Under the pieces are notes generated by a model, which did not search any database, was not told the DNA's origin, and saw only the letters and a list, made by a program, of their open reading frames with translations. Shown here in pieces: positions 1-64,000 of a stretch of 64,000 nucleotides of DNA (position 1 is its first letter; each line of letters starts with the position of its first letter). The DNA is from Balneolaceae bacterium. GTDB lineage: Bacteria > Bacteroidota > Rhodothermia > Balneolales > Balneolaceae. The translations under genes were made by a program, and so were the position numbers. The stretch spans positions 124,001 through 188,000 of the forward strand of contig JAXHMM010000006.1 of NCBI GenBank assembly GCA_034521445.1. Reading direction: 5' to 3'.

Positions 1-34
1 CAACCATCCTGTCCCCAATGCAATCCCCCTTGCT

Positions 35-343
35 ATGAATGTCTGGGTTTTTATCATCGTAATGGTCGCCATCGTCGGAGGCCTGATTACCGAATACCAG
101 AAGAACAAAATGAACATGCTCGAGCGCAGTGAGCACAACGAGGAGGAGGTGGATGAGCTGCGCAAGCTGGTGGAAAACCTCAAGACACGTATAGAAAATC
201 TGGAGGCCATCGCCGCCGGAGAGCCCGACGACTTCAAGGTGGGAGCCGGAAAGGGCATGAAGGAAATCGAAATCGAGCAGTCGGACATCCGTGAGGAGAA
301 CCGCAAGCAGGTGTCCGACCTGGCCAACAAACAGCGGAGCTGA
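35..343 (+). CDS. Small PspB-like membrane protein
   Basis: A 102-residue protein with one N-terminal membrane segment (about residues 3-19, hydrophobic from VWVFIIVMVAIVGG) followed by a charged coiled coil (about 33-60) ending in RIENLEAIAAGEPDDF. That ending resembles the C-terminal part of phage-shock protein PspB (RIQALESIL followed by an acidic-aromatic tail), so I read it as a PspB-like envelope-stress component. The family link is by eye only. Its stop TGA overlaps the ATG of the next gene by one base (TGATG), so the two are almost certainly co-translated. The next protein shares the R-I-x-NLEAIA motif. Residues 60-102 are acidic and probably cytoplasmic and disordered. Confidence 0.7.
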   Translation: MNVWVFIIVMVAIVGGLITEYQKNKMNMLERSEHNEEEVDELRKLVENLKTRIENLEAIAAGEPDDFKVGAGKGMKEIEIEQSDIREENRKQVSDLANKQRS

Positions 344-747
344 TGTTCATGGATGTTGAAGCCATTATTATCGTAGCCATCGTATTCGGCACCCCTCTTG
401 TGGGATTCACCCTTTACGGGATCTACAGGCTGCTCAAATTGTGGATAGGCGGGCCTTCTGGAGAAGTGGTTCCCCGGCAGGATTTCAACCGGCTGGGCAA
501 GGCTTTCGTGGAATTCAAGAAGGACGCTGAGCGCCGCATACGCAACCTGGAGGCTATAGCGACGGAGGAAGAAGACGACAAGTCCGCTTCCCAAAGCTCC
601 GGCAGCGGCACGCGTCAGCTGGGCGGGCCGACCGACACCATCGAGGTGGAAGGCGGCCGGGAGGGCAACCCCAAGGAGGCCCGCGAGCAGAAAAACAGCG
701 GGGAATCCTCCGACGGAAGCAACTTGAGAAACATGCTCCGCGAATAG
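343..747 (+). CDS. Second small PspB-like membrane protein with disordered tail
   Basis: A 134-residue protein with a membrane segment at about residues 6-28, then a short coiled coil ending RRIRNLEAIATEEED, matching the motif of the upstream protein, then a low-complexity acidic/serine-rich tail (about 75-134). It looks like a diverged paralogue of the upstream gene and overlaps it by one base. An in-frame ATG two codons in (349) is an equally good start. A role in membrane stress is inferred from the PspB-like layout; no PspA or PspC is visible inside the window, but the region before position 1 is not shown. Confidence 0.65.
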   Translation: MFMDVEAIIIVAIVFGTPLVGFTLYGIYRLLKLWIGGPSGEVVPRQDFNRLGKAFVEFKKDAERRIRNLEAIATEEEDDKSASQSSGSGTRQLGGPTDTIEVEGGREGNPKEAREQKNSGESSDGSNLRNMLRE

Positions 748-802
748 GCGTTTAATCACCCACGCTCCACTTCCAACCACCGGCCACCAAGGCACTTACC
801 AT

Positions 803-1450
803 ATGAAGCTCACCGCCCTTGAGATCAAACAGCAGAAATTCGAGAAGGGACTGCGCGGCTACGACACCGATGAGGTACAGGCCTTCCTGGGACTGGTCTC
901 CAACGAATGGGAAAACCTGGTGGCCCGGAACCGCGAACTGGATCGCAAGGTGGAGAAGCTGGAGGAGAAGCTGAAGCATTACGAAAAGGTGGAGCAGGCC
1001 CTCCACGAAACCCTGCAGACGGCCAAGGACTCGGCCGATCACAAAATGGAGAATGCGCGCAGAGAGGCTCGCAACACCCTTGAGAAGGCGGAGATGGAGG
1101 CCGACGCCATTGTGAATGAGGCCACCCGCACGCGTCGGGAGGTCCGCCATGACATCCTCCGCCTGCTGGACCGCCGCCGGGAAATCATCGGCGGCATCCG
1201 TTCCTACCTGGAGCTGGCGCGGGAGTCCCTGGATCATTTCGACCGCGATGAGGCCGGGCTCTTTGAAACGCCCCGCGTCGGCGGGAAGGAACAGGATGAG
1301 TCCGAGGAAACCAGCGGGGAAGGTTCGACCCGGGGAGACAACGGCAGCACACGGGAAGTCCCCGATGAAGATAGAGGCTCCGATAGTGACGGCGAAGGAC
1401 AGGACGCCGGTACCGGGGAGCTGGACGACATTATTGACGAGCTGGATTAG
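803..1450 (+). CDS. DivIVA-domain coiled-coil protein
   Basis: A 215-residue soluble protein. The N terminus (MKLTALEIKQQKFEKGLRGYDTDEV split over residues 1-25) matches the DivIVA/GpsB lipid-binding start, with the conserved 'RGYD..EV..FL' signature. A long coiled coil follows (about 30-150), then an acidic, Gly/Ser/Asp-rich disordered tail (about 155-215) ending in LDDIIDELD. DivIVA proteins sense negative membrane curvature and recruit partners at poles or septa. The family is best known from Gram-positives, so its presence here beside two PspB-like proteins suggests a membrane-associated scaffold. The gene is 55 bases after the previous one and could be in the same transcript. Confidence 0.85.
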   Translation: MKLTALEIKQQKFEKGLRGYDTDEVQAFLGLVSNEWENLVARNRELDRKVEKLEEKLKHYEKVEQALHETLQTAKDSADHKMENARREARNTLEKAEMEADAIVNEATRTRREVRHDILRLLDRRREIIGGIRSYLELARESLDHFDRDEAGLFETPRVGGKEQDESEETSGEGSTRGDNGSTREVPDEDRGSDSDGEGQDAGTGELDDIIDELD

Positions 1451-1533
1451 ACTGTAAGCCCCCTTCCCCTTATCTTTGGCTTTCACCGGCGAGGAAAGCC
1501 GCCATCCCAATTGAACCTCCTTTCCCCAAGCCC

Positions 1534-2370
1534 ATGCCCCGAGAAACGGTAGAAGACTTCCGCCGCAAGCGCGACGAAGCCCTCGAATACATCCGGCAGC
1601 AGACCAAAATGCGCCCCGACTACATGCTCATACTGGGTACAGGACTGGGTCAGCTGGCCGACGAGATGGAGGTCGCCATGAGTGTCACCTACGACGACAT
1701 CCCGCATTTCCCCGTCTCTACCGTCGAAAGTCACGCCGGACGCCTGATTTTCGGCAAACTGGGCGGCAAGGAGATCGTCGCCATGCAGGGACGCTTCCAC
1801 TACTACGAGGGCTACACCATGCAGCAGATCGCCTTCCCCGTACGGGTGTTGAAATCGCTGGGTTGCGGCACCCTCATGGTCAGCAATGCCTGCGGCGGCA
1901 TGAATCCCAATTACCGGCGCGGGGACATCATGCTGATCAACGACCACATCAACTTGCTGGGCGACAATCCCCTCATCGGTCCCAACGACGACGAGCTGGG
2001 TCCCCGCTTCCCCGACATGAGCCGCCCCTACACCGAGCGGCTGCGGGAAATCGCCGAAAACGTAGCCCTGGAGAAAGGCATTCGCATGCACGAAGGCGTT
2101 TACGTGGCGCTCAGCGGTCCTATGCTCGAAACCCGTGCGGAGTACCGTTTCCTGCGTCAGATCGGGGCCGACGTGGTGGGCATGAGCACCGTGCCCGAGG
2201 TGATTGCTGCCGTCCACATGAATATGGAGGTACTGGGCATGTCGGTCATCACCGACGAGTGCTTCCCCGACGCCCTGGAGCCGGTGGATATCGAGGACGT
2301 GCTGGAGGCCGCCGGCATGGCCGAGCCCAAGATGACGCAGGTCATCATCGGCGTGCTTGAAAAACTTTGA
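1534..2370 (+). CDS. punA: Purine-nucleoside phosphorylase (trimeric, PNP class)
   Basis: A 278-residue cytosolic enzyme that phosphorolyses inosine and guanosine to the free base and ribose-1-phosphate in purine salvage. The fold's markers are all visible: the phosphate loop LGTGLGQLAD, the STVESHAGRL segment with its histidine, GRFHYYEGY, the substrate loop VSNACGGMNPNYRRGDIMLI, the ALSGPMLETRAEYRFLR segment, GADVVGMSTVPEV and SVITDECFP. Length is normal for the family. The ATG at 1534 follows a short leader without an evident Shine-Dalgarno site. The downstream asparaginase-like gene begins 64 bases later on the same strand. Confidence 0.93.
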   Translation: MPRETVEDFRRKRDEALEYIRQQTKMRPDYMLILGTGLGQLADEMEVAMSVTYDDIPHFPVSTVESHAGRLIFGKLGGKEIVAMQGRFHYYEGYTMQQIAFPVRVLKSLGCGTLMVSNACGGMNPNYRRGDIMLINDHINLLGDNPLIGPNDDELGPRFPDMSRPYTERLREIAENVALEKGIRMHEGVYVALSGPMLETRAEYRFLRQIGADVVGMSTVPEVIAAVHMNMEVLGMSVITDECFPDALEPVDIEDVLEAAGMAEPKMTQVIIGVLEKL

Positions 2371-2434
2371 TAGTCGACCTCCCCATCGTTATCATGGTGG
2401 CGGATTGAGAACCCCAACCCGAAACGGGACCGCT

Positions 2435-3505
2435 ATGAATCGATTCAAGAACCTTTCCCTCTTCCTCCTGGCTGCCCTGGTTGCCACGGCCTGCATGCAA
2501 AACGGCAGCGACGCCAGCTACGACGAGCTTACGGGCGACGCCACGCCCAAAGAGTGGGCCATCGTGCTGCACGGCGGTGCCGGCACCATTCCCCAGGACC
2601 TGCCCGACTCGGTGGTGCAGGGTTACCGCGCCTCCCTGGACTCCGCCCTCACCATCGGCGAGGAGATCCTGGCCGGCGGAGGCACCTCACAGGACGCCGT
2701 CGAGCGAGTGATCAACTACCTGGAGGACAACCCCCGTTTCAACGCAGGAAAGGGAGCGGTGTTCACCCACGAAGGAGCCCATGAGCTGGACGCCGCTTTT
2801 ATGGTGGGCAACACCCGCGAGGCCGGCACCATCACCGGGGTTCGTACCGTCAAGAATCCCATCTCCCTGGCACGGATGGTTATGGAAAACTCCCGCCACG
2901 TGATGTTTGCCGGAGACGGGGCCGAGGATTACGCCGATGAAATGGGCGTGGAACGCGTCAACCAGGACTACTTCTTTACCGAACGCCGCCACCAGGCCTG
3001 GAAAGAGGCCATCAGCGAAGACGACCAGTCCGCCCTGCCGGGATCACTGCCGGAGGGTGCCTCGGCGGAAGCCTACGAAGACTACCTCTGGGAGGAGTAC
3101 AAATTCGGCACCGTGGGATGCGTGGCCCTGGACCGCAACGGCACGCTGGTCGCCGGGACCTCCACCGGGGGCATGACCAATAAGATGTACGGGCGCGTCG
3201 GCGACGTGCCTATCGTAGGCTCAGGCACCTACGCCAGCGACGTGGTCGCTGTTTCGATGACCGGCTGGGGCGAGAAGATCATGCGGGCTGTCTCCGGACA
3301 TACCGTCAGCTCCTACATGAAATACAAGCCCGCCACCCTAGACAGCGCCGCCAGCCATCTGCTGCGAGACGTACTCGACCCCGGAGACGCGGGGATGATT
3401 GCCGTAGACCGTTACGGAAACATGGTCATGGACATGAACACTACCGGCATGTACCGGGGCATGTCCGATTCGGAAGGCAACAGGGAAGTCGCCATTTGGA
3501 ACTAG
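2435..3505 (+). CDS. Exported isoaspartyl peptidase/L-asparaginase (Ntn-hydrolase)
   Basis: About 356 residues. It is an N-terminal-nucleophile hydrolase of the plant-type asparaginase (IaaA) family, which removes isoaspartyl residues from peptides and hydrolyses asparagine. The family start WAIVLHGGAGTIP is clear, as is NPRFNAGKGAVF and the autocleavage site FGTVGCVALD, where the threonine becomes the nucleophile, followed by GTSTGGMTNKMYGRVGDVP and GSGTYAS. I chose the ATG at 2435 over the upstream one at 2357 because it gives a lipoprotein-type signal (FLLAALVATAC) and because the upstream start would run inside punA. The mature protein is therefore probably periplasmic. It abuts the next, convergent gene with no intergenic base. 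Confidence 0.88.
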   Translation: MNRFKNLSLFLLAALVATACMQNGSDASYDELTGDATPKEWAIVLHGGAGTIPQDLPDSVVQGYRASLDSALTIGEEILAGGGTSQDAVERVINYLEDNPRFNAGKGAVFTHEGAHELDAAFMVGNTREAGTITGVRTVKNPISLARMVMENSRHVMFAGDGAEDYADEMGVERVNQDYFFTERRHQAWKEAISEDDQSALPGSLPEGASAEAYEDYLWEEYKFGTVGCVALDRNGTLVAGTSTGGMTNKMYGRVGDVPIVGSGTYASDVVAVSMTGWGEKIMRAVSGHTVSSYMKYKPATLDSAASHLLRDVLDPGDAGMIAVDRYGNMVMDMNTTGMYRGMSDSEGNREVAIWN

Positions 3506-4276
3506 TTATAGGTCTTCGAGAAATTTATCCCGGAGATCCTGAACGTAGATGCCGATTCCGTTGCGCAGCTCGAACAGCCGCTCGTGGAAATGAAGGTAGG
3601 TGCCGCGCTCCATGAATGGCAGAGGGCGCAGGGAATCCTGTAGCAGAGTCAGCGCCTCATTGGCGCAAAACAGTGCCTTCTTCGTATAGGCGATGTTGCC
3701 GCCCAGGTAATCAATTTCAAAGCCGAAGGAGTAGCCTCCCGCCAGTTTGGCCCCGATCTTCAGCACCTTCCCTATGAACTCGTTGTACCCGGGGGTGTGG
3801 ACGGCAGGGTGTATACCCTCAGCCCACTGCAGCACGAAGGCTGCCAGTTCACGGGCCTCGTTGTAGATCTCCACGTTGTCGAGAGAGCCGTAGTTGGTCA
3901 TGGCGTGCTCCCCGCTGAATTCCTTCCATTCCTCCCCGGCATCCAGGTCTTCCGATTCTTCCAGAAAAGGGTCCTCCTCGAATTCGTCATAGAAAAACCC
4001 GTCGAGGTCCTCATCAAACTCATCATCCTCCCAGTCCTCCTCGTCCTCATCCGGGAAGTAGGCCTCTTCAATCTGCAGCTCCTCCTCGATGTAGGCGTCC
4101 ACCGCCTCCAGTTCGTCGGCGCTCTCCTGCAGCAAGATCAGCCAGCGGGGCAGATTCCCGGTATGTTCGGGAGCGATAATATTGCGAAGGTGGGCGCTTT
4201 TTTTCTCAATATTATCCAGATGAGCCTCCCACATGTGCTCATCCCAGATACGGTCATCAAATCCATCGTAGGGCAT
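3506..4276 (-). CDS. Hypothetical acidic protein
   Basis: A 256-residue protein with no signal peptide or membrane segment and no family that I recognise. The N-terminal third (1-70) looks alpha-helical, residues about 70-125 are an extremely acidic stretch rich in D, E and F that is probably disordered, and the C-terminal half is helical with a repeated-leucine pattern. Codon use matches the neighbours. The TAA stop lies immediately next to the TAG stop of the convergent asparaginase gene, so there is no space for a separate terminator. It is divergent from comEC across a 148-base AT-rich promoter region. Confidence 0.75.
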   Translation of the reverse strand: MPYDGFDDRIWDEHMWEAHLDNIEKKSAHLRNIIAPEHTGNLPRWLILLQESADELEAVDAYIEEELQIEEAYFPDEDEEDWEDDEFDEDLDGFFYDEFEEDPFLEESEDLDAGEEWKEFSGEHAMTNYGSLDNVEIYNEARELAAFVLQWAEGIHPAVHTPGYNEFIGKVLKIGAKLAGGYSFGFEIDYLGGNIAYTKKALFCANEALTLLQDSLRPLPFMERGTYLHFHERLFELRNGIGIYVQDLRDKFLEDL

Positions 4277-4424
4277 GGAATTATGCTATAGGTGAGGGAT
4301 TACTCTATTAAAACAAAAACTTTTGATTTAACGCAACACGCCTCTCTGAAATTACCACTTTTGGCGATCATTTCTTCAATAATTTTCGGCCGTAAGGCAT
4401 CCTGCCTGGGCGGGTCATCCGGGT

Positions 4425-6878
4425 ATGGTTGCGCTTCCCCACCACGCATTTAGTTTCGCACCCTTCCCGGCGCTGCGCATCGCGTTGCTGTTCGCCGCGG
4501 GCGTGACATGCGCCCGTGAGGCCGGCGGTGAGCCGGTGACCTGGATGCTGCTCTTCGGCACCGCACTGGCCGCCTATCTAACCTTGGAACAGCAACACCG
4601 CCGCCATCCGGGGAGGGGCTCCCTATTAAGGTCCCTGATCGTCTACAGCCTGCTGCTCTTTCTTGCGGGAGGCGCCCGACATGCCCTGCACGAAGCAACG
4701 CTGGACCGCTCTTCGCCAGCCCGGATGCTGGCGTCACACTCCTGGGAGACCGCCGAGGTGAGCGGAATCCTCCTGCAGGTCAGCACCTCCTCCACCGGGC
4801 GCCGACACCTGGAGCTGCGCATCGACCGCACCCTTCTCTCCGGCGGTATATCCTGGCAGCAGACCTACGGGCTCCGGGCGGTCATGGACTCCGCACGTTA
4901 CGCCCGCCTGGCGCCCCTCAGGCCGGGTAGCCGACTTCGCCTGCGGGTGACCGTTTGGCCGTCACTGGAGGGACCGCGCAACCCGCACCAGTTTGACTAC
5001 CGAGGCTGGCTTCGCAGCCGGGGCATCACGGTACAGGCGGGGGCCGACAGCCTGCTTTCCCTGGAATCACCTTCAGGATGGAGCTGGCCCCGCCTGCGTG
5101 GAGAAGCCCTTGAACAGGTCGACCGTATTTTTTCGCGTCCAACGGCCCCGCTGGCCAAAGCCCTGCTTCTGGGCTACAAGCAGGAACTGGATCCCTCCGA
5201 CCGGCGTGACTTTTCACGGGTGGGACTCTCCCACATCATGGCTGTCTCCGGCCTGCACGTAGGTTTCCTGCTGGCGCCCTTCTGGTGGATGCTCCCGTGG
5301 CTGCGGACCTTCCGGCACGGACCCGCCGCCGGCATGGTGCTGACGGTCCTGCTGCTGGGATGTTACGCCGGTCTCACCGGCTTCACCGCCTCTGTGACCC
5401 GCGCAACCCTTACCGGCGGGCTGCTGGTCTACGCCCGCCTTTATCACCGCATTCACAACCCGGTAAATCTTACCGCGGCTTCTGCGCTGATCATCCTGGC
5501 GGCTGATCCCTCCCAACTCGCAACACCCGGGTTCCAACTCTCCTACGGGGCGGTCTTTGCCATCCTGCTCTGCCTGCCGGTGCTGCGCGGACTCCTTCCC
5601 GCCCGACACCGATACCGTGCGGCCGGACGCATCTTCGCAACCTCCGCCATCTCCGTACTGGTTCCCCTCGCCCTTTACCCCCTGCTGGCCTCCTACTTCG
5701 GGGAGATCTCCCTGGCGGCACCCCTTTCCAATCTGCTGGCCATGCCCCTGCTGATCGCCGTGGTCCCCACCTCCCTACTCTGGTTGGCGCTCTCCACGGC
5801 CGCACCGAAAGCCGGGACCCTGCTGAACATGCCCAACGACTACGCCCTGGCAAGCATAGCCCAAGGAGCCGAGTGGCTGGCAGCCGTGGAGGGAAGCTGG
5901 ATGCGAACGCCAGAGCCGGGCGTACTGCTGACCGCCGCCTGGATATTTGTACTGCTCCTGCTGAGCTCCCTGAGGCATCCCCGCCTACGCTGGAAGCTGA
6001 CGGCAGTATGCCTGGCTGCAGCCTGCCTGGGACAAGCCCGCGGACTGCAGCGCAGCGCCTCCGTGCCGCCCCTGACCGTGATCTTCTTTGACGTGGGGCA
6101 GGGAGATGCGGCGCTGGTTCGCACGCCGGCCGGCCGAAACCTGCTGTTCGACGCGGGTCCAGGCGAGGAGGGCTACAGCTCCGCCCGCTATGTGCTGCTG
6201 CCCTACCTGAGGGCAACAGGTGTGGACACCCTACACGCGGTACTTCTGAGTCACCCGCACGCCGACCACCTCGGGGGCATGCCCGACCTGCTGGAGTCCC
6301 TGCCCGTGGGGGTGGTCTATCACCCGGGCCAACGTCACGACTCCGGCCTCTACCGTCGCTACCGGGAAACTGCCCGCCGCTTGGACGTGCCCCTGCAAGC
6401 CCTTGCCGCAGGTGACCGGCTGCGGCCGGACCCGGCCCTGCGCCTGCAGGTGCTCGGCCCCCGGCAGACCGTGACGGACTCCCTTTCACGGGAGGCGCCA
6501 ATGGAGGTGAATGCCTCCAATGAGGGCTCACTGGTAATACGGCTGGTCTACGGGGAGACCTCCATCCTGTTCATGGGCGACGCCGAAACGCCCTCGGAAC
6601 TGGAGCTGATACGCCGCTACGGCGGCATGTTGCAGTCCGACCTGCTGAAGGCAGGCCACCACGGAGCGGCCGACGCCACCTCCTCCCCTTTTCTCCGCGC
6701 CGTCCGTCCGGAGAAGGCCGTTGTTTCCGCCGGGGTGCGCAATCCCTTCGGCCACCCGCATCCAGCTACCCTGGAGCGGCTGCGGAGCGCGGACGTACAG
6801 ACCTGGATCACCGCCCGCGACCAAGCCCTGATCTTCCGTTCCAACGGGCAGACCATCCGCAGGGTAGCGTGGCGCTGA
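4425..6878 (+). CDS. comEC: ComEC/Rec2-type DNA uptake channel
   Basis: An 817-residue inner-membrane protein of the competence family, which passes single-stranded DNA into the cytoplasm during natural transformation. Order: N-terminal membrane segments with a DUF4131-like region (about 1-210), the ComEC core membrane domain (about 230-520, with SHIMAVSGLHVGF and GLTGFTASVTRA), then a metallo-beta-lactamase-fold domain from about residue 551 (FFDVGQGDAALV, then SHPHADHLGG, MGDAE and GHHGA). The full metal-binding set appears present. No other com genes occur nearby, which is usual for comEC. Upstream, TAATTTTC preceded about 16 bases earlier by TTG is a near match to the lineage's promoter. 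Confidence 0.92.
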   Translation: MVALPHHAFSFAPFPALRIALLFAAGVTCAREAGGEPVTWMLLFGTALAAYLTLEQQHRRHPGRGSLLRSLIVYSLLLFLAGGARHALHEATLDRSSPARMLASHSWETAEVSGILLQVSTSSTGRRHLELRIDRTLLSGGISWQQTYGLRAVMDSARYARLAPLRPGSRLRLRVTVWPSLEGPRNPHQFDYRGWLRSRGITVQAGADSLLSLESPSGWSWPRLRGEALEQVDRIFSRPTAPLAKALLLGYKQELDPSDRRDFSRVGLSHIMAVSGLHVGFLLAPFWWMLPWLRTFRHGPAAGMVLTVLLLGCYAGLTGFTASVTRATLTGGLLVYARLYHRIHNPVNLTAASALIILAADPSQLATPGFQLSYGAVFAILLCLPVLRGLLPARHRYRAAGRIFATSAISVLVPLALYPLLASYFGEISLAAPLSNLLAMPLLIAVVPTSLLWLALSTAAPKAGTLLNMPNDYALASIAQGAEWLAAVEGSWMRTPEPGVLLTAAWIFVLLLLSSLRHPRLRWKLTAVCLAAACLGQARGLQRSASVPPLTVIFFDVGQGDAALVRTPAGRNLLFDAGPGEEGYSSARYVLLPYLRATGVDTLHAVLLSHPHADHLGGMPDLLESLPVGVVYHPGQRHDSGLYRRYRETARRLDVPLQALAAGDRLRPDPALRLQVLGPRQTVTDSLSREAPMEVNASNEGSLVIRLVYGETSILFMGDAETPSELELIRRYGGMLQSDLLKAGHHGAADATSSPFLRAVRPEKAVVSAGVRNPFGHPHPATLERLRSADVQTWITARDQALIFRSNGQTIRRVAWR

Positions 6879-6958
6879 AGCATTCTGGAGGGGTGCCCGC
6901 CCTTGGAGGGAAGGTCCCGATCGCTTAACTTATGTAGCGCAAAATCAACGGGCACACC

Positions 6959-8260
6959 ATGGACAAACGACCGCAGACGTGGCTCAACGAGCGTGGCCAG
7001 CTCATTCTGATGGCCGCCGGGGTGGCGGGATTGCTCTTCCTGATGTACCTGCTGGAGCACCTGATCAACCCCCTGGGCTACGGACTGCTCATCGGCATCG
7101 TACTCTATCCCATTCGCCAACAGCCCGTGGCACGCGCGCTGCTATACGCCACCTTCATTGCGGCGGGCGTCTGGCTGATCTACGACTCGGGACACCTTCT
7201 CATCCCTTTCGTACTTGCCTACATTATTGCCTTCATCATTAATCCCTGGGTGGAGGCGCTGGAGCGGCGCAGAATTCCCCGCGGGGTCATTGCAGGCCTG
7301 TTCACCTTCGTGAGCCTGGGCCTGCTGGGGCTTGCGGCCTTCCTGACAGTGCCCGCCGTGGTGGAGCAGCTGGGACGCATCGGCACGGTCTTCAACGAGG
7401 CTGCCAGCAACACCGGACCATGGATTGAGAGCACGGGCGTGCTTCCCTTCCTGGAGTCCATGGGTTTCGAACCGGAAGTGATCAAGGGACAGCTTTCCAC
7501 ACAGATCAATTCGCTGGTGGACTCCTTTTATACGGGCATCACCAGCCTGTCCGCCAGTTACGTGAACAGCATCGGGAGCGTGGTGCTGATTCTGTTCTTC
7601 CTGATCCTCATGCCCTTTCTCTGCTATTTCATGATCCGCGATTACGAGAAGATCGGCATCTTCGTGCGATCCCTGATCACGCCCAAGGAAGTCTCCTCCG
7701 ACTACACCACTCAGATCAGCCGCATCGTGGGCTCCTACTTGCGCGGCCAGTTCATCGTAGTGCTAATCAGCGCGGTAAACCTGAGCGTGGGATTCTGGCT
7801 CTTTGGCGTTCCCTACGCCCTGGTGCTGGGCATCTTCGCTGGATTGACCAACTTCATCCCCACTTTCGGGCTCTGGTTCAGCATCTCCGTCTGCACCCTG
7901 GTAGGCGCCACCATGGGCGACCCCTGGTTCCAGTTTCTTCCGGGCATCTACATCGTTTTCGCGGTGGAACAAGTGCTGGAGTCGGGCTTTCTCGTGCCCC
8001 GAGTAGTGGGCAGTCACGTGGGACTGCACCCCCTGCTGGTGATGGTCTCCCTGCTGCTCTTCGGCTTCATGTTCGGCGTCCTGGGACTGCTCATCGCCGT
8101 GCCCACCGTGGCCCTCATCTCGGTCTTCTACGAGCAGTACAAGGAGACGCGCAAGATATCTTTCCTCAGCGGCACCGAACTGAACTCCTTCATCAAACAG
8201 TTTGACCGGGAGACCCAGAAACAGAAGCGGAAAAAGAAGGAGCAGATGAAAAGCCGGTAA
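6959..8260 (+). CDS. AI-2E family transporter (PF01594-type permease)
   Basis: A 433-residue multi-pass inner-membrane protein of the AI-2E/TqsA/PerM family. It shows an N-terminal pair of membrane segments, the conserved HLLIPFVLAYIIAFIINP segment, an amphipathic central stretch (about 130-200), a second membrane bundle, and the GLTNFIPTFG and GLHPLLVMVSLL motifs. The C-terminal tail is very basic (KQKRKKKEQ) and cytoplasmic. Members have been linked to quorum-signal export, Na+/H+ exchange or undecaprenyl-phosphate flipping, so the substrate cannot be named from sequence. A weak palindrome (GCCGG-taag-CCGGC at 8253-8266) followed by a T-rich stretch could be an inefficient terminator. Confidence 0.85.
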   Translation: MDKRPQTWLNERGQLILMAAGVAGLLFLMYLLEHLINPLGYGLLIGIVLYPIRQQPVARALLYATFIAAGVWLIYDSGHLLIPFVLAYIIAFIINPWVEALERRRIPRGVIAGLFTFVSLGLLGLAAFLTVPAVVEQLGRIGTVFNEAASNTGPWIESTGVLPFLESMGFEPEVIKGQLSTQINSLVDSFYTGITSLSASYVNSIGSVVLILFFLILMPFLCYFMIRDYEKIGIFVRSLITPKEVSSDYTTQISRIVGSYLRGQFIVVLISAVNLSVGFWLFGVPYALVLGIFAGLTNFIPTFGLWFSISVCTLVGATMGDPWFQFLPGIYIVFAVEQVLESGFLVPRVVGSHVGLHPLLVMVSLLLFGFMFGVLGLLIAVPTVALISVFYEQYKETRKISFLSGTELNSFIKQFDRETQKQKRKKKEQMKSR

Positions 8261-8330
8261 GCCGGCCTGTCATTTTCTTTTGTGGCCAAATACTCTTATT
8301 TAATCCACGTATATTCACCCAAATCATAAA

Positions 8331-8546
8331 ATGATGAGCGATTCGGAACGCCTGAACTTTGAAGATGCTTTATCAAGGTTGGAAGAGATCGTGAACGAGC
8401 TGGAGTCTGATGAAATCTCCCTGGAAGACTCCATTGCGCTCTACGAAGAAGGTATCAGGCTCTCCAGGATCTGCACCGAGAAACTGGAAGAGGCCGAACT
8501 GCGTATAGAGAAGGTGAACGAGCAGCAACGCGAGCCGAACGACTAG
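8331..8546 (+). CDS. xseB: Exodeoxyribonuclease VII small subunit
   Basis: A 71-residue protein with the typical small-subunit pattern: LNFEDALSRLEEIVNELES, then ISLEDSIALYEEGIRLSR, then a short acidic helix. It binds the large subunit XseA to form the nuclease that trims single-stranded DNA ends. The large subunit is not in this window. The start could equally be the second ATG (8334). It lies 17 bases upstream of dxs, a linkage found in many bacteria, although the usual intervening prenyl synthase ispA is absent here. Confidence 0.92.
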   Translation: MMSDSERLNFEDALSRLEEIVNELESDEISLEDSIALYEEGIRLSRICTEKLEEAELRIEKVNEQQREPND

Positions 8547-8563
8547 AAACCCGCCTCAAGGAC

Positions 8564-10489
8564 ATGGAAGAACTGGAAAACGTGACTCCGGGACCTCTAC
8601 TGGAGTCCATCGCCACGCCGGACGATCTTCGGAAGATTGACAAGGAGCGGCTGGTTGAGGTCTGCGACGAGCTGCGAGACTACATCATCGAAATGGTATC
8701 CATTCACGGGGGACATTTCGGTGCCAGCCTGGGCGTGGTCGAGCTGACCGTAGCCCTGCACTACGTTTTCGACACCCCCAGGGACCTGCTGGTATGGGAC
8801 GTCGGCCACCAGGCCTACGGCCACAAGATTCTTACGGGACGCCGCGACCGATTTCACACCAACCGCAAGCACGGGGGACTCTCCGGATTTCCCAAACGCT
8901 CGGAGAGCGAATACGACACCTTCGGTGTGGGCCACTCCAGCACCTCCATATCTGCCGCACTGGGCATGGCCGTGGCACGCGACCTCGACCAGTCCGACAA
9001 GAAGGTAGTAGCCATCATCGGCGACGGCGCCATGTCGGCCGGCCTGGCCTTCGAGGCAATGAACAACGCCGGGGCCATGAATTCCGACATCCTGGTCATC
9101 CTCAACGACAACCGGATGTCCATCGACCCCAACGTGGGCGCCCTGAACGAGTACCTGGCCGAGATCACCACCAGCAAGACCTTCAACAAGCTGCGCGACG
9201 AGATCTATGACATGCTGGGCCATTTCAAGTCGGCCGGCGAAAAGATGCGCAAGATCGCCTCTCGTCTGGAAAAAGCCGTAACCGCCGCCATTACGCCCGG
9301 GGGACTCTTCCAGGCCTTGGGCTTCAAGTACTACGGTCCTGTGGACGGGCACAACGTGGACACTCTTCGCCGCCACCTGGAAGACCTCAGGGACGTACCG
9401 GGCCCCAAACTCCTGCACGCCGTTACCATCAAGGGCAAGGGCTTCGCCCCCGCCGAACGGGAGCAGACCAAATGGCACGCGCAGAGCAGCCCCTTCGACA
9501 AGATCACGGGCAAGTCCCTCGTCCCCGACAAGTCCGGCCCCGACATTCCCAAATACCAGCACGTCTTTGGCGAAGCCATCGTGGAGCTGGCCGAGAAGGA
9601 CGAGCGCATCGTGGGCATCACACCCGCCATGCCCAGCGGCTCCAGCCTCTGGCCGCTGATGAAGGCTTTCCCCGAACGCGCCTTCGACGTGGGCATTGCC
9701 GAGCAGCACTCCATCACCTTCGCCGCCGGCCTGGCCGCCGAAGGCAAGAAAGCCTTCGCCGCCATCTACTCCACCTTCCTTCAGCGGGCCTACGACCAGG
9801 TCATCCACGATGTAGCTATCCAGAAGCTGCCCGTCGTGTTCTGCATCGACCGCGCCGGGCTTGTAGGAGCCGACGGACCCACCCACCACGGGCTTTACGA
9901 CATCTCCTACCTGCGAAACGTACCCAACATGGTCGTCTCCTCGCCCCTTAACGAACAGGAGCTGCGCGACATGATGTATACCGCCTCCCGATACGAGGAA
10001 CAGGCCTGGGCCATCCGCTACCCGCGCGGCAGGGCCACGGGCATGGAGACACGCAAGGAATTTCACAGCGTGGAGCTCGGCAAGGGCCGATGCCTGCGCG
10101 AGGGCGACGAAGTAGCCGTCCTGAGCTTCGGGCCCTTTGGCAATTACGTGATCGAGGCCGCCGACGCCCTTTCCGAAGAGGGCATCGAAGTGGGCCATTT
10201 CGACATGCGCTTCGCCAAGCCCCTCGACACCGATCTCATCGACCGCGTCTGCCGCGATTACCGCGCCGTCATTACTATAGAGGACGGCACGCGTATGGGC
10301 GGCTTCGGCAGCGCTGTGGCCGAATACCTGGTGCAGCAGCCCGGCCGCGTCCCTGTCACCATCATGGGCGTGCCCGACCGCATCGTGGAGCACGGCACCC
10401 AGCGCGAGCTGCATGAGGAGGTGGGCCTGGACCCCGAAAGCATTGCTGCCCAGGTGCGCCGGTGCCTGGAAACGACGGCGGTGAAGTAG
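8564..10489 (+). CDS. dxs: 1-deoxy-D-xylulose-5-phosphate synthase
   Basis: A 641-residue thiamine-diphosphate enzyme that joins pyruvate and glyceraldehyde-3-phosphate in the first step of the MEP isoprenoid pathway. Visible markers are HGGHFGASLGVVELTVALHY (substrate histidine), WDVGHQAYGHKILTGR, the ThDP/Mg motif GDGAMSAGLAFEAMNNAG ending in NDN, KYYGPVDGHN, IKGKGFAPAE, and the pyrimidine-domain GIAEQHSITFAAGLA with AGLVGADGPTHHG. Length is normal. It is probably co-transcribed with xseB. No terminator is obvious in the 184 bases that follow. Confidence 0.97.
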   Translation: MEELENVTPGPLLESIATPDDLRKIDKERLVEVCDELRDYIIEMVSIHGGHFGASLGVVELTVALHYVFDTPRDLLVWDVGHQAYGHKILTGRRDRFHTNRKHGGLSGFPKRSESEYDTFGVGHSSTSISAALGMAVARDLDQSDKKVVAIIGDGAMSAGLAFEAMNNAGAMNSDILVILNDNRMSIDPNVGALNEYLAEITTSKTFNKLRDEIYDMLGHFKSAGEKMRKIASRLEKAVTAAITPGGLFQALGFKYYGPVDGHNVDTLRRHLEDLRDVPGPKLLHAVTIKGKGFAPAEREQTKWHAQSSPFDKITGKSLVPDKSGPDIPKYQHVFGEAIVELAEKDERIVGITPAMPSGSSLWPLMKAFPERAFDVGIAEQHSITFAAGLAAEGKKAFAAIYSTFLQRAYDQVIHDVAIQKLPVVFCIDRAGLVGADGPTHHGLYDISYLRNVPNMVVSSPLNEQELRDMMYTASRYEEQAWAIRYPRGRATGMETRKEFHSVELGKGRCLREGDEVAVLSFGPFGNYVIEAADALSEEGIEVGHFDMRFAKPLDTDLIDRVCRDYRAVITIEDGTRMGGFGSAVAEYLVQQPGRVPVTIMGVPDRIVEHGTQRELHEEVGLDPESIAAQVRRCLETTAVK

Positions 10490-10673
10490 CACGCCCCAGC
10501 CGCCGGAACGCTGTGCGCCTCGCCATATAAAACTTTTTTCCCTTCCCTCTCGTCCTTCCTTTGAACGGCAGCGATCCTGGGAACGGCACCCCAGGAATGG
10601 TCACCGGCCAGCGGACCTCCGCTGAATACACGGGATCATCCTGCAGCCGTTTGTGACACTCAGGGTATAGCAC

Positions 10674-11246
10674 ATGAACGACGCAAAACTGGTAGAACAA
10701 TTCAGGGGCGGAGACACCCGGGCCTTTAATCGCCTGGTGGATAGGTGGCAGGACCGCATCCACCGTTTCGCCTACCGATACTTCGCCAGCCATGACGAGG
10801 CCCGTGAGATCACGCAAAAGACCTTTATCCGCGCCTACCGCAAACTGAATACGCTGGACGACGCGGAAAAATTCGCCGCCTGGATCTACCGCATTGCCAA
10901 CAACCTCTGCCTGGACGAAGTGAAGCGGGCCGGCCGTCGCCGTTCGGCGTCCATGAGGGCGCTGGGTCCCGATCCCATTGCCGAGGGACTGGCGGCCAAT
11001 CCCGAGCGGGGCATCCAGCAGAAGCAGCTGGAGGCCCTGCTGCAGCAGGCCCTAAGCCGCCTGCCCGACGAGCAGCGGGTGGTGGTGATCATGAAGGAGT
11101 ACGAGGGACTGAAATTTCGCGAGATCGCGGACATACTGAACGAACCTGAGAACACCGTCAAGTCCCGTATGTATTACGGTCTGGGCAAGCTAAGAGACAT
11201 TTTTGACGAATGGAATATTGAAACCGAGGCACTGTACCATGAATAA
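10674..11246 (+). CDS. ECF-type RNA polymerase sigma factor
   Basis: A 190-residue sigma-70 family factor of the extracytoplasmic-function group. Region 2 spans about residues 10-80 (AFNRLVDRWQDRIHRFAYRY, then EITQKTFIRAYRKL and AAWIYRIANNLCLDEVKR) and region 4 about 118-175 (LSRLPDEQRVVVIMKEYEGL, then EIADILNEPENTVKSRMYYG). Its last eight bases overlap the start of the anti-sigma gene, the classic translational coupling of such pairs. The 184-base upstream region holds a 6-bp hairpin (10576-10595) and a GGAAC-16-TCA arrangement that could be an autoregulated ECF promoter, which I regard as weak. Confidence 0.93.
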   Translation: MNDAKLVEQFRGGDTRAFNRLVDRWQDRIHRFAYRYFASHDEAREITQKTFIRAYRKLNTLDDAEKFAAWIYRIANNLCLDEVKRAGRRRSASMRALGPDPIAEGLAANPERGIQQKQLEALLQQALSRLPDEQRVVVIMKEYEGLKFREIADILNEPENTVKSRMYYGLGKLRDIFDEWNIETEALYHE

Positions 11247-11913
11247 GGAAGAAGCACGACACCTGCTGATGGACTATCTCTACGAGGAGATAGCTCCCAA
11301 AGACAAACATAGGCTGGAAGCCTACCTGGAAAAGCATCCCGCCATGCGTGAGGAGCTGGAGCAACTCGGGGAGACCCGCGCCCTGCTACAGCGTATGCCC
11401 GAGGCCGAAAGCGACCGTCGCATGGTCATGGTGGAGGGGAACGACCGCAGTCTGGGCGAGTGGCTCAGCGAGGCGCGCAACCTGCTGCCCCGCACAGCCT
11501 TCGGCCGGGCCAGCATGGCCGTCGCCGCCGGACTCATCCTGCTGCTTTTTGTAGGCTCCGTGGCCAAAATGCACATCAGCTACAGCGGCGATCGGGGACT
11601 CTCCCTGACCCTGGGCACCACGCCTGTGGTCAACGAGGGCCTCAGTCCCGGCGAGGCACAGTCTCTGGTGCAGGAGATCCGCCGGGAAAACGCCGCCATG
11701 ATGGAGCAGTTTGCCTCCTCGATGAACGAGCAGAATCGCGAGCAGCTCCAGCAGGTCGTGCGCTACTTCCAGCGCCAGCGCATGAATGACCTCCAGCAGA
11801 TCGACTACACGCTCAGCCAGCTGCAGGAGACCACCACCGACCGCTTTTTACAGACCAACCGATTCCTGGGGAACCTGTTGCAAACCGCAAACTTTCAAGA
11901 ACCCAACCAATGA
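11239..11913 (+). CDS. Membrane anti-sigma factor
   Basis: A 224-residue single-pass membrane protein encoded immediately after, and overlapping by eight bases, the ECF sigma gene. The cytoplasmic part (1-85) has the helical layout of an anti-sigma domain (HLLMDYLYEEIAPKDKHRLE, then LEKHPAMREELEQL). It lacks the His-x3-Cys-x2-Cys zinc site of the ZAS subgroup. The membrane span is about residues 91-110 and the periplasmic part (111-224) is a Gln-rich coiled coil. I infer that it holds the sigma factor at the membrane until an envelope signal arrives. The in-frame ATG at 11203 lies inside the sigma gene and is rejected. Confidence 0.82.
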   Translation: MNKEEARHLLMDYLYEEIAPKDKHRLEAYLEKHPAMREELEQLGETRALLQRMPEAESDRRMVMVEGNDRSLGEWLSEARNLLPRTAFGRASMAVAAGLILLLFVGSVAKMHISYSGDRGLSLTLGTTPVVNEGLSPGEAQSLVQEIRRENAAMMEQFASSMNEQNREQLQQVVRYFQRQRMNDLQQIDYTLSQLQETTTDRFLQTNRFLGNLLQTANFQEPNQ

Positions 11914-11924
11914 GGAAACGAACC

Positions 11925-13145
11925 ATGAAATACCTTAGCAACCTGATTCCCATACTACTGGCTTTCCTGATGAGCCTTATGATCCTGCCCATGCAGGCCC
12001 ACGCGCAGCAAGACGTGGACGGCAACCGCCTGAACCGCGACATCAACATCATGGAGAGTATCCTCTCCGAGATGTTCCGGATGAAAAGCACGAGCAACAG
12101 CGAGCAGGCCCGTGTGGTGGCTGCCTACACCTCCCGCAACAGCGGCGTGCGGGGCACCTACCTGCCGGACTACGGGCTCATTTTCCAGATCGACCGTTCC
12201 TCCACCCAATACCTGGTCATCAATTCAGAAGACGAGACCGAGGGGAGTATGGTGTTCCAGTACGGCGAAAACGACTCGGGTGATCCGGAGGCGGTGACGC
12301 GTGAGAGTATTACCGAGCGTATAATGGAATTTCTTAAAAACTACGGCTCCACCATTGGGCAGCTGGAGAGCGACGAACACGTCATGGTCATTTACGGCGG
12401 CGCGCCAGGGTCAACCTGGTCAGGATTCAACCTGTTCACCACGTCCTCCGGCAGCCGCATCTCCTCCGGTAACTCCGGCGACCGGTTACCGGTCATTTCC
12501 GTCTCAGCCCGCATGTCCGACCTCGCTGACCACCGAAGGGGCAGCCTGAACGACCAGCAGTTTCAAAATCGGGTTTCGATCTCCGAAACCGAGCCGAACG
12601 ACGCCGGCAGCAAGGACATGCGTGTGATGGCCAACATCTTCGAGACAGCTTTTGAGGACAATAATGAGGGATTTGAAGTCCGGGGTTCGGTCGATTACCT
12701 GCTGCTGGACAACTTCGGGGCGCTCTTTTTCTTCGATACCGGTTACGGGAGCAGCGGGGTCTTACGTGCGCCCTCCGCCCCGCGACTCCGCGTGGGCTCC
12801 GACAGCAATAACTCCCGGATCGTCGCCATCGAAGAGATGAAGAAGACCCTGGCCGAGCAGCAGCAGGAGGTGGAGCAGAAGCGGGAAGAGCAAAGGAAGA
12901 ACACGTTGGCCGCTCTGGAGACCTTCAAGACCGAAATCAGGGAGTACCTGGTGGATTACGGGCGCACCCTCAGCTCGGTGGAGAGCGACCAGCATGTCCT
13001 GCTGTCGATCACCCTGAATTCGTCCATCGACGAAATTCCCGACCGCATCGACGTGCAGGTGGCCAAGTCCGTGCTGGAGCGCATGGACCAGGGCAACCTT
13101 AGCCGGGAACAGGCCATCAACCAGGTTAGCCTGCGGGAGTACTGA
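11925..13145 (+). CDS. Exported protein with internal duplication, sigma-operon effector
   Basis: About 406 residues from the ATG at 11925, which has GAGGAA upstream. An ATG at 11910 overlaps the previous stop and would add five residues. A signal peptide (ILLAFLMSLMILPMQAHA) targets it to the periplasm or beyond. I do not recognise the family, but two halves resemble each other. VRGTYLPDYGLIFQIDR in the first half matches VRGSVDYLLLDNFGALFFFD in the second, and NYGSTIGQLESDEHVMVI matches DYGRTLSSVESDQHVLLSI. A charged coiled coil (about 300-330) joins the parts of the second copy. It is the last gene of the sigma/anti-sigma operon, before the terminator at 13169, so it may be a sensor or an output of that system. 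Confidence 0.8.
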   Translation: MKYLSNLIPILLAFLMSLMILPMQAHAQQDVDGNRLNRDINIMESILSEMFRMKSTSNSEQARVVAAYTSRNSGVRGTYLPDYGLIFQIDRSSTQYLVINSEDETEGSMVFQYGENDSGDPEAVTRESITERIMEFLKNYGSTIGQLESDEHVMVIYGGAPGSTWSGFNLFTTSSGSRISSGNSGDRLPVISVSARMSDLADHRRGSLNDQQFQNRVSISETEPNDAGSKDMRVMANIFETAFEDNNEGFEVRGSVDYLLLDNFGALFFFDTGYGSSGVLRAPSAPRLRVGSDSNNSRIVAIEEMKKTLAEQQQEVEQKREEQRKNTLAALETFKTEIREYLVDYGRTLSSVESDQHVLLSITLNSSIDEIPDRIDVQVAKSVLERMDQGNLSREQAINQVSLREY

Positions 13146-13168
13146 TTCCTTTCCCAGGAAGCAAGAGG

Positions 13169-13220
13169 ATGGCGCGGTCCGGCTGATCTACCACCTGCCG
13201 GGTCGCGCCATTTCTTTTTT
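13169..13220 (+). terminator. Rho-independent terminator of the ECF sigma operon
   Basis: A 15-bp stem with two G-U pairs (13169-13183 with 13197-13211), a 13-base loop and a T-rich run (tttctttttt) immediately after. It ends the plus-strand sigma/anti-sigma/effector transcript 24 bases past the last stop and sits just before the convergent aat gene. Confidence 0.85.
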
Positions 13221-13228
13221 CCGCAGAC

Positions 13229-13843
13229 CTACTTAGCGCGCGGGTCCCGGTAGAGGGCCTCATGGTTGACGGCCCGGTGCAGGCGGCGCCGGTACGCCTC
13301 TGCCGAAATCTCCACGCAGCCAAACTGAGCAAGGTGTTCGTTCCAGAACTGGGTGTCCCAAAGTTCGAAGCCGCCCGCCTCCAGAGCCCGGTGGTTGTAC
13401 CAGAGTGCCACCTTCGAGGCCTCCTTGGCGCACTCGAACATGGACTCCCCGAAGAAGGCGGCGCCCAGGGAGACCCCGTACTGCCCTCCGACCAGCATGG
13501 CCCCGTCCCAGACGCTCACCGAGTGTGCGTAGCCCATCTCGTGGAGACGGCAGTAGGAATCGATGATCTCGCCGGATATCCAGGTGCTTTCGCGATCGGC
13601 GCAGCCCTCCATCACGTCGCGGAAGGCGTAGTCGTAGCGCACCCTGTAGTGGTCGTTGCGGATAATACGCCGCACGTTGGAGGAGACCCGGAATTTGTCC
13701 AGTGGTATGATGCCGCGTCGTCGAGCCGAATACCACTTGGCCTCGGGATCGTCGCGGGCGTCCGCCATGGGGAAGATCCCATTGGCGTAGCCGGTAAGCA
13801 GCTCTTCGGGTGACAGCATAAAGCGGAAGCCGGTTTCCGGCAA
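13229..13843 (-). CDS. aat: Leucyl/phenylalanyl-tRNA-protein transferase
   Basis: A 204-residue cytosolic enzyme that adds Leu or Phe from aminoacyl-tRNA to proteins with N-terminal Lys or Arg, feeding them to the ClpAP N-degron pathway. Characteristic stretches are LLTGYANGIFPMAD, WYSARRRGIIPLD, WISGEIIDSYCRLHEMGYAH, SVSVWDGAMLVGGQYGVSLG, FFGESMF and WDTQFWNEHLAQFG. It lies 15 bases after the metalloprotease gene on the same strand, so it is probably the last gene of the fabI-metalloprotease-aat transcript. Confidence 0.94.
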   Translation of the reverse strand: MPETGFRFMLSPEELLTGYANGIFPMADARDDPEAKWYSARRRGIIPLDKFRVSSNVRRIIRNDHYRVRYDYAFRDVMEGCADRESTWISGEIIDSYCRLHEMGYAHSVSVWDGAMLVGGQYGVSLGAAFFGESMFECAKEASKVALWYNHRALEAGGFELWDTQFWNEHLAQFGCVEISAEAYRRRLHRAVNHEALYRDPRAK

Positions 13844-13858
13844 CTTTCCTTGTTCCCT

Positions 13859-16384
13859 CTACCAGGCACCAAAACTGCAGTCCAAGAAGGCGGCGTCACG
13901 GTCCCAGGCGTCTACGGCCGCGGCTCCCTCGCTGCTGTTCTGCCCGCTCCCTATGGGCGAACCCGGCGGGGGAGACAGGGGCGTTGTGGGCATGAACATC
14001 TCGCCCTCGTCTCGGAACTGCTGCAACATGCGGTAGCCGTAGAGCAGGGAGGCGATGCGCTCTTCGGTGGCCTGGACGTTCTCGGCCTCGCTCTGCATCC
14101 ACTCGCGCAGCGATTCCAGCTTCAGGTTGGTGATGGCGCGTACCTGCGAAGAGGCATCCTCGTCAGCCGCCAGGTTCATCATGTGGTAGAGTACCACGTA
14201 GTTCACCGTGTTCTGGATGGAACCAAGGTAGCCGGGCTGCATCTGAGCTTTCCATGTGTGGTTAACGATGGTATCCAGGTATTCGCCCAGGTCCAGGTTG
14301 GCCGAGTCTCGGGCGCCGAAGTCCACCAGGCGCGCGGCCCGCTCGGCATTCAAGAGCACCCCGGCGGTCATATGGGCAGCCGTTTCGGCGGCTCCCAGGG
14401 GATCGAAGGCCGGGTCGGTGTGGCTGTTGAAAAGCTCACGCGATCCGCTGTAGCCGATGGGACGGGGGGGTATGATCTCCACGATGCGGTCCGGAAGATG
14501 AAGGGTCGCTGGATCCAGCGTCTTGAGCATGCGCTGCAGGGCGGCACGCTGAATTTCAGGGTCCACAGCTTTGGGACCGGGCCGGCCGTCGCCGCGCAGG
14601 TTGTAGGAATAGTCAACTCCCCCGATCAGCTTGGCCGTGGCGTCCAGCTGGTAGCGGTGGAAAAGGTAGATGGGTACCAGGGCGTCTTCAAGGGTCGCCA
14701 TGGGCATACCCGGCTTGATGACCTCTTCAGAAAAGTTGTTCAGGGCAATGCGGCGCACGTTCAGGATATGGTCCATCTGCTGGACCGCACTCTCCCCGTT
14801 GTCCCAAAGATGGGCGCGGGGGTGGGCTCCGCCGGCAGGACGCGCGTCGGAATCAGAGATGAACCTCAACCCGTCGGCGTAGGCGTTCTGCAGTATCCGG
14901 TTGAGTGCGCGTTCCTCGTCGGGAGCACCCGAAACATCGGCGTAGCCATAGCTAATGGCGGCCTTGTCCCACTCCCCTATGCCCGTATCGTAGGCGTTAT
15001 CCAGGTTCAGCGTGCTGTCGGCGTTAATCGTTACCCGGGGCGCGGGGTAGTCCATCACCGAAGCGCGGCTGTTGGTGCTGGCGGCGAAATTGTGGGCCAG
15101 TCCCAGCGTGTGTCCCACCTCGTGGGCGGAAAGCTGGCGGATGCGGGCAAGGGACATCTCCAGCATGGGGTCCTCGCCGCCGACCGAGCCTTCCTCATAC
15201 GGTGCCAGCAATCCCTCAGCAATCAGGTAGTCCTGGCGTACCCGCAGCGAGCCCAGGGTGATGTGTCCCTTGATGATCTCGCCCGTGCGGGGGTCCACAA
15301 CCGAGGAACCGTAGGACCAGCCCCGGGTGGAGCGGTGTACCCAGTTGATCACATTGTAGCGCACGTCCATGGGATGGGCGCTGTCGGGAAGCATCTCTAC
15401 GCGAAAGGCGTTCCGGTACCCGGCGGCCTCAAAAGCCTGGTCCCACCAGCGGGCGCCCTCCAGCAATGCGCTGCGCACCGGCTCGGGAGTGCCGGGATCA
15501 AGGTAATAGACGATGGGCTCCACCGGCGCACTCATGGACGAGCCTGGATTCTGCTTCTTGAGCCGATGACGGGTGATGTAACGTTTGGTGATGGAGGTGC
15601 CGATGGGCGTGGTGTAATCCTGGTAACTCGTGCCGAAATATCCGGCCCGCGGGTCGAAGGTGCGGGGCTCATAGCCGTCGTCGGGCAGCTGCACGAAGGA
15701 GTGGTGCTGCCGCAGGGTCACCGCGTCGGCTGATGGCGTTACCGAATAGACCTCGCCAGAGGCGCCGCGACCGGTATAGGTGAGGGTGGCTTCAAACTCG
15801 GAATTCTGCGGAAAGTTCATCGTGCCCTCAGGGTAGATGTACGAGCGGCCCGCATCCACGCTCAGTCCCCCGATGCGCGGGGAGACATTGTGGGCGTCAC
15901 GCAGCAGGAAGGGCGTCATGTCTACCAGCACGGTATCGCCCTGCCCGGCAGCCACGTCAAAATCCCAAATAATGCTCCGCGCGAAGGCGTCCTCCACCGC
16001 CTGACGCTCCAGCGGATTGTCCGTGTCGGTGGCCCGGTAATCGTAGTTGGGCTGTACCATCATCACCTTGGGCCCGCGGCGCTGGAAGGTAACCACACGC
16101 TCGCTGCCCAGCTGGTTGCGGTCCAGCCCGATGTCGTTGGATCCCAGTCCCGCCGTCAGAGAATTCACGTAGAGGAATTCGGTATCAAAGCGGGCGATCT
16201 CCAGCCAAATCTTGCCGGTGTCCTCGTTCCAGTAGTAGGAGAAGTAGCCCTCCACCTTTTCCATCCCCTCGGTCTTCTCGGCGATGGTGGGGGTGTCCTG
16301 AGCGAAGACAGGAAGACCGAAGAGGCAGAGCAGGAGGGTGAGTGCGGTAAGACGTCGTACCATGAGAGGCGCAATTGAGTTCAT
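13859..16384 (-). CDS. Exported zinc-dependent metalloprotease (DUF5117/DUF4953-type)
   Basis: About 841 residues. The extended zinc motif HEVGHTLGLAHNFAAS (about residue 419) marks a metzincin-like active site, here with a third ligand His or Asn in the HxxGxxHN position. The N-terminal YFSYYWNEDTGKIWLEI stretch and the following domain match the DUF5118/DUF5117 layout of Bacteroidota zinc proteases. A signal peptide (LTALTLLLCLFGLPVFAQ) exports it. Three starts are possible (16417, 16384, 16363). I chose 16384 because it gives a short n-region with the RR pair and clears the end of fabI, but no Shine-Dalgarno site decides it. It follows fabI closely on the same strand. Confidence 0.88.
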   Translation of the reverse strand: MNSIAPLMVRRLTALTLLLCLFGLPVFAQDTPTIAEKTEGMEKVEGYFSYYWNEDTGKIWLEIARFDTEFLYVNSLTAGLGSNDIGLDRNQLGSERVVTFQRRGPKVMMVQPNYDYRATDTDNPLERQAVEDAFARSIIWDFDVAAGQGDTVLVDMTPFLLRDAHNVSPRIGGLSVDAGRSYIYPEGTMNFPQNSEFEATLTYTGRGASGEVYSVTPSADAVTLRQHHSFVQLPDDGYEPRTFDPRAGYFGTSYQDYTTPIGTSITKRYITRHRLKKQNPGSSMSAPVEPIVYYLDPGTPEPVRSALLEGARWWDQAFEAAGYRNAFRVEMLPDSAHPMDVRYNVINWVHRSTRGWSYGSSVVDPRTGEIIKGHITLGSLRVRQDYLIAEGLLAPYEEGSVGGEDPMLEMSLARIRQLSAHEVGHTLGLAHNFAASTNSRASVMDYPAPRVTINADSTLNLDNAYDTGIGEWDKAAISYGYADVSGAPDEERALNRILQNAYADGLRFISDSDARPAGGAHPRAHLWDNGESAVQQMDHILNVRRIALNNFSEEVIKPGMPMATLEDALVPIYLFHRYQLDATAKLIGGVDYSYNLRGDGRPGPKAVDPEIQRAALQRMLKTLDPATLHLPDRIVEIIPPRPIGYSGSRELFNSHTDPAFDPLGAAETAAHMTAGVLLNAERAARLVDFGARDSANLDLGEYLDTIVNHTWKAQMQPGYLGSIQNTVNYVVLYHMMNLAADEDASSQVRAITNLKLESLREWMQSEAENVQATEERIASLLYGYRMLQQFRDEGEMFMPTTPLSPPPGSPIGSGQNSSEGAAAVDAWDRDAAFLDCSFGAW

Positions 16385-16436
16385 ATTGTCAGGGGGGCGT
16401 ACTATAAGTACGTGCATTTGGACCTAAGAACAAAGA

Positions 16437-17273
16437 TTACTCCTCCTCTCCGTACATCCTTGCCAGATCGTTGATCATCTCCTCGTTGATGCCGGCCGAC
16501 ACAAATCCGCCGTCGTGGTAGAGGTTTTGCATGGTGACCATGCGCGTGAGATCGGAAAAGAGAGTGACGCAATAGTCGGCGCATTCGTCAGCGGAGGGGT
16601 TGCCCAGCGGGGCCAGCTTGTCGGCAAAGGTATACATGCCGTCGAAGCCCTTGATGCCGCTGCCCGCAGAGGTTTTGGTCGGTGCCTGGGATACCGTGTT
16701 CACGCGGATGCCGCGCTCGGCCAGGCGGCTGCCGTAGTTGCGGGCGATGCTCTCCAACAGCGCCTTGGCGTCGTTCATGTCGCTGTACTTGGAGAATATG
16801 CGCTGGGCGCCGATATAGCTAAGAGCCACAACACTGGCCTGGTCGTTCAGCAACTCCGCCTCGTCGGCAAAGCGGAGAATCTTGTGGAGAGAAACCGCTG
16901 ATATGTCCAACGTCTGCTGCAACCAGTGATAGTTGAGCTCCTCGTAGCCCTTGTTCTTGCGAACATTGGGGGACATTCCGATGGCGTGCAGCATGAAGTC
17001 GATGCTTCCGTGCTCCTCTTTTACCTTCTGCATGAGCTCCTGAACCTCATCTTCCTTGGAGACGTCGCAGGGATAGATGGAGGAGCCGGTCTGTTCGGCC
17101 AGGTCGTCCAGCTGTCCCAGCCGGAGGGCTACCGGCGCATTGGAGAGGGCGAATTCGGCCCCCTCACGTTTGCAGGCCAGGGCGATTCGCCAGGCGATGC
17201 TGCGCTCGTCCAGTGCCCCGAAAATAAGTCCCTTTTTGCCTTCCAGTAAACCGTATCCTTGTTGGTTCGCCAT
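16437..17273 (-). CDS. fabI: Enoyl-[acyl-carrier-protein] reductase (NADH), FabI
   Basis: A 278-residue short-chain dehydrogenase-type enzyme for the last reductive step of the fatty-acid elongation cycle. Visible are the FabI cofactor-binding start KKGLIFGALDERSIAWRIA, the FMLHAIGMSPN segment, SYIGAQRI with the catalytic tyrosine, the lysine in MNDAKALLESIARNYGS, and INTVSQAPTKT-like VNTVSQAPTKTSAGSGIKGF. The C terminus (LYHDGGFVSAGI) is normal. It heads a minus-strand cluster with the metalloprotease and aat. The 256-base region to ffh on the other strand must hold divergent promoters. Confidence 0.96.
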   Translation of the reverse strand: MANQQGYGLLEGKKGLIFGALDERSIAWRIALACKREGAEFALSNAPVALRLGQLDDLAEQTGSSIYPCDVSKEDEVQELMQKVKEEHGSIDFMLHAIGMSPNVRKNKGYEELNYHWLQQTLDISAVSLHKILRFADEAELLNDQASVVALSYIGAQRIFSKYSDMNDAKALLESIARNYGSRLAERGIRVNTVSQAPTKTSAGSGIKGFDGMYTFADKLAPLGNPSADECADYCVTLFSDLTRMVTMQNLYHDGGFVSAGINEEMINDLARMYGEEE

Positions 17274-17529
17274 TGCTCAATCCGTATTTAATTTCCGTTC
17301 CATCGAAAGCCGCTTCAAGATAATAAAAAATCGCGCAGCATTTCTTGGTGAGGCGATCGCGACAGAAGCCGATCCTGCCTTCCCGCACAGCCCCCGGCGA
17401 CAGGGGCGCCTAAACCTGTTTCCATGTATTGATAATAGCCCCATTTGTCCTTATTTTGCGAGACTTTGATCCAATATTTCTTCGTCGGTAACCCGACGCA
17501 ACCACGTTGCCAACAGCGACGCTTCAGAC

Positions 17530-18858
17530 ATGTTTGAGGACCTAAGATCAAAATTAGACAGTGCCGTCCAGACGCTGAAAGGCGAGGCGCAGATCACCGA
17601 TGTGAACATCGCCGAAACCGTGCGGGAGATCCGCCGGGCGCTGCTGGACGCCGACGTCAACTACGATGTGGCCCGCGAGTTCACCTCCAGGGTGAAGGAA
17701 CGCGCCATGGGCGAGGACGTCCTCTCCGCCGTAAACCCGGGACAGCAGTTTACCAAGATCGTCTACGACGAACTGACGCAGATCCTGGGACAGGAGCGGG
17801 TGGACCTTTCCGTTGCACACACGCCCCCCACAGTGATCCTCATCGCCGGCCTGCAGGGGTCGGGTAAGACCACCTTCAGCGCCAAGCTGGCCAAATACCT
17901 GAAGCAGGAAAACAATCGCAATCCCATGCTGGCCGCCGCCGACGTCTACCGTCCCGCGGCCATCGACCAGCTCAAGACGCTGGCGGGACAGATTGACGTA
18001 CCGGTCTACTCCATCGAACAGAAAGACGCTGTTCGCGTTGCAAGGGAGACCGTTTCCATGGCCAAGAGCCTGGCCCTCGACACCGTGATCATCGACACGG
18101 CGGGCCGTATGCACGTGGATGAAAAAATGATGGACGAAGTCGCCCAGATCAAGAAGGCGGTCAATCCTCACGAGACCCTCTTCGTAGTCGACTCCATGAC
18201 CGGACAGGACGCCGTCAATACGGCCAAGGAGTTCAACGAGGCGATAGATTTCGACGGCGTTATCCTCACCAAGCTTGACGGCGATACCCGCGGCGGTGCA
18301 GCCCTCTCTATAAAGACGGTTGTGCAGAAACCGATCAAGTTTGTGAGCACCGGCGAAAAGCTGGACGCCCTCCACCCGTTCTACCCCGACCGGATGGCAC
18401 AACGCATCCTGGGAATGGGGGACGTGGTTTCCCTGGTCGAAAAAGCCCAAAAGGAGTTCGACGAGACGGAAGCCCGCAAAATGCAGAAGAAGATCAAGTC
18501 GGACTCCTTCGACCTGGAGGACTTCCGACAGCAGCTGCAGCAGGTGAAGGGCATGGGCAACCTCTCCGATCTCGTGGGCATGATCCCCGGGGCCGGAAAC
18601 GCCCTGCAAGACGCCGAGATCGACGACGATGCCTTCAAACCTATAGAGGCGATCATCAATTCGATGACCCCTGAAGAGCGCCGGAATCCCGAAATCCTCA
18701 ACGGGAGCCGACGGCGCCGCATTGCCCAGGGCTCAGGCACACGCGTACGTGATATAAACGACCTCATGAAGCAGTTCAATCAGATGAAGAAGATGATGAA
18801 GTCGTTTTCCGGAGCGGGTGCCATGGGCCGCATGAGGCAGATGATGCAAGGCTTGTAA
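17530..18858 (+). CDS. ffh: Signal recognition particle protein Ffh
   Basis: A 442-residue SRP54-type GTPase that binds signal sequences of nascent membrane proteins together with SRP RNA. The N domain is about 1-90. The G domain has the P-loop GLQGSGKTTFSAKLAKYL, DTAGRMH and TKLDGDTRGGAAL. The methionine-rich M domain follows from about 300 (GMGNLSDLVGMIPG, NGSRRRRIAQGSGTRVRD, then QMKKMMK). It ends 78 bases before rpsP, with no terminator visible between them, so ffh may be read into the rpsP operon. Confidence 0.97.
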   Translation: MFEDLRSKLDSAVQTLKGEAQITDVNIAETVREIRRALLDADVNYDVAREFTSRVKERAMGEDVLSAVNPGQQFTKIVYDELTQILGQERVDLSVAHTPPTVILIAGLQGSGKTTFSAKLAKYLKQENNRNPMLAAADVYRPAAIDQLKTLAGQIDVPVYSIEQKDAVRVARETVSMAKSLALDTVIIDTAGRMHVDEKMMDEVAQIKKAVNPHETLFVVDSMTGQDAVNTAKEFNEAIDFDGVILTKLDGDTRGGAALSIKTVVQKPIKFVSTGEKLDALHPFYPDRMAQRILGMGDVVSLVEKAQKEFDETEARKMQKKIKSDSFDLEDFRQQLQQVKGMGNLSDLVGMIPGAGNALQDAEIDDDAFKPIEAIINSMTPEERRNPEILNGSRRRRIAQGSGTRVRDINDLMKQFNQMKKMMKSFSGAGAMGRMRQMMQGL

Positions 18859-18936
18859 CCAAAAATGCGCAAGATTCCGACCATATCCTCTACCAACTAA
18901 TCACCAACAAATTCCAAACAAACAGGAGAATCACCA

Positions 18937-19713
18937 TTGCTTAGAATCCGATTACAACGTAGAGGTCGCAAAAAACGGCCCATACACCACATCGTGGTCG
19001 CCGACAGCCGCTCCCCCCGGGACGGCCGCATCGTCGAGGACCTGGGCCGTTTCGACAACCTGAAAGCCCGCAACGAACTGAAACTGGACCGCGAACGCGC
19101 CATATACTGGATGCAGAAGGGCGCCCGGCCCAGCGACACCGTCCGCTCCATATTCAAAGATGAGGGCATCCTGTACGAATTGCACCTTATTCGCTGGGAC
19201 AAGTCCGAAGAGGAGATCGAGGAGGCCCTTACCGAATGGCGCACCAAACGGGACGAAAAGAAAGAAGAAGAACCCACCCGCAAGGAGAAACAGCAGGCGC
19301 TGCTCGAGGCCGAAGAACGCGAATACCAGAAGCAACTGCAGAAAAAGGCCGAGGAAGCCGCCAAGCAGAAAGCCAAGAAAGAGGCCCTCGCCGCGGAAGA
19401 AGAAGCCGAAAAGGCAGAAAGCCAAAAAGTCGAGGAGTCGGAAAGTCCTGAAGTCGAGGAGTCGGAAAGTCCTGAAGTCGAAAAGTCCGAGGAGTCGGAA
19501 AGTCAGGAAGTCGAGAAGTCCGAAGTCGAAGAGTCGGAAAGTCCGGAAGTCGAGGAGTCGGAGGACGAAGATTCCGTCTCCACCGACATGACCGCCAAGG
19601 AAGCCATCGATCATATCCGCAATACGGAGCTCGATGAGCTCGAAGGATTTGTATCTGATGACGAGGACCGGGTGACCGTTCAGCGGGCCTGGGAAAGCAA
19701 ACAGGAAGAATAA
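18937..19713 (+). CDS. rpsP: 30S ribosomal protein S16 with long acidic C-terminal extension
   Basis: A 258-residue protein. Residues 1-85 are a normal S16 (IRLQRRGRKKRPIHHIVVAD, SRSPRDGRIVEDLGRF, ARPSDTVRSIFK). The rest is about 170 extra residues: a lysine/glutamate-rich helix (100-160), an SESPEVEE repeat block (162-210) and a final segment AIDHIRNTELDELEGFVSDD. Translation starts at TTG (18937), supported by AGGAGA about 9 bases upstream and by the invariant family start; the following CTT-AGA-ATC fits S16. It is first in the rpsP-rimM-trmD-rplS operon. Confidence 0.95.
   Translation: MLRIRLQRRGRKKRPIHHIVVADSRSPRDGRIVEDLGRFDNLKARNELKLDRERAIYWMQKGARPSDTVRSIFKDEGILYELHLIRWDKSEEEIEEALTEWRTKRDEKKEEEPTRKEKQQALLEAEEREYQKQLQKKAEEAAKQKAKKEALAAEEEAEKAESQKVEESESPEVEESESPEVEKSEESESQEVEKSEVEESESPEVEESEDEDSVSTDMTAKEAIDHIRNTELDELEGFVSDDEDRVTVQRAWESKQEE
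19430..19566 (+). repeat. Imperfect tandem repeat in the rpsP tail
   Basis: Four copies of a unit like gaaagtcctgaagtc, each next to gaggagtcg or a variant, encode the SESPEVEE motif. Copies differ by one to three bases. The reverse complement (gacttcaggactttc) resembles the low-complexity 'gactttcgg' class of dispersed repeats that I recall from Bacteroidota-lineage genomes. A related copy lies in rplS at 21553-21590. Confidence 0.75.
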
Positions 19714-19740
19714 CTTTTTCCTGAATCACAGGCCGGGAAG

Positions 19741-20283
19741 ATGCTGGAGCCCGTTGAAGACCAGTACCAGATCATCGGACACGTCGTCAACGCGCACGGC
19801 GTCAAGGGTGAAGTACTGGTGCAGCCGGGTTTCGAAGATCCCGGCCTGTTTGACAGTCTCTCGCTGCTGCATTATCAAAATGCTCGCGGCGAGCTGGTGC
19901 CGGCCCGCATCGAGCGGGTGCGTCTCCAGCAAAAGGGAGACCGTCTATCGTTCTTTGTAAAGTTTGAGCACATTTCGGACCGCAACGAGGCCACCGAACT
20001 GAGAGGTTCTCCCCTCTATGTGCACCGCAACAAGTTTGCGGTTGCCGTAGAGGTGGAACAACCGCGGGACTACCGGTCCTGGAAGGCATGCGGGGAGGAT
20101 GGATCGCCATTAGGCACCGTCACCGCCATGCTGGAGAACCCGGCACATCCCATCCTGGGGATTACCCTGGAGGAGGATGGTCGCGAACTGCTCGTACCCT
20201 TTGTAGACGAGTACATCGTGTCGGTGGACGACGAGGCGGAGGAAATACGCTGCCGAAGGTTGGATCAGCTGGCCGGTTTATAG
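19741..20283 (+). CDS. rimM: Ribosome maturation factor RimM
   Basis: A 180-residue 16S rRNA processing factor that binds S19 in the 30S head. It shows the RimM N-domain start IIGHVVNAHGVKGEVLVQPG and the C-terminal PRC-barrel domain (from about 105, with GTVTAMLENPAHPILGI, LLVPFVDEYIVSVD). It sits between rpsP and trmD, the standard operon order, 27 bases after rpsP and 7 bases before trmD. Confidence 0.95.
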   Translation: MLEPVEDQYQIIGHVVNAHGVKGEVLVQPGFEDPGLFDSLSLLHYQNARGELVPARIERVRLQQKGDRLSFFVKFEHISDRNEATELRGSPLYVHRNKFAVAVEVEQPRDYRSWKACGEDGSPLGTVTAMLENPAHPILGITLEEDGRELLVPFVDEYIVSVDDEAEEIRCRRLDQLAGL

Positions 20284-20290
20284 CAAGACC

Positions 20291-20986
20291 ATGATGAGAA
20301 TCGATATCATATCGGCGGTACCGCAGGTGCTGGAGAGTCCGCTCTCCCACAGCATCGTGGGCAACGCCAGGGAGAAAGACCTGGTGGAGATCCACATCCA
20401 CGATCTGAGGGAGTGGTCGGAAGACCGGCACCGGAAGGTGGACGATTCCCCCTACGGGGGCGGAGCGGGCATGGTGTTGACACCACAGCCCATCTTCTCC
20501 TGCGTGGAAGAGCTGATGAGCAGCCGGGATTACGACGAAGTGATCTTTCCGGCACCTGACGGGGTTCCATTCCGTCAGGATCACGCCAACGAGCTGTCGC
20601 TCTGCGGCAATCTGATGTTCATCTGCGGACACTACAAGGGGGTCGACCAGCGGGTCCGCGACGCGCTGGTAACCCGCGAGTACAGCCTCGGCGATTACGT
20701 GACCAGCGGGGGCGAACTCCCCGCGGCCGTTATGACCGACGCCGTGGTCCGTTTGCTGCCGGGCGTCCTCGGCGATGCCGAAAGTGCTTTGAGTGATTCG
20801 TTCCAGGACCACCTGCTGGAAGGGCCCATATACACCCGTCCAGCGGAATTCCGGGGGATGGAAGTCCCGGAGATACTGCGGTCCGGCGATCACAAGAAAG
20901 TGGAACAGTGGCGCTTTGAGCAGTCACTTGAGCGCACGAAGGCCGTGCGTCCCGATTTGTACGAAAAATTTCGAAAAGATAAGTAG
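20291..20986 (+). CDS. trmD: tRNA (guanine-N1-)-methyltransferase TrmD
   Basis: A 231-residue SPOUT-class enzyme that methylates G37 of tRNAs to prevent frameshifting. Family marks are DIISAVPQVLESPLSHSIVG, the SAM-knot residues DDSPYGGGAGMVL and LCGNLMFICGHYKGVDQRV, EYSLGDYVTSGGELPA, and LLEGPIYTRPAEFRGMEVPE with the conserved GDH that follows. The start may be the second ATG at 20294. It is 15 bases ahead of rplS. Confidence 0.96.
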   Translation: MMRIDIISAVPQVLESPLSHSIVGNAREKDLVEIHIHDLREWSEDRHRKVDDSPYGGGAGMVLTPQPIFSCVEELMSSRDYDEVIFPAPDGVPFRQDHANELSLCGNLMFICGHYKGVDQRVRDALVTREYSLGDYVTSGGELPAAVMTDAVVRLLPGVLGDAESALSDSFQDHLLEGPIYTRPAEFRGMEVPEILRSGDHKKVEQWRFEQSLERTKAVRPDLYEKFRKDK

Positions 20987-21001
20987 ACCGAACACAGCAT
21001 C

Positions 21002-21706
21002 ATGGACAAGTTAAAACTAGCCGAACAGTCACTGGTCAACGAGGATCTCCCCGAATTTGAGCCAGGTGACACCGTCAACATACACTACCTCGTCCGCGAG
21101 GGCGAGAAGGAACGTATCCAGCATTTCGAGGGACTGGTAATCTCGCGCCGGGGGTCGGGCTCCAACCAAACGTTTATCGTGCGCAAGATCTCGGCCGGCA
21201 ACATCGGCGTGGAGCGTATCTTTCCCCTGAACTCTCCCTTCATTTCCAAGATCGATGTGAAGAAAAGGGGCGATGTTCGACGCGCAAAGCTCTTCTACTT
21301 GCGCGAACGCCAGGGCAAGTCGGCGCGCATCAAGGAAAAAGACCGTGCCGCCACCCAGCGACTCGAGGAACGCGAGCAGGAACGTATCGAGGCTCGTGAA
21401 GCCGCGGCCGAAGAAGCCGCCGCCCAGGAGGCGGAAGCTGCTGAAGCATCCGCCGAGGAGCAGGAGGCCGAAGCGGTCGCTGCCGGGGAAGCGGAAGCCG
21501 GTCAAGCTGAAAGCCCGCAGGCCGAGTCGCCCGCAGAAGAAAAAGCCGAAAAATCGGAAAGTCCCGAAGTCGAAGAGTCTGATGAGGAGGAGTCCAAGGC
21601 TGCGGAGGCGGAGGCAAATCAAACAGACGATGCATCAGCCGAGACCGGCACCGACACCGGCGAGGATGACAGCTCCGGTGACGAGGAGGAAAAAGAGCAG
21701 AAGTAA
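21002..21706 (+). CDS. rplS: 50S ribosomal protein L19 with acidic C-terminal extension
   Basis: A 234-residue protein. Residues 1-115 are a normal L19 ([80 protein letters not shown]). The remaining 119 residues are a Glu/Ala-rich helix-like tail followed by a copy of the SESPEVEE motif also found in S16. It is the last gene of the operon and is followed by a clear terminator. An extension of this length is unusual for L19 and is acidic, so it probably projects from the ribosome surface. Confidence 0.95.
21553..21590 (+). repeat. Copy of the rpsP-type repeat in the rplS tail
   Basis: The stretch tcggaaagtcccgaagtc followed by gaagagtct matches the repeat unit in rpsP (19430-19566) at most positions and encodes SESPEVEES in the same reading frame. 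It is a single copy here, followed by an acidic run. Confidence 0.65.
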
Positions 21707-21732
21707 GCACGACCTCACCGCCACACAGTTCC

Positions 21733-21775
21733 AAACCCCTTTCTCCCTGCCGTGGAGAGAGGGGTTTTGTTTTAT
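21733..21775 (+). terminator. Rho-independent terminator of the rpsP-rplS operon
   Basis: A 14-bp stem (21733-21746 with 21754-21767; one A-A mismatch at most) with a seven-base loop, followed by ttttgtttta. It lies 27 bases after the rplS stop and reaches into the last codons of the convergent methyltransferase gene. Confidence 0.9.
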
Positions 21776-22338
21776 GCCCCTTTCGTTTCCGGACCGCGAC
21801 TGCGATAAATCAGCATGGGGGGGATATTGAGGATCTCAAACTCGGTCTCCACATCCCCGAAGATCTCCTCAAGGGGTTTCTTGAGATGGTCGGAGGTCTG
21901 GTAGGCAAGAAACCATCCGCCGGGACGCAGGAGCCCGCGGCTTCTTCGAAGAATGTCCAGAGTGTCCGCGTCGCTGAAAAAGGAGAACGGCACGCCAGAT
22001 ATGATGTAATCCACCTTGCCTGCGAGGCTGGGATCCAGCACACGGTCTACGATTTCCACGCTTTCGTTGTGCAGGATCAGCCTGGGATCCTCCCGCTCCT
22101 TCAGCTTTTGGAAAAGTCCGCTGTTGGTTTCAAAGAGTACCAGCCGGGATTCCGGGGTCATCTTCGGCAGCAGGAAGTCGGCGAAAACACCGGCTCCGGC
22201 TCCGTACTCCACCACTGTCAGGTCGTGGTCGAAACGCATAGGGCTGCAGACTTTGCGGATGGCAAAGCGGGAGGTGGGCGTGACCGAGGCCACGTCGCGG
22301 TCCTTCAGGAAATTTTTAATGTAGGAAAAGGTGCTCAT
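21772..22338 (-). CDS. Class I SAM methyltransferase, phospholipid N-methyltransferase-like
   Basis: A 188-residue Rossmann-fold methyltransferase. The SAM-binding motif VVEYGAGAGVFADFLL is at about residue 42, the acidic end of strand 2 is LFETN, and SVEIVD and IISGVPFSFF follow. The N terminus, FLKDRDVASVTPTSRFAIRK, matches the 'FL.....GSV.PSSRFLAR' start of PmtA-like phospholipid N-methyltransferases, which are related to KsgA. The substrate is not proven: phosphatidylethanolamine is the guess, and a small-molecule or rRNA role is possible. It follows uvrB by 31 bases on the same strand. Confidence 0.8.
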   Translation of the reverse strand: MSTFSYIKNFLKDRDVASVTPTSRFAIRKVCSPMRFDHDLTVVEYGAGAGVFADFLLPKMTPESRLVLFETNSGLFQKLKEREDPRLILHNESVEIVDRVLDPSLAGKVDYIISGVPFSFFSDADTLDILRRSRGLLRPGGWFLAYQTSDHLKKPLEEIFGDVETEFEILNIPPMLIYRSRGPETKGA

Positions 22339-22369
22339 CGATCACTTCGCAGATGGGCCGCCGGCATTT

Positions 22370-24427
<2,058 letters not shown>

Positions 24428-24590
24428 GCGTAGAGCGTCTGCGTTTCAAAGTCCTCGTTCCTGTGACGCGGTTCTCCCGGAATCGGGGTCGCGGTCAATC
24501 TACAAAAATCACCAATTTTAAAGGCAATTGACAATCATTTTTTAAATCCTTTCCCTGGTGAGCCTCCCTTCAATTCGCCTGAAAATGGCT

Positions 24591-24598
24591 TATATTTG
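24591..24598 (+). promoter_or_regulatory. Probable -7 promoter box upstream of tyrA
   Basis: TATATTTG is an exact match to the Bacteroidota-type -7 consensus TAnnTTTG. It lies about 99 bases before the tyrA ATG, which would give a leader of roughly 90 bases containing two direct GCTCCGG copies. The -33 TTG is not convincing (TTC about 20 bases upstream). Confidence 0.45.
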
Positions 24599-24696
24599 GA
24601 GCGCTCCGGCCTGCTGACGCTCCGGCGACCCCAACTCGCCCGGTTCGCGCACGTCGACACACTCTGCACGGCACACCGTATACGCAATCTCCTTCC

Positions 24697-25830
24697 ATGA
24701 CCCCCAAAGAAGAGTCACTCAACCCGCAGCGGAAACGCATCGACGATATCGACGGGCAGATCCTCGACCTGCTTTCCGAACGCAACGGAATCATTCGCGA
24801 AGTCATTGAGAAAAAAATCGACAACCGCCTGCCCATCTACGCCCCCCGACGGGAGCAGCAGAAGAGCGACTCTTTCCGTGCGGAGGCCGAAAAAAGGGGA
24901 CTGGATCCCGACTGGGCGGAGGATTTCCTGCGGATGATCATGTCCTCTTCCCGCGCCAGTCAGTCCAGCACCCGCTTCCCGCGCGCCACCGAAGAGCCCC
25001 GCGAAATATTAATCGTGGGTGCCAAAGGAGGTATGGGCAGCCTCTACGCGCGCATCGCCGAACAGACCGGTCACAGGGTGCATCGCATCGACAAGCACAA
25101 CTGGCATGAACTGGAGGAGATGGTTCCCAACCTTGACATGGCCATCGTGTCGGTGCCTATCAACGTCACCGGGGAGGTGATACGGCGGCTGGCCCCGAAG
25201 CTCGGGGGAGAAACCCTGCTGGCAGATTTCACCAGCAACAAGACGGAACCCATTCAGGCTATGTTGGAAGCCCATGAGGGTCCCGTGGCGGGCCTGCACC
25301 CCATGCACGGGCCGGGCGTACAGAACCTGTCCAAGCAGCTCATGGTGGTCTGCGCGGCGCGGCGGCCCGAAGCCGCCGGATGGTTCACCGAGCAGTGCCG
25401 GCTCTGGGGCATGCGTGTCGTGGAGGCCGACCCCGAAAAGCACGACCACGTCATGCACCTGGTGCAGGGCCTGCGTCACTTCGTCGCCCTGCTGCACGGC
25501 TCCTTTATGAAAACCTACGACCTCGATCCGAGAGATATGCTCGATTACAGCTCGCCCATTTACCGGGCCGAGCTGATGATGACCGGCCGTATCTTCGCCC
25601 AGAGCGCCGAACTATACGCCGACATCGTCTTCGCCGACGAGGAGCGCCGGGAACTGCTGCTACGTTTTTTCGAACACCATCAGAAGCTGGCTGAACTGGT
25701 GAAGGCCGACGACAAGGAGGGATTCATCCGCGAGTTCGAGGCTGTGACCGACTTCTTCGGAAGCTTCGCCACCCAGGCCTTGCAGGAGAGCGGCTACCTG
25801 ATCAACCGGCTGGCCGACCGTTTCGCCTGA
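24697..25830 (+). CDS. tyrA: Bifunctional chorismate mutase/prephenate dehydrogenase (T-protein)
   Basis: A 377-residue fusion. Residues 1-90 are an AroQ-class chorismate mutase (RKRIDDIDGQILDLLSERN) and the rest is prephenate dehydrogenase (ILIVGAKGGMGSLYARIAEQ dinucleotide site, IVSVPINVTGEVI, GLHPMHGP, LVQGLRHF). The arrangement and length match the E. coli T-protein (373 residues), including HDxxMxxxQxLRHF and the C-terminal helical domain. It converts chorismate to 4-hydroxyphenylpyruvate for tyrosine. This fusion is characteristic of gammaproteobacteria, so horizontal transfer is a possible but unproven origin. Confidence 0.95.
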   Translation: MTPKEESLNPQRKRIDDIDGQILDLLSERNGIIREVIEKKIDNRLPIYAPRREQQKSDSFRAEAEKRGLDPDWAEDFLRMIMSSSRASQSSTRFPRATEEPREILIVGAKGGMGSLYARIAEQTGHRVHRIDKHNWHELEEMVPNLDMAIVSVPINVTGEVIRRLAPKLGGETLLADFTSNKTEPIQAMLEAHEGPVAGLHPMHGPGVQNLSKQLMVVCAARRPEAAGWFTEQCRLWGMRVVEADPEKHDHVMHLVQGLRHFVALLHGSFMKTYDLDPRDMLDYSSPIYRAELMMTGRIFAQSAELYADIVFADEERRELLLRFFEHHQKLAELVKADDKEGFIREFEAVTDFFGSFATQALQESGYLINRLADRFA

Positions 25831-25865
25831 CGGCCGCGTCGAAGTCCGGCCGGACCGGCATCCTC

Positions 25866-26519
25866 TCAGCGCTCCAGCTGCTCCCGCAGAAATTCCATAA
25901 AACGGGAGGTATGGTAGTTGGCCATGCCCTCGGAACGGCTCAGGATGGTCCCGTCGCGGCCAATCACATAGGTAGTGGGGATGATGCCGCTGCTCAGTTC
26001 CGCCGTTCGGCCGCCCCCCAGGTGCCAGGCCGGAAAGGTGAAATCCTTGCGCTCCAGGAAGGCCCGGGCGCGATCGGCCGACTCATCCACCGAAACCATC
26101 ACGAAGACCAGGTCGCTGCTATCGCCCATCTCCTCGTAGAGACCCTGAATGTTGGGCATTTCGGCAATGCATGGGGCGCACCAGGTTGCCCAGAAATTCA
26201 GGAAGATCACTTTACCCCGGAAAGCCCCGAGGCTCGCGGAAGGGTCCGGCGTGGCGGAGGCCGCCGCTTCGTTGAGCGCATGAATGCGCATGCCATAGCC
26301 CGCAGTCACATGTCCCCGCTCCATCCGTTCGGTCTCCGGCTGAAGGATGCCGGTCCACAACACCGCCTGCTGCAGGCGGCCCAGCACCTCGGTGTGAAGG
26401 CCGGTCAGGTAGAGGAGCGCGGCGATGCCCAGGATCACGCCCCACTCCAGGAGTACGCGCCTGAACCACGATTTTTGAGATGCGGAGTCGCCTCCGCCTG
26501 AGACTTTCGAAGATTTCAT
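25866..26519 (-). CDS. Membrane-anchored TlpA-like thioredoxin
   Basis: A 217-residue protein with one N-terminal membrane anchor (about 27-43, VILGIAALLYLTGL) and a periplasmic thioredoxin domain from about 95. The redox site is NFWATWCAPCIAEMPN (WCAPC), with the cis-proline in GIIPTTYVI. TlpA/ResA-type proteins reduce disulfides during cytochrome or copper-centre maturation. The client is unknown. It lies 35 bases from the convergent tyrA stop, and its stop is separated from the nitroreductase upstream by 42 bases. Confidence 0.88.
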   Translation of the reverse strand: MKSSKVSGGGDSASQKSWFRRVLLEWGVILGIAALLYLTGLHTEVLGRLQQAVLWTGILQPETERMERGHVTAGYGMRIHALNEAAASATPDPSASLGAFRGKVIFLNFWATWCAPCIAEMPNIQGLYEEMGDSSDLVFVMVSVDESADRARAFLERKDFTFPAWHLGGGRTAELSSGIIPTTYVIGRDGTILSRSEGMANYHTSRFMEFLREQLER

Positions 26520-26561
26520 AATCGTAGTGCTGGATAGAGCCGTTGTCGCCAGGAGCCGGAA

Positions 26562-27236
26562 TTAGCCGGTCAGGAAGGTGGAGATTTCGTCCAGGGATTT
26601 CTTGTCGATATCCGGCACGCGCACGTCCTCCTCCGGGTAGCCTACCACAAGCAGAAGAAAGGGGCGTTCGTTATCCGGCCTTCCCAGGATTTCGTTCAGA
26701 AATCCCATGGGACTGGGCGTATGGGTGAGGGAGGCCAGGCCGGCGTGGTGAACCGCCGTGATGAGCATTCCTGTAGCGATGCCCACCGATTCCTTCACGT
26801 AGTAGTTGCGTACCTTCTCTCCGTCGCCCGCATAGCCGTAGCTCTCCGAAAAGATGGCGACAAGCCAGGGGGCCTTCTCAAGGAAAACTTTATCGGCGTC
26901 GGTACCCAGGGGCTCGAGAGCTTTAAGCCACTCGTCAGTGGCCCGGTTCTCGTAGAACTCGCGCTCTTCCTCTTCGGCTGCCTCGCGGATGCGGCTCTTG
27001 ATCACGGGATCGCTAACCGCGACGAAGTGCCATGGCTGCATGTTTGCCCCGTTGGGTGCGGTCCCGGCCGCCAGCAGGCAGTCCTCGATAATCTCCCGCG
27101 GTACCGGCCGTTCCGAGAAATCACGCACCGTGCGCCGCCGGGCCAGATCCTCGTAATAGCTGCGCGCCCGCTCACGCATCTCCGCCACAGGATACTCGCG
27201 GTAGTCTTCGTGCGGTACAAAGGGATAGCTCTCCAT
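26562..27236 (-). CDS. Nitroreductase-family flavoprotein
   Basis: A 224-residue FMN-dependent enzyme of the nitroreductase superfamily. The N-terminal [20 protein letters not shown] with the flavin-binding RRTVRDF, the [15 protein letters not shown] loop and the C-terminal [20 protein letters not shown] are diagnostic. It most resembles the subgroup containing iodotyrosine deiodinase and BluB-like proteins ([13 protein letters not shown]), but the substrate cannot be assigned. It is upstream of the TlpA gene and divergent from the outer-membrane gene pair. Confidence 0.88.
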
Positions 27237-27376
27237 GGACGGACGTTGTGGAGTTTCGGTTTGCTGGACATGTTAACAAAAGATGGGGGAACGTTCACAT
27301 GCCATTAGGCACCTGGTTCCGCATCTCTGGTGCAATCTGTTTATCTTGGCTGTTCCGTTTCCTACACTGCCTCCCC

Positions 27377-28015
27377 GTGACCCGAATCTCTATTGCCACA
27401 CTGCTGCTTGTTCTGCTGGCCTGTACAGCTCGGGAAGCCTCTGCACAGCAGAGCGGGGACCAGTCCGGCACTCCCATCTTCGGGAGCTTGAGGCTGGAGG
27501 CGGATCTGGGACGCTCAATAGGACAAAATATTTACACCCGCAACTGGCTACCGCAAACCGTCGGGGGACTTACCCTCGCCACTCCCTTCCACCTGGGCGA
27601 GCTGGAGGTGGGCCTGCGCTACAGCCGCTTTCTCCACGACGAGATGCTCAACGGTTTCTCTGATTTCCACGCCGTCTACGCCTGGCTGGGATGGAACCTG
27701 CCGCTTGAGCTCGGCGAAAAGACCACAGTGCTGACGGGCCTATCCCTGGGCAACACTTATTTCTCCTACGACCAGGCGCGCATCTATACAGCGCCCGGCG
27801 CGGATTGGTCCTATGCATTCGACCGGAGCGAGAGCGAAATAAGCTACGAGCTCAGCCTTGAGCTGCACTACGGGCTGGGAGAGGGATGGGGACTTTTCGG
27901 CGGAGTCGCCTACAACCGCACCCTCACCTACCATCCCCTGGAACTCACCCTGCTGAGGGCCGGCATCTCGCGTACCTTCGACAGTCCCTCCTGGCTCCAA
28001 TCCTTTCTGCGATGA
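27377..28015 (+). CDS. Probable outer-membrane beta-barrel protein
   Basis: About 212 residues from the GTG at 27377, giving a signal peptide (ISIATLLLVLLACTAREASAQ). ATGs at 27299 and 27248 are alternatives but add a long non-signal N terminus. The mature part alternates aromatic and polar residues in strand-like runs (FGSLRLEADLGRS, GELEVGLRYSRF, FHAVYAWLGWNL, ISYELSLELHYGLGEGWGLF) as in small OmpW/OmpX-like barrels. I do not recognise a named family. Its stop overlaps the next gene's start (ATGA), so the pair is co-translated. Confidence 0.72.
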   Translation: MTRISIATLLLVLLACTAREASAQQSGDQSGTPIFGSLRLEADLGRSIGQNIYTRNWLPQTVGGLTLATPFHLGELEVGLRYSRFLHDEMLNGFSDFHAVYAWLGWNLPLELGEKTTVLTGLSLGNTYFSYDQARIYTAPGADWSYAFDRSESEISYELSLELHYGLGEGWGLFGGVAYNRTLTYHPLELTLLRAGISRTFDSPSWLQSFLR

Positions 28016-30108
28016 CCGTCAAGCCTCTTATCCCTACCGGCCGCAGCAAGGGTGCCACCCGCAAACGCGCATGCCGTATCCTGCTCCTGGCCCTGGCCGC
28101 ACATTTGGCGCTGGCGTCCTCCTCCCTCGCCCAGGAGCGGGACGGGGCCGTGGACGGCGACAGCCTGCAGGTTCAGACGGAAGACCGTCCGGCGGGTGAG
28201 CCGACGGTGATCCCGTTGGAAGACCGCGCCGGCCTGATCCGCCCCTTGGACCTGCTGCGGCTGGATGCCCGATTCAATCTCGCCTCGCCCGACCTGTTCA
28301 GCGGGTGGACCGGCTCGGGAATCTACGGCTTTTACGGTCCCCCGCCCGTCTTTATGATCGACGGCATGGAGGTGCGGACGGACCTCTTCGGCTGGCAGAA
28401 CCTGAACATGCTCCCTCTCTCCCTGGAGGCCGTGCAGGGCATGGAAAGCGCCACACTGCCAGGCGTAGCCCATGGTGTCCGCACCCGGGCGGGCTACCTG
28501 AATCTGCTCACCTCACATCCCGGCGAGGGATGGCGGGCGGGAGGCGACCTTTACCTGGGCAACGAAAGCGGGGATCCCGGACCATGGGTCTACGACTCCG
28601 CCCGGGTGACGCCGAACGTGGACCGGTGGGGACCTGACGGTTCCCTCCACCTCGCCTGGTCGGGCTCCGGCTGGAGGGTCCTGGCCATGGGCAGCATACG
28701 GGAACAGCAGCCCACCGACCTCATGTCACACGCCCGCCTCAACAACCAGCGCTACCTACCGGAAACGCAGACCTATCATCCTATCAAGATCACGTCAGGC
28801 GGCGGCCTCCTCCAGGCAGGTTACGAGGGGGAGGGATGGTCTCTCGACCTGCAGGGAATGGCCTCAGGCAGCGCCGATTTTCCTTTTGTGCAGGCTTTCG
28901 GACGGGAGGTGCCCGCGCAGCTGGACTACCGCCAGCTGTCGGCTCGGATAGAACTGAGTTCGGAGGAGTGGCAGTACCGGGGGAGGTGGACCTGGGAGCG
29001 GATGCGAACCGGCTACCGCGTCAACATCAAGGCATTCGACCTGGACTGGTCCACCGGGACCCACCGGCTCTCCCTCTCAGCGGAACACCGCCGCGACGGG
29101 CGGATGCTGCGGCCCGGACTCCTGATTGAGCGTACGTACAACGCCTCTTCCAGTATTGATCCCGGCCGCGGAACGGTCGTTCTCGCCACGCCCTACCTGG
29201 ACGGCGAAATCCCCCTCGCGCCAAGCAGCCGGGACGGGGCCTTATTCGCTTTCCAAGCCGGCCTGGACCTGGAGGCCGGGGACGCGGCGCCCTTCCTTTC
29301 GGCGGCTCTTCGCGGGATCGATCCGGACGCCGAGCTGCGCCTGTTTTTCGAGGAACTTCTGCCACGCCACGCCCATGCTTTTGGCTGGTGGAGCGGCAGG
29401 GGCTATTCCTTCCCCGCCGACGAACCCATCGAACGATGGGGTGATCTGCAGCCCGGCAACGGACGCACAGCAGGCGCTGTCTTCCGGCACAGGTGGTCGC
29501 TCACTCCCGTACTCAGGCTGAGCCTCGAACACCGTTTCCTGCGGCATTTCCACCTGGGCATTCCCCGGCAGTCGGTTCTTCCTGATCCCAGCTACTCCGT
29601 TCGGCCCGGCCTCTTCAGCTACCTCGAAGGCCGCGGCAGCCGCCTGCTGAACATCGCCACCCTGCGGCATGGTACGGGACCTTGGAAACAGGAACTCTCG
29701 CTGGTGCTGCAGCACACCCTGGAGGGAACCCCCAACTACCGGAGCTACTGGCGTCAGGTACCCTCCTTCCGAATGCGCTACGCCCTGAGCTGGCAGGCCG
29801 CGACCAACACACGCCTTGCGCTGGAAACCCTGGTAAGGGGCGCCACCCGATGGGAAGAGTACCGCGCCCTGGAGGGACGCACCTACCGGTCACTCGTACC
29901 CTTTTTCCCCCAGCAGACCGGAACCTATCACACGCGCACCCCCTCCTGGATAGACCTGGGACTGTCGGCCCGCCAGTGGCTCTGGGAGCGGCGTCTCTCG
30001 CTGCAGCTCTCCATGCGCAACCTGCTCAATAACGATATCCGCATGCATCCCATCGGGGCGCAACGCTCTCCCATCCTGCATCTCCGGGCGGCTTTTAACC
30101 TGCGTTGA
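28012..30108 (+). CDS. TonB-dependent receptor-like outer-membrane protein with plug-like N terminus
   Basis: A 698-residue exported protein (signal: RILLLALAAHLALASSSLAQ). Residues about 60-180 look like a plug domain (LLRLDARFNLASPD, GPPPVFMIDGMEVRTDLFG, NMLPLSLEAVQGMES), followed by a long strand-rich barrel ending in ILHLRAAFNLR. There is no N-terminal carboxypeptidase-like repeat and no clear TonB box. The start at 28012 is chosen for the ATGA overlap with the preceding gene; the upstream ATG in the same frame lies deep inside that gene. It may be a substrate channel whose partner is the small barrel. The substrate is unknown. Confidence 0.78.
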   Translation: MTVKPLIPTGRSKGATRKRACRILLLALAAHLALASSSLAQERDGAVDGDSLQVQTEDRPAGEPTVIPLEDRAGLIRPLDLLRLDARFNLASPDLFSGWTGSGIYGFYGPPPVFMIDGMEVRTDLFGWQNLNMLPLSLEAVQGMESATLPGVAHGVRTRAGYLNLLTSHPGEGWRAGGDLYLGNESGDPGPWVYDSARVTPNVDRWGPDGSLHLAWSGSGWRVLAMGSIREQQPTDLMSHARLNNQRYLPETQTYHPIKITSGGGLLQAGYEGEGWSLDLQGMASGSADFPFVQAFGREVPAQLDYRQLSARIELSSEEWQYRGRWTWERMRTGYRVNIKAFDLDWSTGTHRLSLSAEHRRDGRMLRPGLLIERTYNASSSIDPGRGTVVLATPYLDGEIPLAPSSRDGALFAFQAGLDLEAGDAAPFLSAALRGIDPDAELRLFFEELLPRHAHAFGWWSGRGYSFPADEPIERWGDLQPGNGRTAGAVFRHRWSLTPVLRLSLEHRFLRHFHLGIPRQSVLPDPSYSVRPGLFSYLEGRGSRLLNIATLRHGTGPWKQELSLVLQHTLEGTPNYRSYWRQVPSFRMRYALSWQAATNTRLALETLVRGATRWEEYRALEGRTYRSLVPFFPQQTGTYHTRTPSWIDLGLSARQWLWERRLSLQLSMRNLLNNDIRMHPIGAQRSPILHLRAAFNLR

Positions 30109-30167
30109 GCCGGACACCCCTACGCATCTCACCTGCCGGACTGCGACAAGCTCGGGGGTATCCCTAA

Positions 30168-30216
30168 TAAAAAAACCCCGTTCCACATCCCGACGAGCGT
30201 CGGGACGGAAACGGGG
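30168..30216 (-). terminator. Terminator downstream of ompA
   Basis: A nested hairpin: outer arm 30176-30182 with 30210-30216 (CCCCGTT/AACGGGG), inner arm CCCGAC-gagc-GTCGGG. On the minus strand it is followed by a T-run (plus strand a-run at 30168-30175), 28 bases past the OmpA stop. It may also slow transcripts arriving from the plus-strand receptor gene. Confidence 0.85.
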
Positions 30217-30243
30217 CTTGGCGGGAAGATCGAATCGTCAGTT

Positions 30244-31485
30244 TCAGGAACCGCCGGCGTAGCTGAACGTCAGCCGCACGTAGCGGTTCTGCCCGTAGAC
30301 CGTCTCCTGATCTCCGGAAGTGAGTTCGGGTGAACTTTCGCCCAGCGCCGTGGCGGTGATGCGGTTTCCACTCACGCCCTCATCGATCAGGAACTGGCGG
30401 ACTGCATCGGCCCGGCGTTGCGAGAGAGCCATGTTGTAATCCTCCGAACCGCGTGAATCGGCGTGTCCCTCGACCGAAACCCGCAGATCTTCGTACTGCG
30501 TCATGACTTCTGCGAGCAGCTCGAGATCGTCCTCCGCGTTCGCGAGAATCTCGGAGCTGTCGTAGCCGAATTCGATGTTATTCAGGATGTTCAGCAGCAT
30601 GTCACGAAGGTCCTGGCTGACCTGGGCTGTCATACCGCGGTCTTGCGAGAGCTCCTCGATGGCCTGAAGCGTCTGCTCGTTGAGCTCGCGGTTCTCCTGA
30701 GACACCTCATAGGAATTTTGGGCGGCCGACTGTGCGCCTTCCGCGGCCTGGCGTGTAGCCTGCATCTCCTCCATCATGTGCCGGTGCATCTGCATGCGCT
30801 GGCTGGTCTGATCGCCGCCTCCGAAGCGCAGGCGAATCCCGATGGTATTGGTGAGGAAGTCGTCGTGATCCTTGCCATCGATGTTGGTATGGGACAGATT
30901 GGCGTTGGTAAACTCACCGGCATCCTGCGGATAGGTATCTAAGTTATCCGAAAAGGTGCGGTTGTAGGTAATCTGATAGTTCAGGCTCACTTTATCGCTG
31001 AGCTCGTAGCTTACGCCCGCCCCGAAGGGAATGGCAAAGGCGCCACTGTTGGTCCCGTTTTCGTGCTTCAACACGTTCACGCCGATGCCGGCGGTCAGGT
31101 AGGGCTTCACGCCCAGGTCTTCCCGGAGGATGGACCCGTTGTTGAACTTGAAGCGGGTCATCAGGTTCAGCTGAAAATTGCTGGTCTTGAAGCGCGTGCC
31201 ACGTATGGCCGGATCGTTGGAGTTGGCCGGATTCACGTAATCCAGCTCCATTTTAGCGGCGCTGAACCCTAGATCCCAGGAGGGGCTCAGGTACTTTGAG
31301 AGGCCGATGCTCCAGAGGAAATCGGACTCGGAGGTGCCAAGCAACTCGTTGCCCAGATCTCCGTCATAAGCATGCGAGCCAATCTCCAGGTCCAGACTCC
31401 AAGGCTGATCCTGGGTCTGGGCCTCGACGGTGCCTGCGCCAAGTACAAGTATGGTCAGAAATAGTAGAGGTAGAAAACGTTTCAT
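30244..31485 (-). CDS. OmpA-family outer-membrane protein
   Basis: A 413-residue protein. Signal peptide 1-22 (LLFLTILVLGAGTVEA), an OmpA-like N-terminal barrel to about 230, a coiled-coil/Gln-rich linker (about 230-295), and a C-terminal OmpA peptidoglycan-binding domain from about 300 (NIEFGYDSSEI, VSVEGHADSRGSEDYNMALS, QRRADAVRQFLIDEGV). The D...R pair of that domain that binds diaminopimelate is visible in DSRGSEDYNMALSQRR. It anchors the outer membrane to the wall. The leader is about 165 bases long from the TATCTTTG box. Confidence 0.92.
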   Translation of the reverse strand: MKRFLPLLFLTILVLGAGTVEAQTQDQPWSLDLEIGSHAYDGDLGNELLGTSESDFLWSIGLSKYLSPSWDLGFSAAKMELDYVNPANSNDPAIRGTRFKTSNFQLNLMTRFKFNNGSILREDLGVKPYLTAGIGVNVLKHENGTNSGAFAIPFGAGVSYELSDKVSLNYQITYNRTFSDNLDTYPQDAGEFTNANLSHTNIDGKDHDDFLTNTIGIRLRFGGGDQTSQRMQMHRHMMEEMQATRQAAEGAQSAAQNSYEVSQENRELNEQTLQAIEELSQDRGMTAQVSQDLRDMLLNILNNIEFGYDSSEILANAEDDLELLAEVMTQYEDLRVSVEGHADSRGSEDYNMALSQRRADAVRQFLIDEGVSGNRITATALGESSPELTSGDQETVYGQNRYVRLTFSYAGGS

Positions 31486-31657
31486 TGTCGTTGATCTTTT
31501 ATTTTTACGGTGGTGATAGCCTGTTTAAAAAGGCTTATTTCCGGATGTTCGCGTACATTTATAGCTGCGTTGACGTGAAAAGTTTCCGGTTGGTGGAAGT
31601 TAATTTGTACATCCCAGCCTAATCATAAACACGCGTTTCCATTTTTTCGTTGGTTTA

Positions 31658-31665
31658 CAAAGATA
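31658..31665 (-). promoter_or_regulatory. Probable -7 promoter box of ompA
   Basis: On the minus strand the sequence reads TATCTTTG, an exact TAnnTTTG match, in an AT-rich island with aataattttttaattc next to it. It implies a 5' leader of about 165 bases before the ompA ATG. No clear TTG at -33. Confidence 0.5.
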
Positions 31666-31733
31666 ATAATTTTTTAATTCTACCCTGCTGGCTGTTTCAG
31701 ACCTATGTAGATGGCAGGTACCCCACCGACGGC

Positions 31734-33866
31734 TCATGCACCTTCCAGGAACGCAAGCCAGCGACGCTCCATATGCAGCCGCCCGAGCTCCGCAGCCCGC
31801 AGGCCGGGAATAGCCTCCAGTTGGTCCAGCCATGCAGCCGCCCGAGCCGATTCGCCGCGGTAGGCCAGTATGTGCACCCATTTCAGCCAGGTATCGAGAT
31901 GGCGCTGATCGGGTCGGGTGCTGCGTAGAAGATTCTCCACGCGGTCAGCAGCATCCATGTTATCCTGCTCCAGGGCGCGGTCGAGGGCCCGCGCCAGCGT
32001 GCGCGTCAAAAGCGTATCCCCCGCTGATTCAGTCCACATCCCGGATCCCTCCCCCTCCATGGGATAGATGCCCCGGTAGACCAGGTTGTTCCAGGCCTCC
32101 CACTGACGCCAATCGGAGCGGGTGGCCAGGGCAGGTCCCAGCGCTGAGGCCGCGTTTGTTCGGCCCGGGACTTCGGCAGCCAGGCTCCGGGCATGCAACA
32201 GGTGGCGCCGTGCGCCAAGGGTATCCCCTTCTATCAGGAAGGCGTCGGCGTAAATCAGCTGCAATTCGGCCAGGGAGTCGGTAAGCGAAGCCACCGCGCG
32301 AACTTCCTCGCCCCGGCCCGCCTGCAGGCTGCGGTAGCTCCACTCGGCCAGGATGGGAAGGGCGCTGTCGCTGAGGGCCACCAGCCGGTCAAGGGACGCC
32401 AGCGCCCGCAGGGTATCGCCTTCGGCCTCAAACAATCCGTAGCGGTCCCATGCCATGGCAAGCGGGGTGCGCACGCGCGGGCATCGCACTTCCAGAAGGG
32501 AGGGAATGCCGAAGATCTGCTCGGCCCTGCGGCTATCGGTGCTGTCGACCTGCACCTGCCCGAGATGACGGTGCCAGCCGGCCACCAGGCTGTCCAGAGG
32601 CTGGGTATAGGAGCCGGGCAGGTCGCCGCTACGGTAGGCGCGCTTGAAATTCTCCACGGGATGCTCACGCAGCAGGTAGGCCACAAAGGATCCCCCGGTG
32701 GTATAGTTGAGGGCGGCCCGTCCCCTGTAAAACCCCCAGAAGGAGAAGGATTCCCGCACCCGCTGCACCTCCGGCCAGGGAGGATCGGCCGCCACCAGCT
32801 GGTCAGCCGTCGACCGCTGCCCTGGTTCCGGGGCCAGGGCCACCGCGAGTCCCTCCACCAGTCCGATGCTCCAGCTGGCATTGAGCAACCGGTTGCCGAA
32901 GCGCTTGGCCACCACATGCACCAGCTCGTGTCGCAGGCTGCCCAACTGCCGGCGCGCCACGTGAAGCTGGTCGGATGCCAGCCATACCGGCACGTAGCTG
33001 GTAAATTTGGCGCCTGTAAGCTCCTTCTTCTGCCAGGCATGGGCGTATAGATAGACACTCACCCGGAAGTCTCCGCGGTCCAGGTTCAGCGTGTCAGTTA
33101 ATTCGGAAAGGTGGAATTCCAGCTCCCGGCCCAGGAGCCCGGCCTCGAGAGAGCTGTAATCCTGCCGGTCGTACCAAAGATCGAAGTGGGCCGTGGCGTG
33201 ATGGCCTCCCAGCTGGCGGCGCAGGTGTGATTCGGGGGATATAATTCCCAATTCGGCCAGGCTAGCGTAGCCCAGGACCAGCAGCAGCGCGGCACCCGCC
33301 GTGAGCGCTTTGGCAAAACGTCCCCGCGAGAAGTCCGGCACCTGCCAAAACAGCAGCGTCCAGGCGCCGGTCAGCATGCGGAAATAGAGGAGGCTGCCAT
33401 CCAGCTCGGCCACCTCGTCATAGAGGGGACCGGGCCAGCCTCCCCATACATGGTTGTAGAAATAGACCTGTGGAAGGGTAAAAAACTCCGCCAGAAAGGA
33501 TCCCGCAGCCACGGCGGCCAGTACGGCCAGGGACGCCAGTCGGGCGGGGCCGGGTGCCAGGCCAAAGCGCCGGAAAAGCCGTCCGACGGCCCAGCCGAAA
33601 TAGACGGAGGGAAGGGGATAGAGCAGCCAGAATCCGAGGCCGTGCACGCTGAAGCATCCGGCCAGCAGATCCCATACCAGCAGTGGAAGTCCGGCCGCGT
33701 AGACCCATGCCAGCAGGCGGGTGGCGCGCCGTATGTCACCGGCCGAAGTGGCATCCGCATCCGGCGGCGAGGCGGCCCGCCAGGCGGCCCAGAAACATCC
33801 GGCCAGGGCGGCCAGCAGGGCTGACTCCAGGTGAAAGTGAACCAGCAGCGAGAGAAAGTCGGTCAT
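31734..33866 (-). CDS. Multi-pass membrane protein with gluzincin-like peptidase domain
   Basis: A 710-residue protein. The N-terminal part (about 1-220) has around six membrane segments, and the rest is extracytoplasmic. A zinc-peptidase motif LRHELVHVVAKRF lies at about residue 311, with a downstream glutamate in GLVEGLAVAL (about 336), the arrangement of 'peptidase MA'-like gluzincins. The C-terminal 250 residues are helical and TPR-like (AMAWDRYGLFEAEGDTLRALA and similar). I cannot name the substrate. It follows the lipoprotein TlpA gene by 10 bases, so it is the last gene of the proline dehydrogenase-DUF411-TlpA-peptidase cluster. Confidence 0.75.
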   Translation of the reverse strand: MTDFLSLLVHFHLESALLAALAGCFWAAWRAASPPDADATSAGDIRRATRLLAWVYAAGLPLLVWDLLAGCFSVHGLGFWLLYPLPSVYFGWAVGRLFRRFGLAPGPARLASLAVLAAVAAGSFLAEFFTLPQVYFYNHVWGGWPGPLYDEVAELDGSLLYFRMLTGAWTLLFWQVPDFSRGRFAKALTAGAALLLVLGYASLAELGIISPESHLRRQLGGHHATAHFDLWYDRQDYSSLEAGLLGRELEFHLSELTDTLNLDRGDFRVSVYLYAHAWQKKELTGAKFTSYVPVWLASDQLHVARRQLGSLRHELVHVVAKRFGNRLLNASWSIGLVEGLAVALAPEPGQRSTADQLVAADPPWPEVQRVRESFSFWGFYRGRAALNYTTGGSFVAYLLREHPVENFKRAYRSGDLPGSYTQPLDSLVAGWHRHLGQVQVDSTDSRRAEQIFGIPSLLEVRCPRVRTPLAMAWDRYGLFEAEGDTLRALASLDRLVALSDSALPILAEWSYRSLQAGRGEEVRAVASLTDSLAELQLIYADAFLIEGDTLGARRHLLHARSLAAEVPGRTNAASALGPALATRSDWRQWEAWNNLVYRGIYPMEGEGSGMWTESAGDTLLTRTLARALDRALEQDNMDAADRVENLLRSTRPDQRHLDTWLKWVHILAYRGESARAAAWLDQLEAIPGLRAAELGRLHMERRWLAFLEGA

Positions 33867-33876
33867 TCCGCCTCCC

Positions 33877-34452
33877 CTACTCCTGCAGCAGGTCGCGCAG
33901 GCGCGGCTCCAGTTCCTTGCGGGTCAGCGCCCCGGTGGCGAAATAGCGGATTTCCCCCTTCTTGCCCAGGATGTAGGTGGTGGGCACAGCCATGGTGGGC
34001 CCGTATTTGTCCATCACCACATCCTGCCTGTCAATATAGATGGGGTAAGTGACCCCGTACTTTTCCATGAAAGGACGGACCACAGACTCCCCGCGGTCGT
34101 CAAGGGATACCCCCAGGACCACCAGTCCTTCGTCGCGGTACGTCTCGTAGAGATCAACCAGGTCGGGGGTTTCCGTATGGCAGGGAGCGCACCAGGTGGC
34201 CCAAATATTGAGAACCACCACCTTGCCCCGCTGTTCGGAAAGCTGAAAGCTATCGCCATTTAACAACGTCACCGTAAAATCCTGAGCCTCGGCGCGGCGG
34301 CTGGCCGGATAGATGGCTACGGAGTTTGGATCCAGGCGCTCGAGGGGCTCGGTAGCGGTTTTACGTCCCCCTTCCGATCCGGAACCACAGCCCGTGAACA
34401 GGAAGACCAGCACCAGGGCCGTGCAGGCCGTTATGAAAAGCGCGTCACGCAT
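33877..34452 (-). CDS. Lipoprotein TlpA-family thioredoxin
   Basis: A 191-residue periplasmic lipoprotein. The signal ends at a lipobox (VFLFTGC), and the thioredoxin domain starts at about 55 with redox motif WATWCAPCHTETPDLV and cis-proline in AVPTTYIL. The start at 34452 is 7 bases after the stop of the DUF411 gene; the ATG at 34503 would lie inside that gene. It probably reduces disulfides or apo-metalloproteins, perhaps the neighbouring CxCC-containing DUF411 protein. Confidence 0.9.
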   Translation of the reverse strand: MRDALFITACTALVLVFLFTGCGSGSEGGRKTATEPLERLDPNSVAIYPASRRAEAQDFTVTLLNGDSFQLSEQRGKVVVLNIWATWCAPCHTETPDLVDLYETYRDEGLVVLGVSLDDRGESVVRPFMEKYGVTYPIYIDRQDVVMDKYGPTMAVPTTYILGKKGEIRYFATGALTRKELEPRLRDLLQE

Positions 34453-34459
34453 GTTGTAC

Positions 34460-34942
34460 TCAGCGGTGTCGACCGAACACTTCGATATTGCCCTGTTTGT
34501 CAACCAGGTAGGATTCGTAGGGGACGTCCTCGGCGGTATTCATGCCCGGGGAGCTGGCCGGCATGCCAGGAACGGCCACACCTATAGCGTCAGGGCGCTC
34601 CTCCAGCAGACGGCGTACGTCCTCCACGGGGACGTGACCCTCCACGACGTAGCCGTCGATTACGGCGGTATGGCAGGCGCCCATGGTGTGGGGCACGCCG
34701 TAGCGCGTCTTCACCTCATTCAGGTTGCCGGCGTTGACTGTGGACACGCTGAAACCGTTGCTCTGCATGTAGGTCGCCCACTTGTCGCAGCACTGGCAGC
34801 CCTCGTTCTTGTACATGACAATGTCGGCCTCGCTGTCCTGCGGGGTGACGGTTTGCTGCGAGGTACTGATGATGTACCAGATGGCGACGCCGCCGGCCAG
34901 GATGACCAGCGCGGCATAGGTAAAAAATCGGGATGGTTTCAT
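34460..34942 (-). CDS. DUF411 metal-binding protein, membrane-anchored
   Basis: About 160 residues starting at 34942 (an upstream ATG at 34981 would add 13 residues). A membrane anchor (about 6-26, FFTYAALVILAGGVAIWYI) precedes a DUF411 domain with MYKNEGCQCCDKWATYM, then HTMGACHTAVIDGYVVEGHV. Cysteines in CQCC and ACH are the expected ligands. DUF411 proteins often lie in copper-resistance loci, so copper handling is the best guess. It is followed directly by the TlpA lipoprotein gene. Confidence 0.88.
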   Translation of the reverse strand: MKPSRFFTYAALVILAGGVAIWYIISTSQQTVTPQDSEADIVMYKNEGCQCCDKWATYMQSNGFSVSTVNAGNLNEVKTRYGVPHTMGACHTAVIDGYVVEGHVPVEDVRRLLEERPDAIGVAVPGMPASSPGMNTAEDVPYESYLVDKQGNIEVFGRHR

Positions 34943-35016
34943 AGTAAAAAAATCGTTGGGAATGAACCTCAATATAGACAAATCCCGGATCGGATTGAAG
35001 TTCGCCGGCTGCGAAT

Positions 35017-35868
35017 TTACTTCTTGAAGAGGGTAGTCAGCACGAACCAGATATTCTCCTTACGCTCCATCAGGCGGCGCTTGAAATAGGGGAACCACAT
35101 GGTGCCGTAAGGCACATAGATGCGGGTGTTGTAGCCGCGGGAGGCAAGATCTTCCATCGTTTCCTGTCGAAGTCCGTAGAGCATCTGGAATTCAAAGCGG
35201 GAGGGGGCGATGTCGTGTTCACGGGCATGGTCAAGGACCCAGTCTATCAACTCGTCGTCGTGCGTGGCGATGCGGGGACAGGGGGTGTTACGCAGCAGGG
35301 TTGCCGCATAGCTTTTGAAGGCGGCGCGGATACCGGGCATATCCTGGATGGCCCGTTCGGGCGGCTCTTTGTAGGCCCCCTTGCAAAGCCGTACGTCCGC
35401 CCCCAGCTCGGCCAGCTCGCGGATATCCTTTTCGGTGCGGTGCAGGTAGGCCTGAATGACAATGCCTACATGGCTGCCGAACTCGGCGAAGGCCTCCTTG
35501 AACAGATCCATGGTCGCCTGCGTGTAATCGGAACCCTCCATGTCGATGCGCACGAACTGGTCATGACTCCGCGCCGCCTCCAGCAGCCGGAATAGATTGT
35601 CACGGCAGTAGGATCGGTCGATATCCAGTCCCATCATGGTGAGCTTGATGGAAATAGTGCTGTCCAGGCCGGCCTCTCCGATTTTATCCAGCAGCCCGAT
35701 GTACTGCTCCACGGTATCGTCCGCCGTCGTCCGGTCCTTTACGTTCTCGCCCAGCAGGTCCATCGTAAGGTGAATGCCCCTGGCGTTCAGCGGGGCGACC
35801 TTGGGTACAGACTGCTCAAAGGTCTCGCCGGCTACAAAACGCTTTGCGAGAAAAAAGGGAAGCTTCAT
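35017..35868 (-). CDS. Proline dehydrogenase
   Basis: A 283-residue monofunctional FAD enzyme that oxidises proline to pyrroline-5-carboxylate. The PRODH barrel marks are visible: STISIKLTMMGLDID, VRIDMEGSDYT, VIQAYLHRTEKDI, VRLCKGAYKEP, RIATHDDELI, FEFQMLYGLR and IYVPYGTMWFPY, with the C-terminal RRLMER that closes the site. Length fits the Thermus/Deinococcus-type single-domain enzyme, so the second step needs a separate P5C dehydrogenase that is not in the window. It is the first gene of a minus-strand cluster and is divergent from the DUF4097 protein. Confidence 0.94.
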   Translation of the reverse strand: MKLPFFLAKRFVAGETFEQSVPKVAPLNARGIHLTMDLLGENVKDRTTADDTVEQYIGLLDKIGEAGLDSTISIKLTMMGLDIDRSYCRDNLFRLLEAARSHDQFVRIDMEGSDYTQATMDLFKEAFAEFGSHVGIVIQAYLHRTEKDIRELAELGADVRLCKGAYKEPPERAIQDMPGIRAAFKSYAATLLRNTPCPRIATHDDELIDWVLDHAREHDIAPSRFEFQMLYGLRQETMEDLASRGYNTRIYVPYGTMWFPYFKRRLMERKENIWFVLTTLFKK

Positions 35869-35916
35869 GGACAGGGAATCTTTCCGGGTTGGTTTTCAAG
35901 GAAGTTGAAGATAAGG

Positions 35917-35929
35917 AATTGTAACAATT
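35917..35929. promoter_or_regulatory. Perfect palindrome in the proline dehydrogenase/DUF4097 divergent region
   Basis: AATTGT-A-ACAATT is a 6+6 perfect inverted repeat about 50 bases upstream of the proline dehydrogenase ATG and about 57 upstream of the DUF4097 gene. It could be a dimeric regulator's operator serving both genes. Nothing else in the sequence proves this. Confidence 0.35.
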
Positions 35930-35985
35930 TTACGAGGGTGCGCGTACGAACATGCTGTCAGACAGGTAACGAAACGGACCATACC

Positions 35986-36951
35986 ATGACCCAGAAAACA
36001 AGATACTTGACCAAGGTAGCGCTCGCATTTTCACTCTCCCTGCTCATCATGTTCCTGCTGGTGCTTCCCGGCAAAGCTACGGCCCAGGACTGGGACCGTG
36101 ACGAGGCCTACCGCGTGGAGAACTTCTCCCTCTCAGGGGGAGGCAGCCTCGATGTGCGAACCAGCGGGGGACACATCACGGTGGAGGGATCAGACGGCGA
36201 TGAAATCCGCGTCGAGATGTACGTGACGCAGCGCGGGAAACACCTGCTTCCCGAAGACACCGATCTGGAGGATTTTGACATTACCATCGAACAGTCCGGA
36301 AGCCGCATTACCGCTACTGCCGAAGGCAGCCGCAACGACTGGCGTTTCTGGAGAAACAACAACCTCTCCATCTCCTTCGTGGTCTATACACCGCGCGACA
36401 TGCAGAGCACTCTCCGCACCAGCGGCGGGCATATTACGGTCAGCGGCCTGAACGGACGCCAGGAAGTGCGTACCAGCGGCGGCCACCTTGAGCTCAACGA
36501 CCTGATGGGCGAGGTGGAGGCCCGAACTAGCGGGGGACACATTGAAATCGCGCGATTTGAAGGCACCATGTCGGCCCGAACCAGCGGGGGACATATCAGT
36601 GCCGAAAACGCCAACGGCGTCATCGACCTCCACACCTCCGGGGGACACATCGAACTGGCCGACGTAGGCGGCACGGTAGAGGCCCGAACCAGCGGGGGCA
36701 GCATCGAGGCCGACCTGGACAGCATTAACGAATCGGTGGACCTGCGCACCAGCGGGGGTCATATCACCATCACCGTACCCGGCGACCGCGGCTACAACCT
36801 GGCCCTGCGCGGCAGCCGTGTGCGCAGCCAACTCACCAACTTTTCCGGCGAGGTGGAACGAGACGAGATTGACGGTTCCATCAACGGCGGCGGACCGCAG
36901 ATCACCGCCCGCACCAGCGGCGGCACCGTACGGCTGAACTTCCGCCGCTGA
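35986..36951 (+). CDS. Exported DUF4097-type beta-solenoid repeat protein
   Basis: About 321 residues. Signal peptide with AFSLSLLIMFLLVLPGKATAQ, then a beta-strand repeat protein. The motif RTSGGH(I/L) recurs about nine times; between residues 144 and 265 it has a regular 18-residue period with an N-G or G-x-V-x-A tail, which suggests a right- or left-handed beta-helix. DUF4097 proteins are found widely with no settled function. The ATG at 35986 is taken as start because it begins the signal peptide; an upstream ATG at 35770 lies across the neighbour. It is closed by the terminator at 37018. Confidence 0.85.
   Translation: MTQKTRYLTKVALAFSLSLLIMFLLVLPGKATAQDWDRDEAYRVENFSLSGGGSLDVRTSGGHITVEGSDGDEIRVEMYVTQRGKHLLPEDTDLEDFDITIEQSGSRITATAEGSRNDWRFWRNNNLSISFVVYTPRDMQSTLRTSGGHITVSGLNGRQEVRTSGGHLELNDLMGEVEARTSGGHIEIARFEGTMSARTSGGHISAENANGVIDLHTSGGHIELADVGGTVEARTSGGSIEADLDSINESVDLRTSGGHITITVPGDRGYNLALRGSRVRSQLTNFSGEVERDEIDGSINGGGPQITARTSGGTVRLNFRR
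36415..36780 (+). repeat. 54-bp tandem coding repeat (RTSGGH units)
   Basis: Six consecutive units begin at 36415, 36469, 36523, 36577, 36631 and 36685, each 54 bases, then one of 60 bases leads to the unit at 36745. Each starts with a cgaaccagcgggggacac-like core encoding (R/H)TSGGH or a close variant. Third positions vary, so the repeat is maintained at protein level more than at DNA level. Confidence 0.8.
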
Positions 36952-37017
36952 CCTGAAAAAGGAGCGGGGGCGGACCCGGCCCCGTTCCCGCATAACCTGT
37001 CTCTCAGTGCCCGAAAG

Positions 37018-37060
37018 CGCTCGTCTCTCCCGGCCAAATCCGGGAGGGGCGGGCGTTTTT
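37018..37060 (+). terminator. Terminator of the DUF4097 gene
   Basis: A hairpin with a 7-bp core (CTCCCGG/CCGGGAG, loop ccaaat) extended by a nine-base arm containing G-U pairs (cgctcgtct against gggcgggcg), followed by five T's at 37056-37060. It is 67 bases past the stop. Confidence 0.85.
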
Positions 37061-37166
37061 AAATTAGGGGTTCCCCCTACGTACACCCGCTGAATTTTTT
37101 GTAGCTTTAGCCTGTTTGTATTCTGTCACAACCAATGACACCACCCTAACAGACGATCAATAAAAT

Positions 37167-37748
37167 ATGAGGACTATGAAGATTTTTAAGGTATTGCCCG
37201 TAATCGCACTGATGCTCTTTGCCGGCTGCGGAGGCGGCTCCCAGGAACAGGCAGGAGAACAGGAGACCCAGATGGAAACGGCTGATGACGTACGCACCAT
37301 CGATATCGTCGGCACCAACTCCATGAAGTTCGGCGTCACCGAAGGTTCCGACGGACTAACGGTAGGCGACCAGCTTCCCGCCGAAAACGACCTGGTGCGC
37401 CTTCAGACCATCACCGCCGCGCCCGGCGAGACCATTCGCATCAACCTGACCACCCGCAGCACCATGCCCGCCCAGGCCATGGCGCACAACTGGGTGCTTC
37501 TGGCTCTCGGCACCGACCTGCAGGCTTTCGCCGATGCATCGGGCACTGCACGTGACAACGACTACATCGCCCAGGACATGATGGACGCGGTAGTTGCCCA
37601 GACCGGGCTGGCCGGGGGCGGCGAAACCGTCTCGGTCACCTTCACCGTGCCCGAAGAAACGGGCGAATACGACTATCTCTGTACCTTCCCCGGCCACTTC
37701 GCCGCAGGTATGGCCGGCAAGCTGGTGGTAGAAGAGTCGCAGATGTAG
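37167..37748 (+). CDS. Azurin/plastocyanin-type copper lipoprotein
   Basis: A 193-residue cupredoxin. The signal ends in a lipobox (MLFAGCGGG), then an acidic linker precedes the azurin-like domain. Type-1 copper ligands are visible: His in AMAHNWVLL, Cys and His in YLCTFPGHF, and Met in AAGMAGKL. It moves single electrons in the periplasm, tethered to a membrane. The start is either 37167 or the second ATG at 37176. Together with DUF411 and the TlpA lipoprotein 2.5 kb away this suggests local copper-linked redox genes. Confidence 0.93.
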   Translation: MRTMKIFKVLPVIALMLFAGCGGGSQEQAGEQETQMETADDVRTIDIVGTNSMKFGVTEGSDGLTVGDQLPAENDLVRLQTITAAPGETIRINLTTRSTMPAQAMAHNWVLLALGTDLQAFADASGTARDNDYIAQDMMDAVVAQTGLAGGGETVSVTFTVPEETGEYDYLCTFPGHFAAGMAGKLVVEESQM

Positions 37749-37779
37749 GCAATCCAGACATATCATCCCGGAAATAAAC

Positions 37780-37822
37780 GGCTCCTTCCTCCCTTCGTCA
37801 GGGAGGGGGGAGCCTTTTTTTT
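37780..37822 (+). terminator. Terminator of the azurin gene
   Basis: A hairpin with outer arm GGCTCC (37780-37785) and GGAGCC, inner arm CCTCCCT/AGGGAGG, and a run of eight T's (37815-37822). It lies 31 bases after the azurin stop, just before the convergent histidine kinase gene. Confidence 0.92.
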
Positions 37823-37840
37823 GGCCGGGCGTCTCCCCTT

Positions 37841-39190
37841 CTAGCGGGGGAAGGCGACAAGGAATTCGCAGCCCTTCTCCATATTGCGGCAGGTGAGCGA
37901 GCCGTTAAGCTGGGTGGAGAGGGTCTCGACCAGTTTCATTCCCAGCGATGAGGTCTGCTCAAGGTCGAAGTCACCCGGCAAACCGCTTCCGTCGTCGGCC
38001 ACCCTCAGGCGAATCTCTCCGTCCTTCTCCTCCAGCTCCACGGTGACGGCACCTGCCTCCCGGGCCGTATAGGCATGCTTGAAGGCGTTGCTGACCAACT
38101 CGGTGACGACGAGTCCCATCGGGATGGCGCGGTCTAGGTCCAGGCGCACGTCGCCTATATGTGTAACCAGAGTGATGCGCTCGCCCTCCTCCCCGTAGGT
38201 CCGGCGAATGGAACCCAGCAGGCTGCCCAGGTATTCCTTGAATCCCACATCCGAGAAATCCTCGCTGGTGTATAGCTGCTCGTGGATCATCGCCATGGAA
38301 TGAATGCGCCTCTGACTGTCCTTCAGGGCATGGCGAAGCTGGGGATCCTCCTTCTCCTCCAGCTGGAGCTCGAGAAGGCCTGAGACGATGGCCAGGTTGT
38401 TTTTCACCCGATGATGGATCTCCGAGAGCAACAGCTGCTTCTCGTCGAGAGACTTCTTGAGGTCGTCCTCGATATTCTTACGCACAACAGTATTGGCAAT
38501 CAGGTGGGCGATGGCCTTCAGGAAAAGCGTATTGCTGACGCCCAGGTTACGCTTGCTGTCCGAGTGCAGCAGGATGAGTCCAAGCGGACGCTCCTCACCG
38601 GGTATGACCACGCCGGCCACCGGCAGCAGCGACCGCTGCAGGCTCTCGGTGAGCCACTCGGTAATTTCGGCGTACCGGCGGTCCTCCAGGAGCGTAGTCT
38701 TGTTCATCGTGAACAGCTTCCGGCCCTCTTCTCTTTCCAGCCTGGCGGGCCCGTTTGACTCCAACAGCTCACGGTGGGTGGCGGAGATCACGTCCAGCCC
38801 TTGTTGGTCCTCGAGGTAGCGAAAGATGGTCACCTCATCCACCGATAGGAGCTCGGCCAGAAAGTCGGCCAGGGGGTGGAAGAACTCGCTTAGGTCCTCG
38901 GATACGATAGCTTTTTTACCAAGGTCCATGATGGCCTGGCGCATCCGGGCCTGGTCGTCCTTGATACCCCCCAGAAGACGGCCGAAGCTTCCGATCACCA
39001 CCAGAAGAAGGGAACCGGTGATTCCGAAGAAAAGCCAGTCCTTGAAGGCCGGCCAGAATCCTAGCGCCGCGCCGCCTGAGAGCAGCGCGATCAGGTGATC
39101 CGTGCCAAAAATCCATACTGCCGCCAGAACGAGCCAGCCGAGTACAACGCCCTCACGATGACGGGATAGAATGGAAAGTAGATATTTCAT
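37841..39190 (-). CDS. Sensor histidine kinase, HisKA_2/HWE type
   Basis: A 449-residue membrane kinase. Two membrane segments lie at about 15-35 and 50-70, a GAF-like sensor domain spans about 95-235, and the HisKA_2 phospho-acceptor segment [19 protein letters not shown] is at about 258. The HATPase domain follows ([39 protein letters not shown]). These kinases usually signal through a PhyR-like or single-domain response regulator; none is next to this gene, so the partner is elsewhere. An alternative is a light or redox sensor through the GAF domain. Confidence 0.93.
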
Positions 39191-39382
39191 GGGCTACCCT
39201 ACCCGTACAGCTCTCCCAAACCCCAATGACGGGCGGGTTGCTCCGAATGAGATCCCAATCGGTGACAGCCGTTGATGATTGTTATATAGACCCTAATAAC
39301 CGAAACCTAAAACGATTATCGGCGCAAAGCTGCCCAATTTAACGGCTACAGTCAAATAAAGATTGTCTGACGGCGACCGGGG

Positions 39383-40666
39383 TCAGTCCAGGCGTCTGAA
39401 GCGCTCAATAGCCGCCTTCTCAAGCTCCTCCCGGTGTTCGGGGTGTGCGATGTCGATGAGTGCGCGTGCGCGCTGGTGCAGGTTTTTCCCGTAGAGGTTG
39501 GCAATACCGTATTCGGTGACCACGTAGTGGACGTGGGCGCGGGTGGTCACCACGCCGGCGCCCTGCTTGAGGAAGGGCGTAATCCGGCTGATGCCCTTGG
39601 CGGTAGCGGAGGGTAAGGCAATGATGGGCTTGCCCCCTTCCGAAAGCGAGGCTCCGCGAATGAAGTCCATCTGTCCGCCCACGCCCGAATACTGCCGGGT
39701 TCCGATGGAGTCGGCGCAGACCTGTCCGGTCAAATCCACTTCGATGGCGCTGTTAATGGCGGTCACCTTGGGATTCTTCCGGATGACCGCCGAGTCGTTT
39801 ACATACTCGATGTCCAGCATGGCCACCCCGGGATTGTCGTCCACGTAATCGTAGAGGCGCTGGGACCCCATCACGAATCCGGCCACGATCTTTTCGGGAT
39901 GCTTCTTCTTGCGGCGGCCGGTGATTACACCCTTCTCCACCAGGTCAATCACCCCGTCGGAGAACATCTCGGTATGGATACCGAGATCCCTGTGCGAACC
40001 CAGCGCCTGCAACACCGCGTTGGGAATGGCACCAATACCCATCTGCAGGGTGGCCCCGTCCTCGATCAGCGAGGCGCAGTTGCTGCCAATTTTCTTCTCC
40101 GTCTCGTCGGGCTCCGGCGGCGGGTGCTCCGGCAGGGGCTCGTCCACTTCCACCATGGCATCGAAGCGGGAGACATGAAAAATACCGTCCCCGTGGGTGC
40201 GGGGCATCTGCGGGTTTACCTGGGCGATAACCCGGTGGGCCGTCTGCACGGCTGCACGGGAGGCATCCACCGAGGTGCCGAGCGAACAGTAGCCGTGGCG
40301 GTCGGGCGGGGATACCTGAACCATGGCCACGTCCAGGGGAAGAATGCCGCGGCGGAACAGGTGGGGAACCTCCGAAAGGAAAACCGGCAGGTAGTCGGCG
40401 TTGCCCTCGTTGACTGCCTCGCGCAGATTGGGTCCCACGAACAAGGCATTGGTGTAGAAGGTGCCTGCGTATTCTGGACGGGCATAGGGCGCCTCTCCCT
40501 CGGTGTGGAGTTGCACGATCTCCACATCCTTCAACTCAGGTGCCCGAGCCACCATGGCCTCGATGAGCCGGCGGGGGGCGGCGGCCACGCTGTGGATGTA
40601 GACGCGGTCGCCCGAATTTATGCAGCTTACGGCTTCTTCAGGGGTGGCATAGCCAGAATGGGACAT
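39383..40666 (-). CDS. Acetyl-CoA hydrolase/transferase family protein
   Basis: A 427-residue CoA-transferase of the 4-hydroxybutyrate/acetate CoA-transferase type. Diagnostic are RVYIHSVAAAPRRLIEAM near the start, LQMGIGAIPNAVLQAL, the glutamate region NSAIEVDLTGQVCADSIG, GVGGQMDFIRGASLSEGGKP and VVTEYGIANLYGKNL. It probably moves CoA between acyl groups such as acetyl, succinyl or hydroxybutyryl. The true acceptor cannot be assigned. It stands alone between the histidine kinase and the DinB gene. Confidence 0.92.
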   Translation of the reverse strand: MSHSGYATPEEAVSCINSGDRVYIHSVAAAPRRLIEAMVARAPELKDVEIVQLHTEGEAPYARPEYAGTFYTNALFVGPNLREAVNEGNADYLPVFLSEVPHLFRRGILPLDVAMVQVSPPDRHGYCSLGTSVDASRAAVQTAHRVIAQVNPQMPRTHGDGIFHVSRFDAMVEVDEPLPEHPPPEPDETEKKIGSNCASLIEDGATLQMGIGAIPNAVLQALGSHRDLGIHTEMFSDGVIDLVEKGVITGRRKKKHPEKIVAGFVMGSQRLYDYVDDNPGVAMLDIEYVNDSAVIRKNPKVTAINSAIEVDLTGQVCADSIGTRQYSGVGGQMDFIRGASLSEGGKPIIALPSATAKGISRITPFLKQGAGVVTTRAHVHYVVTEYGIANLYGKNLHQRARALIDIAHPEHREELEKAAIERFRRLD

Positions 40667-40750
40667 GAGGCGAAACGTTGAATTTCAGATGCGTTAGGGT
40701 ACCTCACCTTGGAGGAGTTGATAATCAGCATAAAGTCAAGGCCGGAGGGT

Positions 40751-41224
40751 TCAGTCCACCAGCCGTTCGATCACGTAGAGCTGGCCGGTGTGGTAGGCGG
40801 TATGCTCGATAACCAGTTCCGCTTCGCGCAGCAGGGTGTGGTCATGGTCGGAGGCGAAGGGTTTGAAGAGGTCGTTGGACGGGTCCAGGATCATTTCGCG
40901 GAGGTCCCGGCGATCCTCGAAGTAACGCTCCTTCAGCTTTTTCCATTCCTCCCCGCTCTCCGGGGCGGTAACTTCCGGCCAGTAGTCGTCCGGCCATTCG
41001 GGCGCCTGGTAGGCCGACCCGCGGCAGTACTCCAGGATGTCGTACTGGGCGAAGCGAATATGCCAGAATTGCTGGTAGAAGGAGTATGGCAGTCCGTCGG
41101 GCACGATGCCCACCTGGTGAAGGGATACCCGTTCCAACACCCGGTCGATAGGTGAGAAGGCCTCGCCCCCGTTCAAATGACGTACAAGTCTCTTTCGAAG
41201 CGCCTGGTCTTCTTCGGTTGGCAT
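40751..41224 (-). CDS. DinB-family protein
   Basis: A 157-residue four-helix protein with a probable metal site: His in SFYQQFWHIRFAQYDIL and two His in VIEHTAYHTGQLYVIE. That is the DinB/YfiT arrangement of three histidines. Many members act as thiol-dependent transferases (bacillithiol or mycothiol), but the substrate here is unknown. It sits between the CoA-transferase (85 bases away) and the sugar dehydrogenase (61 bases), all on the minus strand, so it could be co-transcribed with either. Confidence 0.88.
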   Translation of the reverse strand: MPTEEDQALRKRLVRHLNGGEAFSPIDRVLERVSLHQVGIVPDGLPYSFYQQFWHIRFAQYDILEYCRGSAYQAPEWPDDYWPEVTAPESGEEWKKLKERYFEDRRDLREMILDPSNDLFKPFASDHDHTLLREAELVIEHTAYHTGQLYVIERLVD

Positions 41225-41285
41225 GGAGATACGATTACCAGTTGGGATTCCAGCGTGGTCCGGGCGAATTACGGAAGACGCCCTC

Positions 41286-42695
41286 CTATCTTTCCGGAAC
41301 CAGCACGCGGATGGTGGCGTCGTGTTTGTTCAACAGGAATACCCGGTTGTCCGGTCCACGGTTCATGCGCAGGTCCGTGCGGCGGGCGGGATTGCGCCCC
41401 TGCTCCTCATTTTTCTGTTGGATAAGCTCCAAAAAGGTGAGCGACTGGCCGCCGCCGTCGCGCAGCAGCATGCGCGTAATGCCTTCGGATCCGCCCTCCG
41501 GCAGGTTGTCAGCGTCAATCAGAAAGATCTCCCCGCTGGGAAAGTCGGCGAAAATCAGGCGGTCGCGGAGCTGCGGGATCTCCCCGTTGCGGTAGACTAC
41601 CACGCCTGTCACGGCCGCGCGTCCCCCGAGCAGCGGCTCGCGGTGGCTGTATTCGGCCACCGGGTAGGTTATGTCAGGGTTGCCGCGTACGCCGGAAATG
41701 CTTACGCCCTCTCGTCCCACATACCGGAAACTCCCCTCCCAGTCGTTCCAGCCCAGGTTGCCTCCCCGGGGTACGAGACTCACCTCTTCCACCGTGTTCT
41801 GGCCGATGTCCGCCAGGTAGAGCCGGCCGGTGGCCGGGTCCCAGCCGAATCGCTGCGGATTGCGCATGCCGTAGGCGTAGATCTCGTTCAGGGCGCCGGA
41901 CTGGTCCACGAGAGGGTTGTCGTCCGGGATTCCATAGGCGCCATTCCGGCTGTCGGAGCCGCGCGGGTCGATGCGGAACAGCTTGCCGAAGCCGCTGGCG
42001 AGGTCCTGCGACAGATCCATGGGATCGCCTCCCGCGCCTCCGTCGGCCACCCCGACGTAGAGGTTGCCGAAGTCGGGGTCCCCCTCCTCCGCCAGCGGAT
42101 TGAAGGCCAGTCCGCCGGCGTTGTGGTTCCCGAAAGGCTGGGCAAAACGCATCAGCTCTCGGGGCGCCTCGCCGTCGTAGGTGTCGTTGCCGGGATTGGA
42201 ATCCACCCATTCAAGGAGCACCGTGTGGTGGGAGGCCCCCTCCTGCGGTGTGGTGAAATCGACCGGCGATCCGTCGGCCTCCACGTCGGTCCAGGTGTAA
42301 AATCGGCCGTAGCCCGGGGTGCCCGGCCGGCCGTACTGCGGGTGGAAGGCGAAATTCTGGAAACCCTGCTCGCGTCCCCCGGAGGCCACGTTCACCTCCC
42401 ACTGCGGGTCGGCTATGTTGATATATTCGCCGACCTCCCCCTCGTAGCTCACCGCCCATATCGGCCCGCGCATGCCATTCACAAACATGCGGCCGGTGGC
42501 CAGCTCGTCCACCAGGTTCATCATGCGGGGTGTCTGGCCGTCTACCATAGGGAGGGTGGCAAATTCGGCCACGTCGACCACCACGGGCTCGCGGTCATCG
42601 ATGGGTGGCAGCGGATCGTCGGTGGTCTGGGCCCAGGCGGATGCGGTGATCAGCAGCAGCGCAAAGGTCAGCAGGCAGCGGGCGTGGGCTTGCAT
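41286..42695 (-). CDS. Exported PQQ-dependent glucose/sorbosone-type sugar dehydrogenase
   Basis: A 469-residue protein with a signal peptide (LLTFALLLITASAWAQ) and a six-bladed propeller-type soluble dehydrogenase domain. Family features are FHPQYGRPGTPGYGRFY, the segment HNAGGLAFNP, LYVGVADGGAGGDP, YAYGMRNPQRFGWDP, LYLADIGQNTVEEV and the RGGNLGWNDWEG motif. PQQ and calcium binding cannot be confirmed from sequence alone. The C-terminal tail is basic and probably disordered. It is preceded, 70 bases upstream on the same strand, by a fragment of an outer-membrane protein gene. Confidence 0.9.
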   Translation of the reverse strand: MQAHARCLLTFALLLITASAWAQTTDDPLPPIDDREPVVVDVAEFATLPMVDGQTPRMMNLVDELATGRMFVNGMRGPIWAVSYEGEVGEYINIADPQWEVNVASGGREQGFQNFAFHPQYGRPGTPGYGRFYTWTDVEADGSPVDFTTPQEGASHHTVLLEWVDSNPGNDTYDGEAPRELMRFAQPFGNHNAGGLAFNPLAEEGDPDFGNLYVGVADGGAGGDPMDLSQDLASGFGKLFRIDPRGSDSRNGAYGIPDDNPLVDQSGALNEIYAYGMRNPQRFGWDPATGRLYLADIGQNTVEEVSLVPRGGNLGWNDWEGSFRYVGREGVSISGVRGNPDITYPVAEYSHREPLLGGRAAVTGVVVYRNGEIPQLRDRLIFADFPSGEIFLIDADNLPEGGSEGITRMLLRDGGGQSLTFLELIQQKNEEQGRNPARRTDLRMNRGPDNRVFLLNKHDATIRVLVPER

Positions 42696-42764
42696 GTTAG
42701 ATAGGTTGATTTACCGGTAACACCTGCAAGTAAACGAATTGACCGACAAAATTCAGCAGTTTAC

Positions 42765-42881
42765 TTAAAACACCCACGCATAGCCCACCTTCAGGAAGCC
42801 GGTCCGGTTACGGATGGAGAGGGGGCGGCGTTCGTCCGCTCTGTAAATTATATTTCCATTAGATAAATCGGTGAGGAACTC
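42765..42881 (-). pseudogene. Remnant of an outer-membrane beta-barrel gene (3' end only)
   Basis: A 38-codon open frame on the minus strand, reaching TAA at 42765-42767, has no start codon and begins just after an in-frame stop at 42882. It encodes a C-terminal barrel strand typical of outer-membrane proteins, ending GFLKVGYAWVF with a terminal aromatic residue. The upstream part (RADERRPLSIRNRTGFLK) also reads like coding sequence, with the neighbours' codon choice. It fits a gene whose 5' part was deleted, leaving the tail just upstream of the sugar dehydrogenase that probably shared its operon. Confidence 0.6.
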
Positions 42882-42893
42882 TTAGTTTCGAAT

Positions 42894-42916
42894 ACTATAT
42901 GAACCTTGCATATAGT
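42894..42916. promoter_or_regulatory. Perfect 8-bp inverted repeat upstream of the lipoprotein gene
   Basis: ACTATATG-aaccttg-CATATAGT, both arms exact, lies 33 bases before the ATG at 42949 and 13 bases from the decayed outer-membrane gene. It could be an operator or a transcript hairpin (TTTTA follows the right arm). Confidence 0.4.
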
Positions 42917-42948
42917 TTTACCTCCAACTGAAAATCACTCGCGAACTT

Positions 42949-43665
42949 ATGAAACGCCTTTTACCCTATTCCCTGATCATTACCCTGGCCTGCATGATTG
43001 CCGTGGGATGCACCTCCCAGCAATCGGACGATGAGGCCATGGAAAGCGACACCACCGAAACCACGGCCACCCTGGGAGGCGGTGCCGACGGTGAAGTGCC
43101 GGTAGACTGGCAGTACCGTCTTGACAACCCTGCTACGGAGGCTGTGGTAGGCGCCGACACATCAACGGCCGACATATTCTGGGTGAACATGGTACCGGGC
43201 ATGCACATCACCAGCGGTCCGGCCGCCATCTACTGGGATTCCACCAACACCCTCTCGGGCGATTTCCGAATCTCCTCCACCATGCACCTCTTCGATCCGG
43301 GCGACCGCCGCGAGGCCTACGGGCTGTTCTTCGGAGGACGCAACCTCAACGCCGACGACCAGGCCTACACCTACTTCCTGCTACGCAACGGCGGGCAGTA
43401 CCTGATCAAACAGCGCATGGGCAGCGAGACCTCCATTGTGGAGAACTGGACCGACACCGACGCCATGGTCTCCTACACCGACACCACCGAGGCCTCCGTT
43501 CCCAATACGCTGGCCGTTGAGCGAAGCGGCGACACCCTCAACTTCTTCGTGAACGGCACCCAGGTACATACCATGCCGGCTGGCGACATGGTCACCGAAG
43601 GCATTGCGGGGCTGCGTGTCAACCACGCCCTCAACCTGCACGTGGAGAACTTCGAGATCGAGTAG
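42949..43665 (+). CDS. Lipoprotein with LamG/DUF1080-like domain
   Basis: A 238-residue lipoprotein. The signal ends at lipobox ACMIAVGC, followed by an acidic and Thr-rich linker (about 23-45) and a concanavalin-like jelly-roll domain. Segments such as FRISSTMHLFDPGD, YGLFFGGRNL, AYTYFLLRNGGQYLIKQR, NTLAVERSGDTLNFFVNGT and GIAGLRVNHALNLHVENF fit a LamG or 3-keto-disaccharide hydrolase (DUF1080)-like fold. No catalytic residues stand out, so binding is a better guess than catalysis. It ends with a terminator. Confidence 0.8.
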   Translation: MKRLLPYSLIITLACMIAVGCTSQQSDDEAMESDTTETTATLGGGADGEVPVDWQYRLDNPATEAVVGADTSTADIFWVNMVPGMHITSGPAAIYWDSTNTLSGDFRISSTMHLFDPGDRREAYGLFFGGRNLNADDQAYTYFLLRNGGQYLIKQRMGSETSIVENWTDTDAMVSYTDTTEASVPNTLAVERSGDTLNFFVNGTQVHTMPAGDMVTEGIAGLRVNHALNLHVENFEIE

Positions 43666-43691
43666 CAAAAGCTGCAAGCAAACACCTTTTC

Positions 43692-43727
43692 AAGGCGGTC
43701 CTGACGCACTTCAGGACCGCCTTTTTT
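43692..43727 (+). terminator. Terminator of the LamG-like lipoprotein gene
   Basis: A perfect 13-bp stem (43692-43704 with 43711-43723) with a six-base loop, continuing into a T-run. It lies 26 bases after the stop. Confidence 0.93.
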
Positions 43728-43798
43728 ATGGACGCCTCTTGCAAGTTCAGTAAAAATAGGGCATACTACCTGTTTAATGGTAACTAACGGGAGGCTTC

Positions 43799-46153
43799 AT
43801 GCTTCGGTCCTATCTGAAATTCGCCCGCCGCCACCTCGCCAAGAGCCCCGGCTATTCGCTGATCAACATCGGGGGACTGGCCCTTGGCATCGCCTCGGTG
43901 CTGCTGATTTTCCTCTACGTGCAGCATGAGATGAGCTTCGACACCTACCATGAAAACAAGGAGCGCATCTACCGGGTCACCTCCTACTCAGGCTTTAACG
44001 AAAAACGGTGGGGGACATACGTAAACGGGGCGCCTCTCGAGGAGATGCGCGGCAGCTACGCAGGCGTGGAGGACGCCTCCTATATGATCAACTGCGCCGG
44101 CCCGCCCGTCAGCGTCGACGGCACAGACTACCGCAACCTGGACCTCTTCTGCACCGAGGACAACTTGTTCAATATCTTCTCCTTTCCCTTCGTTTACGGC
44201 AGTCCGGACGGCAGCCTGGACGCACCGCATACGGCCGTGATCTCCCGCAGCACCGCGCAGCGTCTCTTTGGGGATGCCAACCCCGTGGGGGAAACCTTCG
44301 AATTGAACTGGCGCAACGAACCCACCTCCTTTGAAATAACCGGGGTAATGGAGGACATCCCGGTCAACACCCATTTCCGCTACGACATCCTCCTCTCCTA
44401 CGAATCGCTGCGCAATACCAGACGCTGTCTGGACTGTGGACAACTCATGTACACGCTCCTGGGAGAGCAGGCTGATACGGCCGCCATCGCTGACCGCATG
44501 CTCCGCCACGTGCGCGAGGTGGACGGCAAGGAACATGTGGAGGACATCCGCCTGCAGTCTCTTGACGAGGTCCACTTCTCCAGCCTGCATGCCCAGCGCA
44601 AGGGCGACTGGCAGTACATACAGATCCTCTCCGCCATCGCCCTCGTCATCCTGGTCCTGGGCTGCGCCAATTACGTGAACCTGGCCGTCGCCCGATACTC
44701 GCAGCGCGCCAAAGAGATCGGCGTGCGCAAGGTGATGGGTGCACACCGCTCCCAGCTGACCGGACAGTTCCTGTTTGAGACCATGCTGCTGACCCTGGCC
44801 GCGCTGCCCCTGGCCCTCGTCATGCTGTATGGGGCCATTCCCTGGTTTAACCGGTATGCCGGCACCGAGGTCAGCCTCTCGCTGGCCGGACCGGTGTTTT
44901 ATGCGGCCCTTGCTGGCGTGCTCCTGGTCACGGGCCTTCTGGCGGGCAGCTATCCGGCCCTCTTTGTCTCCGGCTTCAATCCCCGCGAGGTACTGCAGGG
45001 CAGGAACATGGGCCTCGGCTCCGCCCTGCTGCGCAAGGGACTGGTCTCCTTCCAGTTTCTTGCCGGCATCGTCATGATCGGGGTTACGGTGCTCATCGTG
45101 CAGCAGCTGAATTACGCCATGCAGAAGGATCTCGGATTCGACTCCGATCCTCTTGTCAACATTCAGGTCAACGATCCTGCACTCGTATCGCAGACCGACG
45201 CCGTTAAGTCCGCCTTCGGCATGCAGGCTTCTGTGGAGGCGGTCACGGCCAGCCGGGCGCCTGCCACGGGTGGATTTACCGGCATCAGCTTCACCTTCGA
45301 CAGCGATTCGGTGGAGGGCAAGCGGTACACATTCGCCACTCCGCGGGTGGATTCCGACTTTATTGAAACCACCGGCATCGAGCTACTGGCAGGCCGCAAC
45401 CTCCGGCCCTACGGCGAAGAGGGACGGCAGTTCCCCGAAGAGGCCGTCCTCAACGAGAGCGCCGTCGAAGCTCTGGGCTTCACCGACAACCGGGACATTA
45501 TCGGGCGTGAAATCGGCCGACGTTTCCGTGTTGTGGGCGTCGTGGAGGACTTCCACATGGAATCACTTCGGAATGAAATTGAGCCCGCCGCGTTGGTCAA
45601 CAACCCCTTCGGCCGGTCTTTCTCGATGACGGTGCGACTTGCAGGTAATGACATCGGAGAAGGTCTGGAAGACCTGCACAACGCCTGGACGGAGCTGGGC
45701 GCGGAGACGCAGCTTGACTATACCTTCGTGGACGATCTCATCCGGCAGCAGTACGAAAATGAGCAGCGCACCGCCAGGGTGATCGGGGTCTTCGCCGGAC
45801 TCTCCATCATTGTTGCCTGCATGGGTCTGTTCGGGCTGGCCGCCTATACCGTACAGCGGCGCTACCGCGAGATCGGCATCCGCAAGGTGATGGGCGCCGG
45901 GGTGGGCAGCATCGTCTTTCTGCTCTACAGGGATTTTGGAAAACTCATCGCCCTGGCCGCGCTGGTGGCCGTGCCGGTCGTCTACTACGCCGGATCGCAG
46001 TGGCTGGAGAATTTCGCCTACCGTATCGACATCGGCCCGATGGTCCTCATCTGGGCCGTGCTGGCGGTGGTGCTGGTAACCCTCCTGGCCACCGGCTATC
46101 GCTCCCTGCAGGCAGCACTGATGAATCCCGTGGATTCGATCCGCCGTGAGTAG
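43799..46153 (+). CDS. MacB/FtsX-type ABC transporter permease
   Basis: A 784-residue membrane protein with two FtsX-type domains and two periplasmic MacB-PCD domains. Membrane spans cluster at about 20-42, 275-300, 330-400, 420-450 and in the last 130 residues. Conserved text includes SLINIGGLALGIASVLLIFL at the start, YSQRAKEIGVRKVMGAHRSQ and YREIGIRKVMGAGVGSIVFL. The two RKVMGA repeats mark the coupling helices. No ATPase gene is adjacent, so it must use one encoded elsewhere. It could export lipids, lipoproteins or small compounds; the substrate is unknown. Confidence 0.9.
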   Translation: MLRSYLKFARRHLAKSPGYSLINIGGLALGIASVLLIFLYVQHEMSFDTYHENKERIYRVTSYSGFNEKRWGTYVNGAPLEEMRGSYAGVEDASYMINCAGPPVSVDGTDYRNLDLFCTEDNLFNIFSFPFVYGSPDGSLDAPHTAVISRSTAQRLFGDANPVGETFELNWRNEPTSFEITGVMEDIPVNTHFRYDILLSYESLRNTRRCLDCGQLMYTLLGEQADTAAIADRMLRHVREVDGKEHVEDIRLQSLDEVHFSSLHAQRKGDWQYIQILSAIALVILVLGCANYVNLAVARYSQRAKEIGVRKVMGAHRSQLTGQFLFETMLLTLAALPLALVMLYGAIPWFNRYAGTEVSLSLAGPVFYAALAGVLLVTGLLAGSYPALFVSGFNPREVLQGRNMGLGSALLRKGLVSFQFLAGIVMIGVTVLIVQQLNYAMQKDLGFDSDPLVNIQVNDPALVSQTDAVKSAFGMQASVEAVTASRAPATGGFTGISFTFDSDSVEGKRYTFATPRVDSDFIETTGIELLAGRNLRPYGEEGRQFPEEAVLNESAVEALGFTDNRDIIGREIGRRFRVVGVVEDFHMESLRNEIEPAALVNNPFGRSFSMTVRLAGNDIGEGLEDLHNAWTELGAETQLDYTFVDDLIRQQYENEQRTARVIGVFAGLSIIVACMGLFGLAAYTVQRRYREIGIRKVMGAGVGSIVFLLYRDFGKLIALAALVAVPVVYYAGSQWLENFAYRIDIGPMVLIWAVLAVVLVTLLATGYRSLQAALMNPVDSIRRE

Positions 46154-46159
46154 GATTGC

Positions 46160-46300
46160 CTACATGGTGAGCGCCAGGTTCAGCGCGGAGAAGATCCCGA
46201 TCTCCCGCAAATTGCGGAACATAAACAGGCCCACCACGATGAGTGCCGGGGTGGTGGCGTTCTCCCGCAGACGGAAAAGTTTCTCCAGCAAAGAGCTCAT
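46160..46300 (-). CDS. Small (46-residue) membrane protein
   Basis: A complete minus-strand frame from ATG at 46300 to TAG at 46160 that is short enough to be missed. It encodes MSSLLEKLFRLRENATTP, then a hydrophobic helix ALIVVGLFMFRN, and a second amphipathic stretch (LREIGIFSALNLALTM). Codons use the same GC-ending choices as neighbouring genes, and the frame ends 6 bases from the ABC permease stop. It follows the NTF2-like lipoprotein by 83 bases and could be in the same transcript. Function unknown; regulators, toxins and subunits of membrane complexes come in this size. Confidence 0.5.
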   Translation of the reverse strand: MSSLLEKLFRLRENATTPALIVVGLFMFRNLREIGIFSALNLALTM

Positions 46301-46383
46301 GGACTATCTCTGGTCAAGAGCTCCTCGGTTCCATTAAGAACGCATGTGGAGCCATCCTGCGATCCCCTGTCCTGTTTTCATCT

Positions 46384-46833
46384 TCAGTAGTAGTACCAGG
46401 CTGCCACCACCAGGCTGTCGCTTACCTCGTAGACCACCGTGGAAGACTGGCTGACGGGATCATCGGGGTCGCCCCACGTGGCGGTCTCCACCAGGCTGGT
46501 ATAGTTGCTATGCCGGCCGAAGCCCGAAATCTCTGAACGCACTTCGGGGTATTCCGCGAAATAGTTGGTAAGCCAAGTGCGCAGCTCATCCTTTCCGTCG
46601 ATGTCCGTAGAGATGCGCGGACCACTCACACTGTACATGCGGATATCTTCGTGGGCTAGCTCCAGCATAGCCTCCACGTCGTGGCTGTTAAAAGCCTCAT
46701 AGAAGCGTGTCAGTGTTTCAGGGGGTTCTGGAGCCGGCTCCGACGAACATCCGTAGATTACAGCGACCAGCAGGGCCGCAGCGGCCAGATAGAGTCCGGT
46801 GCGCAGCAGGTTGGAAGTAAATTTTTTCTTCAT
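46384..46833 (-). CDS. NTF2/SnoaL-like lipoprotein
   Basis: A 149-residue lipoprotein. The signal ends with lipobox VAVIYGC, and the remainder is an NTF2-like domain (PPETLTRFYEAFNSHDVEAM, LELAHEDIRMYSVSGPRI, WLTNYFAEYPEVRSEIS, ending VVAAWYYY). Such domains bind small molecules or carry out isomerase-type reactions. No catalytic Asp-His pair is evident, so function is open. It starts one base after the S9 peptidase stop, so the two are one transcript. Confidence 0.85.
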   Translation of the reverse strand: MKKKFTSNLLRTGLYLAAAALLVAVIYGCSSEPAPEPPETLTRFYEAFNSHDVEAMLELAHEDIRMYSVSGPRISTDIDGKDELRTWLTNYFAEYPEVRSEISGFGRHSNYTSLVETATWGDPDDPVSQSSTVVYEVSDSLVVAAWYYY

Positions 46834-46834
46834 G

Positions 46835-48922
46835 TCAGTGATCCTCGAACCAGGTGAGTATGTGTGCCACTTTGGTCATAAGCTGGCTGGGACGCGAGGC
46901 GATGCCGTGTCCCGAGCCGGGTATCCTCACCATCACCGATTCCACGCCCTGCAGCTTGAGGGCGGTGTAGTATTGCTCGGTTTCGGAGATGGGCGTACGA
47001 TAATCTTCCTCACCCGTCAGCAGCATGGTGGGCGTCGTGACGTTGCCAACCAGGGAGATGGGCGAGCGGTCCATGTAGTGATCGCGATGCTCCCACGGAT
47101 AGCCAGGGAACCACCAGCGGTAGAAAAAAGAAGGACCGTCGGCAGTCAGTACAAAGCTGTACCAGTTGATCACCGGCTTGGCCACCACCGCGGCACGGAA
47201 ACGGTCGGTCTTGCCGATGGACCAGGCCGTCAGCACACCTCCCCCGCTGCCTCCCGTGATGTAGAGGCGGTCGGAATCCACGTAGCCGCGCTCCACCATG
47301 GCGTCCACCCCTGACATCAGATCCTCGTAATCTTCGGAGGGGTAGTTGTGGTGGATAAGGTTGCCGAATTCACGTCCGTAGCTGCTGCTTCCGCGAGGAT
47401 TGGTATAGAGCACCACGTAGCCGGCCGTAGCGTAGAGCTGCACCTCAGCAGAAAAGTGGGGCCCGTAGGCAGCAAAGGGTCCCCCGTGGATCTCCAGAAT
47501 CATGGGATAGTCGCGGGCAGGATCAAAATTCGGAGGTTTGACAATCCACCCCTGGATCTCGCGCCCGTCGTGGGTTGATTCGTACCAAATTTCCTCCACG
47601 TCACCCAGCTGTTTGTTTCCAAAAAGATCCTCGTTGACACCGGTTAAAGTACGTGCGCCCGCGTCCTGTCCTCCACCGCCGGAACCGCCATAGCTTCCCA
47701 GTCCCAGCTCGGAGGGACGGTCGGGACGCGACCGGGTGTAGGCGAAGGCGCCCCCCGGGGAGACGGAGTAGCTTCCGCTGCTGTAGGGGCGCCCGAGGGA
47801 TGTGCCCCCCAGGTCGTCTACCAGCTCGCGCACCTGCCCGCTCATGGAAACAAAGGCCAGTATGGTGCGGCCCTGGTCGTCATACTGGACAAAGAGCCCG
47901 TTGCGGCTCTGGCTCCACTGCGGGTTGCTTACCGAGCGGTCAAACGTGTCCGTGAGTAAGCGCTTGCCGCTGCCGTCGGCGTTCATGATGTAGAGGTCGT
48001 TCTGCTGGTAGCCCAGGTATTCTTCGTCGTAGCCGGTGTAGGCGATGTACTGTCCGTCGGGAGACGGTACGGGATTGCTGTCGGGTCCCAGCCGTGAGGT
48101 GAGTGCGTATATCTGTCCGTCGGAAATCCTCACCCGGTAAACTTCGGTATTGCTGGGCTCCTCCTCGGGGTTATCCCGCCGGTTGCCGGACAGGTAGATA
48201 TGGTTTCCGTCGGGCGACCACCGGGGCGTGCCCGAGTGGTTGTAGTCGCCCGTGGTAAGCTGTCGCGGCGTTCCTCCCGTGGAAGGAACTACAAAGAGAT
48301 GGGTATAACCCTTTTCGGTATAACCCGCGCCGTCCGCCCGGTACTGCAGGCGGTCGATCACTCTTGCCGGTTCGGCCCACTCGGCGCCTTCCGGTTTTCC
48401 GGGAAGGGTGACCATGGGCGGATCAGGCCCGGGCACGAACATGGTGAAGGCGATCATCGAGCCGTCGGGGGACCAACTTGGACTGCCCGGCGATTCCTCC
48501 AGATGTGTGATCTGGACGGCCTCGCCCGTGTCCATCCAGCGGATAAACATTTCACTTCCCTCGTCCTCTGTGGAAGAGACGTAGAGGAGGCGGTTGCCGT
48601 CCGGAGACCATCGGGGGTAGTATTGGGAACCGTCGCCGTCTGTCAGCGGACGGTGCCGCGAGCCGTCGGCATTGACGGTCCACAGGCTGGAGCTTCGCCG
48701 GTCGCGCCGGATGTCCATGGAATTGCGTACGTAGACCACCTGTCCGCCCGATGGCGAAATGCGCGGATCTGTCACGTACTCCAAGTCGAAGACGTTTTCC
48801 AGGTTGAAGAGTCCGGTCTGTCCGGGGGGGACCTGCCAGGCCTGCGTGTCGGGGGGAGCGGCCGTAGCTGCCAGCAGGACCAGCAGGAGCACGGCGGAGA
48901 GGCGTTGCATGTTAGGGGCCAT
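46835..48922 (-). CDS. Exported S9-family prolyl oligopeptidase
   Basis: A 695-residue secreted peptidase. The signal is RLSAVLLLVLLAATAA. The N-terminal half is a WD40/TolB-like propeller with repeated WSPDG motifs, such as YPRWSPDGNRLLYV and TPRWSPDGNHIYLSGNRRDN. The C-terminal alpha/beta-hydrolase has the nucleophile in GGSGGGVL (about residue 560), the aspartate in GEEDYRTP and the histidine in PGSGHGIASRPS. It probably releases acylated amino acids or dipeptides. The ATG at 48922 is supported by GGAG eight bases upstream; an ATG four codons in is also possible. Confidence 0.92.
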   Translation of the reverse strand: MAPNMQRLSAVLLLVLLAATAAPPDTQAWQVPPGQTGLFNLENVFDLEYVTDPRISPSGGQVVYVRNSMDIRRDRRSSSLWTVNADGSRHRPLTDGDGSQYYPRWSPDGNRLLYVSSTEDEGSEMFIRWMDTGEAVQITHLEESPGSPSWSPDGSMIAFTMFVPGPDPPMVTLPGKPEGAEWAEPARVIDRLQYRADGAGYTEKGYTHLFVVPSTGGTPRQLTTGDYNHSGTPRWSPDGNHIYLSGNRRDNPEEEPSNTEVYRVRISDGQIYALTSRLGPDSNPVPSPDGQYIAYTGYDEEYLGYQQNDLYIMNADGSGKRLLTDTFDRSVSNPQWSQSRNGLFVQYDDQGRTILAFVSMSGQVRELVDDLGGTSLGRPYSSGSYSVSPGGAFAYTRSRPDRPSELGLGSYGGSGGGGQDAGARTLTGVNEDLFGNKQLGDVEEIWYESTHDGREIQGWIVKPPNFDPARDYPMILEIHGGPFAAYGPHFSAEVQLYATAGYVVLYTNPRGSSSYGREFGNLIHHNYPSEDYEDLMSGVDAMVERGYVDSDRLYITGGSGGGVLTAWSIGKTDRFRAAVVAKPVINWYSFVLTADGPSFFYRWWFPGYPWEHRDHYMDRSPISLVGNVTTPTMLLTGEEDYRTPISETEQYYTALKLQGVESVMVRIPGSGHGIASRPSQLMTKVAHILTWFEDH

Positions 48923-49016
48923 AGAGTGAACTCCAGTAATTACTTCCGGTTCACCCCAAGATGCAAAAAAGCGTGCTATTTGTGAACTGCATCCGGTGCA
49001 TGGTCACAAGTCGGGC

Positions 49017-49901
49017 TCAGCGTTCCTTTTGGGCGGTCTGGCGGGCGAAATCAGCAAGGGAGGTCTGGGGGCGACCCAGCTCCTTCCAGGTCTCCTCGGC
49101 GGCGAACTTCTCGTCGTAGTGGTTGATGGCTTTCAGGATCTGGTATTGGAAGTCAAGGGTATTGGAGAAAAATCCCATAAGACGGAACGGCCAGAGCGGT
49201 GACCACATGGTTTTGAGCTTACGGGCATCGTAGTGCTCGATGAACTCTTCAGCGGCCTCCCGCCAGTTGTAGGCGTCGGGACCCTGGATTACGTATTCAC
49301 GGTCGCTGCGGTCCTCCAGGCGGAAGGCGGCGGCCACCTGTTTGCCGTAGTCGGAGGCGCCCACCCACCAGCTCTGTGTTTTCTGGGAGCCGCCCAGCAT
49401 GATACGTCCCCCGCTCATTTGCAGTTCGGTAATGTTTTCGTAGAAATTGGAGGGGTAAAACAGCAGCGTGGTCAATTCAGAAGTCCGGAGCATGTCACAG
49501 GCCCGCCGCTGGTAATCGAATACCCACCAGTCGTAGTCCGAGTACTTGCATACCATGGAGGAGAGATAGCCGATACGGCGGACGCCGCTCTCTGCCGCAG
49601 CATCGAGCAGATTCCGCACGCCCTCCACCTGGGTGCGAAAATCGGCGTCTTGTTCATGTGGCCCCGTACTGATGCTCACGTAGAGACCGTCCATGCCCTT
49701 CATGCCTTCGAGGAGCGTAACCGGCCGGCGCAGGTCGGCACGCACCACCTCCACCTCGTCGGGCAGTACGCCCTTGGCCTTCCCTGGGTCGCGGACCAGT
49801 GCACGGACCGAAAATCCGGCCCGGTGCAGTTCGCGGGTGACATGCTTGCCCAGCATGCCGGTGGCCCCTATAACAGCGAGGGAGGAGACGGCATCGCTCA
49901 T
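49017..49901 (-). CDS. NmrA/SDR-type NAD(P)-binding protein
   Basis: A 294-residue Rossmann protein. The cofactor site is SLAVIGATGMLGKHVTREL, with the strand-2 basic residues RALVRDPGKAKG that favour NADP. Further SDR features are MDGLYVSIST and RIGYLSSM. The residue pattern resembles atypical SDRs (NmrA, HSCARG or quinone-oxidoreductase QOR2-like). Typical catalytic Tyr-x3-Lys is not obvious, so it may be a sensor or an isomerase-like protein. It is upstream of the S9 peptidase, 94 bases away. Confidence 0.88.
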   Translation of the reverse strand: MSDAVSSLAVIGATGMLGKHVTRELHRAGFSVRALVRDPGKAKGVLPDEVEVVRADLRRPVTLLEGMKGMDGLYVSISTGPHEQDADFRTQVEGVRNLLDAAAESGVRRIGYLSSMVCKYSDYDWWVFDYQRRACDMLRTSELTTLLFYPSNFYENITELQMSGGRIMLGGSQKTQSWWVGASDYGKQVAAAFRLEDRSDREYVIQGPDAYNWREAAEEFIEHYDARKLKTMWSPLWPFRLMGFFSNTLDFQYQILKAINHYDEKFAAEETWKELGRPQTSLADFARQTAQKER

Positions 49902-50078
49902 AGTATTGTGTGCTATGGTGCTTCCGGTTGATGGCGGCCCTCTTTCAGGCCTACGCGAAGGGGGAAGGTAATAAAAAATAAATCCGGACCCGGCACCTCT
50001 GTGAGAATCGGGTTCGCGGAGTCACCGTCGTATACAGGGGCGCCCGTAAACGGTTGGGAGGGATATCGGCAGGGCGTC

Positions 50079-50921
50079 CTACTCCAGCACGAAACGGAAG
50101 GTAATGGTGCCATACTGCGACTGCTGCGGTACGCCGGAGGGCAGCCGCGAGAAGCGCCAGCTGCGTAGGGTGGAGATTACCTCACGTTCGAGCTCGGGAT
50201 TCATCTTGCGGGTGGGAACCATCTGGCCGATGGTGCCGTCGGGTTTCACTTCAAAGCGCACGGTGATGGTGGCTTCCACGTCGGCCGTGTTTTCGGGAAG
50301 GGGCTGCATCATGGGCGACCGTTCGATATCGCCCTCCCATTCAAGCTCGTAGGGAGAGGAGCGTTCCTGCTCATTGCCGGTGCCCTGGTCGGCGTTCACG
50401 TCGCCTTCGGTGCCCTCTACATCGCCGGAGATCTCGGCGCCCTCCTGGCGTGTGCTGTCCTCCTCCACCTTCGGGGGGACCACGGCCTCCTGCTGCTCCT
50501 GCTCAGCCGTCTGCCGTGTGGGGTCAATGACTTCGGTGTCGGGCGTGGTGACCTTCTGCTCGTCCTGCACGTTCTGCTGATCGGGGGCGTCCACCTGCTT
50601 GACCTCCTCTTCGGTGGCAGCCTGCTCCTCCTGCACCTCCTCCCGAGGTTCGGGCTGCGGATTCTCGGGCTGCTGCTCGGAGGGGTCGGGGCGGGTGGCC
50701 ACCTCCTCGTTGGTTACTTCCGAAAACTGGGCGCGCGTACCGCTCTGGTACTCCCCGAAGTCCACCTCGATAAAGGTGGTGCGCATGCGGTCATTGAGAC
50801 TGAAGGTGTAGAGAAGGAAGAAGATGATCATCACAAGGTGCAGAATACCCGTGACCAGCCAGCCGAAGCGCTCCTCGTCGGGGATGTTCCTGAGCAGAGG
50901 TATGTCGTCGAGAAAGTCCAT
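50079..50921 (-). CDS. TonB-family energy transducer
   Basis: A 280-residue protein. One inner-membrane anchor (about 24-44, GILHLVMIIFFLLYTFSL), a long Pro/Glu/Gln-rich periplasmic linker (70-190), and a TonB C-terminal domain (about 200-280: VEATITVRFEVKPDGTIGQM, PELEREVISTLRSWRFSRLP, ITFRFVLE). It follows ExbD by 20 bases, in the order ExbB-ExbD-TonB, and is the last gene of the HU/SPOR cluster. It should deliver proton-motive-force energy to an outer-membrane partner, for which the barrel encoded at the head of the cluster is the natural candidate. Confidence 0.9.
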   Translation of the reverse strand: MDFLDDIPLLRNIPDEERFGWLVTGILHLVMIIFFLLYTFSLNDRMRTTFIEVDFGEYQSGTRAQFSEVTNEEVATRPDPSEQQPENPQPEPREEVQEEQAATEEEVKQVDAPDQQNVQDEQKVTTPDTEVIDPTRQTAEQEQQEAVVPPKVEEDSTRQEGAEISGDVEGTEGDVNADQGTGNEQERSSPYELEWEGDIERSPMMQPLPENTADVEATITVRFEVKPDGTIGQMVPTRKMNPELEREVISTLRSWRFSRLPSGVPQQSQYGTITFRFVLE

Positions 50922-50941
50922 GTTGTGTTAGTGTATAGGGC

Positions 50942-51352
50942 TCAGGGCGTATTTCGTTCCGTAGCCAGCAATATAGGCATCTGAAGCGCGCCTGCCACGT
51001 TCATGACGCGCACCGCATTGTCGATAATCGCCTCCCTGTCCGCCCGCAGAACGAGCGAGGATCCCGGTTTGTTGCGGTAGGCCTCGCGGATGGCGTTGGT
51101 AAGCATGCCGCTGGTGACCCGCTCCCCGTCCACGAAATACTCGCCCTTGGCCGTAATGGCAACATTTACAAACTGCGAATCAGTCTGCGAGGAGGTTTCA
51201 GCCTCCGGCAGGTTGACCTTGATGCCGAAGTTGGTCACAAAGGAGGAGGTGAGCAGGAAAAAAATCAGCAGCAGGAGCACGATATCGGTCAGCGACGACT
51301 GCGAAAACAGCGTCAGGGGCTCCAGGCGATCGTCATCTTTACGAAAGTCCAT
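50942..51352 (-). CDS. ExbD/TolR-family transport protein
   Basis: A 136-residue inner-membrane protein of the proton-driven motor. One membrane segment lies at about 20-40 (SLTDIVLLLLIFFLLTSSFV) and carries the conserved aspartate, here in LTDIVLL. A periplasmic domain follows (INLPEAETSS-like VNLPEAETSSQTD, then LRADREAIIDNAVRVMNVAG). It starts three bases after the ExbB stop. The aspartate is essential for proton flow in the family. Confidence 0.94.
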   Translation of the reverse strand: MDFRKDDDRLEPLTLFSQSSLTDIVLLLLIFFLLTSSFVTNFGIKVNLPEAETSSQTDSQFVNVAITAKGEYFVDGERVTSGMLTNAIREAYRNKPGSSLVLRADREAIIDNAVRVMNVAGALQMPILLATERNTP

Positions 51353-51355
51353 GTC

Positions 51356-52087
51356 TTACACCTTCTCCCGTTCTTTCTTGGCAGAGGGGCTCTGCAGCAT
51401 GTCCACGAAATCAGCGGAAGCATTTTCCAGTTCGTGAACCATGCGGTTGATCTTGCCGAGCAGGAAGTTGTAGAATCCGAAGGCGATAATACCTACGATC
51501 AGTCCCGTGGCGGTGGTTATCAGCGCTTCCCAGATACCCCCGGCCAGCACGCTGGGGTTGACCTGACCCTGAAGGGACTGGATATCCATGAAGGCCTCGA
51601 TCATCCCAGTCACCGTCCCGGTGAAGCCGATCAGCGGGGCCACACCGGCAATGGTGGCAAGCCAGTTCATCCTTTTCTCCAGGTGGTAGATCTCCTTCTT
51701 GCCCGCATTGCGAATGGCGTCATCGATGTCGCGGATGGGACGTCCTAGGCGACGGATGCCCGCCTTGAGAATGTTCGCCAGGGGCTTGTCAACGCCATCG
51801 CAGTAGGTCAGCGCCCGTTGGCGGTCGCCGTCCTTGAGCATCCCCTCGATGGTGCGCAAAAATCCGTCGATCTCCATGCGGGAGTTGTTGAGTGAGCGCC
51901 ACCGCTCGGCAATTACATAGATGGCCAGAAAGCTCAGCAGGAAGAGGGGAATCATCAGTACGCCGCCCTCGGCCAGCAGCCCGAAGAAGGACATGGAATC
52001 CTGCTGGCTAGCCAGGCTGAGGGAATCCTGCAGGGTGGTGTCCATCTGCACCTGGGATTGAAAAAGAAGTAGGAGTGTGGGATGCAT
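51356..52087 (-). CDS. MotA/TolQ/ExbB-family proton channel
   Basis: A 243-residue protein with three membrane segments: one near residues 35-58 (AEGGVLMIPLFLLSFLAIYV) and a pair at about 145-170 and 190-215. The family-defining stretch LATIAGVAPLIGFTGTVTGM is followed by MIEAFMDIQSLQ and GIWEALITTATGLIVGIIA. Residues 1-30 are an extra periplasmic N terminus; internal Met codons at residues 15 and 32 could also be starts. It follows the HU-SPOR gene by 17 bases and partners with ExbD. Confidence 0.94.
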   Translation of the reverse strand: MHPTLLLLFQSQVQMDTTLQDSLSLASQQDSMSFFGLLAEGGVLMIPLFLLSFLAIYVIAERWRSLNNSRMEIDGFLRTIEGMLKDGDRQRALTYCDGVDKPLANILKAGIRRLGRPIRDIDDAIRNAGKKEIYHLEKRMNWLATIAGVAPLIGFTGTVTGMIEAFMDIQSLQGQVNPSVLAGGIWEALITTATGLIVGIIAFGFYNFLLGKINRMVHELENASADFVDMLQSPSAKKEREKV

Positions 52088-52104
52088 GTGTGGGTAGAAG
52101 TTAG

Positions 52105-53235
52105 CTATTGGATATTCCTGATAAAGTGGTCGCTGCGAAAGGGTTCGGAAAGTCCGTCGGCCGCCTCGCGTGCCTTGGTGATGCTTTCAAACTGCCCCAG
52201 CCCCACCCGCCAGTACTGCGTGCCCCCGACGGTGGTTGTCCGTACGGTCACCCTATACCCCTGCTGACGCAACTGATCCGCACGGTTTTCGGCGGCTGTT
52301 CGGTCGGCCAGGGAGTGCACGACGATGGCGTAATAGGAGGAAAGGTTGGTGTTCATATCGCCTTCCAGCCCGTAACCGGAAGACGACGCCTCCCCTCCTG
52401 CGGTAGTAACGTCTTCGCCGCCGCTTTGTTCCGTCTGCACGGCCTCCTGCTCCCCGGCAGCCTGCTCATCCTGCGAGAGTGAGGGGCGGTTGTCCGGTTC
52501 GGCGGGCGTCTGCACCGACTCCCCGGCTTCTGGTCCGGCGGGATCGAAAAGTCCGGAGTCCCAGGCCACCCAGCCGGCGGCTGCCACCGCAACGACAAGG
52601 ACCACGGCGGCCGCGATGCGTCCCAGGGATCCGCCCGATCGTTTATCCCGGCTGGTTTTCACATGACGGTTGTCCCGGCGGGAGGAAGGCGTCTTTTCAC
52701 CCGAGGAAGGCGGAACAGCCGCAGATTCTCCCTTCTTCTCCTGCGCTTGCCCCTCCTCTCCTGAGCGGTGGGCAGCCTCCCGGCGGGCCTTGGCGGCACG
52801 AGCCTTTATGCGGCTGCGGCGGGAATCCTCCTTTCCGCTGCCGGCATCTGCCGGATCGGCCTGACCGGTATCAAGTTCAAAACTTCTGGATGCCTCCCCT
52901 TTCTCATCAGAAGCGCCGGCTGCTATGACATCCTCCTCTCCCTGCGGCGTCTCCCCTGCAACATGCTGCTCCTTGTAGGCGCCGATGAGCTCGATGGGTT
53001 TCATCCCGGCATACTTCTGATTGATCTCAGTTCGGAGGGTACGGGAGGGTTCAAAGCTCAGTTCGCCCCCCTCCATTCGGAAGGTGCCAAACTGTTCGAT
53101 CTCGAAGGATCTGCCCTCTTTTGCAGCGCTGCGAATGCGCTCCATGAGCGTGTCCAGCTGTGCCTGTACTTCCTCCTTGTCCAGGCCCGATCGTTCGGCC
53201 AGCAGCGCTGCAAGCTGTTCCCTGTCGATCTTCAT
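52105..53235 (-). CDS. HU-domain/transmembrane/SPOR-domain fusion protein
   Basis: A 376-residue protein with three parts. Residues 1-90 resemble the HU/IHF DNA-binding fold (REQLAALLAERSGLDKEEVQ, EIEQFGTFRMEGGELSFEP, LRTEINQKYAGMKPIEL). A long charged linker (95-200), basic near the membrane, leads to a single membrane span (about 204-223, RIAAAVVLVVAVAAAGWVAW). The periplasmic part ends in a SPOR domain (about 299-376: YYAIVVHSLADRTAAENRAD, YWRVGLGQFESITKA), which in other proteins binds denuded septal peptidoglycan. Its ATG overlaps the previous stop (ATGA, 53232-53235). It links a potential chromosomal side to the cell wall. Confidence 0.9.
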   Translation of the reverse strand: MKIDREQLAALLAERSGLDKEEVQAQLDTLMERIRSAAKEGRSFEIEQFGTFRMEGGELSFEPSRTLRTEINQKYAGMKPIELIGAYKEQHVAGETPQGEEDVIAAGASDEKGEASRSFELDTGQADPADAGSGKEDSRRSRIKARAAKARREAAHRSGEEGQAQEKKGESAAVPPSSGEKTPSSRRDNRHVKTSRDKRSGGSLGRIAAAVVLVVAVAAAGWVAWDSGLFDPAGPEAGESVQTPAEPDNRPSLSQDEQAAGEQEAVQTEQSGGEDVTTAGGEASSSGYGLEGDMNTNLSSYYAIVVHSLADRTAAENRADQLRQQGYRVTVRTTTVGGTQYWRVGLGQFESITKAREAADGLSEPFRSDHFIRNIQ

Positions 53236-53426
53236 GAATGGTCCGGATTGAAAGTAATGGTGTCCCGGGGCGGCATCATAACCACCCGGCCGTCATCGTA
53301 CTGTTTCTGGAACTGGTTGCGGTGCTCGAAGCGAAAGTATCCGAGCCCGTCCAGGTGCACCTCGTTCTTCCGCAGCACCTGTTCTCGCACCACTTCCCTG
53401 AATGCCTGTAAAAATGCCTTTTCCAT
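53232..53426 (-). CDS. Small HU-like protein (64 residues)
   Basis: A complete short gene between the outer-membrane barrel gene (7-base gap) and the HU-SPOR gene (4-base overlap). MEKAFLQAFREVVREQVLRK followed by NEVHLDGLGYFRFEHRNQF and PPRDTITFNPD fits the HU-family N-terminal helices plus the start of the beta arm. It is too short for a full HU (about 90 residues), so the DNA-binding arm is truncated. It may pair with the HU part of the next protein, as HU subunits form heterodimers. The tight packing supports it being real. Confidence 0.8.
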   Translation of the reverse strand: MEKAFLQAFREVVREQVLRKNEVHLDGLGYFRFEHRNQFQKQYDDGRVVMMPPRDTITFNPDHS

Positions 53427-53433
53427 GCTCTCT

Positions 53434-55176
53434 TTACAGTTTTAGCGTGACGCCCCCGAAGACCTGCAGAGGACGCTCGGGGTAACGGTACCACATGCTG
53501 TAATTCTGGCTCAACAAGTTCACAATTTTTGCATACACCCCAAAATGGTCGCTGATCTCTACGTCAGCCCGCCCCCCCAGCAGAAAGACGGGATCGAGCT
53601 CCGCATCCAGGGTCTGCTGGCTGTTGGCCGGCCGGCCTCCCATGAGATCGGCCCAGCCCTCGACCTTGATATCGTTAATGGGACGAAATGAGATACTGCC
53701 GTTGAGCCCCCACGTTTCCATAAAGGGCACCCTATCGCCGCTGTGGTAGGACACCTCATCTACGAGGCGCGGTACCTGTAAGTAACCCTCGGCGTGGAAC
53801 CAGATGGTTTCGGCCACCAGGGCGTGGGAGACGCCACCGAAGATTCTGGCCACAGTCAGGTCATCGTAGTATACACGGTAATCGGCTGGAGGATCGCCGG
53901 CGGCCGCGGCCGCGGACAGGGCCCCTTCGTAGGCAAAAACGGGATTATTGTCGCCGTAGCGATAGCTCACTCCGCCATAGATCCGGCCCTCGTCGAAAAA
54001 GGCAAGGGAAATCTCGGCCGATCCGCGCATGTCGTAGCTGTGCCCCAACTCCTGTTCAATCTGGACAAAGCGGTTGCGGTCATAGAGCTGCCCGCGGCTA
54101 AAGAGACGGGGTGCGGCCTCGCCCTGCACCTGAAGCGTCAGGCGCTCGCTGATCCAGTACTTCAGGCTTAGGCGGGGTCCCGGAAGGACCGCGCTTTCCA
54201 TCGAATTGGCTACATAGTAGGCGCCGGCCTCGGCTGTTAGCCGGGTCGTATAGTTGAACAGCCGATCGTAGACAGCCGCACCGTACAGGGTGATCCAGCC
54301 GGTGGTCCCGTCGCCGATTTCATCGGAGTAGATGCCGCCGCGCACGTCGCCTTTCACCTGCCATGTTTCTCGCGGCTGGCTTCCGGCCCACTGGTAGCGT
54401 CCGCCCACCTCGTAGACGGCCTCATGCCCCTGGCGGATGCCTCCACCCTCATTCACCTTCATGCCGTTAAATTTCAGGTCGGCCCGGGCATCCCACCCTG
54501 TCACACCGTTGCGCATGCTGCGGAGTTCCGCCCCTAGATTGAAACCGGTAAGGCTGCGCTGGCCGTAGTCGGTGCTGCTGCCGGAAGGGGGAAATCCTGC
54601 GGAGTAGTTGAAGTCGCTTCGCATCCCCCCAAACACATCCAGCTGGGTACGGGCATCCAGCTTGGTGCCGAACTCCAGGTTGGCTGCAAAGTCCCGGTAC
54701 GTGCTTGGACGTTGATCCAGGTGGTCGTCCAACGAGGTGCTCAGATCGAGATCCATCCCTACGTAGCTGCGGTCCGACGGTTTGTAAAGGCCCCATAACT
54801 TCGCCTCCGGCGCGGTGTAGCTCCCGAAACCGGCATTTGCAAAAAGGCCGATGGGAGCGGAATAGGACATGGGCACATAATCGGGGGGGGCGGGGCGGGA
54901 GAGTTCGCTGACCGAGAGACTGGCCACCACATCGTCGCGAGACTCCATGAAGGGCATGCGGTCGGGGTCAATCTGGAAAACCCGGGGATTGGGATCGAAG
55001 CCCAGGATGGGCTGCCGGGTGAGCCCGGGGAAACGGGCGCGAAACTGACTCCGTATTTCGATGTCCTGCGGGTCGATTTCCGGGAGCAGGGTATTCTGGC
55101 CCTGCTCCTGCTGGGCATGTGCAGGCACGGTGAGGACCGCAAGCATCAGAAGTGGCAACAGGTACGATAGCCGCAT
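53434..55176 (-). CDS. Outer-membrane beta-barrel protein at the head of the HU/Tol cluster
   Basis: About 580 residues from the ATG at 55176, which begins a signal peptide (LSYLLPLLMLAVLTVPAHAQ). An ATG at 55212 would put 12 extra residues before it. There is a short N-terminal region (about 20-90: EIDPQDIEIRSQFRARFPGL, NPRVFQIDPDRMPFM) and then a strand-rich barrel ending in VFGGVTLKL. No plug domain or TonB box is visible, so it is not a standard TonB-dependent receptor. A possible -7 box (TACATTGC, 55213-55220) is just upstream. The following HU-like gene starts 7 bases after its stop. Confidence 0.8.
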   Translation of the reverse strand: MRLSYLLPLLMLAVLTVPAHAQQEQGQNTLLPEIDPQDIEIRSQFRARFPGLTRQPILGFDPNPRVFQIDPDRMPFMESRDDVVASLSVSELSRPAPPDYVPMSYSAPIGLFANAGFGSYTAPEAKLWGLYKPSDRSYVGMDLDLSTSLDDHLDQRPSTYRDFAANLEFGTKLDARTQLDVFGGMRSDFNYSAGFPPSGSSTDYGQRSLTGFNLGAELRSMRNGVTGWDARADLKFNGMKVNEGGGIRQGHEAVYEVGGRYQWAGSQPRETWQVKGDVRGGIYSDEIGDGTTGWITLYGAAVYDRLFNYTTRLTAEAGAYYVANSMESAVLPGPRLSLKYWISERLTLQVQGEAAPRLFSRGQLYDRNRFVQIEQELGHSYDMRGSAEISLAFFDEGRIYGGVSYRYGDNNPVFAYEGALSAAAAAGDPPADYRVYYDDLTVARIFGGVSHALVAETIWFHAEGYLQVPRLVDEVSYHSGDRVPFMETWGLNGSISFRPINDIKVEGWADLMGGRPANSQQTLDAELDPVFLLGGRADVEISDHFGVYAKIVNLLSQNYSMWYRYPERPLQVFGGVTLKL

Positions 55177-55345
55177 GGCTGGTCGGGTTCCGTCGGTGGA
55201 TTTTTCAGACATGCAATGTACGAATTTTTCGGCAATCCTTAATGGGCATTATAGCGCCCGGAGGGGCGGAGGTTTCGGCCCAAACCGCCGTGAGGCGTGA
55301 CATCTCCGGTCCCGCAGGCAGGTGCGTGTCCCCGCACTGGCGGGT

Positions 55346-56377
55346 TCAGTTCACCGGCTTCCCCTCGCGTGTCGCCACGTATTTATCCACTGCCAGTGAA
55401 AGAGGGGTGAATAGCGCCACAAAAAGTACGGTGGCGGCGTGAGTGATGGTGGCATAGGCCAGCCCGGTGACGGCCGGCACGGCGAAGAGTACCAGCAGGG
55501 TTTGCTTGACAAAGTAATGGTAGGTCCCGATGCCGCCTGGGGAGGGAATGGCGATACCGATGGCCGAGATGACGGTAACCACCAGTGCGTCCAGCAGGCT
55601 CAGGTCGTAAACGGTCTGCATGTCAAACATCCAGAAGGGGATCCACGACATGGCCGTATAGCAGGCCCAGATGAGCAGGGTATAGGAAAGGAACAGCCCC
55701 CACCTCTTTACCTGGCGGGCGGCCAGAATGCCGTCGCGGAACATGCGCACGGCGTTGCGGATGCGGTCCACCCAGGGACGGACAGACTCGAAGCGGCGGC
55801 CCAGGTAACACAGCAGGGACCAGCCCGCCCATCCCCCCAGTCCAAAGAGAAGCAGGAGGCCGACGATCCATAGCAGCTCCGTCAGGGCAAATCCTCCCGA
55901 AAACATACGCACCGTCTGCTCCCCAAAAATCTGCCGGAGCAGCTCAAGGTCTGTAATAAGGTAGATACATACCACCAGCAGAAGCAGCAGCATGGTGGCC
56001 ATGTCGATGATGCGCTCCAGAACGATGGTGCCCATCAGCTTGGAGGCGCTCAGACCCTCGCGTTTGGCCACATAGACCGGCCGGCTCACCTCTCCCAGAC
56101 GGGGACCCACGATATTCAGCAGGTATCCGGTGAGGACCCCGGCCACCAGGGTGGAGCGATTCAGTTCCTTCTTGTCATGCTCAATGAGCAATCTCCAGCG
56201 CTCAGCCCTCAGGAAATGCCCGGTCAGCAGGGTCAGTCCGAAGGGGGGCACCCAGTAGAAGGTGATCTGCCGGGCGTAGTCCCAGACCTCGCGGAGGGGC
56301 ACGTTGCGGAAAGCCAGCCAGAGGAAGAGTCCCCCAAGCAGCAGTGTTAATGCGATTTTGATCGATTTGCGAAGCAT
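55346..56377 (-). CDS. YbhN/UPF0104-type flippase-like membrane protein
   Basis: A 343-residue multi-pass membrane protein of the lysylphosphatidylglycerol-synthase transmembrane (YbhN) family. It shows LWLAFRNVPLREVWDYARQI near the start, TLVAGVLTGYLLNIVGPRLG and EVSRPVYVAKREGLS, then IPSPGGIGTYHYFVKQTLL near the end, all conserved in these proteins. There is no C-terminal catalytic domain, so it is not an MprF enzyme, and it may move a lipid across the inner membrane. It starts 5 bases after the LolA stop, in one transcript. Confidence 0.88.
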   Translation of the reverse strand: MLRKSIKIALTLLLGGLFLWLAFRNVPLREVWDYARQITFYWVPPFGLTLLTGHFLRAERWRLLIEHDKKELNRSTLVAGVLTGYLLNIVGPRLGEVSRPVYVAKREGLSASKLMGTIVLERIIDMATMLLLLLVVCIYLITDLELLRQIFGEQTVRMFSGGFALTELLWIVGLLLLFGLGGWAGWSLLCYLGRRFESVRPWVDRIRNAVRMFRDGILAARQVKRWGLFLSYTLLIWACYTAMSWIPFWMFDMQTVYDLSLLDALVVTVISAIGIAIPSPGGIGTYHYFVKQTLLVLFAVPAVTGLAYATITHAATVLFVALFTPLSLAVDKYVATREGKPVN

Positions 56378-56382
56378 TTGCC

Positions 56383-57036
56383 TCAGTTGCGCATGTCGAT
56401 AACCTCTGCGCCGTCAGGAGGATCCAGCCGAAAAAGGGCGGAGTCGGGACGGGCGAAGGCGCCGTCGCTGAAGGCGGTGGTAATGACGTTATCCGCGGGG
56501 TCGACCGCGCGAATGCGCAGGGGAATCAGGTCGGGGGTGAGCCAGATCTCCACCTGGCGGTACATGGCAAATGGGTCACCGGAAGTGAGCAGGATGTACT
56601 CGCGGTTGCCGCGCCGTTCCTGAGTTTCAACCGTAAAAGTGGAGTCCACCCCATTCAGAATGCGCGAAGGGGCGAAATCGTCGTCTTCCGGCTCGTAGGT
56701 ACTGATGATTACGCGGTTGCGGTTGCGGTCGTAGACCCGGGAGGTCTCCCCATCCACCACTACGGTTTCGTTGCCGGTCTGCACCTTATAGCGCTGCCGG
56801 CCCACCCAGATGCGCCCGCTGTCGGATGTGGAGTCGCCCGTAAAGGAATCCACGTAGGAGTGTGTAAAGGCGGCCGCAAAGATCTCCCCGTTCTCGAAAC
56901 GTTCCCTGAGCTGTTCGAAGGCCTCCCTGTTGGAATCGCCTCCCTGGGCGGTAGCAATCGAGGGATGCATCCCAAAGAGTGCCAGGACCGCCGGAAGAAG
57001 AATCGCCCATGCGGCGCTGCGCAAAGTAAAAGACAT
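56383..57036 (-). CDS. lolA: LolA-type outer-membrane lipoprotein carrier
   Basis: About 217 residues from the ATG at 57036 (the signal is RSAAWAILLPAVLALFGM). The ORF opens further upstream inside ftsK, but 57036 is one base after the ftsK stop and begins the signal peptide. The mature domain has LolA features: FEQLRERFENGEIFAAAFTH, GRIWVGRQRYKVQTGNETVV, RNRVIISTYEPEDD, VEIWLTPDLIPLRIRAVDPA and LFRLDPPDGAEVID. It carries lipoproteins across the periplasm from the LolCDE transporter, which is not visible here. It is between ftsK and the flippase-like gene. Confidence 0.9.
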   Translation of the reverse strand: MSFTLRSAAWAILLPAVLALFGMHPSIATAQGGDSNREAFEQLRERFENGEIFAAAFTHSYVDSFTGDSTSDSGRIWVGRQRYKVQTGNETVVVDGETSRVYDRNRNRVIISTYEPEDDDFAPSRILNGVDSTFTVETQERRGNREYILLTSGDPFAMYRQVEIWLTPDLIPLRIRAVDPADNVITTAFSDGAFARPDSALFRLDPPDGAEVIDMRN

Positions 57037-57037
57037 G

Positions 57038-59572
57038 CTATCGGTCAAATTCATCCAGGTCGTTAAGCAGTTGCTCCAGTTCATCCTCGTCGTCCACCAG
57101 CACGTCACGCGCCGTGCTTCCCTGGTAGGGTCCTACGACGCCTGCATTATAAAGTTGGTCGATGATACGTCCGGCGCGGTTATAACCGATTTTAAGTTTG
57201 CGCTGAAGAAGCGATACTGAACCCTGCTGGTGCAGTACCACCACCTTGGCGGCCGACTCAAAGAGTTCATCGATGTCTTCCAGCGGATCGGGGATGTCGC
57301 CGTCGGCGCTTTCATCATGTACAACGGGCAGGTGGTAAGGATGCTTGTATCCGAGCTGTCCGCCGATAAAAGCGGTGATGCGCTCCACTTCCTCGGTGGA
57401 GACATAGGCGTTCTGGATGCGGGTCATGCCGCCGCCGTTGGTGAAGAGCATGTCTCCGTTGCCGATGAGCTGGTCGGCCCCTCCGATGTCAAGGATAGTG
57501 CGGGAGTCCACCTTGGAAGCAACCTGGTAGGCAATTCGCGCGGGAAAATTGGCCTTGATCGTGCCGGTGATCACGTTCACCGAAGGCCGCTGGGTGGCCA
57601 CCACCAGGTGGAGTCCTACGGCCCGGGCCAGCTGCGCCAAGCGTGCGATGGGCTCCTCGATCTGCTTGCCCGCCGTCATCATCAGGTCCGCCAGCTCGTC
57701 GATCACTACGACAATATATGGCAGGTGGCGGTGGCCCAGCTCCTCATCCAGCTCCCCGTTGTCAAACTTCTCGTTGTAGTCCTTGATGTCGCGCACCATG
57801 GCCATCTTGAGCAGTTCGTAGCGTTCGTCCATTTCCTCGGTGAGGCTCTCCAGGGTTTCCTGCGCCTTGGAGGTGTCGGTCACAATAGGTTCCTCGGCTC
57901 CAGGGAGGGTGGCCAGAAAGTGGTTCTGAATATGGCGATAGAGGGAAAGTTCGATCTTCTTGGGGTCCATCAGCACAAACTTCAGGTTGTCCGGATGGCA
58001 CTTGTAGAGCAGGCAGGTGATGATGGTGTTGATGCCCACGGTCTTTCCGGATCCTGTGGCGCCGGCAATCAGCAAGTGGGGCATTTTGGTCAGGTCCACC
58101 ATAAAGACCTCGTTTTCGATGGTCTTGCCGAAAGCCAGGGGCAGTTCAAAGTCGGTCTCCACGAACTTCTTGGTATTGATGACCGTCTTCATGTAGACCG
58201 TTTCGCGTGCGCCGTTGGGCACCTCGATGCCCACGGCCGAACGGCCGGGAATGGGAGCAATGATACGCAGCCCGTGGGCGGCGGTGGCCATCTTCAGGTC
58301 GTTGGCATAGCTCTCAATCTTGGAGATCTTCACGTCCGGCGCCGGATCGAGCTCGTAGAGGGTGACCGTAGGCCCCACAATGGCGTTGATGCTGCGAATC
58401 TCGATCTTGTGGCGCTTCAGCTTGTCAAGGATGATACGCTTGTTATCCTTGATCTCCTGCATATCCACCTCATTCCCATCGTGAGGCGGGGAGTCGAGCA
58501 GGTCAATGGAAGGAAACTTGTACTTGATTTCGGGGATATCCCGGGCCTTGTCCTTGTTCTGGCGCTCAAGGGCGCGCTGGTCGGCCTCCTCCTCGCCCTC
58601 GCCCACAAAGACCGAAATATCCACATCGTCCTCCTCTTCCTCGGCCACCTTGCGAGTATCATCTTTGTCAAGAATGGCGCGGGTACGCGTATCGAGAGAC
58701 TGCACCTCCTGCTGTTCGCGGTGGCGGCGCTCCTCGTCTTCCTTCTGCGACTCCTCCACGATGTCGTCGATGCTCCGAGAGGGGGCCTGGGCGCCGTCAC
58801 TGCCCCGCTGGCCGCCCCCCTGTTCGGGCCCGCGCTTCTGCACAGAAGGGGAGGTGGACTCGTCCCTGACCTTCTTTTCGGCCTGCTGGCGGGCCTCCAC
58901 CTCACGCTGGCGTCCGCGCTCCTCGCGGCGGCGGCTACGCTCCTCAAGACGTTCCTCCCAACGCCCCTTCATAGCGGCAAACCAGCTCTTGACGCGGTCG
59001 ATGGATTTCTGCAAATCACGGTCCAGCACCATCATGGCCGTGACTACAAGCATCACCAGCAGGATAAGAAAGGCGCCCCAGTTGGTAAAACGGTGCAGCA
59101 GGTAGGCGGCGCCCAGCCCCGACTGTCCGCTCCAGTTGGAGGAGAGCCAGCCGAACTCGTTGTTGAGAAGTCCCAGCGAGGTGGCGAGCAGCACCATGGT
59201 CCACAGCCCCACGGAGATGGGCCAAACCATATCACGGACGTCCCTGCAGCGGAATACCATCCAGCCAAAGCCCACCACCAGCAGGGAGAAAATCACGCTG
59301 ACATATCCAAATAGACTGTAGACAAAGAAATGCGAAAGGTAGGCGCCCAGCACGCCCAACCCATTCTGCACCCGAAGGGCAGGACCCCCCTCCATCGAGG
59401 CGATGCTGCCCGGGGAAAGAGATTGCACGTACCCGTAGTCGGCCGGGTGATAAGTCAGGATGCTCAGGGCCACCAGGGTACCGATGGCCATGATCAGAAT
59501 GCCCGCGATCTCCAGCTTTCGGGTGCGGGAGATCCCGCCGAGGAAGGAGGCCGACTTATTCTTGCTTGCCAT
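57038..59572 (-). CDS. ftsK: DNA translocase FtsK/SpoIIIE
   Basis: About 844 residues. Four N-terminal membrane spans (to about 190), a charged linker (about 200-350) and the motor domain: Walker A LLIAGATGSGKTVGINT, Walker B region IVVVIDELADLM, AVGLHLVVATQRPSVNVITG and the KVDSRTILDIGGADQLIG segment. The C-terminal gamma winged-helix domain (SLLQRKLKIGYNRAGRIIDQ, then GVVGPYQGS) reads the KOPS sites. The ATG at 59572 is chosen; one 8 codons upstream (59596) overlaps comB further. It pumps DNA at the division septum and is upstream of lolA with a single-base gap. Confidence 0.95.
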   Translation of the reverse strand: MASKNKSASFLGGISRTRKLEIAGILIMAIGTLVALSILTYHPADYGYVQSLSPGSIASMEGGPALRVQNGLGVLGAYLSHFFVYSLFGYVSVIFSLLVVGFGWMVFRCRDVRDMVWPISVGLWTMVLLATSLGLLNNEFGWLSSNWSGQSGLGAAYLLHRFTNWGAFLILLVMLVVTAMMVLDRDLQKSIDRVKSWFAAMKGRWEERLEERSRRREERGRQREVEARQQAEKKVRDESTSPSVQKRGPEQGGGQRGSDGAQAPSRSIDDIVEESQKEDEERRHREQQEVQSLDTRTRAILDKDDTRKVAEEEEDDVDISVFVGEGEEEADQRALERQNKDKARDIPEIKYKFPSIDLLDSPPHDGNEVDMQEIKDNKRIILDKLKRHKIEIRSINAIVGPTVTLYELDPAPDVKISKIESYANDLKMATAAHGLRIIAPIPGRSAVGIEVPNGARETVYMKTVINTKKFVETDFELPLAFGKTIENEVFMVDLTKMPHLLIAGATGSGKTVGINTIITCLLYKCHPDNLKFVLMDPKKIELSLYRHIQNHFLATLPGAEEPIVTDTSKAQETLESLTEEMDERYELLKMAMVRDIKDYNEKFDNGELDEELGHRHLPYIVVVIDELADLMMTAGKQIEEPIARLAQLARAVGLHLVVATQRPSVNVITGTIKANFPARIAYQVASKVDSRTILDIGGADQLIGNGDMLFTNGGGMTRIQNAYVSTEEVERITAFIGGQLGYKHPYHLPVVHDESADGDIPDPLEDIDELFESAAKVVVLHQQGSVSLLQRKLKIGYNRAGRIIDQLYNAGVVGPYQGSTARDVLVDDEDELEQLLNDLDEFDR

Positions 59573-60296
59573 GGCTGTCTGTAATGATTCCTTCATGCAT
59601 GGCCGGCAGAACGTCGGTGACGCTCAGCTCCGCGCAGTAGCGCAGGTCCTCGCTCCCTACAATGTCCTGCAGCCGGGACGCATGGTTCGATGAAAACACA
59701 ACTTTCTCAATATCATCACCAAATTTTTCAAAAAGACCAAAAGCGACCTTGGCCCCGTCGCGCGCGTCTTCAGACAGACTCCCTTCGCTAAGTTCGTGAA
59801 TAATATTACCGGCACAAAGTAAATCTTCGATGGAGAGCCGTCCCCGCCACCCCGCGCAGACCAGCACAATATCGTTGCCGGACTCCCGCAGCCGGCGGAC
59901 CAGGGCGTCCAGGTTGCGGAAGCATCCCACGTATACCTCCCCGGCGAGGCTGCAGCGTTTCAACGCCTTGGTGCCGTTGGTGGTGTTGAGAATCACGGTA
60001 TGTCCCCCCACCGTTTCAGGAGTGTACTCCAGGGGAGAGTTGCCCAGATCGTAACCCTCGATGGTCACCCCGTCCTTCTCCCCGCAGAGCAGGTAGTGGG
60101 AGGAGTCCAGCCCCTGCGAGATGCGTCCCGCCGCGTCCATGTCCCCTACCGGGATGACGCCTTTGGCCCCGTTTTCCAGGGCGGCCACAATGGTGCTGCT
60201 GGCCCGGAGCACATCGATCATCACGGCGGTTTTGCCCCGCAGCTCATCCTCCGAAAAGGCCTGCGCGGCCGTAAATACTTCCACTCCCGTACTCAT
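59556..60296 (-). CDS. comB: 2-phosphosulfolactate phosphatase-like protein
   Basis: A 246-residue protein with the ComB pattern: TAVMIDVLRASSTIVAALEN near the start, LCGEKDGVTIEGYDLGNSPL, VILNTTNGTKAL and CAGWRGRLSIEDLLCAGNII. The archetype hydrolyses 2-phosphosulfolactate to sulfolactate in coenzyme M biosynthesis, which this bacterium probably does not make, so a different phosphoester or a sulfonate pathway is likely. Its stop overlaps the start of ftsK by 17 to 41 bases depending on the ftsK start. It follows gcvT by 54 bases. Confidence 0.9.
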   Translation of the reverse strand: MSTGVEVFTAAQAFSEDELRGKTAVMIDVLRASSTIVAALENGAKGVIPVGDMDAAGRISQGLDSSHYLLCGEKDGVTIEGYDLGNSPLEYTPETVGGHTVILNTTNGTKALKRCSLAGEVYVGCFRNLDALVRRLRESGNDIVLVCAGWRGRLSIEDLLCAGNIIHELSEGSLSEDARDGAKVAFGLFEKFGDDIEKVVFSSNHASRLQDIVGSEDLRYCAELSVTDVLPAMHEGIITDSHGKQE

Positions 60297-60350
60297 GGTC
60301 CTTGATTTCGTTCTCTAAACTCTGTGTTGATGATACACGCACCTCCTTCT

Positions 60351-61448
60351 CTATCTGTTGAGGAAGGGGGGCTTTTGTACCGTGGCTTCGGCCGTCCTGT
60401 TCCGTATACCTATATATAGGGTGTCGCCCTCGGAGGCGTGGTCCAGGCTGACATAACCCATGCCGATGTTGGTGCCGAGGGTGATGGAGCGCGAACCGCT
60501 GGTCACCTCCCCGATGATCTCCCCGCCGGCGTCCAGGATGGGGTAGCCCTTGCGGGGGATGGAACGCGGATCGTCGACCACGAAGCCCACCAGCCTGCGT
60601 CGGAGACCCTCCTCCTTCATGCGCTGCAGCGCCTTCCGGCCAATGAAATCACCTGCCTCCAGCCTGGTAAGCCAGCCCAGGCGCGCCTCCAGGGGGTTGG
60701 TGGTTTTATCAATGTCGTTGCCGTAAAGGGCGAAGCCCATCTCCAGGCGCAGGGTGTCACGGGCCCCAAGCCCGCAGGGCTCGATGCCGTACTCCTCCCC
60801 CGCCTCCATGATGGCCTCCCAGATTACTTCCGGATCGGTCTCTCCCGCGTCAAAGTAAATCTCAAACCCCTTCTCCCCGGTGTAGCCGGTAGCCGAGAGT
60901 ATCACCCCGTCGAAGCCCGCAAAATTGCCCGTCTCAAAGCTGTAGAAGGAGATGTCCTCCAGGTCGGTGCCGGTGAGCTTCTGCAGGGTTTTTACCGAAT
61001 CGGGGCCCTGTACCGCCAGCAGGCAGTAGTCGCCCGAGCGGTCGGTGACCTCGGCGTCAAAGTCGTTGTGGGAGGTCACCCATTCCAGGTCCTTCTCAAT
61101 GTTGGAGGCATTCACCACCAGCATGTATCGTCCCTCGGCCAGCATATAGACAATCAGATCGTCCACGATGCCCCCGTCCTCGTAGCACATGCAGGTGTAC
61201 TGCGCCTTGCCCGGTGAGAGCCTGGTGACATCGTTGACCGTCAGGTACTGAATGAGCTCACCCGCGCCGTCTCCCTCCACGAAAAACTCGCCCATATGGG
61301 AGACGTCGAAGACACCCACCTTTTCACGTACGGCATGGTGCTCGGCCTTGATGCTCTCGTACTGCACCGGCATGTCAAAGCCGCCGAAATCGATGATCTT
61401 GGCGTCGGCTTTTTCGTGGATCCGGTAAAAGGGCGTGCGCTTGGGCAT
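60351..61448 (-). CDS. gcvT: Glycine cleavage system T protein (aminomethyltransferase)
   Basis: A 365-residue folate-dependent enzyme that takes the aminomethyl group from H protein and gives methylene-tetrahydrofolate and ammonia. Visible are [106 protein letters not shown] and [18 protein letters not shown]. Length and C terminus ([10 protein letters not shown]) are standard. The H and P proteins are not in the window. It heads the comB-ftsK-lolA-flippase run and is divergent from mrp. Confidence 0.97.
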
Positions 61449-61642
61449 GGCTGCTGCAGGGTATGGACGTTGCTGATTCGGGCTTTGAGGCCGTATGCGG
61501 GGCCGCGGTCAAAAGCCAAAAGTTAACCATTTGGCGGTAGAATGGAGAATGAATTCTTCTCCACCGGCCGGTATTTAGCATCTCTGCCCAAATGCTTATC
61601 TTTACAAGACTGCAACCATCATAGCCAAGAGCACTTTTTTTC

Positions 61643-62800
61643 ATGTCCATCAACAAGCAGCAGGTACGTTCGGCCCTGACCCACGTCATCCACCCGGAGA
61701 ACGAAAAGGACCTCGTCTCCCTCGATATGATTGAGGACCTGATCGTGCAGGACAAGTTCATCACCTTCACCGTCGAGTTGCCGGAGAAAGACTCCGAGCT
61801 GGAAGCTGAACTGAAAGAGCGCTGCGCGGAGGCGATCAAAAAGTATGTGGCCGAGGACGCGGTGCTCGACATCACCACTGCGGTAAACATCTCCAAGTGG
61901 AGCAAGGACGGGGAAGGGGAGGACGGCAAGCCGGCCTTTCCCGGCCAGGGCCACCGTGAAAAACAGCAGGAGGAGCCGCAGGAGATCCTGGGCGGGGTGG
62001 AAAACATCATCGCCGTGGCCTCGGGCAAGGGCGGCGTGGGCAAATCCACCGTGGCCGTCAACCTGGCCTGCGGACTGGCCCGTACCGGCGCCAAGGTGGG
62101 CCTGCTGGATACCGACATCTACGGGCCAAGCATCCCGACGATGATGGACGCCCACGAGCGCCCCAACATCACCACGCGCAAAAAACTCATTCCGCTCAAG
62201 AAGCACGGCGTGCATTTCCTCTCCATGGGACTGCTGGTGGATCCCGACCAGGCTATGATCTGGCGCGGACCCATGGTGACCAGCGCCGTCAAGCAGTTCA
62301 TGCAGGAGGTGGAGTGGGGCGAGCTCGACTACATGGTGCTTGACCTGCCCCCGGGCACCGGCGACGTGCAGCTCACCATCGTGCAGACCGTGCCGCTGAC
62401 CGGCGCCATCGTGGTCTCCACGCCCCAAAACGTGGCCCTGGACGACGCCCGCAAGGGAGTGGCCATGTTCAAGAAGGTGAACGTACCCGTGCTGGGCATC
62501 GTGGAGAACATGGCCTGGTTCACCCCGCCGGAACTTCCCGACAAGAAGTACTACCTCTTCGGCAAACACGGCGCCCGCAACCTGGCCGAGCGCATGGGCA
62601 TCAACTTCCTGGGCGAGATTCCCATCGAGGAGAAACTGCGCGAAAGTGGCGACGAAGGCCGGCCCATCGTGCTGCAGGAGGAAGACTCCCTCTCCAAAAA
62701 AGCTTTTATGGAGATCTCCCAGAACACCATTCAACAGCTCGCCATCCGCAGGGAGGATCAGGCGCCCACCCAGAAGGTGGATATCAAGATCAAGCCCTAG
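61643..62800 (+). CDS. mrp: Mrp/NBP35-family iron-sulfur carrier ATPase
   Basis: A 385-residue P-loop protein that binds and transfers Fe-S clusters. An N-terminal DUF59/MIP18-like domain (1-100) precedes the MinD/Mrp ATPase: deviant Walker A VASGKGGVGKSTVAVNLACG, then LLDTDIYGPSIPTMM, DYMVLDLPPGTGDVQLTI and PQNVALDDARKGVAMF. The usual CxxC cluster-binding site in Mrp homologues (often near VENMA.F.C..C) reads VENMAWFTPPELPDKKYYLF here without cysteines, so this may be a cysteine-less variant. Upstream, TATCTTTA (61597-61604) is one base off the promoter consensus. Confidence 0.93.
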   Translation: MSINKQQVRSALTHVIHPENEKDLVSLDMIEDLIVQDKFITFTVELPEKDSELEAELKERCAEAIKKYVAEDAVLDITTAVNISKWSKDGEGEDGKPAFPGQGHREKQQEEPQEILGGVENIIAVASGKGGVGKSTVAVNLACGLARTGAKVGLLDTDIYGPSIPTMMDAHERPNITTRKKLIPLKKHGVHFLSMGLLVDPDQAMIWRGPMVTSAVKQFMQEVEWGELDYMVLDLPPGTGDVQLTIVQTVPLTGAIVVSTPQNVALDDARKGVAMFKKVNVPVLGIVENMAWFTPPELPDKKYYLFGKHGARNLAERMGINFLGEIPIEEKLRESGDEGRPIVLQEEDSLSKKAFMEISQNTIQQLAIRREDQAPTQKVDIKIKP

Positions 62801-63846
62801 CGTCCCCGGTGACTCAGGCCCAGCAGGAAATGCCAAACCGTCAATGCCCCCAGCCGCGCCGTCTGGCCATCCCGGTCAAACTGCGGATTCACCTCGGACA
62901 GATCAAAGGAGGTTACTTTTTCGTTACGCCCCGCCAGGTAGGCCGCCGTCAGCCAGAGATCCGGCTGCAGGCCGTTGGCGCAGGGCGCGCTCACGCCCGG
63001 GGCAAAAGCCTGGTCCACCGCATCCATATCAAAGGTCACCATAAGCCGTTCAGATAGGTGGTCGTGGAAAAACTCAGGCAGCGAGCTGATGTTGGTCTCC
63101 TCCCGCAACAGACAACGTCCGCCCTGCTCGCGGATATAGTTTATATGGGCGGCAGCCGCAGCGCAAGGCTGCAGGCCTGCCACCATGTAGCGGTCACATG
63201 TACCGGAGGGATGTTCGACGGCCTGCCGGAAAGGTGATCCGGAATGGGGCATGCCTTCCTTGAGGGGGCGCACGTCGGCATGGGCATCCAGATTCAGTAT
63301 GGCAGTGTGGAGCCCTGCGGTTGCATATCCGGAAAAGTGGGCGAAGGCCGTTTCGTGTCCCCCTCCCAGAATCACCGGTACCACGCCCTTCCGAAGATAA
63401 CCGGCCACCACTTCTCCGAAGGCCTCCTGGCTTTGGGCCAGGCTCCCATCCAGCCGAAAATTACCCAGGTCGCGCGTCCGTTCCAGCAGGTGCCGGTGAT
63501 CGCCCGGAGACTCCACATCGGGGGTCATCCTGTAGAGCATGAGCCGGATGGCGTCGGGCGCTTCGGCCGCGCCGGGACGACCCCCGTTGCGGCGGACACC
63601 CTCCTCGGAGGGAAAACCCAGTATCACCGCACGCAGGTCCTTCTCGGGAAGGTCTCCGCCGGCCAGCAGGGGACCCAAGCGGGGGTCATCCCCGTCGGTA
63701 TGGGGAACCGGAATATGAGCCGAGTGGAATTTGGACATGCGGGCGTTGAAGTATGGCTGAGGTGTTTCAACGGTAAAGTACAAACCCCGGACCGCTTCCC
63801 AAAAAACCTCGTTGCGTCCAGGCCCCGCGGTTTTGAAATCAGGCAT
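62797..63846 (-). CDS. hutG: Arginase-family formimidoylglutamase-like hydrolase
   Basis: A 349-residue ureohydrolase. The manganese ligands are visible: His in ILGGGHETAFAHF, Asp-His-Asp in LNLDAHADVRPLKEG and two Asp in VTFDMDAVDQAFAPGVSAPC. The last matches the family motif SFD.D..DP..AP.....PG. The N-terminal 60 residues are an extra segment. Formimidoylglutamase (HutG, histidine degradation) is the best call, with agmatinase or a new ureohydrolase possible; no other hut genes are near. Its stop shares a CTAG palindrome with the mrp stop on the other strand (62797-62800). An ATG at 63738 is an alternative, shorter start. Confidence 0.83.
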   Translation of the reverse strand: MPDFKTAGPGRNEVFWEAVRGLYFTVETPQPYFNARMSKFHSAHIPVPHTDGDDPRLGPLLAGGDLPEKDLRAVILGFPSEEGVRRNGGRPGAAEAPDAIRLMLYRMTPDVESPGDHRHLLERTRDLGNFRLDGSLAQSQEAFGEVVAGYLRKGVVPVILGGGHETAFAHFSGYATAGLHTAILNLDAHADVRPLKEGMPHSGSPFRQAVEHPSGTCDRYMVAGLQPCAAAAAHINYIREQGGRCLLREETNISSLPEFFHDHLSERLMVTFDMDAVDQAFAPGVSAPCANGLQPDLWLTAAYLAGRNEKVTSFDLSEVNPQFDRDGQTARLGALTVWHFLLGLSHRGR

Positions 63847-63904
63847 TTATTGTCCTTATTTGAGCAGACAACAAGCGCACATCCCGCAATCCGACCCATT
63901 CGAT

Positions 63905-64000
63905 ATGCTTATCCGACGCATGGCCCTCATGATAATGTCCCTGCTGCTCATGGCAGCGTGCAGCCAGCCGCAAAAACAGGAGTCGGCCAGTTCCGCCGAC
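63905..64000 (+). CDS. N-terminus of a lipoprotein, cut by the window end
   Basis: The first 32 codons of a gene that continues past the window. A basic start (MLIRRM) and hydrophobic run (ALMIMSLLLMAAC) end in a lipobox cysteine, followed by a Gln/Ser-rich linker (SQPQKQESASSAD). The rest of the protein is not visible, so no function can be given. It is divergent from the hutG-like gene with 58 bases between the two starts. Confidence 0.6.
   Translation, partial: MLIRRMALMIMSLLLMAACSQPQKQESASSAD

Follow-up and report, generated by a model that had tools for sequence, protein, structure and literature searches.

How Bacteroidota, among them dominant gut bacteria, fold their outer membrane inward and attach it to the wall in the absence of Tol-Pal is a standing question (PMC12204202). 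Tol-Pal is the standard machine that draws this membrane in when cells divide. A survey from 2025 detected no tol-pal loci in Bacteroidetes, and PorE is a proposed tether between the outer membrane and peptidoglycan in this group (PMC12204202). FtsN, a SPOR protein, is a contact partner of TolQ in E. coli (PMC3831626). Here we analyze a six-gene operon of Balneolales that may encode a trans-envelope force-transduction machine of Bacteroidota working like the Tol system, with an outer-membrane barrel as its handle and a SPOR protein as its anchor; we give this reading a probability of roughly one half. No description of the operon was found in a literature search that paired SPOR with CCDC81-type HU domains or, for Bacteroidetes, with ExbBD. 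The papers on the Bacteroidota BAM contain neither the term SPOR nor the term ExbB, and no matching barrel is described in the passages found in them.

In the window, the 64,000-nucleotide stretch of DNA analyzed here, all six open reading frames lie on the minus strand in the order first noted: barrel, 64-residue HU-like protein (HU1), HU2-TM-SPOR protein, ExbB, ExbD, and TonB. From barrel to TonB the intergenic gaps are 7, -4, 17, 3, and 20 nt, and an ATGA overlap joins the HU1 gene (53232–53426) to the HU2-TM-SPOR gene (52105–53235), in agreement with the tightly packed unit described in the first-pass annotation. Pfam matches above the cut-off were obtained for HU in both proteins, SPOR, MotA_ExbB, ExbD, and TonB_C. 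The scan for promoters and terminators gave no surplus relative to shuffled sequences. The upstream neighbors are likewise as annotated: a ComB-like gene, ftsK, lolA, and an LPG_synthase_TM flippase gene occupy 55346–60296 on the same strand, with Pfam matches for FtsK, LolA (below the cut-off), and the flippase; the ComB label does not derive from Pfam. Neither TolB nor Pal was found in or near the operon among the gene calls and Pfam matches of the cluster, and the other OmpA-domain proteins of the genome, one of them a likely lipoprotein, are all encoded outside it. TolB_N, which is an insensitive test, occurred in no sampled Balneolales genome, including the source genome; within the phylum it was found mainly in FMO-positive green sulfur bacteria, which do not have the cluster barrel.

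The window and 28 Balneolales relatives from 24 genera preserve the six-gene order, cuts at contig ends aside. It is also intact in 69 of the 80 named Balneolales loci, 9 more being cut by contig ends, and the near-zero gaps extend throughout Balneolales. Outside Balneolales, the barrel adjoins ExbB in 20 of 21 other Rhodothermia genomes, most of which have no adjacent TonB, and the same adjacency was observed in six further Bacteroidota families. The recurrence of this packing and order across the whole of Balneolales and beyond far exceeds chance. We relied on these adjacency counts because the raw barrel tally (212 of 247 genomes) was inflated by ordinary TonB-dependent transporters (TBDTs), such as a plug-bearing receptor at one locus and the matches in green sulfur bacteria; the tally was set aside. 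In four Bacteroidota families, barrel and ExbBD are encoded at separate places. The suggestion of a conserved and apparently undescribed trans-envelope system is supported: inside Balneolales and Rhodothermia, neither a loss of the gene order nor the absence of an HU fold, the conditions named in advance as refuting it, was encountered. The ftsK-lolA-flippase block, whose own order is conserved in most Balneolales, is a usual but not a constant neighbor: the six-gene unit persists at four loci from which the block has moved away, the Gracilimonas group has lost the linkage to ftsK, and the flippase and barrel genes overlap in 15 of 71 loci.

The barrel gene occupies 53434–55212, with a likely start at 55176, the ATG of the signal peptide. 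The AlphaFold model (mean pLDDT 77.5) has about 22 strands from residue 123 and no folded plug; residues 27–118 are unfolded in it, and the conserved N-terminal segment described below is predicted to be disordered. The top Foldseek matches to this model are all TBDTs, with E-values down to 7e-18, and neither a Pfam match, Plug included, nor an NCBIfam match was obtained. The protein therefore has the 22-strand beta-barrel of a TBDT and lacks the N-terminal plug domain, in agreement with the plugless outer-membrane barrel that had been proposed.

Conservation in the barrel is concentrated in an N-terminal periplasmic segment (54943–55089) with the consensus LLPEIDPQDIEIRSxFxxRFPGLxRQPILGFxPxPRVFxIDPxRMPFxE. 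Across 106 barrels, residues 37–90 hold 24 of the 42 columns conserved at 95% or more, and the mean entropy of the conserved segment is 0.64–0.89, compared with 2.2–2.7 over most of the barrel. The near-invariant periplasmic segment is fixed, and the extracellular and barrel parts diverge freely. Residues D50-I51-E52-I53 are invariant and open a TonB-box-like motif, DIEIRS (D50–S55; 55048–55065), which is present in 102 of the 106 barrels of the Balneolales set. At the same position, diverse homologues carry VEIRG, FVITG, or FIIQG in 22 of 34 cases, against a mean of 3.1 and a maximum of 8 for shuffled sequences. The N-terminal segment of the barrel is a candidate binding site for TonB.

The same features could belong to a TonB-gated channel, in which the N-terminal segment or a partner closes the 22-strand pore and the dedicated ExbBD-TonB opens it so that a large substrate can be exported or imported; the SPOR protein would then anchor the motor to the wall. 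The TBDT fold and the near-invariance of residues 42–90 are consistent with this, since without a plug a barrel this wide would leave an open pore if nothing closed it. Protein secretion in Myxococcus needs a TBDT, Oar (PMC6434023). However, no substrate gene accompanies the operon, the barrel occurs throughout Balneolales, and diverging extracellular and barrel parts combined with a fixed periplasmic segment are more in keeping with a handle than with a selective pore. We consider a channel unlikely and favor the barrel as a handle.

The motor scores nearer to TolQ/TolR than to ExbB/ExbD. ExbB (51356–52087, minus strand) matches MotA_ExbB at E = 1.3e-31; it scores 97.1 bits with the NCBIfam tolQ model against 59.2 with exbB, without reaching the tolQ equivalog cut-off of 221, and TolQ comes out ahead of ExbB when profiles are searched against the PDB. 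For ExbD (50942–51352, minus strand; Pfam ExbD, E = 4.8e-23), the preference is slight: 51.5 bits with tolR, whose equivalog cut-off is 127, and 46.2 with ExbD_2. In the ExbB tree, the MotA and ExbB2 branches are very long, and only the clade of the cluster ExbBs was used. The TonB/TolA-like force transducer (50079–50921, minus strand) consists of a TM helix, a long acidic Gln-rich periplasmic linker, and a TonB C-terminal domain. Its TonB_C match (E = 1.2e-6) is above the cut-off and is the weakest of the six in the genome; the match to tolA_full (32.9 bits) is below the cut-off and covers the TM and linker only.

The presence of ExbB, ExbD, and TonB_C, together with the multiple TonB genes of the genome, might also indicate a housekeeping Ton energizer whose barrel and SPOR genes are incidental neighbors. 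This is quite improbable, as the genome contains five further TonB_C genes alongside a second, distinct ExbB-ExbD-ExbD motor, and the cluster motor has the TolQ/TolR leaning described above. Incidental neighbors are also difficult to reconcile with the near-zero gaps and with five loci (L162, L167, L169, L174, and L175) at which ExbBD is missing and barrel and SPOR genes are still together.

HU1 matches PF00216 above the cut-off (E = 1.4e-5) and HU-CCDC81_bac_1 below it. The following gene encodes a cytoplasmic HU domain (53235–52996), a TM helix (52629–52558), and a periplasmic SPOR domain (52341–52108), with E-values of 1.3e-7 for PF00216 and 5.9e-10 for SPOR. Its model comprises an HU fold, a TM helix at residues 203–226, and a SPOR fold; Foldseek matches the HU2 domain model to HU (target TM-score of about 0.8), in agreement with the HU domain that had been annotated in this protein. 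The FtsN-like topology follows the positive-inside rule in 112 of 132 homologues. The succession of CCDC81_bac-type HU1 and HU2, TM, and SPOR is present, with both HU types below the cut-off in the window and HU2 above it at locus L158. Fused HU1-HU2-TM-SPOR orthologues occur at L051, L053, L158, and L170, and HU1 shares 40% identity with the N-terminal part of the L053 protein (E = 8e-11). Sequence comparison thus indicates that the two HU genes, first annotated as independent components, are split halves of one HU-HU-TM-SPOR protein. The two HU domains may pair as a cytoplasmic dimer, and the SPOR domain, identified by profile and model, is a candidate peptidoglycan-binding wall anchor. SPOR domains are also found in proteins that are not confined to the septum.

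The HU fold, its cytoplasmic side, and the proximity of ftsK in most Balneolales fit a version of the initial suggestion in which the HU domains contact chromosomal DNA and, with FtsK as a possible partner, link the position of the nucleoid to constriction of the outer membrane. A computational study of the HU superfamily from 2017 reportedly predicted a role in chromosome partition for the CCDC81-like HU proteins of Bacteroidetes. We regard DNA coupling as very unlikely. DNA-binding HU/IHF proteins combine a basic domain with an RNPxTG intercalating arm; here the arm was found in 0 of 115 HU1 and 0 of 88 HU2 sequences, and the domains are neutral or acidic (median charge 0 and -6, respectively). 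Moreover, HU was not detected in the SPOR protein at eight loci (L156, L157, L160, L162, L169, L171, L174, and L175), several outer lineages keeping the barrel with such a SPOR protein, and the ftsK linkage is not constant. The HU domains are more likely a protein–protein module than a DNA binder. Therefore, the chromosomal part of the suggested coupling is weak. The part concerning the septum and outer membrane remains plausible given the SPOR domain, the TolQ/TolR-like motor, the FtsN-like topology, and, for some genomes, a gene overlap with the ftsK-lolA-flippase block.

In the force-transduction reading that we favor, ExbB and ExbD would drive the movement of TonB with the proton gradient, and TonB would span the periplasm and grip the TonB-box-like segment of the barrel, the latter acting as an outer-membrane handle and not as a nutrient pore. 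The HU-TM-SPOR protein would bind peptidoglycan, presumably septal, through SPOR and hold or recruit the motor there, while the HU domains from the two translationally coupled genes would form a dimer in the cytoplasm. Overall, the outer membrane would be drawn to the wall, in all likelihood while the cell constricts. Several findings weigh against this reading: in some lineages barrel and ExbBD are separated or ExbBD is missing, most other Rhodothermia have no adjacent TonB, the TolQ/TolR scores stay under the equivalog cut-offs, SPOR is not exclusive to septal proteins, TolB_N is an insensitive marker, and other OmpA-domain proteins and the proposed PorE tether exist. A bolder and rather less probable extension is that this separate machine is the reason why Bacteroidota have no Tol-Pal: an FtsN-like SPOR protein would hold a TolQR/TonB motor at septal peptidoglycan, and the motor would pull on the plugless barrel as a handle. 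The operon offers a testable candidate set, in which a motor is joined by an anchor in the wall, a partner in the outer membrane, and a short peptide under strong conservation. If the proposal is correct, a TBDT barrel has given up transport for a mechanical or structural role.

Comparison with known systems places the operon among several of them. It resembles the Ton system of ExbB-ExbD-TonB and TonB-dependent transporters in its TonB_C domain, TBDT-type barrel, and TonB-box-like N-terminal motif; in contrast, its barrel has no plug, each operon has one dedicated barrel, a SPOR protein is added, and the motor is nearer to TolQ/TolR. With FtsN and other TM-SPOR division proteins it shares a cytoplasmic N-terminus, a single TM helix, a long disordered periplasmic linker, and a C-terminal SPOR domain; it differs in the cytoplasmic CCDC81-like HU domain, the second HU in the preceding gene, and an operon shared with a proton motor. 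The Bacteroidota HU-HU-TM-SPOR proteins of the HU-CCDC81_bac family (PF18174/PF18175) carry both of these HU types, arranged likewise ahead of TM and SPOR, whereas a separate 64-aa gene, translationally coupled to the one for the second HU, encodes the first HU in the window and in most Balneolales. Like Tol-Pal (TolQ-TolR-TolA-TolB-Pal-CpoB), the operon combines a TolQ/TolR-like proton motor with a TonB/TolA-type periplasm-spanning transducer, and its SPOR partner recalls the TolQ–FtsN contact of E. coli (PMC3831626). Unlike Tol-Pal, it has no TolB or Pal, it has an integral TBDT barrel without a plug as the partner in the outer membrane, and the SPOR protein is encoded within it. PorE is another proposed substitute for Tol-Pal (PMC12204202), but PorE is a lipoprotein without a motor, whereas the operon supplies a motor as well as a partner in the outer membrane; PorE and the operon could complement each other.

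The cluster, encoding an outer-membrane barrel, a 64-residue HU protein (HU1), a protein with an HU domain, transmembrane helix and SPOR domain (HU2-TM-SPOR), ExbB, ExbD and TonB, lies on the minus strand of the window at about 50079–55212. The window comes from Balneolales, the order that includes Fodinibius, Balneola, Gracilimonas and Rhodohalobacter. All six ORFs were present and as tightly packed as the first-pass annotation had described, with spacing in gene order of 7, −4, 17, 3 and 20 nt. The cluster proteins matched MotA_ExbB, ExbD, TonB_C and SPOR in Pfam over the curated cut-offs, as did HU1 and HU2-TM-SPOR alike for the HU-type domain PF00216. This gene order was common to the window and 28 relatives from 24 genera and five families, except at L052, a locus interrupted by a contig end. 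In most of them, ComB-like, FtsK, LolA and flippase genes preceded the cluster. An NmrA-like gene downstream of TonB in the window (49017–49901) was found adjoining the cluster in none of the 28 relatives.

The full six genes occurred in order at 69 of the 80 named loci, which were found via the barrel; nine others were interrupted by contig ends, one had ExbD as two ORFs, and one was without a detected HU1. Median gaps at the named loci were 3, −4, 12.5, 2 and 5 nt. At locus L107, ExbD is split into ORFs of 45 and 71 aa by a frameshift or assembly error, the cluster being otherwise complete. At Gracilimonas-type loci the six genes remain side by side, but the ftsK block is missing from the stretch examined; it is therefore these six that make up the unit. 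In the phylum sample, both genes were among the matches listed for 112 genomes, and barrel and ExbB were no more than 8 kb apart in 83 of these, namely all 35 Balneolales, 20 of the 21 further Rhodothermia (in the remaining one they are on separate contigs) and 28 genomes from six additional families. Order conservation, the check proposed at first pass, held across Balneolales but not in families such as f21, f24, f26 and f29, where barrel and ExbB were apart among the matches listed. Overall, 212/247 genomes gave a barrel match, but ordinary TonB-dependent transporters are among these matches, and the figure was set aside as evidence.

HU1 and HU2-SPOR form a single ORF in two genomes (G019, L051:8993–10504; G025, L053:7179–8732), HU1 aligns with the N-terminus of the fused protein (40% identity, E = 8e-11), and at L158 and L170 the protein after the barrel holds both HU types in one chain. 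These sequences therefore indicate that a single known architecture, Pfam HU-CCDC81_bac_1 + _2, is divided between two genes in the window. A 2017 analysis of the HU superfamily reportedly may have noted the HU-SPOR fusion already. The HU2 domain was modelled as HU, in agreement with the first-pass annotation. However, that annotation's coupling to chromosome position was weakened: the RNPxTG arm was found in 0/115 HU1 and 0/88 HU2 sequences, neither type is basic, the median charges being 0 and −6, respectively, and HU was undetectable in the barrel-adjoining SPOR protein of several outer families. These observations indicate that HU is an optional module and that a core function in DNA binding is improbable. 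The SPOR protein has a single transmembrane segment, with positive-inside flanks in 112/132 homologues; its predicted topology, N-terminus cytoplasmic and SPOR periplasmic, is shared with FtsN.

The barrel had no Pfam or NCBIfam matches. Its model contains about 22 strands, the first at residue 123, with pLDDT >85 over most strands; residues 27–118 are unfolded and a plug domain is absent, bearing out the plugless barrel first proposed. The best PDB matches were all TonB-dependent transporters. Among 106 aligned barrels, 24 of the 42 columns conserved at 95% or more fall within residues 37–90, where entropy is 0.64–0.89 versus 2.2–2.7 over most of the barrel. This pattern is the reverse of a transporter's. 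The conserved segment contains an invariant DIEI motif, and VEIRG, FVITG, FIIQG and similar motifs occur soon after the signal peptide in 22/34 distant homologues, versus 3.1 expected from shuffles. The N-terminal motif thus looks like a putative TonB box.

In NCBIfam, the cluster ExbB scored 97.1 bits for tolQ versus 59.2 for exbB, and ExbD scored 51.5 for tolR versus 46.2 for ExbD_2, although the tolQ and tolR scores lie under the equivalog cut-offs; TolQ also ranked top for ExbB in the PDB profile search. Besides a flagellar MotA, the window's genome encodes a second motor, ExbB-ExbD-ExbD, and another five TonB_C genes; the cluster motor is therefore not its only Ton energiser. The second non-flagellar motor (L062, G000:C3:616501–636000; ExbB, small membrane protein, ExbD, ExbD) adjoins apparent rpsF, rpsR and rplI. 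Three TonB genes stand in tandem (L183, L185 and L186, G000:C5:428945–430886), at least two being close copies of each other. In some outer Bacteroidota families, barrel, SPOR and TonB occur without adjoining ExbBD (L162, L167, L169, L174 and L175), and HU was undetected in the four SPOR proteins scanned (all but L167); barrel-SPOR-TonB without ExbBD and HU may be the smallest form that the unit takes. In most non-Balneolales Rhodothermia, TonB is missing directly after ExbD. The ExbBD or TonB missing from these loci presumably work in trans, encoded at other genomic sites.

TolB_N matched none of the Balneolales genomes sampled, and its matches in the phylum sample fell mostly in family f23, green sulfur bacteria by their FMO protein, from which the cluster's barrel family is missing; because the model is insensitive, this distribution is supportive only. 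A 2025 survey could not identify tol-pal loci in Bacteroidetes and put forward PorE as tether (PMC12204202). The genome has three OmpA-domain proteins, one of which lies in the window (30325–30570, minus strand; 413-aa ORF with a barrel-like N-terminal part). At L181:1757–2305 (minus strand), a calcium-binding-repeat lipoprotein with a lipobox-like YGC lies within the region that gave an OmpA domain match, its ORF call having a frame problem; it is a possible Pal-like tether.

Beyond the observed composition, order, folds and conservation of the cluster, we infer TonB-barrel binding, a septal location and a role in division. Most likely, the SPOR protein would seat the motor on peptidoglycan, with the septum as the probable site, TonB would pull the N-terminal segment of the barrel, and this pull would draw the outer membrane inwards. 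Our literature search, which reached few subscription papers, found no description of the six-gene system, a novel form within the Tol/Ton kind. In E. coli, TolQ is contacted by the TM-SPOR protein FtsN (PMC3831626), and Tol links septal wall synthesis with outer-membrane constriction (PMC4458516). The cluster, in which a TolQR-like motor is encoded alongside an outer-membrane partner and a SPOR protein resembling FtsN, is consistent with this scheme.
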